Made by a program: the position numbers and the translations under genes. Under the pieces are notes generated by a model, which was given only the letters and a program-made list of their open reading frames with translations, was not told the DNA's origin and ran no database searches. This document shows, piece by piece, positions 1-36,901 of a DNA stretch of 36,901 nucleotides. Numbering within the stretch: position 1 is the first letter of the stretch; each line of letters begins with the position of its first letter. The stretch comes from Corallococcus praedator (GTDB lineage: Bacteria > Myxococcota > Myxococcia > Myxococcales > Myxococcaceae), in NCBI RefSeq assembly GCF_003612125.1, contig NZ_RAWI01000046.1, forward strand, positions 1-36,901, given 5' to 3'.

Positions 1-13
1 GCGCATCAGCTCG

Positions 14-2944
14 GTGAAGCCCGCGCGGACCTCGCACATCACGGCCGCGCCGGTCCGGACCGCGCAGCGCGCGGGCTCCGGAGGCGGGTTCCGTCCCGTC
101 GTCGTGGGCCTGCTCGTGGTGGTGCTGTTCCTGGTGGACGCGGCCGGCAAGGAGACGCCCCTGCCGGTGGATGAGAAGTCGTCCTGGAAGCGCGACGGCG
201 ACGGTCCGCTGAACGCGCCGGTGACGCTGCCCCAGGTGCCGGACGGGGACTACCGGCTGCGCGCGCGCATCACCACGCCGCTGGGCACCGACACGGTGGA
301 CGCGCCCCTGCCGCTGTACGCGCCCGCGCGGGTGCGCGTGCTGACCGACCGTCCCCTCTATGAGCCCGGGCACCGGGTGAGGTTCCGCGCGGTGGCGCTC
401 CGGGCGAAGGACCTGTCGCCGCTCGACGGGCGGCCGGGGACTTGGATGGTGAAGGACCCCACCGGGGAGGTGGTGCTGGAGGAGCGCGCGCCCGCGGGGC
501 CCTGGGGCGTGGTGGCCGGGGAGCTGCCGCTGGACCGGGGCGCGCCCACGGGCGACTGGACGGTGGCGTGGACCAGCGGCGGCGCGTCCGGCGAGGTCCA
601 CTTCACGGTGGAGCCCTTCACCCTGCCGCGCCTGCGACTGGAGGCCCGCAGCCCGAGGCCCTTCTGGCGCGCCAACGAAACGCCGGAGGTGACGGGCGAG
701 GTGGCGTACGCGTCCGGGGCGCCGGTGGCGGACACGGACGTGGCGCTGGAGTGGAGCCATGCCGGCGCGTGGCCGCCCCCCACGGAGTGGCTCAAGGGCG
801 AGCTGCCGAAGAAGGCGCGCACGGACGCCGCGGGCCGCTTCAAGGTGACGCTGCCGCGCGTGCCCGCGGACCTGCGCGGACAGTCCACGCTGAGCGCGCG
901 CGTGGAGGCGCGCGATGCCACCGGTGAGCCGGTGCGGGGCGCGGTGTCGCTCCTGCTGTCCGAGGACGCGCTGGCCGTGTCGTCGGTGACGGAGCTGGAG
1001 GACGGGCTGGTCGCGGGCTTCAACAACCGCGTCTACCTGCGCGCCACCACCGCCGCGGGCCGGGTGCTGCCGGGCGCGGAGGTGACGGTGACGCGCGCGT
1101 GGGACCCCAAGGACCCCGGTGTGAGCGCGGTGGCGGACGAGGACGGCGTGGCCGCCTTCCAACTGGACCCCGGCCCCGCGGTGAACGTGGTGGTGCCGCC
1201 CCTGCCGGTCCGGCCCATCCCGCGTCCGCCGCCGGTGTCGCTGGCCTCCTCCCAGGACCTGCTGAATGACCGGGGAGGACAGCAGCCGTCGCTTCAGGAT
1301 CAGCTCGCGCTGGAGCGCCTGCTGCCCGCCTTCCATCCCTGCGCCCGCTTCGTCAGCGCGGCCACCGGGGGCGACATGGTGTCGCTCGCGGCGCGGGTGG
1401 GCGCGTCGGGACAGGTGCTGGACGTGGCGGGCGCGGACGAAGGGGCGGGCGCGTGCATGGCCTCCGTGCTGCGGGCCCGGGGCCTGCCGTCCGGCGCGGA
1501 GCGGATGCTCGCGCTGCGCTTCCGCGTCACGGACCCCGGCCTGCCCATGCTGCAACCCCAGGTCCAGACGGCCACCGGGAACACGCAGGAGTTGGAGGCG
1601 GCCCTGGCCCGCCCCGCGCTGGATGCGCGCGCGTGTCTGCCTTCGGAGCTGCCCGGGGTGTCCACGCTGCCCGCGGTGCTGACGTGGCGGCAGGTGCCCG
1701 GGAAGCGGGACGTGGCGCTGTCGTGGCTGCCGCTGCCTTCGTCCGGCAGCGCGGTTCCCGCGTCGGTGCTGCCGTGCCTGAAGGAGCGCTTCTCCCGGCT
1801 GCGCCTGCCGTTGGCGGCGTCGGATGAGGCGGACGGCTCGCCGGTCGGGGGCGCCATGGGCGTGGTGCGCTTCTCCGTGCAGCCCGCGTGGAGCGAGGGT
1901 CGCACCTACCAGGCCCGGGCCACCACGTTCCTGGGCTACGAGCTGAAGGTGAAGGCGAAGTGGGACGGCCAGGACGTGGGCGACACGAAGCTGGTGCTGC
2001 GTCCCGCGAGGCTGCCGCCCCTGCGCCTGCGCGCGACGCCGGTGCTGGCGAAGGCGGGCGAAGCCGTGAAGGTGGAGCTGCTGCGCGGCCCGGGCTTCGA
2101 GGGTGAGCTGCCCCGGACGCTGGAGCTGGTGGCGGGGAAGGCCCGGCTGAAGGAGGTGGTGGACGCGCCCACGCGCTCGGCGCGCTTCACGCTGCCCGCG
2201 GACTTCGAGGGCTGGGCCCACGTGGAGGGCGTGGCCGCGCAGGCGCGCGTGTACGTGGCGCCGCGCGCGCAACTGGCGGTGGAGGTGTCGCCGGACAAGC
2301 CCGCGTACGCGCCCGGTGAGCTGGCCCACCTGCAGGTGCACACGGTGGTGGACGGAAAGGACGGCGCGGCGGCGGTGGGCCTGTTCGGCGTGGATGAGAC
2401 GCTGTCACAGCTCGCGCCGCTGCCGGGCGCGGACGCGCTGGAGGGCCTGCGGCCCGCGCCCACGGTGTCGTTGCCGGCCTTCGGGGTGCTGGATGGACAG
2501 GCGCTGGCGATGGGCCGCATCCGGGGCGCGAACGCGGCGGCGGCGGCGCTGCTGCGCGTGACGGAGGTGCCGAAGCCGGAGGAGCTGGAGGCGCGCGTGA
2601 CGGCGAACGCGACCAGCCCCTTCTCGCCGGACGCGGAGCTGACGGAGCCCTTCTACGCGGTGCTGACGGAGCTGCACACGCGCACGCGCAAGTGGGAGGA
2701 GACGGCGCCCAAGGGGGAGACGTTGGATCCAGAAGGGCTCGCCCGGCTGTGGAAGGAGTCGCTCGCTGCTTGCGAGCAGCGCGGGCAGAAGGTGACGGAC
2801 GCGTTCGGACGCAGGCTGCGGCTGTCGCGCCTGCCCGAGGACCTGTTGTCGCTGACGGATCCTCGCGCGGTGGTGGTGAGTGGCACGCGGTTGCCGGAAG
2901 ACGTCGTGAACTGGGGCGCGTGGGTCGCCCGGGAGTCGCCATGA
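14..2944 (+). CDS. alpha-2-macroglobulin-like protein, N-terminal (MG-domain) half
   Basis: The product is a secreted or membrane-anchored protein of repeated beta domains. The frame is open to the window edge, so GTG at 14 may not be the true start. From it, residues about 28-45 form one hydrophobic segment after a basic stretch, which fits a signal anchor. The region after it reads like macroglobulin MG1-MG4 domains (RVLTDRPLYEPGHRVRFRAV resembles the MG2 signature), with a second MG-type stretch near residues 755-800 (PDKPAYAPGELAHLQVHT). Between them, about 425-645, lies unusual material with two paired-cysteine modules (HPCARF/GACMAS and RACLPSE/LPCLKER). These resemble the C-terminal domain of myxobacterial AgmX/PglI-type proteins. 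The C-terminal half of a normal macroglobulin is missing here and sits in the next gene, whose ATG overlaps this stop (ATGA). Family call is confident; the role is unknown. Confidence 0.8.
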   Translation: MKPARTSHITAAPVRTAQRAGSGGGFRPVVVGLLVVVLFLVDAAGKETPLPVDEKSSWKRDGDGPLNAPVTLPQVPDGDYRLRARITTPLGTDTVDAPLPLYAPARVRVLTDRPLYEPGHRVRFRAVALRAKDLSPLDGRPGTWMVKDPTGEVVLEERAPAGPWGVVAGELPLDRGAPTGDWTVAWTSGGASGEVHFTVEPFTLPRLRLEARSPRPFWRANETPEVTGEVAYASGAPVADTDVALEWSHAGAWPPPTEWLKGELPKKARTDAAGRFKVTLPRVPADLRGQSTLSARVEARDATGEPVRGAVSLLLSEDALAVSSVTELEDGLVAGFNNRVYLRATTAAGRVLPGAEVTVTRAWDPKDPGVSAVADEDGVAAFQLDPGPAVNVVVPPLPVRPIPRPPPVSLASSQDLLNDRGGQQPSLQDQLALERLLPAFHPCARFVSAATGGDMVSLAARVGASGQVLDVAGADEGAGACMASVLRARGLPSGAERMLALRFRVTDPGLPMLQPQVQTATGNTQELEAALARPALDARACLPSELPGVSTLPAVLTWRQVPGKRDVALSWLPLPSSGSAVPASVLPCLKERFSRLRLPLAASDEADGSPVGGAMGVVRFSVQPAWSEGRTYQARATTFLGYELKVKAKWDGQDVGDTKLVLRPARLPPLRLRATPVLAKAGEAVKVELLRGPGFEGELPRTLELVAGKARLKEVVDAPTRSARFTLPADFEGWAHVEGVAAQARVYVAPRAQLAVEVSPDKPAYAPGELAHLQVHTVVDGKDGAAAVGLFGVDETLSQLAPLPGADALEGLRPAPTVSLPAFGVLDGQALAMGRIRGANAAAAALLRVTEVPKPEELEARVTANATSPFSPDAELTEPFYAVLTELHTRTRKWEETAPKGETLDPEGLARLWKESLAACEQRGQKVTDAFGRRLRLSRLPEDLLSLTDPRAVVVSGTRLPEDVVNWGAWVARESP

Positions 2945-5325
2945 TTTCGCGCGGGATGAAGGGTGGGGTCCTGGGCTTCGTGCTGGGCGTGGGGGCCATG
3001 GTGGCCCTGGCGGCCGTGGGCGACAGCGTGAGGAGGCTCTTCGGGTCGTCCGCCGCCGCGCTCTCCGGGAGCGCGGAGGAGGCGCCCTCCATGGAGGTGG
3101 CGGTCGCGCAGGGCCTGAACAAGAAGAGCATGAAGTCCTTCGGCTCGGCGTCCTTCGACGAGGGAGGTCTGGGCGCGCGAGGGACGGGGCCGGGTGGCGG
3201 TGGCATGGCGATGCCCCCGCCGGCCGCGGCGCCCGTGATGGCGGAGCGGGACTCCGATGACGCGTTCGCGGAGCAGGAGCAGGCCGAACCCTCCGAGCCG
3301 GGCACGGACGGGGCGCCAGTGCCCACCCGCGCGTGGTTCCCGGAGACGTTCCTCTTCGAGCCCCTGGTGGTGACGGACGGAAGCGGCCAGGCGACGGTGC
3401 CCGTGCGCGTGCCGGACCGGCTGACGCAGTGGCGGGTGCTGGCGCTCGCGCACTCGCGCTCCGGCGCGCAGGCGGGGGCGGTGACGTCCTTCGCGGGCAC
3501 GCTGCCCACGTACGTGGATCCGGTGCTGCCGCCCTTCCTGCGCTCGGGCGACACGGTGCGCTTGCCGGTGCAGGTGGTGAACACCACCGACAAGGAGGTG
3601 GTGGCCGCGCTGAAGGTGGACGTGCGCGGCGCGCAGGTGGAGGCCGGCTCGCGCACGGTGAAGGTGCCCGCGCGGGGCAGCGCGGTGGAGCTGGTGACGG
3701 TGCGCGCTCAGGGCGCGGGGCCGGTGACGGTGCGGGCCACGCTGGGTGAGGCCGACGCGGTGGTGCGCGACTTCGACGTGTGGGCCACCGGTCAGCCCGT
3801 GGTCCAGACGCGGGGCGGCTCGCTGGCTGCGCCGCGCACGCTGTCCCTGACGGGGCCGGCGGACGCGCAGGCCGGCAGCGAACGGGTGCGGTTGCAGGTG
3901 TACCCGGGCGCGCTGGGCGTGGTCCGCTCGGAGCTGGCGGCGGTGGAGCGCAGGCCCGGGGACGTGGCCGCGGATGCGTACACGCTGCTGCTCGCGGGGC
4001 AGGCGCCCACGCTGCTCCAGGCGCTGGGCGAGACGCCGGACGCGGCCGCGCTGAAGACCCTGGCGCAGGTGGCGGGGCAGCGGGTGCTCCGGGCCGCGAG
4101 AGCGCCGTCGGTGGACGTGGCGACGCGGCTCGCGGAAGGGGCGCTGGCCCACCCGGACAACCCGGTGCTCGCGCGGCTGGGCGAGCGGCTCGTGGACCAG
4201 GTGGCGAAGGCGCAGCGGCCGGACGGCACCTGCCAGGGCGGTGAGGGCTGGCAGCTCCAGCGCCTGCTGGTGGCGACGGCGGACTGCGCGCGCACGGTGC
4301 GCGCTTCGGTGGGCACCGACGCGGGCAAGCAGCGCGCCGCGGCCTTCACCGCGCGCTCCGCGGGCGTCTTCGAGCGCTACCTGCCGCAGGTGAAGGACGG
4401 CTACACGGCGGCGGTGTTGCTGGCGGAGGGCGCGGTGACGGGCAGCGTGGCGGACGCGCTGCGCACCCGCGTGCGCGAAGCGGTGAAGCCGGGCGCGGAC
4501 GGCACCGCGTCGCTGTCGGTGGAGCCGGGCACGGTGCGCGCGGACGGCCAGGAGCCCTCCGTCGCGGAGGCCACGGCGATGGCGGTGCTCGCCCTGCAGG
4601 GCGATGCGAAGGCGCCGCTGGCGGACCTGGGCGCCTTCCTGCTGGCGCGCTACTCGCCCGGCCAGGGCTGGGGGGATGGGCAGGCGAACCGCGTGGGCCT
4701 GCGCGCGGCGCTGGCGCTCTTCAAGGACCCGCTGCCGTCCCAGGTGCGCGTGACGCTGGAGCGCGACGGGAAGACGGTCACGGAGGGCACCTACGACGCG
4801 AAGGCGCTGCGCGAGGTGCTGTCATTGGAGGCCGCGGCGCCGGGCTCGGCGGGGACGCACGCGTGGACGGTGCGCGCGGAGCCCGCGGTGCCGGGGCTGG
4901 GCTTCTCGCTGGCGCTGGCCGCGGCGGTGCCCTGGAAGAACGAGGCGAAGGGCGGCCTGGAGTTGACGGTGGACGCGCCGAAGGAGGCGCGCGTGGGCCA
5001 GCTCGCGGACGTGCGGGTGGTGGTGGGCGCGCCCGCGTCCCTGCCGCTGCTGTTCCAGCAGGAGCTGCCCGCGGGTGTGCAGGTGGACGCCGCGAGCCTG
5101 GATGCGCTGGTGGCGTCGTCCCGGGTCGCGTCGTGGGAGGTGCAGGACGGGCTGCTGTCGCTGCGCATCGCCCCGAGGACCGAGGGCGCGGCGCCGGTGC
5201 AGGTGTCCTTCCGCGTGCTGCCCACGCTCGCCGGGACGCTCCAGGCGGGCGCCTCGCGGCTGGACGTGCCCGGTCAGCCAGGCATCACCTCGTTGCTGCC
5301 GCCCACCACCTGGGCGGTGCGCTGA
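2941..5325 (+). CDS. alpha-2-macroglobulin-like protein, C-terminal half, thioester motif absent
   Basis: This gene carries the second half of the macroglobulin split. I chose ATG 2941 because it overlaps the previous stop as ATGA and gives an N-terminal hydrophobic segment (residues 9-27); the same frame is open upstream but lies inside the previous gene. Residues about 75-125 are a flexible Gly/Pro/Ala/acidic linker. The A2M core signature follows at 131-165 (WFPETFLFEPLVVTDG, then VPDRLTQWRVLALA). After it comes an alpha-helical region that should be the thioester domain. Where a classical macroglobulin has a CxEQ thioester, this protein reads ERRPGDVAADAYTLL (about 336-350), with neither Cys nor Gln. 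The protein therefore probably does not trap proteases covalently and may act as a periplasmic scaffold or non-covalent partner of the first half. It is 794 aa long. Confidence 0.85.
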   Translation: MISRGMKGGVLGFVLGVGAMVALAAVGDSVRRLFGSSAAALSGSAEEAPSMEVAVAQGLNKKSMKSFGSASFDEGGLGARGTGPGGGGMAMPPPAAAPVMAERDSDDAFAEQEQAEPSEPGTDGAPVPTRAWFPETFLFEPLVVTDGSGQATVPVRVPDRLTQWRVLALAHSRSGAQAGAVTSFAGTLPTYVDPVLPPFLRSGDTVRLPVQVVNTTDKEVVAALKVDVRGAQVEAGSRTVKVPARGSAVELVTVRAQGAGPVTVRATLGEADAVVRDFDVWATGQPVVQTRGGSLAAPRTLSLTGPADAQAGSERVRLQVYPGALGVVRSELAAVERRPGDVAADAYTLLLAGQAPTLLQALGETPDAAALKTLAQVAGQRVLRAARAPSVDVATRLAEGALAHPDNPVLARLGERLVDQVAKAQRPDGTCQGGEGWQLQRLLVATADCARTVRASVGTDAGKQRAAAFTARSAGVFERYLPQVKDGYTAAVLLAEGAVTGSVADALRTRVREAVKPGADGTASLSVEPGTVRADGQEPSVAEATAMAVLALQGDAKAPLADLGAFLLARYSPGQGWGDGQANRVGLRAALALFKDPLPSQVRVTLERDGKTVTEGTYDAKALREVLSLEAAAPGSAGTHAWTVRAEPAVPGLGFSLALAAAVPWKNEAKGGLELTVDAPKEARVGQLADVRVVVGAPASLPLLFQQELPAGVQVDAASLDALVASSRVASWEVQDGLLSLRIAPRTEGAAPVQVSFRVLPTLAGTLQAGASRLDVPGQPGITSLLPPTTWAVR

Positions 5326-5345
5326 ACCGGAGCGGGGCGCAGGCA

Positions 5346-5384
5346 CCCCTCCCTGGAGTCCGTGGGAGGGGGACCCGGGTCCCC
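5346..5384. terminator. hairpin plus 16-bp palindrome after the macroglobulin pair
   Basis: An 8-bp perfect inverted repeat, CCCCTCCC (5346-5353) and GGGAGGGG (5364-5371), has a 10-nt loop. It is overlapped by a perfect 16-bp palindrome, GGGGACCCGGGTCCCC (5369-5384). The site starts 21 nt after the macroglobulin stop and there is no T-run, so it is either a weak or factor-assisted terminator or a protein-binding dyad. The remaining intergenic sequence to 5569 shows no open gene with a plausible start. Confidence 0.45.
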
Positions 5385-5569
5385 AGGTTCAGGGTCATTC
5401 CCCACTCACGGAGCGCGAGCGGCCCCTGTCCGCCCGGTGGTGGGCGGAAGGTGGAGGCGGCGTGGGGGCCCGCCCGGCGAGCGCTCCGGTCTCAGTGCAA
5501 TCGTGGCCCGCATGCGTACACTGCAAGGCACACGGCAGGAGTGAGCCAGGCGGCCGCGAGAGGACACGG

Positions 5570-6604
5570 ATGGAGCTTGAAGGCTCCGAGCGGGAGGAAC
5601 TCACCCACGCCCTACTGGGCGCATTCTCCTCGGTGGAGGAGCTCCACCGGATGGTCACGGTGAAGTGCGGTCGGGACTTCGTGCCTTCCATGGAGCGGGA
5701 GGGCGCGGCCCGGGCCCGGGCGCTCGTGCACACCGCGGAGACGGAAGGGTGGACGGACGTGCTCGTGCGCGGCGCGCAGGCGGCGGCGCCGGGCCATCCG
5801 CGCATCCGGCGCTTCCTCCAGTCGTATTTCTCCTCCGTGCAGCGCAGCATCTCCGGCAGCGCGTTGGCGCGCATCGTCCAGGCGGCGAAGCAGCCGATGA
5901 CGCCGGAGGCCTGGAGGGACCGGCTGACCCTCCTGTCGCGGCGCGTGTGCCGGGTGGAGCTGGACGGAGGCCGCGCGCTGGGCACGGGCTTCTTGGTGGC
6001 GCCGGACGTGGTGCTCACCAACTCGCACGTCATCGAGCACCGGCTGGTGGAGGCGCTGCGCGTGCGCTTCGATTTGAAGGTGCTGCCCGACCGCATCGCG
6101 GTGCACCCCGGCCGCGTGTACGCGGTGACGGCGTGCCTGGCGCAGAGTCCGCACAGCCCCGCGGACCTGATGCATCCGCGCCCGCGTGAAGCCACGCGCG
6201 ACGAACTGGACTACGCCTTCCTGCAGATCCAGGACGCCCCCGGCGAGGACCGGCTGGGGGACCGTCCGCGCGGCTTCATCCCGTTGCCCCCGTCGCCCGC
6301 GCCCTTCACCACCGGCGCGCTGGCGCTCGTCGTGCAGCACCCCAAGGGCCGGCCGATGCAGGTGGCGCTGGACACGTTCCAGGCGCTCAACCGTTCACAC
6401 ACGCGCATCACGTACTGCACCAACACGCATCCGGGTTCGTCCGGTTCGCCGTGCTTCACGCAGGACCTGGAGCTGGTCGCGCTGCACCACAGCGGCGACC
6501 CGCGCCCCGGCCACGAATCCGCCGAGGACGACGAGGGCATCCCCCTGGAGACCATCCGTGCCAGCCTGCCGCCGGGCGTGTTGCGCCGCCTGGGTTGGGA
6601 CTGA
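5570..6604 (+). CDS. EAD1-like domain fused to trypsin-like serine protease
   Basis: This is a 344-aa cytoplasmic protease with no signal peptide. ATG 5570 is chosen because AGAGGA lies about 6 nt upstream; the frame stays open further upstream without start support. Residues about 5-88 match the effector-associated domain 1 pattern: a helical region with ELTHALLGAFSSVEELHRM, then ARALVHTAETEGW and LVRGAQAAAPGHPRIRRFL. Residues about 120-335 are a chymotrypsin-fold protease with His153 (TNSHVIEH), Asp214 (DELDYAFLQI) and Ser291 (PGSSGSPCF). In described conflict systems EADs link a regulatory STAND-type ATPase or sensor to an effector through like-with-like domain contacts, and EAD-trypsin is a known effector arrangement. 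No EAD-bearing ATPase is in the window. The downstream membrane protein follows after 57 nt, so the two probably share a transcript. Confidence 0.85.
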   Translation: MELEGSEREELTHALLGAFSSVEELHRMVTVKCGRDFVPSMEREGAARARALVHTAETEGWTDVLVRGAQAAAPGHPRIRRFLQSYFSSVQRSISGSALARIVQAAKQPMTPEAWRDRLTLLSRRVCRVELDGGRALGTGFLVAPDVVLTNSHVIEHRLVEALRVRFDLKVLPDRIAVHPGRVYAVTACLAQSPHSPADLMHPRPREATRDELDYAFLQIQDAPGEDRLGDRPRGFIPLPPSPAPFTTGALALVVQHPKGRPMQVALDTFQALNRSHTRITYCTNTHPGSSGSPCFTQDLELVALHHSGDPRPGHESAEDDEGIPLETIRASLPPGVLRRLGWD

Positions 6605-6661
6605 ACGGCGCGCGTGCACGGACGTGCGGGGCCGGGGGAGGGGACTGCTATCGTCGGTCGC

Positions 6662-9058
6662 ATGGGCCTTCCCGCTCGAAGTCGCACGACCGTGACCGTC
6701 TTCCCGCGCGCCAGCGTGGGCCTGACGTGGGCGGTGCTCTGCCTGTTGCCGACGCTCGCGCTCGCGGCGCCGCGCTTCAACGTCGCGGGGCTGAACGCCA
6801 ACAACGAGGTGCGGCTGCGCACGTCCACCGCCCACGTGGAGACGGTGCTGCGCGTGGACCTGCTGCCTGGTTCTCCGGAAGCCGGAGGCGAAGCGCCTCC
6901 GGTCGGGGAACCGGCGGACACGCGGGTGACGGTGCTGGTGGATCCGCTGCTGTCCACGGACGGCACGCAGGTGCCCGTCACGGTGCGCGTGGGGACGGCG
7001 ACGGACGGCGCGACGGAGGCGCCCATCTCCGTGCGGCAGCCGGTGACGGTGGCGCTGTCGGCGGACCTGCCCGCGCCCGGTGAGTACCGGGGCCGCGTCG
7101 TGCTGCTGGGCGACGGCGTGCGGGAGGTGGCCTCGCTCCTCATCCAGCGCGTAGCGGTGGCCCCGACGGTGCAGTTCTACCCGGTGGCGCCCGCGCGTGG
7201 CTGGACGCTGGGGCCGTTCTCCGGGAAGGCCACGGTGCGGCTGACCTTCAAGGAGACGGCGGGCGTGGGCGGCGAGGTGGGGCCCGCGGCGGTGGTGCAG
7301 CTGGACCGCAAGGAGGGCGGGGCGGGCAACGGCGCCGCGCCGGTGCAGGCGCAGGACGCGCACTGGTCCTTTCGCGGACAGGCCGCGTCGGGCGACGACG
7401 CCAGCGCGGACGGAGGCATGGGCCCGGGGGGCGTGTTCCAGGTGCCCGCGAACGGCACGGGCCTCCTGAGCCTGGACGTGGACGGCCTGCCGGAGTCCGG
7501 CGAGTACACCGGCACGGTGCGGCTGCTCGTGCCCCAGGGCGCGCCGGTGGAGCAGACCTTCACCGTCTGGGTGAAGACGCCCGCCCTGTGGGGTGCGTTC
7601 CTCATCTTCCTGGGCGTGGTGACGTCCGCGGCGGTGCGCTTCTACGTGCAGCGCGTGCGTCCGCGCGTGACGCTGCGCAGCCGGGCGGAGGCGGCGCGCC
7701 AGAAGTTGCAGGAGCTGGTGCCCGCCCGTCCGCTGGAGCGCGAGGCGGCGGTGGCCTCGGCGCTGCGGCGGCAGGTGGACGCGCTGCTGGAGAACATCCA
7801 GCGGCCGCTGAGCGGGCTCGTGGTGCAGGACTCGGTGCTGGCGCTCTTCGAGGCGCGCCTCCAGTTGTTCTCGCTCTGGTCCGTCCTCCTGCGCCAGTTG
7901 GAGGGGCTCAAGGGCATGGCCCTGCTGGACGCGGAGAAGAAGCTCAAGTCGGTGGAGACGCTGCTCCAGAACGACCAGGCCACGTCCGCGGACTTCACGG
8001 AGCAGGCGCAATACCTGCGCACGCTCGACCTGGAAGGCGTGGCCCGCGCGGTGCTGGAGTCACGGCTGGAGGAGCTGGAGCAGCAATCCCAGACACTGGT
8101 CTCCCAGCGCGGAGACGACGCGGTGAGCCGCCGGCTCCAGGGTGAGCTGCCCATGTATGTGTTGAAGGCGCGGCAGCAGCTTCCGGGCACCGACCTGGAG
8201 ACGTCGCGCCGGCTGGTGGACACCGCGCGCGAGGCGTTCCTCGAAATCCTCCTGTCGGACCTGGAGGGCTCCCTCTCCGGCAGGGAACTGCCGGGCGGCT
8301 TCACGCCGGAGGAGTGGACGGAGCTGCGCACGCGCGTGGCGGAGCAGCTCGCGAGGGCGCGCGCCCGCAAGTCGGCCAGCGTGGACGAAGCCTTCCTGTA
8401 CTACCAGTCCGCGCAATCGCTGTACCTGCGCGCGCTGGTGGACAACCTGGAGGAGGCCCTGGCCGCGGCCCGGCTGCAAGGAGGCGGGGACCTGAGCGCC
8501 CAGTTCGACTGGGAGGCGGACGTGGATGCTCGACTGAAGTCGGCGCGAGCGCACCTGAACCAGGGGGAGACGAACCTGGCCACGCCCGACTACCGCGCGG
8601 CCCGCGAGGCCTTCGAGCGCCACGCGACGCTGCGACAGAAGGCCGCGTCCATCGGCACCCGGCAGACGGCGCTGGAGGCGTTCCCGGACGTGACGCTGGA
8701 CCCCTTCTCCCAGAAGCCCGCGGAGGCCCCACCGCCGCTGCCCGGCGCGCCCGCGGGCGGCAACATCACGCCCCTGCCTCCGCCGGGAACCACGAAGACG
8801 GGCACCGAGGCGCTGGTGAACCTGGACTGGATCCCCCTGCCGCGCTCGGGCGACCTGTGGAAGGTGGAACTCGCGGTGCTGGGGATGATGTCCATCATCG
8901 CGGTGCTGCTGGGGCTCCAGTTGCTGGACGTCTTCTCCCCCACGTGGGGCGGCTCCGGCGCGTGGATGTCCGCCTTCCTCTGGGGCTTCGGCCTGCACCA
9001 GGTGGGCAACGCCACCTTCGATGGCCTGTGGGGCATGGTGTCCAGGATGGAGAAGTAG
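6662..9058 (+). CDS. large membrane protein: periplasmic beta-rich region, TM, cytoplasmic helical region, C-terminal TMs
   Basis: I do not recognise a named family. ATG 6662 gives a good signal sequence (residues 1-36, ending LALAAPRF); an upstream in-frame GTG at 6614 would add only a non-signal-like extension. Residues about 37-305 are beta-rich and Thr/Val rich, Ig- or macroglobulin-like in texture, and presumably extracytoplasmic. A TM helix at about 309-329 is followed by positively charged RVRPRVTLR, so residues 335-725 should be cytoplasmic. That part is Leu/Glu/Gln-rich and predicted to be mostly long helices. Two more hydrophobic segments end the protein (about 733-757 and 766-785, the latter containing AFLWGFGLHQVG). 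The topology joins an outside sensor-like part to a cytosolic helical platform. With the EAD1-protease 57 nt upstream, a partner or receptor role is plausible but inferred. Confidence 0.75.
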   Translation: MGLPARSRTTVTVFPRASVGLTWAVLCLLPTLALAAPRFNVAGLNANNEVRLRTSTAHVETVLRVDLLPGSPEAGGEAPPVGEPADTRVTVLVDPLLSTDGTQVPVTVRVGTATDGATEAPISVRQPVTVALSADLPAPGEYRGRVVLLGDGVREVASLLIQRVAVAPTVQFYPVAPARGWTLGPFSGKATVRLTFKETAGVGGEVGPAAVVQLDRKEGGAGNGAAPVQAQDAHWSFRGQAASGDDASADGGMGPGGVFQVPANGTGLLSLDVDGLPESGEYTGTVRLLVPQGAPVEQTFTVWVKTPALWGAFLIFLGVVTSAAVRFYVQRVRPRVTLRSRAEAARQKLQELVPARPLEREAAVASALRRQVDALLENIQRPLSGLVVQDSVLALFEARLQLFSLWSVLLRQLEGLKGMALLDAEKKLKSVETLLQNDQATSADFTEQAQYLRTLDLEGVARAVLESRLEELEQQSQTLVSQRGDDAVSRRLQGELPMYVLKARQQLPGTDLETSRRLVDTAREAFLEILLSDLEGSLSGRELPGGFTPEEWTELRTRVAEQLARARARKSASVDEAFLYYQSAQSLYLRALVDNLEEALAAARLQGGGDLSAQFDWEADVDARLKSARAHLNQGETNLATPDYRAAREAFERHATLRQKAASIGTRQTALEAFPDVTLDPFSQKPAEAPPPLPGAPAGGNITPLPPPGTTKTGTEALVNLDWIPLPRSGDLWKVELAVLGMMSIIAVLLGLQLLDVFSPTWGGSGAWMSAFLWGFGLHQVGNATFDGLWGMVSRMEK

Positions 9059-9070
9059 CCCCAGGCCCGC

Positions 9071-9871
9071 TCAGGCCTTCCTGCCCCGGATGGCGCGCGC
9101 GGCCAGCGTGTCCAGCAGCCCCGGGGCCACGAGCTTGAGCACCATCCCCACGCGGCCGGTGAGCGTCATCACGACCTCGCGCTGGCGGCGCTCCATGGCG
9201 CGCAGGATGAGGCCCACGCAGGTGTCCACGTCCATGGTGGCGCCCTCCTCGTCGCGGGGGCTCTGTCCCAGGGGCCGGCCTTCGGCGCCCAGCGCGTTCG
9301 CGCGGATGCCGGTGGCCACGAAGCCCGGCGACACCACGAGCACGTCGGTGCCGGTGCCCATCAGCTCGATGCGCAGCGAATCGAAGAAGCCCTGCATGGC
9401 GTGCTTGCTCGCGGCGTAGCCGGTGCGCGTGGGCACGCCCGTCTTGCCCGTGAGCGAGGAGATGGCGACGAGCAATCCCTTGCGCGCCTTGAGGTGCGGC
9501 AGCGCGTGGAAGGTGCAGTACACCGCGCCCAGGTAGTTGATGCGCATCAGCCGCTCGAAGAGGCCCAGGTCCTTCACGTCCTCGAACCGCGCGTGCATGG
9601 TGATGCCCGCGTTGTTGACGAGCACGTCCACGCCGCCGAACTCGGCGACCGCACGCTCCACGAGCACGCGGCACGCCTCCGGGTCCCCCACGTCGGTGGG
9701 CACCGCCAGGGCCTTGCCTCCGGCGGCCTCGCAGCGGGCCTTCACCCGCTCCAGCGCCGCGCCGTCGCGCGCGGCCAGCGTCACGTTCGCACCCCGGGCC
9801 GCCAGGGCCACCGCCAGCGCCTCTCCGATGCCGGAGGAGGCACCGGTGACAATCACGGACTTTGCTTGCAT
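9071..9871 (-). CDS. short-chain dehydrogenase/reductase (SDR family)
   Basis: This is a classical SDR oxidoreductase of 266 aa, predicted soluble and NAD(P)-dependent, with unknown substrate. Rossmann motif TGASSGIG at residues 9-16, NNAG at 86-89, and the catalytic residues Ser138/139, Tyr152 and Lys156 (GYAASKHA) are all present. I chose ATG 9871 because CGAGGA lies about 8 nt upstream; another ATG at 9880 is in frame and only adds three residues. The gene starts about 15 nt after the stop of the ZIP-type transporter, so it is the last gene of a three-gene minus-strand run. It converges on the membrane protein ending at 9058 with only 12 nt between them and no convincing terminator. Confidence 0.9.
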   Translation of the reverse strand: MQAKSVIVTGASSGIGEALAVALAARGANVTLAARDGAALERVKARCEAAGGKALAVPTDVGDPEACRVLVERAVAEFGGVDVLVNNAGITMHARFEDVKDLGLFERLMRINYLGAVYCTFHALPHLKARKGLLVAISSLTGKTGVPTRTGYAASKHAMQGFFDSLRIELMGTGTDVLVVSPGFVATGIRANALGAEGRPLGQSPRDEEGATMDVDTCVGLILRAMERRQREVVMTLTGRVGMVLKLVAPGLLDTLAARAIRGRKA

Positions 9872-9886
9872 GGGCCGCATCCTCGC

Positions 9887-10675
9887 TCAGCGGTGGCCGC
9901 CGAGGAATCGCTCCAGGAAGTGGAGGCCGCCAATGAGGAGCAGCCCACACAGGAAGCCCACCACGCGCTGGCGCGAGTCCGGGCCCCGGCGCAGCTCCGG
10001 CAGGAGGTCCACCGCGCCGATGTAGAGGAATGAGCCTCCGGCGATGGCCAGCACGGTGCCCTGGAGCGAGGGCAGGTACCGGGTGCCCACCAGCACGGCC
10101 CCGGCGCCCACCGCGGCGGTGAGCTGCACCGCGCCCAGCGCGACGAGCGATTTCGCCCGGGACCAGCCCGCGGCGCGCAAGAGCGCGTAGTCACCCACCT
10201 CCTGAGGCAGCTCGTGGATGATGACGGCGAACGCGGTGGCGAAGCCCGCGTTGGGGGACACGAGGAAGGCAGCCGCCACGGCCGCGCCATCTCCGATGTT
10301 GTGCAGCGCATCCGACGCGAGCAGCGCCGCCGGCAGCGTGGGCGCGCCGTGCGCATGGGTGTGCCCATGCGCATGGCCATGCACGTGTCCCGCGGCGGCC
10401 TCCGCGTGGTGGTGGTGATGGCCCAGCGCCCACTCCAGGAGGGCCAGGGCGACGAAGCTGCCAAAGGCCCACGTGAAGGCGGAATCCCCGAGCGTGGCCA
10501 CGGCCTCCGGCAGCACCTCCAGGAAGACGGCGCACAGCAGGGTGCCGGCGGCGAAGGCCACCAGTGCGGGCAGCCGGCGCTGCAACCAGCGCTCGGACAG
10601 CACGCCGCCCGCGAGTCCGGCGACACCGTCCAGCCCGACGGCGATGAACACGAGCAGGACGGTCTGGGAATCCAT
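9887..10675 (-). CDS. ZIP-family divalent metal transporter
   Basis: This inner-membrane transporter of 262 aa probably imports zinc or a related divalent metal into the cytoplasm. About eight hydrophobic segments are visible. The metal-binding motifs of TM4 and TM5 are present: DALHNIGDGAAVAAAF and IIHELPQEVGDYALL (the HELPQE core). A histidine-rich loop (LGHHHHHAEAAAGHVHGHAH and onward) lies between the third and fourth helices, as in many ZIPs. The ATG at 10675 overlaps the stop of the upstream hydrolase (TGATG), giving translational coupling. Substrate is not readable from the sequence; ZIP members also carry iron or manganese. Confidence 0.9.
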   Translation of the reverse strand: MDSQTVLLVFIAVGLDGVAGLAGGVLSERWLQRRLPALVAFAAGTLLCAVFLEVLPEAVATLGDSAFTWAFGSFVALALLEWALGHHHHHAEAAAGHVHGHAHGHTHAHGAPTLPAALLASDALHNIGDGAAVAAAFLVSPNAGFATAFAVIIHELPQEVGDYALLRAAGWSRAKSLVALGAVQLTAAVGAGAVLVGTRYLPSLQGTVLAIAGGSFLYIGAVDLLPELRRGPDSRQRVVGFLCGLLLIGGLHFLERFLGGHR

Positions 10676-11451
10676 CAGGCCATCAGCCAGGCCAGCACGG
10701 CCTGGGCACTGTCCACGTGGACGAAGTGGCCCGCGTCCGGGAGGAAGGTCACGGGGCAGTCGGCGGCCTCCAGGCGCGCGACGGCGGCGTCCGGCACGTA
10801 CCGGCTGCGCCCGCCCCGGATGCAGCGCAGGGGCGGGTGGACGGGGCGCTCCACGGCGGGCCAGAGGTCCTCGACGTTGACGCGCTTGTGCAGGCGGAAG
10901 AGGGCGTCGCGGTCGAATCTCCAGCGCACGCCGTCGCCGTCGGGCACCAGGTTCATGAGCAGCCAGTCGGACAGGCCTTCGGACAGGCCGCGTCCTGTGA
11001 GGTCCGCGCGCAGGGCCCGGCGGTTGTCGGCGCGGGGCGGGGCCTGCATGAGGATGTCCAGGACGAAGCCGCTCTCCGACAGGTCCAGGGGCACTGGACC
11101 GGGGGCGATGTCCAGCAGGCTGACGCTGCCCACGCGGTCGGAGGCGTGGAGGCTCGCGGAGAGTGACACGCGGCCGCCCAGCGAGTGGCCCACCCAGTCG
11201 ATGGCGCCGGTGAAGCCCTGGGCGTCCAGCGTGTCCACGACGTCGCGGGCGAGCGTGGACAGGTCCGCGTCCGCGGGCAGGGCGGGGGACTGGCCGTGGC
11301 CGGTGAGGTCGGGCAGGAGGATGCGGCGGCGCGGGTCGGCCTGCGTCCACGCGACCGCGAGCGAGCGCAGGTTGCGACCGCTGCCAAGGAAGCCATGCAG
11401 CAGCACCGTGGGCACGTCGCCCGTGCCGACCTGAAAACTTTCGAGCACCAC
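10675..11451 (-). CDS. alpha/beta-fold hydrolase, MenH-like
   Basis: A soluble alpha/beta hydrolase of 258 aa. The oxyanion-hole motif LLHGFLGSG, the nucleophile elbow VGHSLGGR and a C-terminal catalytic histidine in DAGHFVHVDS are clear. The phrase IRGGRSRYV resembles the acid-residue region of MenH-type (SHCHC synthase) and related esterases, but no menaquinone gene is near, so substrate is open. The frame is open far upstream. I chose GTG 11451 because AAGGTGG lies 7 nt before it and the sequence immediately enters the first beta strand; ATG 11505 or 11520 would add a Gly-rich extension with no ribosome-binding site and leave almost no promoter space for the divergent gene. It overlaps the ZIP gene start. 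Confidence 0.85.
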   Translation of the reverse strand: MVLESFQVGTGDVPTVLLHGFLGSGRNLRSLAVAWTQADPRRRILLPDLTGHGQSPALPADADLSTLARDVVDTLDAQGFTGAIDWVGHSLGGRVSLSASLHASDRVGSVSLLDIAPGPVPLDLSESGFVLDILMQAPPRADNRRALRADLTGRGLSEGLSDWLLMNLVPDGDGVRWRFDRDALFRLHKRVNVEDLWPAVERPVHPPLRCIRGGRSRYVPDAAVARLEAADCPVTFLPDAGHFVHVDSAQAVLAWLMA

Positions 11452-11538
11452 GCCACCACCACCTTGTCCGCGTGCCTTGACCCAGGGCACGTCGTGCCGC
11501 TTCATACCGCGAACACCCATCCCGTCGAGGTGAACCCG

Positions 11539-12087
11539 GTGCCTTCCGTCTCCTTGTTGTTGCTGACGCTCGCCGCCAACCCCGCCGCGCCCGTGCCTCC
11601 TGCCCCCGCCGACCCGAAGGTGGCGGTGGCCACGGTGCTGGACGACTGGCACCGCGCGGCGGCTGCGGCGAACGAAGCGCGCTACTTCGCGCTCTTCACG
11701 CCGGACGCGGTCTTCATGGGCACGGACGGGACGGAGCGCTGGACGGTGGACCAGTTCCGCGTGTGGTCCAAGCCGTTCTTCTCCAAGGGCAAGGCCTGGA
11801 GCTTCAAGTCGGTGTCGCGCAACGTCTTCCTGTCGAAGGACGGCCAGACGGCGTGGTTCGACGAAGCGCTGGACACGCCCAACCTGGGCCCGGCGCGTGG
11901 CAGCGGTGTGTTGGTGAAGGAGCCCGCCGGGTGGCGCATCGCCCAGTACAACCTCTCCGTCCCCATCCCCAACGACCTGATGGGCGAAGTCACCAACCGC
12001 GTGGCCGCGTACACCAAGGCGAAGGCGGCCCAGACCACCACCCCGGCGACGCCCGCGCCGAAGACGACGCCCGCGCCAAAGCCGTGA
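11539..12087 (+). CDS. secreted NTF2-like (SnoaL/DUF4440-type) protein
   Basis: The product is a 182-aa protein with a short hydrophobic N-terminus (residues 1-15) that looks like a signal peptide, followed by an NTF2-like fold of the SnoaL/YybH kind. Evidence is the pattern DWHRAAAAANEARYFALF, then DAVFMGTDGTERW, VDQFRVWSKPFF and, at the end, GWRIAQYNLSVPIPND, which is the usual order in this superfamily. The C-terminal 20 residues are a Thr/Pro/Ala tail (TTPATPAPKT). GTG 11539 is preferred over GTG 11530 because GAGG ends 8 nt before it. It is divergent from the hydrolase with 87 nt between starts. These proteins can be enzymes or binding modules; no active-site assignment is possible. Confidence 0.75.
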   Translation: MPSVSLLLLTLAANPAAPVPPAPADPKVAVATVLDDWHRAAAAANEARYFALFTPDAVFMGTDGTERWTVDQFRVWSKPFFSKGKAWSFKSVSRNVFLSKDGQTAWFDEALDTPNLGPARGSGVLVKEPAGWRIAQYNLSVPIPNDLMGEVTNRVAAYTKAKAAQTTTPATPAPKTTPAPKP

Positions 12088-12097
12088 GGGGCTGGCT

Positions 12098-12856
12098 TCA
12101 GCGCCAGTGATACAGGAAGGAAGCGCTGGGAACGAAGGCGGGCACGTCCTGTCCCTGCAATTGCATTCCGGCGAGGACCCCCAGGTCCACGGACCACCGT
12201 GGACCCATGAGCCGTGCGCCCGCCGTCGCGAAGGCGAAGGCATCGGCGATTCCTCGCGCCGGTGAGATGGCGGCTTCGCCCGCGAGGCCCCAGTGCTCGC
12301 CCATGCGCAGGAAGCCCCCCAGCATGGGCAGCACCATCAGGCCCCCCTCTTCGTCAGTGGCCCAGGCGTAGATGGGCTGGACCGTGAGGGAGAGGTTCGC
12401 GTCGCCCGTCCCGTAGGTGAGGGTGCCGTAGGCGGCGACGGCGTTGTAGAGCCCCCACGAGCCCGGGAAGTCGCTGTCGTAGGAGCCTCCCTGGACACCG
12501 AAGGCCAGATGCAGCTTCTCGGTCAGGGGCGTGGTCAGCTTGATGCCACCGAGGAGGCTGAAGGAGGTGTCACGGAACATCACCTGGAAGGGGATGGCCG
12601 AGGCAAGGTGCACGGACACGCGCTCGCTCAGGCCCACCTCCGCGACGGTGGCGAAGAGCGCCTGCTGTCCGATGAAACCCTCTCCCGCGTGAAGCGGAAG
12701 CGCCGTGGATCCGGTGAGGCCGCGCGTGCGGGAGGGATTCTCGAACCAGCCGCTGGATGAGGATGGAAGTGGCGCCTCGCCCGGCTCCTGGGCGCTGGCG
12801 GAAGCGCCGGGGAGGGCCAGCCACAACATGAACAGACAGATGCAACGTGGTGTCAT
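12098..12856 (-). CDS. secreted/outer-membrane protein, tandem paralogue A
   Basis: This is a 252-aa exported protein with a signal peptide ending near ASASAQEP, followed by a Ser-rich linker (PLPSSSSGW). The remainder alternates hydrophobic and polar residues in short strands, is rich in Gly/aromatics, and ends in SFLYHWR. This is suggestive of a small outer-membrane beta-barrel, although the terminal residue is Arg rather than Phe. It is clearly a duplicate of the neighbouring upstream gene: RTRGL(T/L)GSTALPLH, GEGFIGQQALFATVAEVGLS and VMVLPMLGGF-type blocks are shared. Start ATG 12856 has AGGGGG 5 nt upstream. No enzyme motif is visible and function is unknown. Confidence 0.7.
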   Translation of the reverse strand: MTPRCICLFMLWLALPGASASAQEPGEAPLPSSSSGWFENPSRTRGLTGSTALPLHAGEGFIGQQALFATVAEVGLSERVSVHLASAIPFQVMFRDTSFSLLGGIKLTTPLTEKLHLAFGVQGGSYDSDFPGSWGLYNAVAAYGTLTYGTGDANLSLTVQPIYAWATDEEGGLMVLPMLGGFLRMGEHWGLAGEAAISPARGIADAFAFATAGARLMGPRWSVDLGVLAGMQLQGQDVPAFVPSASFLYHWR

Positions 12857-12921
12857 TGTTTCCCCCTCGTGGTGGCGCGCCCCATACGCAACCCCCATGC
12901 CAGGGAAGGCTGTCTCAGGAT

Positions 12922-12945
12922 GCGGTGGGGATTTCGCCCCACCGC
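12922..12945. terminator. perfect 9-bp hairpin between the duplicated genes
   Basis: GCGGTGGGG (12922-12930) pairs perfectly with CCCCACCGC (12937-12945) around a 6-nt loop. It lies 66 nt upstream of paralogue A and 78 nt downstream of paralogue B, on the transcribed minus strand. It has no T-run, so it may be a terminator for B or a leader structure for A. Confidence 0.45.
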
Positions 12946-13023
12946 GTTCAACGGGTTCCTGACAGCCACGTCATGCCGCCACGGATTCCTAGCGAGGCAT
13001 CATCCAGCCGGTGCTTCGTTGGC

Positions 13024-13773
13024 TCAGCGCCAGTGAAACAGGAATGAGCCTCCGGGCAGCACGGAGGGTCGGTCCGCGTCCTTCCATTTCTGTTCGGCGA
13101 GGACCCCCAGGTCCAGCGACCAGTGCCGTCCCATGAACCGCGCGCCCGCCGTCGCGAAGCCGAACGCGCCGCTGACGCCATCGACCGGGGAGAGCGCGAC
13201 CTCTCCCGCGAGGCCCCAGTGCTCCCCCAGCCGGACGAAGCCTCCCAGCATGGGCAGCACCATCACGCTCCCGGAGTGGAAGCTTCCCCAGGCGACGAAG
13301 GGCTGGACCGTGAGCGATACATGGGCGTCACCCGTTCCGTACGTGAGGATGCCGTAGACCGCGACGGCGTTGAGCGTCTGCAATTCGTAGAGGTCGCTGT
13401 CGAAGCTGCCTCCCTGGACGCCGAACGCCAGATGCAGCCGCTCGGTCAGCGGACGCGTCACCTTGATGCCCCCCATGAGGCTGAAGGGCACGTCGCTGAA
13501 GGTCCGGGCCAGTGCGACGACGGGGACGGCCGAGGCCACGCTCACGGATACGCGCTCGCTCAGGCCCACCTCCGCGACGGTGGCGAAGAGCGCCTGCTGC
13601 CCGATGAAGCCCTCTCCCTCATGCAGCGGAAGCGCGGTCGAACCGAGCAGCCCGCGCGTGCGGGCGGGATTCTCGAACCAGGCGCTGGACGAAGACGGCA
13701 CAGGCTCCCCGGCGCTCGCGGACGCGCCAGGGAGGAGCCACCACAACAGCATCAGACAACCGAAACGCAGCAT
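13024..13773 (-). CDS. secreted/outer-membrane protein, tandem paralogue B
   Basis: This is a 249-aa exported protein and the tandem duplicate of the gene at 12098-12856. It has a signal peptide (LRFGCLMLLWWLLPGASASA), a PSSSSAW linker, then a strand-rich body ending SFLFHWR. Compared with paralogue A it differs most in the loops, for example residues after SAVPVVAL and around DSDLYELQT, while the strand cores are conserved; that is the usual pattern for a small beta-barrel. ATG 13773 is chosen since GGAG lies 8 nt upstream and it aligns with paralogue A; GTG 13779 is two codons earlier and possible. No catalytic motif is visible. Confidence 0.7.
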   Translation of the reverse strand: MLRFGCLMLLWWLLPGASASAGEPVPSSSSAWFENPARTRGLLGSTALPLHEGEGFIGQQALFATVAEVGLSERVSVSVASAVPVVALARTFSDVPFSLMGGIKVTRPLTERLHLAFGVQGGSFDSDLYELQTLNAVAVYGILTYGTGDAHVSLTVQPFVAWGSFHSGSVMVLPMLGGFVRLGEHWGLAGEVALSPVDGVSGAFGFATAGARFMGRHWSLDLGVLAEQKWKDADRPSVLPGGSFLFHWR

Positions 13774-13937
13774 CTTCACTTCTCCCCCTCGTGGTGGCGC
13801 GCCTCCAAGGCAACCCCCATGCCACGGGGCACGAGCGCAGGGGCCACGAGGGAGTTCGCTCCGCCGCGCCCTCCTGGATCCGGACACGCGCGTCATGGCG
13901 CCATGGATTCACCACGGCCCTGACGCCGAGGAGACGC

Positions 13938-14666
13938 TCAGACCGCGGTCCAACCACCGTCGATGTCGATGACCTGCCCGGTGGCGTAGGAGCACGTCGC
14001 GAGGAAGCAGGCCGCGTCCGCCATGTCCCGGACGGTGCCCGGACGCTTGAGGGGGATGTTGCTCACGAGCGCGTCCATGAACGCGCCCAACTGCTCGGGC
14101 GGAACACCCCAGTCGATGTCCGTGTCGCGGGTCAGCCCCGGAGACAGGACGTTGACGCGGATGCCCTTGGGCGCGAGCTCGACCGCGAGCGAGCGGCCCA
14201 TGGCATTGACCGCGCCGCACAGGCCCGCGCCACCGGAGTAGTTCACCAGGGCGGCGTGCCCGGCGATGCCGGAGCAGAGGATGATGGCGCTGCCCGCGGC
14301 CATCTTCGGCACCGCGTAGTGACAGGCGGAGAGCTGGCCGAAGAACCGGTCGTTGAACAGGTCCCTCCACGCCTTCGAAGGCACGGCCTCCACCGGCCCG
14401 AACACGGCGCCCCCGGCGCACGTCACCAACAGGTCCACGCGCGGCACGGAGTCGATGAGCCGCTTCACCTGCGCGTCGTCCCCCACGTCCGTCACCACGC
14501 CCCGGACGCCATGCCCCAACTGCGCCGCCGCATCCTCCAGGCGTTGCTGGCGGCGTCCGGCGATGACCACCTCCGCGCCTTCTCGCGCGAAGCGCTCCGC
14601 GATCGCCAGCCCGATGCCCGTGCCGCCGCCCGTGATGACCGCGATCTTCCCGTCCAATGCTCCCAT
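13938..14666 (-). CDS. SDR-family protein lacking the YxxxK motif
   Basis: This is a 242-aa Rossmann-fold SDR homologue. The cofactor motif TGGGTGIG (residues 12-19) and the C-terminal IDIDGGWTAV are typical. The NNAG motif is replaced by TCAGG (82-86). The helix that normally starts with YxxxK reads VNYSGGAGLCGAVNAMGRSL: aligned to GAVNA, the Lys position is Cys150 and the only nearby Tyr (143) is out of register. Ser132 is retained. Catalysis by the normal route is therefore doubtful; it may bind a cofactor or ligand without classical reduction, or use a variant site. Start ATG 14666 has GGGAGG 5-6 nt upstream; an open frame further upstream overlaps the divergent gene and is not credible. 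It precedes the two paralogous secreted genes on the same strand. Confidence 0.85.
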   Translation of the reverse strand: MGALDGKIAVITGGGTGIGLAIAERFAREGAEVVIAGRRQQRLEDAAAQLGHGVRGVVTDVGDDAQVKRLIDSVPRVDLLVTCAGGAVFGPVEAVPSKAWRDLFNDRFFGQLSACHYAVPKMAAGSAIILCSGIAGHAALVNYSGGAGLCGAVNAMGRSLAVELAPKGIRVNVLSPGLTRDTDIDWGVPPEQLGAFMDALVSNIPLKRPGTVRDMADAACFLATCSYATGQVIDIDGGWTAV

Positions 14667-14826
14667 CACTGCCTCCCATGAAAGGAAAACACTGACAGCA
14701 AAGCATGACGGTCCCAACGGACACAGCGGGTTTGTCTTCACCCGGCCGCAATCCCAGGCGCCCACGCGGCATGGTGGATGCAATCGCTTTCCCGCGCAGC
14801 ATCCCCCTCTCCTCGGAGCAACGCGC

Positions 14827-15624
14827 ATGGCCATGCGATGGAAGAACCGCGGTTCAATCGTTCGTAACGCACTCGGACTCGGACTGGGAGTCGGACTCCT
14901 GCTCGCCGCGACGCCGGGCATCGCCAGCGACGCGAAGGGCGAGGGCTGCGCGTGGTTCTCCGGCATCGAGCACTGCCCGCTCGACGCCTCGGAGCTGTAC
15001 GCCTCGGATGAAGGGCTCGTGGTCAAGAGCACGGATGGCAAGCAGAGCGGCGTGACGCTGGACCTGAAGGACGCCTCCGGGTGGGATGCCTGGCTGAGCC
15101 CGCTGGAGCCGGACTGGGACAGCCGCATGGTGCTGACCTTCACCGGGACCCAGCCGGACGGCGCCCCGGAGCTGCTCGAGCGGGTGGTCGTCGCGCGCTC
15201 GAAGGAAGAGGACCTGGGCGCCCTCTACGTGGACCCCTCGGTCCACGGCGCGTCCACCTACACCGTGAGGGGCTACAACGGCGGGAAGCTGGCCTTCGAA
15301 CGCTTCGGCGTGGTGCCCGTCCAGGAGAAGCTCGCGGGTCCGGGCGGTATCGCGCAGGCCTCCCGGCTGGTGGCCTTCCCAGGCAAGTGGAGCAGCGGCC
15401 ACAGTGTCATCGAGGGCCCCAACGGGGAGACCTGCACGCCGGGCCTGGACTTCCCGAACCCCCGCCCTGTCCGCTTCCCCGACCGCACCTTCTCGGTCGC
15501 GGTGGACCTCGTCACCGTCCAGCCCGAGGGCGTCGCGCTCAAGTCCCGCACGCTCCGTGAAGTCAGCCTCCAGGGGTTCGGCCTGGAGAGCTTCACCCTC
15601 CAGAAGGAAGTGCGCACGCCCTGA
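14827..15624 (+). CDS. secreted protein of unknown function
   Basis: I do not recognise this 265-aa protein. Residues 1-38 form a long signal peptide (basic MAMRWKNRGSIVRN, then a Gly/Leu-rich core ending PGIASDAKG). The mature part begins with two closely spaced cysteines (GCAWFSGIEHCP), likely a disulfide, and has one further Cys (GETCTPG). The rest is strand-rich with many Val/Thr/Gly, consistent with a beta-sandwich. ATG 14827 is preferred, with GGAG about 9 nt upstream; ATG 14833 is two codons later. The gene is divergent from the SDR at 14666 with 160 nt between them that should hold both promoters; nothing else is visible there. Confidence 0.65.
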   Translation: MAMRWKNRGSIVRNALGLGLGVGLLLAATPGIASDAKGEGCAWFSGIEHCPLDASELYASDEGLVVKSTDGKQSGVTLDLKDASGWDAWLSPLEPDWDSRMVLTFTGTQPDGAPELLERVVVARSKEEDLGALYVDPSVHGASTYTVRGYNGGKLAFERFGVVPVQEKLAGPGGIAQASRLVAFPGKWSSGHSVIEGPNGETCTPGLDFPNPRPVRFPDRTFSVAVDLVTVQPEGVALKSRTLREVSLQGFGLESFTLQKEVRTP

Positions 15625-15787
15625 TGTCCGGCACGGGCTGGATTCAGGGCCTTCCGCGTGTAGCGGGATGCGCTACGAATCCGGCGCTGTGTGTGGCCAT
15701 TCCTGTCACAGCCCGCGGGCCCTGGAAGCAGCGTCGTCCCTGAGCTGTGATTGGCATCTGGGATGCACTGGTCCCGAAACGACGAGT

Positions 15788-15816
15788 GGCGTTCCCGTGT
15801 CCCCCACGGGAACGCC
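15788..15816. terminator. perfect 12-bp hairpin with 5-nt loop
   Basis: GGCGTTCCCGTG (15788-15799) pairs perfectly with CACGGGAACGCC (15805-15816), loop TCCCC, followed by TTTCCC. It lies 171 nt after the preceding stop and 34 nt before the next ATG. It could terminate the upstream gene or be a 5' leader structure of the downstream gene. A smaller hairpin, GTAGCG/CGCTAC (15660-15676), sits closer to the upstream stop. Confidence 0.65.
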
Positions 15817-15850
15817 TTTCCCTCCTCGTCATTTCCCAGAAGGTGCCCCC

Positions 15851-16507
15851 ATGACTCGAAAGTTCGTCCAGGCGTTCTCCCTTGTCGCGGCGCTGGTCCT
15901 GACCTCCACCACGGCCATCGCCGGTGAGCGGCTGGCGGCGTACCTGCCGCGCCTCGACGCCCCGAAGGCTCCCACGCTGGAGTGCACGGACCCCCGCGCC
16001 CAGTTGCATGCAGCGGCCAAAGAGGCCGGCGTGGACATCAACCCCGAAGAGACCGTCGTCGTGTCGAAGGACGGCATGACGTTCGCTGGCAGCAGCATCG
16101 CCGGCTTCGAGCAGGTCCCCGCCTCCGCGCTGCCCGAAGGCGCGGACTTCGGCTTCACCTACCTGGACGCGCCGCAGGCGGGCATCCCCGCCGGCTACTA
16201 CAAGCTGCGCGCGCGTGCGGCCGCCGAGGACATCCAGGTGGGCGAGTACCGCGGTGAGGTGGACGTCATCGACGCGTCCGGCAAGGCCGTGGCCCGCCTG
16301 CCCGCGACGATGCAGACCTCCTCCGTGGAGGTGCCGCAGCCGCTGCCCTTCGCGCGCACCACGGTGGACGCGCAGTTCCGGCAGACGAACCTCATGGGTG
16401 GGCGGCCTGATCAGCTCTCCCGCTACCACCACTCGCTGATCATCATCTACCACTGCCCCAACGGCACCACGATCATCATCTTCATCGACTACTGGGATTG
16501 GTACTGA
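15851..16507 (+). CDS. secreted protein with aromatic, strongly hydrophobic C-terminus
   Basis: This is a 218-aa exported protein of unknown family. The signal peptide is residues 1-24 (MTRKFVQAFSLVAALVLTST, cleavage near AIAG). The middle is a strand-rich domain (about 60-170) with EYRGEVDVIDASGKAVARL-like strands, similar in feel to a small carboxypeptidase-regulatory or bacterial beta-sandwich domain. The last 27 residues are odd: HHSLIIIYHCPNGTTIIIFI followed by DYWDWY, two Ile-rich strands joined by a PNGT turn with one Cys and four aromatic residues at the very end. Start ATG 15851 has AAGG 8 nt upstream. A strong hairpin lies 34 nt before the start and a strong terminator follows the stop. 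Confidence 0.65.
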   Translation: MTRKFVQAFSLVAALVLTSTTAIAGERLAAYLPRLDAPKAPTLECTDPRAQLHAAAKEAGVDINPEETVVVSKDGMTFAGSSIAGFEQVPASALPEGADFGFTYLDAPQAGIPAGYYKLRARAAAEDIQVGEYRGEVDVIDASGKAVARLPATMQTSSVEVPQPLPFARTTVDAQFRQTNLMGGRPDQLSRYHHSLIIIYHCPNGTTIIIFIDYWDWY

Positions 16508-16542
16508 ACCGCCCTTCGCGGCCCGTCTGAATGAGTGAACCC

Positions 16543-16581
16543 CGGCCCCGGAAGCGCGAATCCCACGCGCCTTCGGGGCCG
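16543..16581. terminator. strong bidirectional terminator between convergent genes
   Basis: The left arm at 16543-16558 (CGGCCCCGGAAGCGCG) and right arm at 16566-16581 (CGCGCCTTCGGGGCCG) pair over 16 positions with one mismatch and one G-T pair, loop of 7 nt, then GTGTTTCC. It sits between the stops of the secreted-protein gene (16507) and the convergent hydrolase (16604), so it can serve both. Confidence 0.75.
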
Positions 16582-16603
16582 AGGTGTTTCCAGTCCCGTC
16601 ACT

Positions 16604-18301
16604 TCACGGCTCCGGCTTCAACAGCTCACGCAGGCGCGCTGACTTGTCGGCGCTCCAGCCCTTGGGTTGCAACAGCGCGACCCAGCCATCCACGTGCTCG
16701 CCGGTGTAGACGTGGCCGTAGCCGGGAGGCACCTTCATCCCCAGGGGCAGGTCGGCCGTCACCTGCCAGAACGTGACGAAGGGAATCCACACCATCGCGC
16801 CCAGCACGTCGGGGCCTCGGGGCTCGCGCAGCCAGTCCGGCCGCTTCACCATGAGCCCGGGACTCCACCAGATGATGGGGTCGGAGGGATGAATCAGATA
16901 CAGCACGCGGGAGGGCCCCCAGGGTGCGTTCGCGGGAGGGATGGCTTCGCCCGGCCGGCGACTGAAGCGGACGGTGCGACCGTTCCGGTAGAGGGGCTCC
17001 ACCTCGGGGCTGCCGGGGTCACGCTGGTCGGTGAACTCGCGATACAGCGTGTTGAAGTGGGGCGGTCCCACGAACAGCACCCCGTCGGTGCGGTTGGCCA
17101 GGTCCCGCTCGCCGCTGAACGCGGTCTCCCCGCCGTAGGAGCCCAGGCTCTCGCCAAACACCTGTAGCTTCGGGCGCTGACCTTCGGGAAGCCGCGACCA
17201 GCGCTCGTACACCGCATCGAAGAGCGCGCGGCCCTCCTCGCGGGCCTTCTTCTGGTCCACCAGCACGGAGAGCCACGACCACAGGTGTGAGTACTGCGTG
17301 GCGACGATGGCGGAGTCGCCGCCCGTCACGTACTCGAAGGCATTCACGGCTTCAGGCACCACCCAGCCGCTGCCCGTGGTGGTCACGACCAGCAGGTGCG
17401 CGCGCTGGAAGGCGCCGGTCCGCTCCAGCTCCTGGACCGCCAGCTCGGCCCGGCCCTCCGCATCCGGAGCGGACGCATAGCCCGCGTACACGCGGATGGG
17501 CTCCTTCGCGTCCGTTCCGCTGAACCGGGAGAGTTCGTCCACGGTGGGGCCGCGTCCCACGAAGTTGCGTCCCTCCCGTCCCAATGACTCCCACTCCACC
17601 CGCGAGCCGGGGCCACCGGAGCGCAGCGCGGTGTCGGGCTGGAACACCCCCTGCTCGGTCGTCGTGTCCTGCAGCGCCAGCGTGCGGTCCGCCATGGAGA
17701 TGAGGCCGTCCTTCAAGAGGCCGCTGGCCACCAGGAAGGTGAGGGCCACCACCGCCAGCACGCTCATCGCGCGGGCCGCGCGAGGCCCGATGTGCCGCGC
17801 GAGCCGCGCATCCAGCCCGCGATACACCGCGCGCAGGCCGCGTCCCACGAAGAGCAGCAGGAAGAACACGAACGCCGCGATGGCCGGCGCGAACAGGTAG
17901 CCCACGCTGCCCGGGTGGGGCATCCCCATGAGCTCCCGGATGTGCCTCTGCCATTGCCAGCCCAGCAGCAGCGCGGCGACCAGCGCCACGCCGCCCGCCA
18001 CGAAGAAGCCCTGCCATGCCCGGGGACGCGGCGTCCTCGCGGGGCGGTGGGCGAACTCACGCCACAGCCATGCGCCCATCACCCCCAGCCCGTAGCCGAT
18101 GGCCGCGCTCATGCCGCTGACGAAGCCCTGGAAGGGTCCGGTGCGCGGCAGCAGGGAAGGGGTGAAGGACAGACACGCGAAGAGGAGCGCGACCCAGGCT
18201 CCTGGCAGCGTGCCGTGGAGCCACCGGGGAGCAGCGCGACTGCCATGCCAGACACCCCGTGCCGGTGCCATCCGCGCATCGCGGGTGAGAAGGCGCTCCA
18301 T
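16604..18301 (-). CDS. membrane-anchored alpha/beta hydrolase of the PF10081 (Abhydrolase_9) type
   Basis: This is a 565-aa inner-membrane protein. The N-terminal 230 residues contain about five TM helices (for example WVALLFACLSFTPSLLP, IGYGLGVMGAWLW, FFVAGGVALVAALLLGW, APAIAAFVFFLLLFVG, SVLAVVALTFLVASGLL). The C-terminal region from about 255 is an alpha/beta hydrolase with nucleophile Ser385 in FGESLGSYGGE, preceded by RVYAGY and TTTGSGWVVPEAVNAFEY. This two-part layout is typical of the Abhydrolase_9_N plus Abhydrolase_9 family, whose substrate is not established, although lipid or wax esters have been suggested for relatives. Start ATG 18301 is chosen; ATG 18271 is ten codons later. The open frame continues far upstream but would overlap three plus-strand genes. 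It converges on the terminator at 16543-16581. Confidence 0.85.
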   Translation of the reverse strand: MERLLTRDARMAPARGVWHGSRAAPRWLHGTLPGAWVALLFACLSFTPSLLPRTGPFQGFVSGMSAAIGYGLGVMGAWLWREFAHRPARTPRPRAWQGFFVAGGVALVAALLLGWQWQRHIRELMGMPHPGSVGYLFAPAIAAFVFFLLLFVGRGLRAVYRGLDARLARHIGPRAARAMSVLAVVALTFLVASGLLKDGLISMADRTLALQDTTTEQGVFQPDTALRSGGPGSRVEWESLGREGRNFVGRGPTVDELSRFSGTDAKEPIRVYAGYASAPDAEGRAELAVQELERTGAFQRAHLLVVTTTGSGWVVPEAVNAFEYVTGGDSAIVATQYSHLWSWLSVLVDQKKAREEGRALFDAVYERWSRLPEGQRPKLQVFGESLGSYGGETAFSGERDLANRTDGVLFVGPPHFNTLYREFTDQRDPGSPEVEPLYRNGRTVRFSRRPGEAIPPANAPWGPSRVLYLIHPSDPIIWWSPGLMVKRPDWLREPRGPDVLGAMVWIPFVTFWQVTADLPLGMKVPPGYGHVYTGEHVDGWVALLQPKGWSADKSARLRELLKPEP

Positions 18302-18520
18302 GCGAACCCCCGGTTTCCAATGCCTTCGCAGGCAGCGCCTGGGGGGGCTTGCTCCCACCCCGAAGCGCACACCAGAGGGTAGGCCCTCGGCCCACGCACG
18401 GCAGCGGACGCTCGGCACGCTCGCAGGCCGGTGCGGGCCTTGTCGTCCCGCGGGGCCGGGCAGGGAAGCCTCCTTTGGGCCGTCTCTTGAAGGCCCTGGA
18501 GCACCTCCCAGATTTCCTGC

Positions 18521-18787
18521 ATGGAACTCCTGGTGGTCCCCCTCCAACCCCGCTTCGAGCAGCTCCTCAGGGAGCAGCTGCGCCGGTTGGCGATGACGAT
18601 GACGCGCGAGCAGTTGGTCCAGCTCCGGCTGGAGCAACTGTATGACTGGGAGAAGGTGGAGGACCCCGTCACGCGCCGCTTCTTCCGTGCGTCCACCCTG
18701 GCGTGGACCCCGGAGGAATTGAAGGCACTCGTCGAGGCCACCCTCCGTGCGTACCTGCCCGAAGAGGAACGGGAGGAGGTCCACTGA
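18521..18787 (+). CDS. small conserved-looking protein, first gene of the PLD cluster
   Basis: This is an 88-aa protein with no family I recognise. It is helical and charged (FEQLLREQLRRLAMTMTREQ, then LRLEQLYDWEKVEDPVTRRF, then WTPEELKALVEATLRAYLPE) with an acidic tail. There is no signal peptide or TM segment. The ribosome-binding site before ATG 18521 is poor. Its stop overlaps the next start by one base (TGATG), so expression is coupled to the next gene. Coupling with four further genes argues it is a real gene and a subunit or adaptor of the same system. Confidence 0.7.
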   Translation: MELLVVPLQPRFEQLLREQLRRLAMTMTREQLVQLRLEQLYDWEKVEDPVTRRFFRASTLAWTPEELKALVEATLRAYLPEEEREEVH

Positions 18788-18990
18788 TGGGCTATCCCAA
18801 CCTCGGAAATTTCGCGGACATGCTCCACCTGGACCCGGAGTTCGACCCCAACGCCCTGCCAGGCGACAGCACGTCCATCGACCTGTTCGACTTCGGCGAC
18901 CCCTACGCGCCCACCAGCCCCGAGGACCAGGCCCTGCGGGACTTCGAACGGATGCTCCAACTGCTGCTCGAGGAAGCGGGCAGCATGTAG
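18787..18990 (+). CDS. small acidic protein in the PLD cluster
   Basis: This is a 67-aa, strongly acidic protein without recognised domains. ATG 18787 overlaps the stop of the previous gene by one base (TGATG), which fixes the start. The N-terminal half is rich in Asp, Pro and Asn (FADMLHLDPEFDPNALPG, STSIDLFDFGDPYAP) and looks disordered or DNA-mimic-like in charge. The C-terminal part (EDQALRDFERMLQLLLEEAG) should form one amphipathic helix. The resemblance to acidic mimic or inhibitor peptides is only a charge observation. Confidence 0.65.
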   Translation: MGYPNLGNFADMLHLDPEFDPNALPGDSTSIDLFDFGDPYAPTSPEDQALRDFERMLQLLLEEAGSM

Positions 18991-19004
18991 CGAGGACGTC
19001 CCCC

Positions 19005-19298
19005 ATGCCCATGCCCCCCACATACGAACGGCTGGAAGCCATCGAGGATTTGCTGGAGGAGCACCGCCTGCTCATCCACGAACAGCTCGCGACGCTCTCC
19101 TGGCAGGAGGTGGCGCTGGTCTTCCAGGCCGAACAGGAGGCGAAGGCGAAGACCCCTTCGGAGAAGGAGGCGGCGCCACGGGTCTCCCTGGCGCTGGCGG
19201 CGTACCAGGACTTCACGCGCCGGTTGCTCCTCACCTACCGACACTATGAGCAGGGATTGCGGGAGCGGCTGGCGACCGTGACCGCGGAGGCGCCATGA
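19005..19298 (+). CDS. small helical protein in the PLD cluster
   Basis: This is a 97-aa protein with no recognised family. It is almost entirely helical with heptad-like Leu spacing (YERLEAIEDLLEEHRLLIHE, then a linker with AKAKTPSEKEA, then a second helix YQDFTRRLLLTYRHYEQGLR), so it probably forms a helical hairpin or coiled-coil oligomer. ATG 19005 is chosen with GAGG 9 nt upstream; ATG 19011 is an alternative. It starts 14 nt after the previous stop. Its stop overlaps the following PLD gene as ATGA. Confidence 0.7.
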   Translation: MPMPPTYERLEAIEDLLEEHRLLIHEQLATLSWQEVALVFQAEQEAKAKTPSEKEAAPRVSLALAAYQDFTRRLLLTYRHYEQGLRERLATVTAEAP

Positions 19299-19819
19299 GC
19301 TTCGAGGCCTTTCCCGTGTCTGAAGGCACGCTGCTCCACGACGGGGACTACGCGCCCTTCGCGGCGAGCTGGTTCGCGCTGGCGCGCAAGCGGCTCTGGG
19401 TGTCTGTCTTCATCATCGACACGCGGGTGTTGAGGGATCCGCTGCGGTCGGTGCGGGGCCTGGTGGAGCAACTGGCCCAGGCGCGGTGGCGCAACGTGGA
19501 CGTACGGGTGCTGGTGGGGGTGTCGGACACGCCGGAGGTCCACATCGCCAACACCACCTCCGCGCTCTACATGCGGGAGCTGGGCTTGCCGGTGCGGCTC
19601 TTCCACTCCGAACGTCACGTGAGCACCCACAGCAAGTTCGTCATCGTGGATGACCGGGTGTTGCTGGGCAGTCACAACTGGACGCACTCCGCCTTCCACG
19701 TGAGCCATGAGGATTCCCTGGCGGTGAGCTCCCCGCAGCTCGCGATGGGGCTGGGGCAGGACTTCGAGCGGCTCTGGACCGAGGGTGCGCGCAAAGCGGA
19801 GGCAACCCATGCGTCCTGA
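19295..19819 (+). CDS. single-domain phospholipase D-fold protein (HKD family)
   Basis: This is a 174-aa cytoplasmic protein of the PLD superfamily with a single HxKxxxxD motif: His112, Lys114, Asp119, then GSHNW at 125-129 and Glu139. The motif HSKFVIVDDRVLLGSHNW is intact. One HKD per chain is the layout of Nuc-type nucleases and BfiI-type restriction subunits, which dimerise to build one active site; cardiolipin synthases instead carry two. Without a signal peptide or TM it is more likely a nuclease or processing enzyme than a lipid synthase. It overlaps the previous stop by 4 nt and the next gene by 11 nt, so it may pair with the next PLD protein. Confidence 0.85.
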   Translation: MSFEAFPVSEGTLLHDGDYAPFAASWFALARKRLWVSVFIIDTRVLRDPLRSVRGLVEQLAQARWRNVDVRVLVGVSDTPEVHIANTTSALYMRELGLPVRLFHSERHVSTHSKFVIVDDRVLLGSHNWTHSAFHVSHEDSLAVSSPQLAMGLGQDFERLWTEGARKAEATHAS

Positions 19820-21143
19820 GTGGTTCGTGCCGATGGTGCGTGGCTGGTCGGAGCAGGTGCGGTGGGAGCCGGGCGAGCTGGAGCGGGCCACCGGGCTGCT
19901 GGTGGAACTCAGCCGCGCGCGTGGCGGGGAGCTCGTCTTGGATGAGGCCTCCGACGAGGACATCGCGCGCCAGTTCGCCCTGCGCCGGGCCCGGGAGGTG
20001 CTGCAACGGCGGATGAGCCGCTACGCCCGTGCGCTGGAGGAAGGCGCCGCGTCCGCCCGCTACAGCAGGCCCGTGCGCGAGGAGGCTGACACGTCCGCGC
20101 TGCCCTTCGTGACACCGCACGAGTGGGTGGATGCCCTGGATGTGAACGCGGCCAGCGCGGAGGAGCTGGAAGGGCTGCCGGGCCTGGGGCGGGTGCTGGC
20201 GGAGCGCATCGTGAGCTACCGCCGCGCGCACGGCCCCTTCCTTACGCTGGAGTCCCTGCTGCGGGTGGAGGGCCTGGGCGTGAAGGGGCTGGAGCAGCTT
20301 CGCGGGCGGCTCCTCCTGGAGGAGCGCCCGCCGGTGTTCCGGAGCGAGGCGCTGGAGGCGTTCGTCCAGGAGCCCTCCTTCGCCCGGTACGTGCAATGGG
20401 TGGCCGCCAGCGGTGGCTCGTTCCAGTGGCGTCGCGCGCGGGGACAGGGCCCGGTGGCGCAGGTGCTGATGGAACTGGAGGAGGCCCTGCGGGATGCGCG
20501 GGAGCACCCCTACGGAGTGGCACGGCGTCTGGGGGACACGCGGGCGAGCGTGGCGCGGACCGAACAGGAACGGCTGGAGCAGGCCCGTGCCCACGCCGAG
20601 GACACCTCCGGCACGGTCCGGGCGGGTGTGCTGTTGAGGCACGGCCAGTACCCGGAGTTCGTGGAGAGTCTGCTCTCAGAAGCGGCGCGCTCCGTGCGGG
20701 TCGTCCTCTTCTTCTTCCGGTACGTGGATGCGAAATACCCCACACATGGCCTGCTGCAAAAGCTCATCGCGGCGCATGAGCGCGGCGTGGACGTCAAGGT
20801 CATCCTGGACCAGGACGCGAAGGGGGATGTCTATCATTCCCGCATCATCAACCTGCCGGCCTTCCAGGCGCTGACGGCCCGCAAGGTGCCGGTGCGCTAC
20901 GACACGGCGAGCCGACTCACGCACTCCAAGCTGGTGCTGGTGGACAACAGGCACCTGGTGATGGGCAGCCACAACTGGACGTTGAGCTCGTTCACCCGCT
21001 ACGACGAGACGAGCCTGTATCTGGACTCGGAGCCGCTGGGCGCGCGGATGGAAGAGCGCTTCCGGGCGCTGTGGACGGAGAAGGCGCAGCGGGAAGCCGC
21101 TGCCTCCCCCCTGGCCGCGGAGTCCGCGGTGGCCGAACCCTGA
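19809..21143 (+). CDS. helix-hairpin-helix / phospholipase D fusion protein
   Basis: This is a 444-aa cytoplasmic protein. Residues 1-100 are helical. A ComEA-type double helix-hairpin-helix is at about 108-168: DVNAASAEELEGLPGLGRVL and then LLRVEGLGVKGLEQLRGRL, a fold that binds duplex DNA without sequence specificity. A helical linker follows (170-265), then one PLD domain at about 271-425 with His372, Lys374, Asp379 and GSHNW at 386-390, plus Glu400 in RYDET. The DNA-binding fold next to a nuclease-capable fold strongly suggests a DNA-acting enzyme. ATG 19809 overlaps the preceding PLD gene by 11 nt; an upstream in-frame GTG-type start is possible but would increase the overlap. Catalytic residues look complete. 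Confidence 0.85.
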   Translation: MRPEWFVPMVRGWSEQVRWEPGELERATGLLVELSRARGGELVLDEASDEDIARQFALRRAREVLQRRMSRYARALEEGAASARYSRPVREEADTSALPFVTPHEWVDALDVNAASAEELEGLPGLGRVLAERIVSYRRAHGPFLTLESLLRVEGLGVKGLEQLRGRLLLEERPPVFRSEALEAFVQEPSFARYVQWVAASGGSFQWRRARGQGPVAQVLMELEEALRDAREHPYGVARRLGDTRASVARTEQERLEQARAHAEDTSGTVRAGVLLRHGQYPEFVESLLSEAARSVRVVLFFFRYVDAKYPTHGLLQKLIAAHERGVDVKVILDQDAKGDVYHSRIINLPAFQALTARKVPVRYDTASRLTHSKLVLVDNRHLVMGSHNWTLSSFTRYDETSLYLDSEPLGARMEERFRALWTEKAQREAAASPLAAESAVAEP

Positions 21144-21209
21144 AGCCACTTCCGGCGCCAGCACTCCCTCGGGGTGCACGAAGGACCTCCGACGGAGTAG
21201 ACACGGGGC

Positions 21210-23729
21210 ATGTCCGCCCCGCTCGACAGCGGCGTGCGCCGGGGCGCCGAGGTGCGCTGCCCCGGATGCATCCGCTTCATCCCGTCCGACGTCGCCTGCC
21301 CGCACTGCTTCTGTGGCCCCGTCCCGCCAGAGCGCTACGGCGCCGCGCGCGAGTTGTTGAAGTCCGGGGTGGACCGCTTCGCCCTGGCGGCCCGCACCGC
21401 CGCGCTGGACCCTTCCCAGGTGGAAGCCCTGGCGGCCCGCTATGCACGGCAATGGGGCGTGGCGCTGCGGCTCATCGAGGACGCGCGGCGCATCGAGTCC
21501 CGGCTGGTGCAACGCGGCTTCTCGCTCGACATGGAGGATGCCTGGGCGGCCGCCCTGCCCATGGACGAAGTCCTCCTCACCGAGCGCATCGCCCCGTTCA
21601 GTCCCCTGCCGGACTCCCTCGCGTACCTGTCCAACAAGGCGCCGGACGCGGACCTGCGCAACCTGGCGGCGCTCGCGTGGGTGCACGAAGGCACGGCCTC
21701 CCAGGACGCGCGCGCCACGGTGCGCTACCTGCTGCACCAGGACGGGCGCATGGCGGTGGAGGCGATGCTGGCCCTGACGCGCTGGCGCAACGCCTTCCCC
21801 GTCCGGCTCACCCCCGACGAGCGCGAGCGGATCCGCCTGCTGGCCCTGGGCGTGCTGGACGTGCCCGGAATCGGCGCGCGCGCCGCCGTCGCCTGGACGC
21901 GGGTGTCGCGAGAGGCGCCCCCCTCCGTCGTGTCGGCCGCGCTGCACCAGGGCCTTTATGGCACCGACCTGGACGTGCGCTTCGAATGCGCGCTGGCCCT
22001 GCGGGACGAGGTGGAGGTGGCGCAGGCGTTGGACTCGCCGGACGCGGACACCGTCACCTTCGTCCGGCGCACGCTGAGCGGGTGGGGCTCACCGCTGCTC
22101 TTCCCCCGGCTGAAGCGCGAGGGCAACGAGCGCTTCGTGCAGGAGGTGCTCAGGGACCTGCCCTTCCCCCCGCCCGAAGGGGCCCTGGACGCGCTGCTCA
22201 CCGTGTCCGTGCGCACCGTCGGTTCCCTCGCGGATGAACTCCTGCGCCTCGCGAAGCGGCAGTCCTTCCACGCCTGGGGGCTGGAGAACCAGCAGCGCTG
22301 GGCCCGCTGGGCGCGCTCGGTGCTGCGCGACCTGCCCGCGGAGACCGCGCTGCACTTCTTCGGCTGGGCCGCCACCCCCGGCGACACCGCCGAGCCTCCC
22401 GAGGAGGAGGAGACGGAGGCGATGTGGTGCTTCCTGGAGGAGACGGTGCATGCGATTGAGCGCGGCGCGGAGAAGGACCGCATCGCGTGCTTCAAGGACT
22501 TCCTCTTCGTGCACTTCCTCCACCACGCGGGGGTGGATGAACAGCGGCGGCTGAACGACTGGGCTCGCGACCCATACAGCGGTGAGGCCCTGCTGGAGGC
22601 CCTGGTGATGTTCCCCTCGCGGCGCGAGCAGGCGCGCCTTCCCGCCTCCGGCGTCGAACACGCGGCCCGGCTGTTGATGGCGGTCTGGGAGGGACCGGAT
22701 CAGCACCTCCTGGTGGCCCCCATGTCCCGCGTGGCGCGGCAGTGGAGCGCGTACTCCGGACGCGAGGTCCTGGTGGAGGCCGTCTGGCAGCGCTTCCAAT
22801 CCCATCCCTTCGAACGCGGCCCGTTGCTCGCCGCCTTCGCCGGCTGGCGCGACCGCCTGTGGGAGAAGCAGCGCGAGGCGGAGCCCGACGCCCTGGTGCG
22901 CTTCCAGGCGTGGTGGCGCCTGGACCCCGTGGGGCTCTATCCCCACGCGGAGCAACTGCTGGCGGAGGTGACGCTGGACGTGCTGCCCCGCAGGCTGCGA
23001 GCCCTCTGGGCCGCGGCGGAGGAGACCGTGGGCACGCGCCCGCGCACCGCGTCCCTCTCCGTGTCCAAGGGGGCCTGGGCGCTGCTCCACGGGGTGGAGT
23101 CAGAAGACCCGCGCCACCTCCAGGAGATGGAGGCGGAGCTGGCGTACTTCGAGTCGCGCCTCCCCGCCTTCGAGCAGCGCGTGCGCACCACGCCGTCGCC
23201 GCCGGAGGAGTCCAACATCCACCGCGACTTCCTGGACGACACGCACGACGCGCTGCGGATGATGCGCGAGCGTCGCGACCGCCGCCGCGCGCACGAGGAG
23301 CGCGAGCGCGAACGTGAAATCGAACGCCAGGTGGCCGAGTCCCGCCGCCGCGACCAGGAGCGCCGGGCCGAGGAGGAGCGCCGCGCCGCCGAAGCCCGCG
23401 AGGCCGCCCGGCTGGTGGAGCACGGGAAGGAGCAGGCCCGGGCCCTGGCCAATGCCCGCATGTTGATGACGGACCTCCAGCCCCAGGTGCCCGCGCGCCC
23501 GCTGGACCGGGAGGTGCTCTTCCCCGGCACGTCCCTGCCCACGCTCCTGCAATACGCGCGGATGCTCAAGGCGCTGCAGGGGGGCGCGGACGTGCTGAAG
23601 CTCTTCGAGGTCGTGGGACTGACGCCCGCCACCTGGGCCACGCAGGCGAACGCCTGGGGCCAGGCGATGGTGGGCCGGCCGGAGCTGGCCATCCGCTTCT
23701 CCGAACTGCTCCAGGCGCCCTGGGCGTGA
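21210..23729 (+). CDS. large protein: N-terminal zinc ribbon, helical repeats, coiled coil
   Basis: This is an 839-aa soluble protein. A four- or five-cysteine cluster is at residues 17-35 (CPGCIRFIPS, then ACPHCFCG), with CxxC pairs typical of a zinc ribbon. Most of the body is helical and repeat-like, with short helices such as DADLRNLAALAWVHEG and DLDVRFECALALRDEVE, recalling HEAT-like repeats. Residues about 684-745 are a highly charged Arg/Glu coiled coil (RRAHEEREREREIERQ). The C-terminus contains a compact helical domain (about 765-839). No catalytic motif is visible. It lies 66 nt after the HhH-PLD gene on the same strand and probably shares the transcript, so it could be the scaffold or targeting subunit. 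I cannot name the family. Confidence 0.75.
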   Translation: MSAPLDSGVRRGAEVRCPGCIRFIPSDVACPHCFCGPVPPERYGAARELLKSGVDRFALAARTAALDPSQVEALAARYARQWGVALRLIEDARRIESRLVQRGFSLDMEDAWAAALPMDEVLLTERIAPFSPLPDSLAYLSNKAPDADLRNLAALAWVHEGTASQDARATVRYLLHQDGRMAVEAMLALTRWRNAFPVRLTPDERERIRLLALGVLDVPGIGARAAVAWTRVSREAPPSVVSAALHQGLYGTDLDVRFECALALRDEVEVAQALDSPDADTVTFVRRTLSGWGSPLLFPRLKREGNERFVQEVLRDLPFPPPEGALDALLTVSVRTVGSLADELLRLAKRQSFHAWGLENQQRWARWARSVLRDLPAETALHFFGWAATPGDTAEPPEEEETEAMWCFLEETVHAIERGAEKDRIACFKDFLFVHFLHHAGVDEQRRLNDWARDPYSGEALLEALVMFPSRREQARLPASGVEHAARLLMAVWEGPDQHLLVAPMSRVARQWSAYSGREVLVEAVWQRFQSHPFERGPLLAAFAGWRDRLWEKQREAEPDALVRFQAWWRLDPVGLYPHAEQLLAEVTLDVLPRRLRALWAAAEETVGTRPRTASLSVSKGAWALLHGVESEDPRHLQEMEAELAYFESRLPAFEQRVRTTPSPPEESNIHRDFLDDTHDALRMMRERRDRRRAHEEREREREIERQVAESRRRDQERRAEEERRAAEAREAARLVEHGKEQARALANARMLMTDLQPQVPARPLDREVLFPGTSLPTLLQYARMLKALQGGADVLKLFEVVGLTPATWATQANAWGQAMVGRPELAIRFSELLQAPWA

Positions 23730-23750
23730 GCCGGGCGCCCGCGCCCCGCG

Positions 23751-24515
23751 TTACTGCGCGGTGGCGCCGCCGTCGAGGATGACCTCGGCGCCGGTCATCA
23801 CCTTGGACTCGTCCGACGCGAGGTAGAGCACCGCGTTCGCCACGTCGTCGGGCTCACCGAAGCTGCCCAGGGGGATGCCCTTGAGCATGCGCGCGCGCGT
23901 CTTCTCCGCCTGACCGCCGGCCTGTGCCAGCGCCTCCACCATGGCGGTCTCCACGTAGCCCGGGTGCACGGAGTTGCACCGGATGCCGTAGCCCTTGGCC
24001 GCGCAGTGCAGCGCCACGGACTTGGACAGGAGGCGCACGCCGCCCTTGCTGGAGCTGTACGCGGGGAACTGCCCCACGCCCACGATGCCGGCGATGGAGG
24101 AGATGTTGATGATGGAGCCCTTCGCGTTGCTCTTGCGCATCGCGGCGATGCCGTGCTTGCAGCCCAGGAAGACGCCGTCCAGGTTGACCGCGTGCACCAG
24201 CCGCCACTCGTCCAGCGACATGGTCTCGATGTCCTTCACGATGCCCATGCCCGCGTTGTTCACGAGCACGTCCAGCCGCCCGAACTTCTCCAGGGTGCGC
24301 GCCATGGCGTTCTCCCACTGGGCCTCCTGGGTGACGTCCAGCGCGACGAACAGCCCCGCGTCGCCCAGCGACTCCGCCACCGCGCGCGCTTCAGCCTCGC
24401 GCCGGTCGGTCACCACCACCTTCGCGCCCTCGCGCGCGAGCATCCGCGCGGACGCGGCGCCCAGGCCTCCCGCGCCGCCGGTCACCAGTGCCACCTTGCC
24501 TTCGACTCGCTTCAT
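23751..24515 (-). CDS. short-chain dehydrogenase/reductase
   Basis: This is a 254-aa classical SDR. Rossmann motif TGGAGGLG at 12-19, NNAG at 86-89, Asn111, Ser139/140, Tyr153 and Lys157 (YSSSKGGV) are all present, and the tail IPLGSFGEPDDVANAVLYLA and TGAEVILDGG is typical of alcohol or hydroxysteroid-type members. ATG 24515 has AAGGAG 8 nt upstream, a strong ribosome-binding site. It starts 49 nt after the enoyl-reductase-like gene, so the two likely form an operon. Substrate is unknown; secondary or cyclic alcohols and 3-oxoacyl compounds are all reasonable for such sequences. Confidence 0.92.
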   Translation of the reverse strand: MKRVEGKVALVTGGAGGLGAASARMLAREGAKVVVTDRREAEARAVAESLGDAGLFVALDVTQEAQWENAMARTLEKFGRLDVLVNNAGMGIVKDIETMSLDEWRLVHAVNLDGVFLGCKHGIAAMRKSNAKGSIINISSIAGIVGVGQFPAYSSSKGGVRLLSKSVALHCAAKGYGIRCNSVHPGYVETAMVEALAQAGGQAEKTRARMLKGIPLGSFGEPDDVANAVLYLASDESKVMTGAEVILDGGATAQ

Positions 24516-24564
24516 GGTCGTTGCTCCTTCAATGCCGTGGGGGAGGGGGCGGCCCTTCAAGCTT

Positions 24565-25551
24565 TCAGGCCGAGGGGTTGGGGGTCAGGATGATCTTCCC
24601 GTTGCGGCCCGGCTCCTGGGCGCGCTTCACCGCGTCGTGGATGCGCTCCAGCGGGAAGGTGCCGTCCACGGGCGCCTGCAGCGTGCCCACGGACATCAGC
24701 TCCGCGAGCCGCGCGAAGGTGGCGTTCTGCTCCTCGCGCGGGGCGTTGCGCATCCAGCGCACCAGCCAGAAGCCGCGCAGGGTGACGTCCTTGAAGATGG
24801 TGGCCGCCGCGGACAGCTTGGGGCCCTTGCCGCTCATCGCGCCGTAGTTCACCAGCACGCCGCCGGTGGAAAGACAGTCGCCCAGCCGCCGGGACGACTC
24901 CCCACCCACCGCGTCGATGCCCAGCCGCACCTTCGCGCCGCCCGTCGCGTCGCGCACCTGCTTGGGCAATTCATCCGTGTCCAGCAGCACCACGTCCGCG
25001 CCCTGGGCCTTCAACTCGCCGGCCAGGTCCTGGCGGCGCACCACGTTGACGGTCTTCAAGCCCATCACCTGCGCCAGGGTGATGAGGTAGCGGCCCACGG
25101 CGGAGTTGGCGGCGTTCTGCACCACCCACTCGCCGGGCTGGAGCGTCACGAACTGGCGCAGCATCAGGTACGCGGTGGGCGGATTCACGAGCAGCATGCT
25201 CGCCTGGAGCAGGTCCAACCCCGGCGGCACGGGCAGCAATTGCGCGGCGGGCGCGGTGAGGTGGGTGCGCCAGGTGCCCGCGCCCAGCGGCAGGAACACC
25301 AGGTCGCCCACCGCCACGGCGTCGGAGCCCGCTACCTCCACCACGCGGCCCACGCCCTCGTTGCCCGGGGTGGCGGGCAGCTTGGGCAGCACGCCGTATT
25401 CACCGGAGAGGGTGAGCAGGTCAGAGGGGTTGATGGGCGTGGCGAGGACGGCCAGTCGCGCCTCGCCGGGTTGGAGCGGCGCGGGGGATTCCTCCACCAC
25501 CTGGGCGACGTCCGAGGGCGGACCGAAGGCCGAGAAGCGCACTGCTTTCAT
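24565..25551 (-). CDS. zinc-independent MDR enzyme, 2-enoyl thioester reductase-like
   Basis: This is a 328-aa medium-chain dehydrogenase/reductase. The N-terminal domain has NPSDLLTLSGEYGVLPKLPA followed by TPGNEGVGRVVEV, the signature of MECR/ETR1-type enoyl-thioester reductases with the catalytic Tyr52. The cofactor domain has NAANSAVGRYLITLAQ near 146-161 and RR172-173 that suggest NADPH. There are no structural-zinc cysteines. The likely reaction is NADPH-dependent reduction of 2-enoyl-CoA or -ACP, although quinone oxidoreductase activity is the alternative. ATG 25551 has GGGAG 7 nt upstream. It is the first gene of the operon with the SDR. A 289-nt intergenic region toward the divergent membrane gene has no other gene. 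Confidence 0.88.
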   Translation of the reverse strand: MKAVRFSAFGPPSDVAQVVEESPAPLQPGEARLAVLATPINPSDLLTLSGEYGVLPKLPATPGNEGVGRVVEVAGSDAVAVGDLVFLPLGAGTWRTHLTAPAAQLLPVPPGLDLLQASMLLVNPPTAYLMLRQFVTLQPGEWVVQNAANSAVGRYLITLAQVMGLKTVNVVRRQDLAGELKAQGADVVLLDTDELPKQVRDATGGAKVRLGIDAVGGESSRRLGDCLSTGGVLVNYGAMSGKGPKLSAAATIFKDVTLRGFWLVRWMRNAPREEQNATFARLAELMSVGTLQAPVDGTFPLERIHDAVKRAQEPGRNGKIILTPNPSA

Positions 25552-25840
25552 TGCATGCTCCCGCGTGAAGCCTGACTGAAGGCGGCGCCACCCTAACCGC
25601 CTTCGGCCCTGCTGCCGAGCGTGCAAAGCAGGCCCACGGGCGGTGTGGACGGGCCGTCGCGTGGATCCACGAAGGCTCCATTCCGACCCTGGGGAGACGC
25701 GGGTCTGTCCACCCCCGAACGCGAGCCATGGGGGGGCTGCCAGCCGTCGACAGTCAGGCCTCGCCATGGCGGCGAGGGCTGCACAGCTTCAGAAATGGAC
25801 CCCTCGGTGGGGCACGTGGGGATGGGCGAGGGGGGCGAGT

Positions 25841-26905
25841 GTGAACAGCGTGCACCACGAAGTGGCCCTGGCTGGACCGTTGGCGGTCGTTCCAGAAGGG
25901 CGGGCAGCCGAACCGTGCGTCTGGAAGCGCAGGCTGCTGACGGTGCTCAAGCCCGTCTTCGCGCTCGGCGGCCTGGGCATGCTGACGGCGATGGTGAACA
26001 AGGCGGGCGCCGGTGAGCTGAAGACCACGCTCCTGACCGCGATGCCGCTGTTGCCCTGGGTGGTGCTCATCGAGCTGGGACGTCAGGGGTGCGACGCGAC
26101 GGCGACGCGCCTGTCCTACGGTGCCCGCGCGGGGCAGGTGCCGCTGTCGGTGTTGGTGCGCGCGCAGTTGATTGGCACGGCGGTGTCGAGCATGGCGCCC
26201 GCGGGCCGCGCGGCGGCGGAGGCGACGAAGGCGACGCTGCTGACGCCCTACGCGGGGGGCGCGGCGGCGACGGCGGCGGCGGCCACGTCCCAGTCCGCGT
26301 CGCTGGGGGCCGGAGGGCTCATCTCCTTTCCGTGCGCGGTGGCGTCCTACCTGATGACGGGCTGGTCCGCGTTCACGGTGGCGATGCTGGTGCACGGCTT
26401 CGTGTTGCTGCTGGCGTCCCTGGGCGTGCGCGCGGGCCTGCGCGCGAAGCGGCTGGGCGCGTGGATGCAGCGCCGGTGCGGGAAGTGGGGCGCGCACGCG
26501 CAGTCGTTCCAGGCCTCACTGTGCGCCGGAGGGCTGTGTCCGTGGCGGCCGATGCTGGCGTTCCTGGGCAGCCGCGTGTTGCAGGTGATGCAGTACGCGG
26601 TGCTGGCGCACGCGGTGGGTATCGACGCGACGGTGGTGCAGGCGCTCTTCACGCAGGGGCTCTACCTGGTGGCGCTGGCCCTGGGCTCGCTGGTGCCGGG
26701 GCAGGTGGGCGTGACGGACAGCGTGTTCTCGCTGGCGGCGGGGGCGATGGGGACCTCCGCGGCGAAGGCCATGTCCATCGCGGTGCTCGCGCACGCGGTG
26801 CAGGCGGTGTTCGTGCTGGTGGGGGCGCTCACGCCGCTGGTGTGGCGGACCCGGAAGGTGACGGCGGCGCAGGTGGTTGCGCCGGCCGTCCCAGCGGCGG
26901 CTTGA
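25841..26905 (+). CDS. polytopic membrane protein resembling the LPG-synthase membrane region
   Basis: This is a 354-aa inner-membrane protein with about seven or eight hydrophobic segments (for example VLKPVFALGGLGMLTAMV, AMPLLPWVVLIELG, FTVAMLVHGFVLLLASLGV, VLQVMQYAVLAHAVG, IAVLAHAVQAVFVLVGAL). The order of segments and motifs such as SSMAPAGRAAAEATKATLL and LGSLVPGQVGVTDSVFSLA are similar to the flippase-like PF03706 family (LPG_synthase_TM), used in lipid movement or as an anchor for lipid-modifying domains. No catalytic domain is attached. GTG 25841 is chosen because GAGGGGGG lies just upstream; the open frame before it codes an unconvincing Trp/Arg-rich stretch. It converges on the lipoprotein gene with 15 nt between stops. 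Confidence 0.6.
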   Translation: MNSVHHEVALAGPLAVVPEGRAAEPCVWKRRLLTVLKPVFALGGLGMLTAMVNKAGAGELKTTLLTAMPLLPWVVLIELGRQGCDATATRLSYGARAGQVPLSVLVRAQLIGTAVSSMAPAGRAAAEATKATLLTPYAGGAAATAAAATSQSASLGAGGLISFPCAVASYLMTGWSAFTVAMLVHGFVLLLASLGVRAGLRAKRLGAWMQRRCGKWGAHAQSFQASLCAGGLCPWRPMLAFLGSRVLQVMQYAVLAHAVGIDATVVQALFTQGLYLVALALGSLVPGQVGVTDSVFSLAAGAMGTSAAKAMSIAVLAHAVQAVFVLVGALTPLVWRTRKVTAAQVVAPAVPAAA

Positions 26906-26920
26906 GCTGACGGGCCTCCG

Positions 26921-28264
26921 TTACGGGCCCGCGAAGAGATGCGAGGCGTGCATGAAGTTGAAGACCTTCTCGTAGTTCGCCGCGGCGTTCACCGGCGTCG
27001 GAGCGGACTTCTCGGAGTAGATGATCGTGCCACGGGAGCCGTCGGGCGGCCGCTTGACGACCAGGTCGGTGATCCCCACATCCTCCCTCGGGCTGCTCCT
27101 CGAATAGAGGGCGCCCCCGGCGTCCAGGATTCCGTAGCTGACCCTGTCGGCTTCCGCCGGGCCCTCACCGTACGTGCCCAGGACGGTGGCAGCGCCGCTG
27201 TTGTCGACATGCCACAACTCCTGGATTCCGGAGGTCCGGTTCATGGCCAACATGAACCCTGTCGGATGCGCACGCGCATCGATGGTGTCCAGATGGTCGC
27301 CCGGCAGCCCGGTGATGGGAATGACCTGCTGATCCGGGGCCAGCACGAACAGCTCGTAGCCGCTGCCGACGCCGAGCAGGTAGCCGGCGGCGTTCCACGC
27401 GAGCAGGCGATGCCCGGTCGCCACGACGTCCCCAGCACTGTTGTAATACGTGTTGCCCCCATGGGAGCAGTTGTAGGCAACGGCGCCCGTGCCCGCCCGC
27501 ATGACGAAGCTCCCGATGTCCTGGGTGGCGGAGCATGCCGGTGACGGAACCTGTGTATCGTTCCGGGGTCCATCCACGGGGTACGAGCGGATCTTGTCCT
27601 TGAGCGTGAAGGACTCCGGAACCATGATCTTGATCCGATCGGGGTTGCCGCCCCTGCCGATGTAATAGACGCGGCCGTTGGGGGCGACCACCGCCTCACT
27701 GAAGGCGGAGGAGGTGTCGCAGTCGAAGCCCACCTGCACGCGCGTGGGCGTCAGGATGCCGGAGATCGCGTCAGCGCCGCAGAGGCCCTCCTGGAGCGTG
27801 CCCCAGAGCAGCACGTCGTTCCCTCCCGTGCTCGTGCCGCCGCACCGGTTGTCCTGCCCGCATGTCGGCGTCCAGAGTCCCCCGCCACAGTCGTCAGCGG
27901 TGGTGCACCGGTCCGCCTGGGGGACGCACTTGCGCGTCAGGCCGCTGCACTCCTCGTAGTCCTTGCAGTCCGCGGACGACTGGCAGGAGCCCGCCACCAA
28001 CTGGCAGGTGTGGCTGGCCCCGCACTCCTCCCACGTCCTGCAATCCTTCTGGGTCGCGCACATCCCCGGACGCAGCGCGCACCGCCGGCTCGACGTGCAG
28101 GCCTGCCAGGCTTCGCACCCGTCATCGTCGGCGCACCCGGTACAGACCCCCTGCTCGCAGCGCAGCCCCGGCAGACAGCCGGAGTCGTCGTCGCACAGCC
28201 CCTCGGAGGTGCTCGTGCACGCGAGCAACAGCACCGAACCCCACACCAAGAACGAACGAATCAC
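26921..28264 (-). CDS. cysteine-rich lipoprotein with DC-repeats
   Basis: This is a 447-aa lipoprotein. It has an N-terminal signal with a lipobox (VLLLAC, lipidated Cys near residue 16). Residues about 23-145 contain around five cysteine-rich repeats of about 22 residues of the type CxxxxDCxxWEECxxxxxC (ATQKDCRTWEECGASHTC, QSSADCKDYEECSGLTRKC and others), a recurrent myxobacterial pattern for cell-surface proteins. Residues 150-447 form a strand-rich part with repeated short phrases (GRVYYIGRGG, GYLLGVGSGYELFVLA, NSGAATVLGTYGEG) reminiscent of a beta-propeller. No catalytic residues are visible. GTG 28264 has GAGGGGG 7 nt upstream and overlaps the previous stop (GTGA). Likely surface exposed and binding. 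Confidence 0.75.
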   Translation of the reverse strand: MIRSFLVWGSVLLLACTSTSEGLCDDDSGCLPGLRCEQGVCTGCADDDGCEAWQACTSSRRCALRPGMCATQKDCRTWEECGASHTCQLVAGSCQSSADCKDYEECSGLTRKCVPQADRCTTADDCGGGLWTPTCGQDNRCGGTSTGGNDVLLWGTLQEGLCGADAISGILTPTRVQVGFDCDTSSAFSEAVVAPNGRVYYIGRGGNPDRIKIMVPESFTLKDKIRSYPVDGPRNDTQVPSPACSATQDIGSFVMRAGTGAVAYNCSHGGNTYYNSAGDVVATGHRLLAWNAAGYLLGVGSGYELFVLAPDQQVIPITGLPGDHLDTIDARAHPTGFMLAMNRTSGIQELWHVDNSGAATVLGTYGEGPAEADRVSYGILDAGGALYSRSSPREDVGITDLVVKRPPDGSRGTIIYSEKSAPTPVNAAANYEKVFNFMHASHLFAGP

Positions 28265-29199
28265 CAGCGCCCCCTCACGTAGACGTTCCCGCCGCCATCG
28301 CCATCCGAGTCGAACGACACACCCGACAGTCCCCACAGGGTGAGACCGGTGAGCGCGACGACGCCGCCGCCAATCATCAGGGTGTTCGCGAGCGTGCTGG
28401 ACGTCTTCGCCTGGTCGTACTTCGCGCGGTCCGCCGGGACCAGGCGGCCGTCGTTGTAGCGTTGCGACAGGTCCTTGTTCAGGCTCTTGCTGCGCAGCCC
28501 GAAGACTCCACCGGCGCCGGCCACGAGCGCGCCGCCAATCGAAGCGTAGATGCCCGTCTTGCGCATCCACCCGGACGAAGTCGGGCGGGCCTTGTCGTGG
28601 AGCGACACCGGGTCCTGTTCGGCCAGCGGTTCCACCTCCGCGGGGGCCGCAGATGCGACCGGCGGCGGCTCGGGGCGGATATCAGGCGCGGGCGCGGGCT
28701 CGGCGGATGCGACGCCCTGTGCCGCATCCTCCGCGACCGGCTGCGATGTCGGCTCGGTGAGGGCCTTCTCGAGCTGCTCGACGGCATAGTGCACCGGCCG
28801 CAGATCCAGGAACCCGGGGATGAAACGGAATTTGACGGGGGCCGTCCGGTGCTGCCTCTCGGTGATGGCCGACATCGAGACGGAAGCCACCCCGTCCACC
28901 ACGGTCGCCTCGGCGTAGATGATGGCGCCTCCACGCGCGAGCCCCGCCAGACACTCCGTGGTCGGCTTGGGCTCACACGACGCCTTCAACGGCACGGGAC
29001 CGCGCAGGACCAGCGACCCCTGTCGCCGGTTGCTGGCCCGGACCCCGGAGGCGATGAGCCCTTCCGCATCCGCGCGGACCCCTGGCTCGATTTTTCCCTG
29101 TACCGGATAGAGGCCGACCACGATCTGCGCGCGGGCAATTCCAGGCACCGCGAGGATCGCCGCCAGCACGAACAAACCAACGACTCGCGCACGCAGCAT
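28261..29199 (-). CDS. secreted protein with C-terminal hydrophobic pair
   Basis: This is a 312-aa exported protein without recognised domain. The signal peptide is residues 1-24 (MLRARVVGLFVLAAILAVPG, cleavage after ARAQ). The mature N-terminal part (about 25-145) is strand-rich with two Cys (KASCEPKPTTEC, probable disulfide). A Pro/Ala/Glu-rich linker follows (about 165-205). The C-terminus has two hydrophobic stretches, IYASIGGALVAGAGGVFGL and NTLMIGGGVVALTGLTLWGL, so the mature protein may be membrane anchored. ATG 29199 is chosen with an AGGG about 9 nt upstream; longer in-frame starts lack signal character. It is the first gene of an overlapping pair with the lipoprotein. Confidence 0.65.
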   Translation of the reverse strand: MLRARVVGLFVLAAILAVPGIARAQIVVGLYPVQGKIEPGVRADAEGLIASGVRASNRRQGSLVLRGPVPLKASCEPKPTTECLAGLARGGAIIYAEATVVDGVASVSMSAITERQHRTAPVKFRFIPGFLDLRPVHYAVEQLEKALTEPTSQPVAEDAAQGVASAEPAPAPDIRPEPPPVASAAPAEVEPLAEQDPVSLHDKARPTSSGWMRKTGIYASIGGALVAGAGGVFGLRSKSLNKDLSQRYNDGRLVPADRAKYDQAKTSSTLANTLMIGGGVVALTGLTLWGLSGVSFDSDGDGGGNVYVRGRW

Positions 29200-29378
29200 T
29201 GCGCGGGACCCTAATGGAAGGCTGTTTGCCTGTAAACAGGCCGCCAGTGCCGCCATGTATGCCAATGAGTCGCGGCGCACCCCATGGCCTCCGGGACGTC
29301 GTGAGGCCACCCATGACTGCAAGTCTTCAGGAAAATCCTGATGACAAGACTTTTCAGGGTTTGTCCTGGAGAGAGCGA

Positions 29379-31592
29379 TTACACGGCTGGTGTGGCGGAG
29401 TCGGACGGTGAGGGAAGCGCTGGCCGTATCCGCACCGGCGTGCCGCTGAAGGCGGCGTTGCCGCTGACGGCATCCAGGGCCTGCTCATCCGTGAGGTCGT
29501 TGATGCTGGCGCCCGCGTGCGCGCCCGCCACCTGCATGCGGATGCCGGAGCGCTGATGGCCGTAGCCGTGCGGCAGGCTGACGACACCGGGCATGACGTC
29601 GGCGGTGACGGCGACAGGCACGGTGACCTCTCCCACGCGAGAGCGGATGGTGGCGTCCACGCCGTCGGCGAGGCCCAGGCGCGAAGCATCGTCCGGATGA
29701 ATCATGAGGGTGCAGCGCGGGCGGCCCTTCATCAGTCCCGGCACGTTGTGCATCCAGGAGTTGTTGTCGCGAAGGTGCCGCCGGCCAATGAGCAGCAATT
29801 CGTTCTCGCGAGGCGCGGAGTCGTCCGTGAAGGTCGCGCGGAGCCGGGCGACATCCGCGACGAGCAGCTCCGGAGCCAGTTGGATGCGTTTGGAGCGGTG
29901 GCGGAGGCGGCCTGGGAGGGAAGGCTTCAAGGGGCCCAGGTCGATGCCGTGGGGCGAAGCGCGCAGCTTCGCGAGCGACAGGCCGTCCTTCTTGAGCGGA
30001 TGGAAGCGCGAGCCATACGGCCCCATGCGCAGGCCCAGGTCGAGCAGGCGCTCTGGCCCCAGACGCTTGAGGGCCTGGTACTGGAAGGTGGCGCGGGCGG
30101 TGCGGCCCTTTCGCAGTGTCTCCAGGCGGTGCTGGAGCTCCAGGAGGATCTCCCAATCCTGGCGGGACTCCGGAGCGGCGGCGAACACGGGCGGTGAGTA
30201 CTTGGCCGTGTTGCGCACGGCGAGCACGTGGAAGACGAGGTCGTAGTGCCCGCGCTCCAGCAGGGACGCGGGGGGCAGGATGTAGTGGGCGTGCCGGGTG
30301 GTCTCGTTGAGGTACGGATCCACGCTCACCATGAGGTCCAACTGTGACAGCGCCGTGTCCAGCTGGGTGCCATTGGGCGTGGACAGCACGGGGTTGCCGG
30401 CCACGGTGATGAGGGCGCGGATGCGTCCCTCTCCCGGCGTGAGGATCTCCTCCGCGAGCACGGCCACGGGCAGCTCGCCGGAGGACTCCGGCAGGCCGCG
30501 CACCCGGCTCTTCCAGCGGCCATGGCTGCCGGGGCTGACGCCCAGCGCGCGTGGCCCACCGATGAGGTCGAACGCGGGCTGCGTGAAGAGCGCGCCGCCT
30601 TCGCGGTCCAGGTTGCCGGTGACGATGTTGAGGACGTTGATGAGCCATTGGCAGAGGGAGCCAAAGGGCTGCGTGGACACGCCGACGCGGCCGTAGCAGA
30701 CGGCGCCCTCCGCCGCGAGGAAGTCCCGGGCGATGCCGCGCAGCACGTCCGGCGCGATGCCGGTGTGCGGTGCCGTGCGCTCCGGAGGGAAGTCGCGGAC
30801 CAGGGACACGATGGTGTCCAGCCCGTCCACGAACGCGGCGAGCCGGCCCATGCGCTGGGTGCCTTCTCCCAGGGCGATGTGCAGCAGGGAGAGCAGGGCG
30901 AGCGCATCGGTGCCGGGGCGGACGAAGACGTGCTGGTCGGCGATGCCGGCCGTCTCCGTGCGGCGCGGGTCGATGACGACGACCCTGCCTCCGCGCTCCT
31001 GGATGGCGCGGAGGCGGGCGCGGACATCGGGCGTGGTCATCAGACTGCCATTGGATGCCAGGGGATTGGCGCCCAGCATGAGCATGTACCGGGTGCGGTC
31101 GATGTCCGGGATGGGGACGAGCAACTGGTGGCCGAACATGAAGTGGGCCACGAGCTGGTGGGGAAGCTGGTCCACGGAGGTGGCGGAGAACCGGTTGCGC
31201 GAGCGCAGCGCACGAAGCAGGCCGGGGCCGAACATCATCGCGCCCAGGTTGTGGACGTTGGGATTGCCCAGGTAGGCGCCCACGGTGTGGGGACCGTGCT
31301 CCTGCTGGAGGGCATGGAGTCGCCGGGTGATGTCGCCGAGCGCGTCCTCCCAGGACACGCGCTCCCAACCGGACGCGGTGCGCTTCATGGGATGGCGCAG
31401 GCGGTCCGGATCTTCATGCAGATCGCGCAGCGCCACGGCCTTGGGACAGATGTGGCCCCGGCTGAACGGGTCCGCGTCGTCGCCCTTGATGGACGTGATG
31501 CGACCGTCGGCCACTTCGATGCGCACCCCGCACATCGCTTCGCAGAGGTTGCAGGTGCGGAAGTGGACCTGGGGCGGGGCGGAAGCGCTCAT
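29379..31592 (-). CDS. molybdopterin-dependent oxidoreductase with N-terminal 4Fe-4S motif
   Basis: This is a 737-aa bis-MGD enzyme of the DMSO-reductase superfamily. The N-terminal cluster motif is C14-C17-C21 (TCNLCEAMCGVRI) and C49 (GHICPKA). The molybdopterin core follows (RTRYMLMLGANPLASNGS, GGRVVVIDPRRTETAGIADQ), with the dinucleotide-binding domain in the C-terminal 130 residues (ELLLIGRRHLRDNNSWMHN, then VSLPHGYGHQRSG). There is no Tat signal, so it is probably cytoplasmic. The Mo ligand is not obvious to me. Substrate is unknown; the family includes formate dehydrogenases, nitrate reductases and thiosulfate/polysulfide reductases. No electron-transfer subunit or cofactor-assembly gene is adjacent. 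The ribosome-binding site before ATG 31592 is weak. Confidence 0.88.
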   Translation of the reverse strand: MSASAPPQVHFRTCNLCEAMCGVRIEVADGRITSIKGDDADPFSRGHICPKAVALRDLHEDPDRLRHPMKRTASGWERVSWEDALGDITRRLHALQQEHGPHTVGAYLGNPNVHNLGAMMFGPGLLRALRSRNRFSATSVDQLPHQLVAHFMFGHQLLVPIPDIDRTRYMLMLGANPLASNGSLMTTPDVRARLRAIQERGGRVVVIDPRRTETAGIADQHVFVRPGTDALALLSLLHIALGEGTQRMGRLAAFVDGLDTIVSLVRDFPPERTAPHTGIAPDVLRGIARDFLAAEGAVCYGRVGVSTQPFGSLCQWLINVLNIVTGNLDREGGALFTQPAFDLIGGPRALGVSPGSHGRWKSRVRGLPESSGELPVAVLAEEILTPGEGRIRALITVAGNPVLSTPNGTQLDTALSQLDLMVSVDPYLNETTRHAHYILPPASLLERGHYDLVFHVLAVRNTAKYSPPVFAAAPESRQDWEILLELQHRLETLRKGRTARATFQYQALKRLGPERLLDLGLRMGPYGSRFHPLKKDGLSLAKLRASPHGIDLGPLKPSLPGRLRHRSKRIQLAPELLVADVARLRATFTDDSAPRENELLLIGRRHLRDNNSWMHNVPGLMKGRPRCTLMIHPDDASRLGLADGVDATIRSRVGEVTVPVAVTADVMPGVVSLPHGYGHQRSGIRMQVAGAHAGASINDLTDEQALDAVSGNAAFSGTPVRIRPALPSPSDSATPAV

Positions 31593-31728
31593 GGGCGGAG
31601 AGTCTACGCCCGCCCTGGGGCGGGAGGCAGGACCGCCTGTCTGGTGGCCTGGCGCTGTCAGGCCGGGTCTGTCCCGGGCGCGGGTTCAATGCGCGACAGT
31701 TCAACTCCGCGAAGTACCAACGCCATCC

Positions 31729-31757
31729 TTGTGACGTCGTACCCGCGTACGTATACC
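31729..31757 (+). promoter_or_regulatory. possible sigma-70-type promoter before the double histidine kinase
   Basis: TTGTGA (31729-31734) and TATACC (31752-31757) are separated by 17 nt, each matching the consensus at four of six positions. Transcription would start about 31763, only a few nt before ATG 31767, implying a nearly leaderless mRNA or translation from ATG 31815. Confidence 0.35.
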
Positions 31758-31766
31758 TTCAGCAGG

Positions 31767-34700
31767 ATGAGCGCCCTTCCCAGGAAGCTGGAGTGGCTCG
31801 CGGGTGGGGGCGAAATGTCCACGCTCATCGCGTCACTCGACTGGTCGAAGTCCCCGCTGGGGCCCATCGAGTCGTGGCCGCAGAGCCTGCGCACGACCGT
31901 GAGCCTCTGCCTCGCGTCGAACTTCCCCATCAACATCATCTGGGGGGACGGCCACAGCCAGATCTACAACGATGGCTACCGCGGGGTCTGCGGCGCGGTG
32001 CACCCGCGCGCGCTGGGGGAGAGCTACCGGGTCACCTGGGCCTCCGCGTGGCCCGCCATTGGTGAACCCTTCGAGCGGGCGCTCGCGGGCGAGACCTCTT
32101 ACCTCGAGAACCAGCGGATGTTCCTCGAGCGCAACGGCTACCCGGAGGAGACCTTCTTCACCTTCTCGTCCAGCCCCATCCGTGACGAGTTCGGCAAGGT
32201 GGTGGGCATCTTCCACCCGGTGACGGAGACCACCTCCACGATGCTCGCCCAGCGGCGGACGCGGGCGCTGCGCGACGTGGCGGATCGCGCGGGGCAGGCC
32301 CTGGTGTTCGACGAGGCGTGCGACCTGCTTCTCGCGACGCTGGGGGAGTACGCCTTCGACCTGCCGTTCGCGCTCCTCTACGTGACGACGCCCGACGGCA
32401 CCCAGGCCCGGCTGCGTGGGACGCGCGGAACCCAGGCGGGAGGTGCGCTCGCGCCGGAAGTCCTCCGTCTCGTGGATGGAGACGGGGAGTCGGGGTGGCC
32501 GCTCGCGCGCGCGGCTCGCAGTGGACGGGTGGAGCCGGTGACGGACCTGGAGGCGCGGTTCGGTCGTGTCCCCGCGGGCCCGTACCCGGAGCCGCTGGGC
32601 ACGGCCTTCGTGTTGCCGGTCCGGGTCGCGGGCGTGGAGGTCCCGCTCGGTTTCCTCGTCGTCGGGACGAGCCAGCGGCTTCCGCTCGATGAGTCCTACC
32701 GGACCTTCGTGGAGATGCTGGGTGGGGCGGCGAGCGCGGCCCTTGGGAACGCGCGCGCCTATGAAGCGGAGCGGCGCAGGGCCGAGGCGCTGGCGGAGAT
32801 CGATCAGGCGAAGACCGCGTTCTTCAGCAACGTGAGCCACGAGTTCCGCACGCCGCTCACGCTGCTGCTCGGGCCCCTGGAGGATCTGCTGGCCGGGCGG
32901 CAGGGCGGACTGCCAGGAAGCGTGCAGGACGAGCTGCGGGTCGTGCACCGCAATGCGCTGCGACTGCTCAAGCTGGTGAATGCGCTGCTCGACTTCTCGC
33001 GCATCGAGGCGGGCCGTGCCCGGGCCTCGGCGGAGCCCACCGACCTGTCCTCGCTCACCCGCGACCTCGCGAGCGCCTTCCGTTCCGCCGTGGAGCGCGC
33101 GGGCATGCGCCTGGTGGTGGACGCGGAGCCGCTCGGGGAGCCGGTGCTCGTCGACCGCGAGATGTGGGAGAAGATCGTCCTCAACCTCGTGTCGAACGCG
33201 TTCAAGTTCACCCACGCTGGGGAGATCCGCGTCGAGTTGAAGCGGGAGGGCGGCTTCGCGCGGCTGTCGGTGCAGGACACGGGCATTGGCATCCCGGAGA
33301 GCGAGCTGGGCCGCGTGTTCCAGCGCTTCCACCGTGTGCAGGAGGCGAAGGGGAGGACCCACGAGGGCAGCGGCATCGGGCTCGCGCTCGTGCAGGACCT
33401 GGCGAAGCTTCATGGCGGTTCGGTGGAGGTGCGCAGCGCCGTCGGGGAAGGCTCCACGTTCTTCGTCCGCGTGCCGCTCGGGAACGCCTACTGGAAGGGG
33501 GCGCCGGCTTCGGATCCGGGAGCGCAGCCCCCCGCCAACCCGATGCGCGTGGATGCCTTTGTCGAGGAGTCGCTGCGCTGGGTGGAGGAGCCCGCGCCGG
33601 GAGCGCCCACCCCGCAGGCCCCGCTCCATGATGCCTCCGAGAATGGGCCGCGAGCCGACGCCCCGGTGGCGGCGCGCCTTCCCCACGAAGAGGTGGTGGG
33701 AGGCGTCCGCCCTCGGGTCCTGCTGGCCGACGACAACGCGGACATGCGCGACTATGTCCGTCGCCTCCTGGAGCGGCGCTACCGGGTGACGGCGGTCCCG
33801 AACGGCGCGGAGGCGCTGCGCTCGGCGCGGGAGTCGAGGCCGGATCTCATCCTGTCGGACGTGATGATGCCGGTGATGGATGGCATCGAGCTGGTGCGGC
33901 AGCTGCGGGCGGACGAAGCGCTGCGCACGCTGCCCGTCATCCTGCTGTCCGCCCGCGCGGGCGAGGAGGCCACGGCGAGCGGGCTGGAGCTGGGCGCGGA
34001 CGACTACCTGACCAAGCCCTTCGCGGCCCGGGAGCTGCTGGCCCGGGTGCAGGCGCAGCTCACCATGGCGGCCATGCGGATGCGGGCGGCGGAGCAGGAG
34101 GCGCACGCGGAGGACCTCGCGCAGCAGCAGCAATGGCTGGAGGCGGTGTTGGATCGCCTCCCGACGCCCACGCTGCTCGTCAACCCGGACTCGCGCCAGT
34201 TCACCTTCGCGAACCACGCGGCGCAGGAGCTGGCGGACGGCGACTTTCCCAGCAGGCTGGATGACACGGAACACGGCCGCGCCTTCCGGCTCACCGACGA
34301 GGCCGAGGCGCCGTTCAACCTGGCGCGTGCCCTGGATGCGCCGGTCCGCGACCTGGAGGCCGTCGGGCACGCCCCCGGTGGACGTCTCCACCTCGTGGTG
34401 GACTCGGACTTCGTGCCGGCCATCGGGCAGCAGCCGTCGCGGACCATCCTCACGCTGCGGGACATCTCCCGGCTCAAGCAGGTGGAGCGCGAGCTGAAGG
34501 TGTTGCTCGGCGCGCGCGACGAATTCCTCTCCATCGCCTCGCACGAGCTGAAGACACCCATCACGTCGCTGCGGATGCAATTGCAGATGACCGAGCGGAG
34601 CGTGAAGCCAGACGAGGGCCGCATGCCGAGCCCGGAGAAGCTGGCGAAGGCGATGCGTGTGTCATTGCTCCAGGTGGACCGGCTGACGGGCCTCGTCGAC

Positions 34701-35246
34701 GATCTGCTCGACGTGGCGCGCATCCGGACGGGCACGCTCGACCTGTTGTTCCAGGAGGTGGACCTCACGCAGCTCATCTCCGACGTGCTGGAGCGCCTCT
34801 CCGGACAACTGGCGCAGGCAGGCTGTCAGGTGCGGCTGGAGGTTCCGCCCGTGCTCGTGGGGACGTGGGATGGGCGTCGGCTGGAGCAGGTGCTGACGAA
34901 CCTGCTGTCCAACGCGGTGAAGTACGCGCCGGGCACGCCGCTGGAAGTGCGTCTGGAGGAGCAGGGGGACCAGGTCCGCCTGGAGGTGAGTGACCAGGGG
35001 CCCGGGGTTCCCCAGGCGCAGCGTGAGAGCATCTTCGACCGCTTCGACCGGGGGCTCGCGTCGCGCAACGCGGGAGGACTGGGGCTGGGGCTCTTCATCT
35101 CCAAGCAGATCGTCGTGGCCCACGGCGGGAGGATCTCGGTGGAGGCGGGGCCGGAAGGGGGCGCATGTTTCGTGGTACTCCTGCCCCGTGACGCCGCGAG
35201 TGCCCGTCCTCCTGAACGGGCCACGGCGCGGGAGAGCCGGGCATGA
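31767..35246 (+). CDS. hybrid sensor with two histidine kinase modules and an internal receiver
   Basis: This is an 1159-aa cytoplasmic sensor kinase with no TM segment. Order: PAS-like region (about 20-160, SLDWSKSPLGPIESWPQSLR), GAF-like domain (about 170-330), first HisKA/HATPase (phospho-His358 in SNVSHEFRTPLTLLL, N-box NLVSNAFKF, DTGIGI), receiver (about 650-765, phospho-Asp698 in LILSDVMMP, Lys in DDYLTKPF), second PAS-like region (about 795-900), second HisKA/HATPase (His926 in IASHELKTPITSL, NLLSNAVKY, DQGPGV, GGLGLGLFISKQI). Both kinase modules look complete. ATG 31767 is preferred since LEWLAGGGEMSTLI resembles usual N-termini of this family; ATG 31815 has a better spaced GGGGG and is the alternative. 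The stop overlaps the response regulator start (ATGA). Confidence 0.92.
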   Translation: MSALPRKLEWLAGGGEMSTLIASLDWSKSPLGPIESWPQSLRTTVSLCLASNFPINIIWGDGHSQIYNDGYRGVCGAVHPRALGESYRVTWASAWPAIGEPFERALAGETSYLENQRMFLERNGYPEETFFTFSSSPIRDEFGKVVGIFHPVTETTSTMLAQRRTRALRDVADRAGQALVFDEACDLLLATLGEYAFDLPFALLYVTTPDGTQARLRGTRGTQAGGALAPEVLRLVDGDGESGWPLARAARSGRVEPVTDLEARFGRVPAGPYPEPLGTAFVLPVRVAGVEVPLGFLVVGTSQRLPLDESYRTFVEMLGGAASAALGNARAYEAERRRAEALAEIDQAKTAFFSNVSHEFRTPLTLLLGPLEDLLAGRQGGLPGSVQDELRVVHRNALRLLKLVNALLDFSRIEAGRARASAEPTDLSSLTRDLASAFRSAVERAGMRLVVDAEPLGEPVLVDREMWEKIVLNLVSNAFKFTHAGEIRVELKREGGFARLSVQDTGIGIPESELGRVFQRFHRVQEAKGRTHEGSGIGLALVQDLAKLHGGSVEVRSAVGEGSTFFVRVPLGNAYWKGAPASDPGAQPPANPMRVDAFVEESLRWVEEPAPGAPTPQAPLHDASENGPRADAPVAARLPHEEVVGGVRPRVLLADDNADMRDYVRRLLERRYRVTAVPNGAEALRSARESRPDLILSDVMMPVMDGIELVRQLRADEALRTLPVILLSARAGEEATASGLELGADDYLTKPFAARELLARVQAQLTMAAMRMRAAEQEAHAEDLAQQQQWLEAVLDRLPTPTLLVNPDSRQFTFANHAAQELADGDFPSRLDDTEHGRAFRLTDEAEAPFNLARALDAPVRDLEAVGHAPGGRLHLVVDSDFVPAIGQQPSRTILTLRDISRLKQVERELKVLLGARDEFLSIASHELKTPITSLRMQLQMTERSVKPDEGRMPSPEKLAKAMRVSLLQVDRLTGLVDDLLDVARIRTGTLDLLFQEVDLTQLISDVLERLSGQLAQAGCQVRLEVPPVLVGTWDGRRLEQVLTNLLSNAVKYAPGTPLEVRLEEQGDQVRLEVSDQGPGVPQAQRESIFDRFDRGLASRNAGGLGLGLFISKQIVVAHGGRISVEAGPEGGACFVVLLPRDAASARPPERATARESRA

Positions 35247-35608
35247 GCCGTTGCATCCTCGTGGTGGAGGACGACTTCTACATCCGGGAATCCATCCGTG
35301 AGCTGTTGGAAGAAGAAGGGCACACGGTGGTGTGCGCGGATCATGGGGCGCACGCGCTCACCCTGCTGGAGACGCTGCGACCGCCGCCCGACCTCATCCT
35401 CCTGGACCTGATGATGCCGGTGAAGGACGGGTTCCAGTTCCGCACCGAGCAGCGGGCTGACGCGCGCTTCGCCCACATCCCGGTGGTGGTGATGAGCGCC
35501 GATCCGCAGCTCGACAGCCGCCGAGAAGTCCTCGCCGCCCGCTCCTACCTGCGCAAGCCCGTGGACATCGACCTGCTGCTCGCCGCGGCGGCCGCCCCCG
35601 CCGCGTAG
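35243..35608 (+). CDS. single-domain response regulator
   Basis: This is a 121-aa receiver domain without output domain. Acidic pair Asp10/Asp11, phospho-Asp55 (LILLDLMMP), Ser85 switch residue (VVVMSAD) and Lys105 (YLRKPVD) are all present. The ATG overlaps the stop of the double kinase by 4 nt, so it is almost certainly its phosphorylation partner, working as a CheY-like or phosphorelay protein rather than a DNA-binding regulator. The Ala-rich tail (LLLAAAAAPAA) is a simple end of the last helix. Confidence 0.95.
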   Translation: MSRCILVVEDDFYIRESIRELLEEEGHTVVCADHGAHALTLLETLRPPPDLILLDLMMPVKDGFQFRTEQRADARFAHIPVVVMSADPQLDSRREVLAARSYLRKPVDIDLLLAAAAAPAA

Positions 35609-35695
35609 CGGGGAATGGCAGGTGTGAGGCTTCACCCGTGGCTGCGGCGTGGAAGAGGGGTGTGGTAATTTCCACGCATTCCGCAGGGGGGAATG

Positions 35696-36802
35696 ATGGC
35701 CAAGTCGAGCGGCGAGAAATCCGGCAGGACCGAACCCGCGTCCAACGCGCCCATCGTGACGGTCGTTCCTCCCATCCCCTCCGTTGCCCCGAGTGGTCTG
35801 TCGGTCGAACCGATGCCCACGGTGCTCGCCTCGCTGCGGGCCATGGGGCTCTTCTTCGTCCAGCGGGTGTCGGAAGGAATGACGCTCTGCCTGCTGCTCT
35901 TGAGCGCGGTCCTGGCGATTGCCTCCATCGCGGAAATCTCTTCGCGGCAGCAGGCCCGGGCGGAGGTGGACATGCTGGAGCGGGAGGAGACCGCGCTGCT
36001 GATGAGCCAGATCTCCTCCCCACCCATGCCTCTGGGCGCGGCTCAAGACACGGACATGAAGTCAGGCGCGGTGCTGCTCGCGGCGCAGGAGGCGCGGAAC
36101 CACTCCACACAACGGCATCTGCTGGGGGTGGCCTGGATTCATGGCTACGCCATGGAGTCGCGAAGCCAGATTGATTCCCTGTCGGTCCGCGGCGCGGGCG
36201 CATCGAGAAAGGGCGCTGCGCTCATCCTGGAGGAGATGCGGTCGAACGTGAGGAAGGTGAGAGCACGGCTGACGTTCCCTGACGGGATGGATCCGCAGTC
36301 AGGCGCTTCCGCGCAGCCTCCCCCTGGAAATGAAGCGACCGCGGCCCTGCCCGAGCCCCCCTGGGTCGAAAGCCTGGGGCGCCAGCTCCAGAACTTCTGG
36401 GCCCAGATTCCCCTGGAGCATGCGCGAACCGACTACCTGCTGGCGCTCGTCGTGGCGTGCTGCGCGCTGGTCGGCGCCATCATCGCGATGCTGCGGGAGG
36501 GAGGCGCTCGGTTCGCGACGAAGCAGGTGGTCCTGGGATTGGCGTCGGGGTTCGTCGCGTTCCTGTCGCTGCGCGGCGGTCGCAGTGTCTTCATGATGGA
36601 GTTGAGCGGGGACGTTCCCCACTTCAACCCCTACAGCATGGCCTTCGCGGGCCTGCTCGTCGGCCTCTTCACGCGCAAGGCCTACGAACTGCTGGGCATC
36701 CTGGTCCAGGAACTCGACGGGCGGCTGCGCGCGGCGATGCAGGGACCCCCGGTCGCTCGGGCCACTCCCCCGAACGAACCGAAGCAGAACCCCGAGCCGT
36801 GA
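35696..36802 (+). CDS. membrane protein of unknown function
   Basis: This is a 368-aa inner-membrane protein I do not recognise. Residues 1-55 are Pro/Ser-rich and probably cytoplasmic. A TM helix at about 62-83 (MTLCLLLLSAVLAIASIAEI) is followed by a polar, helical, probably periplasmic domain (about 85-240). Three further hydrophobic segments lie in the C-terminal third (YLLALVVACCALVGAIIAML, VVLGLASGFVAFLSL and YSMAFAGLLVGLFTRKAYEL). ATG 35696 is preferred over ATG 35693 because AGGGGGG would sit only 1 nt from the latter. It begins 87 nt after the response regulator; a short GTGG/CCAC repeat is in the gap. No gene is visible between 36803 and the window end. Confidence 0.6.
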   Translation: MAKSSGEKSGRTEPASNAPIVTVVPPIPSVAPSGLSVEPMPTVLASLRAMGLFFVQRVSEGMTLCLLLLSAVLAIASIAEISSRQQARAEVDMLEREETALLMSQISSPPMPLGAAQDTDMKSGAVLLAAQEARNHSTQRHLLGVAWIHGYAMESRSQIDSLSVRGAGASRKGAALILEEMRSNVRKVRARLTFPDGMDPQSGASAQPPPGNEATAALPEPPWVESLGRQLQNFWAQIPLEHARTDYLLALVVACCALVGAIIAMLREGGARFATKQVVLGLASGFVAFLSLRGGRSVFMMELSGDVPHFNPYSMAFAGLLVGLFTRKAYELLGILVQELDGRLRAAMQGPPVARATPPNEPKQNPEP

Positions 36803-36901
36803 CGCCGCCGGGTCCCCTCCCGGCTCCCGCGCTGTTGACGCCCCGCGCCAATCATTGGTTTGTGCACCATTGGACGGCAACAGGAACCTTCTGGCAAGGA
36901 C

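What the first reader, a model, noticed from the sequence alone, without database searches (positions are those of the whole stretch)
18521..23729. Six-gene PLD cluster with no known name: candidate nucleic-acid-targeting system
Three small unknown proteins, a single-HKD PLD protein, an HhH-PLD fusion and a zinc-ribbon/helical-repeat protein lie in one direction. Junctions are TGATG, 14 nt, ATGA, 11-nt overlap and 66 nt. Both PLD motifs look intact and both proteins lack export signals. PLD nucleases occur in defence systems such as DISARM (DrmC) and BfiI restriction, but this combination of parts matches none that I know, and no ATPase or methylase is present.
Basis: partly seen in the sequence, partly recalled or inferred. 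Interest (0 to 1): 0.75.

Follow-up and report, generated by a model that had tools for sequence, protein, structure and literature searches.

The report
Five-gene paired PLD-nuclease cassette in Corallococcus
In a few Corallococcus soil bacteria, five tightly packed genes (three small unknown proteins and two matched DNA/RNA-cutting-type enzymes, one with a DNA-binding domain) come and go as a block, which looks like an uncharacterised small nuclease module, possibly for immunity, although its function is untested.

Summary
The unit, however, is five genes (18521-21143), not six. The 839-aa gene at 21210-23729 is a Corallococcus core gene: it is in 16/16 genomes, beside the same SDR and quinone-reductase-like genes, and in other genera of the family. 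It is adjacent to the PLD genes only in some genomes. The five-gene block occurs complete, in the same order and with near-identical overlaps, in 5/16 Corallococcus genomes; its genes have no family-specific match in the other 179 Myxococcota genomes searched. A close relative (G137) lacks exactly 18426-21166, so the block is accessory; in two species it sits elsewhere in the same variable region. All five genes show mostly purifying selection. The two PLD proteins are each other's closest relatives and resemble nucleic-acid PLDs (Nuc, Zucchini/PLD6, PLD3/4, DrmC); neither has a transmembrane or export segment. g5 carries a ComEA/EEPD1-type helix-hairpin-helix domain. The three small proteins match nothing known. 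Best reading: an accessory two-subunit PLD nuclease with three small partner proteins, probably a genetic-conflict (defence-type) module. The defence role is inferred, not shown. It is not DISARM.

The parts
18451..18520 (+). conserved leader (probable promoter/5' region) of the cassette
   Evidence: DNA conserved in all five copies, including GGCCGGGCAGGG, although upstream genes differ
18521..18787 (+). g1, 88 aa, predicted small helical bundle, no known family
   Evidence: AF2 mean pLDDT 78, all helical; no fold or family match of note; dN/dS 0.17-0.37
18787..18990 (+). g2, 67 aa, strongly acidic (net about -13, pI 4.05), conserved IDLFDFGxPY motif
19005..19298 (+). g3, 97 aa, no known family
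   Evidence: only in the five cassette genomes
19295..19819 (+). g4, 174 aa, single-HKD PLD-like protein (HSKFVIVDDRVLLGSHN at residue 112)
   Evidence: best match outside its own family in 195 genomes is g5
19809..21143 (+). g5, 444 aa, N-terminal region + ComEA/EEPD1-type HhH (about 110-168) + middle region + single-HKD PLD (287-422)
21167..23729 (+). g6 (CDS 21210-23729, 839 aa) and its own upstream DNA: core gene, NOT part of the cassette
   Evidence: 16/16 Corallococcus, other genera; conserved block restarts at about 21167 in genomes with and without the cassette

Best explanation
g1-g5 (18451-21143) are one accessory, translationally coupled cassette encoding a cytoplasmic PLD-family nuclease made of two duplicated single-HKD subunits. 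g4 and g5 would pair so that each gives one HKD half-site to a joint active site, the HhH domain of g5 would hold DNA (or structured RNA), and the three small proteins (helical g1, acidic g2, unknown g3) would be partners that sense, load or restrain the nuclease. The most likely purpose is genetic conflict, such as anti-phage or anti-plasmid defence. Shown here: the unit, its limits, its patchy distribution, selection, domain content and intact motifs. Inferred: the g4-g5 heterodimer, DNA as substrate, the roles of g1-g3, and the defence purpose (about 0.35 on its own).
For: Complete block, same order and near-identical overlaps in five genomes. Present in 5/16 Corallococcus genomes, with no family-specific hit in the other 179 Myxococcota genomes. 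Absent at nearly exactly 18426-21166 in close relative G137 and no match anywhere in G137 or G135; the g6 tree needs three changes, e.g. one gain and two losses. Different position in G074/G136. In G031 a defence-type MBL gene (LmuA model 2.6e-63) lies in the 14 kb between g5 and g6. g4 and g5 are mutual nearest PLD relatives. Nearest solved PLDs include nucleic-acid enzymes: Nuc, PLD6/Zucchini, PLD3/4, virion nicking-joining enzyme. HhH nearest to EEPD1 and ComEA. No transmembrane or export segment.
Against: Only one of the neighbouring cargo genes is defence-like; most neighbours are ordinary (HYR repeats, SnoaL, alpha/beta hydrolase, SDRs). No methylase, helicase or other self/non-self module. 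Restricted to one clade of one genus, without evidence of wide horizontal spread. No phage or viral relative found for the genes searched. The AF2 model of g5 failed (pLDDT 44), so its architecture rests on sequence profiles.
Confidence: 0.45

Rival explanations
1. A DNA-repair or nucleic-acid processing accessory: an HhH-nuclease pair acting on damaged or branched host DNA or RNA (compare EEPD1, HhH plus EEP nuclease), with the small proteins as cofactors.
For: HhH of g5 is nearest to EEPD1 and ComEA in the PDB; cassette is chromosomal and apparently vertical within one clade.
Against: Patchy presence with two absences in close relatives is unusual for repair functions; three lineage-specific small proteins are not expected.
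Confidence: 0.25
2. A toxin-antitoxin-like or selfish cassette: the PLD pair is a toxic nuclease and one or more of g1-g3 (acidic g2 as a possible DNA mimic) neutralise it.
For: Small genes precede the nucleases with translational coupling; g2 net charge about -13.
Against: Five genes is large for a TA locus; no family match to TA proteins; g2 is the least constrained gene.
Confidence: 0.15
3. Lipid enzymes (phospholipase or cardiolipin synthase type) with partner proteins.
For: Weak NCBIfam matches to cardiolipin synthase models, far below cut-offs; PLD-fold enzyme names are not decisive (PLD6 is annotated cardiolipin hydrolase).
Against: Single-HKD subunits with GSxNWT motif, no membrane segment, HhH domain, nearest profiles DrmC/NucT/Nuc.
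Confidence: 0.07
4. A real six-gene system in which g6 is an optional or loosely linked partner.
For: g6 is adjacent in G000 and G139.
Against: g6 is in 16/16 Corallococcus and in genera without the cassette; 14 kb or three genes away in other carriers; homology blocks break at 21161-21167.
Confidence: 0.03

Closest known systems
DrmC (PLD nuclease of DISARM)
   Same: PLD-like domain; best NCBIfam PLD model for both proteins (NF038319, E 6.7e-12 for g4 and 2e-11 for g5)
   Different: 45 and 44 bits against a cut-off of 133; no DrmA helicase, DrmB or methylase in the cassette; DrmC is a single protein without HhH
Nuc (pKM101) / NucT single-HKD nucleases
   Same: Single-HKD fold that works as a dimer (general knowledge); sequence match of the PLD domains
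   Different: Nuc is a homodimeric secreted or periplasmic enzyme (general knowledge); here two different subunits, no export segment, HhH fusion and three partners
PLD6/Zucchini
   Same: Closest solved relative of g4 (4ggj, E 1.2e-7)
   Different: Eukaryotic membrane-anchored homodimer of the piRNA pathway (general knowledge)
EEPD1 and ComEA HhH proteins
   Same: Same HhH_3-type domain as g5
   Different: Fused to an EEP nuclease or to a DNA-uptake protein, not to PLD
BfiI restriction enzyme
   Same: PLD-type nuclease fused to a DNA-binding domain (from general knowledge; not compared here)
   Different: BfiI has a specific DNA-recognition domain and partner methylases; none here

Membership tests
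PLD superfamily (PLDc_2) | HxKx4D motif and PLD-like domain above gathering score | tested here: met
   both proteins above cut-off, motif intact in all five copies
PLD nucleases (as against lipid PLDs) | nearest characterised relatives are nucleases; nuclease activity | tested here: inconclusive
   searches point to nucleases; activity cannot be tested here
DISARM | DrmA helicase, DrmB (DUF1998), methylase beside DrmC | tested here: not met
   none among g1-g5 or the adjacent genes examined; score below DrmC cut-off; definition from PMC9142583
Dpd / BREX / Druantia / Mokosh | large ATPase/helicase core | tested here: not met
   no ATPase in g1-g5; DpdK and MkoB/MkoC hits are to PLD domains only
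Restriction-modification with PLD nuclease (BfiI type) | cognate DNA methylase and a specific target-recognition domain | tested here: not met
   no methylase or recognition domain among g1-g5
HHH_3 DNA-binding domain | match above Pfam gathering score | tested here: met
   g5 110-168, 67.5 bits vs 27
Toxin-antitoxin system | toxicity of one gene neutralised by the other | not testable with these tools
   needs expression
Anti-phage defence system | protects against phage or plasmid | not testable with these tools
   needs challenge assays; indirect support only from location

The most novel reading that the evidence does not exclude
A previously undescribed, ATP-independent immune module: a heterodimeric PLD nuclease guided to foreign or abnormal nucleic acid by an HhH domain and controlled by three orphan small proteins, one of them an acidic nucleic-acid mimic, without a methylase, helicase or nucleotide signal.
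Probability: 0.2. Interest if true: 0.75.

Novelty: new variant of a known kind. Interest (0 to 1): 0.4.

Why it matters
PLD nucleases recur in defence systems (DISARM, Dpd, Druantia type III, BfiI) but usually beside a helicase or methylase. A compact cassette with only a duplicated PLD pair and three orphan small proteins would show how such nucleases can be controlled without an ATPase. It is small (2.7 kb) with natural present/absent relatives, so it is easy to move into a laboratory strain and test.

Tried and rejected
(1) Six-gene unit: rejected by comparative genomics. (2) DISARM or other known system: PADLOC/NCBIfam scores far below membership and no core genes. (3) Phage origin: no relative of g1, g3, g4 or g5 in the IMG/VR scans (close relatives only), and only HhH- or PLD-level hits for g5 in the phage collection; no PHROG for g2, g3 or g6, and unnamed PLD families or an insignificant hit for the rest. 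(4) Mobile-element ends: no terminal repeats and no transposase or integrase seen in the genes examined. (5) AF2 of g5 failed (mean pLDDT 44), so no fold search was made with it; g1 gave an all-helical model (78) without fold matches. (6) g1 and g3 show no relation to one another or to g5. (7) Plasmid hits of g4 with wider coverage (Rhizobium, Variovorax) have unrelated neighbourhoods. (8) A weak profile match of g1 to YbiA (2b3w, E 0.0023) is from a five-row profile, has no Pfam support and was not relied on. (9) A first g6 tree was wrong because minus-strand loci were not turned; redone. (10) The genome-contig scan used N-terminal g5 patterns, so it could find only close relatives; remote HhH-PLD relatives outside Myxococcota are not excluded.

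Full report
What is there. The window lies in a Corallococcus genome: GTDB-titled loci of the same family are C. sicarius, C. terminator and Corallococcus sp. CA053C, and the genome search places the carriers in the window's genus. g4 and g5 carry PLD-like domains with intact HKD motifs and g5 carries an HHH_3 domain; g1, g2, g3 and g6 match no Pfam family. All coding sequences have coding statistics typical of this genome and mostly dN/dS below 0.65 across the five carriers; g2, the shortest, ranges up to 0.90.

The unit is five genes. g6 is found in all 16 Corallococcus genomes searched and in 30 of 76 genomes of the family. In the Corallococcus neighbourhoods read it always lies beside the same SDR and quinone-reductase-like genes (w21, w22). 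The block g1-g5 is found complete in 5 of 16 Corallococcus genomes, and profiles of g3, g4 and g1 find no convincing relative in the other 179 Myxococcota genomes; g5 elsewhere matches only by its HhH or PLD domain. In G031 14 kb separate g5 from g6; in G136 three genes do; in G074 they lie on different contigs. In G137, a close relative by the g6 tree, the DNA is collinear with the window up to 18425 (apart from a gap at w12-w13) and again from 21167, and the cassette is missing, replaced by unrelated sequence. DNA similarity to G136 starts at 18451 and ends at 21080, inside the 3' end of g5. These independent breakpoints define the module as about 18426/18451 to 21143/21166. It includes a conserved leader upstream of g1. 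No repeats mark the ends. On the g6 tree the pattern needs three changes, for example one gain and two losses, inside one of the two clades of the genus. The interval between gene w11 and g6 varies from about 0.1 kb to 20.7 kb among the genomes read, so the site is a variable region; in G031 it also holds an MBL protein matching defence models (LmuA, Avs1a, RT-associated MBL).

Anatomy and likely working. g4 and g5 are each other's nearest PLD relatives: with the g4 profile nothing but g4 and g5 passes 1e-15 in 195 genomes, and profile comparison aligns g4 with residues 267-430 of g5. PLD enzymes need two HKD motifs per active site (general knowledge), so two single-HKD subunits made by coupled translation (11-nt overlap, kept in the carriers) suggest a heterodimer; this is inference. 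Among solved structures the PLD domains are nearest to PLD6/Zucchini, Nuc, PLD3/4, a virion nicking-joining enzyme and one bacterial phospholipase; the HhH is nearest to EEPD1 and ComEA. No protein has a segment hydrophobic enough for a membrane or export signal. This favours a cytoplasmic nuclease. g1 is predicted as a small helical bundle (moderate confidence); g2 is very acidic with a conserved IDLFDFGxPY motif; g3 is unknown. I propose that these load, sense for or restrain the nuclease; nothing here tests it.

Comparison with known systems. DISARM is defined by DrmA, DrmB and a methylase; DrmC is dispensable there (PMC9142583). None of the core parts is here and both PLD proteins score far below the DrmC cut-off. 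Hits to Mokosh and Dpd models are limited to the PLD domain. A 2025 survey of YprA-helicase systems (PMC12458937) describes PLD nucleases beside helicases; there is no helicase here. Literature searches found no description of an HhH-PLD/PLD cassette, within an open-access library only.

Verdict. A real, previously unnamed (as far as the libraries held here show) accessory five-gene cassette with a paired PLD nuclease. That it is a nuclease is likely; that it is an immune system is possible and unproven. The zinc-ribbon gene should be dropped from it.

Noticed in passing
window 5570-6604 (+): EAD1 (effector-associated domain) fused to a trypsin-like peptidase, a domain pair typical of bacterial conflict or NLR-like networks.
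   Followed up: no
L066:4587-8724 (-), and the low-scoring long reading frame L066:1-4032 (-) (G031, between g5 and g6): MBL-fold protein matching Lamassu LmuA (E 2.6e-63), Avs1a and RT-associated MBL models, next to a 1023-aa protein without family: a likely defence-type insertion in the same variable site.
   Followed up: partly
window 21210-23729 (+): 839-aa protein with an N-terminal CxxC-CxxC cluster and no Pfam match, core in Corallococcus and present in several other genera of the family; function unknown.
   Followed up: partly
window 12098-12829 and 13024-13779 (-): Two tandem related proteins of unknown family, with homologues at variable copy number in relatives.
   Followed up: no
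L067:3670-7146, L065:13702-16941, L086:883-4476: Large HYR/Big_13-type Ig-repeat proteins that vary strongly between relatives and recur around the cassette site.
   Followed up: no
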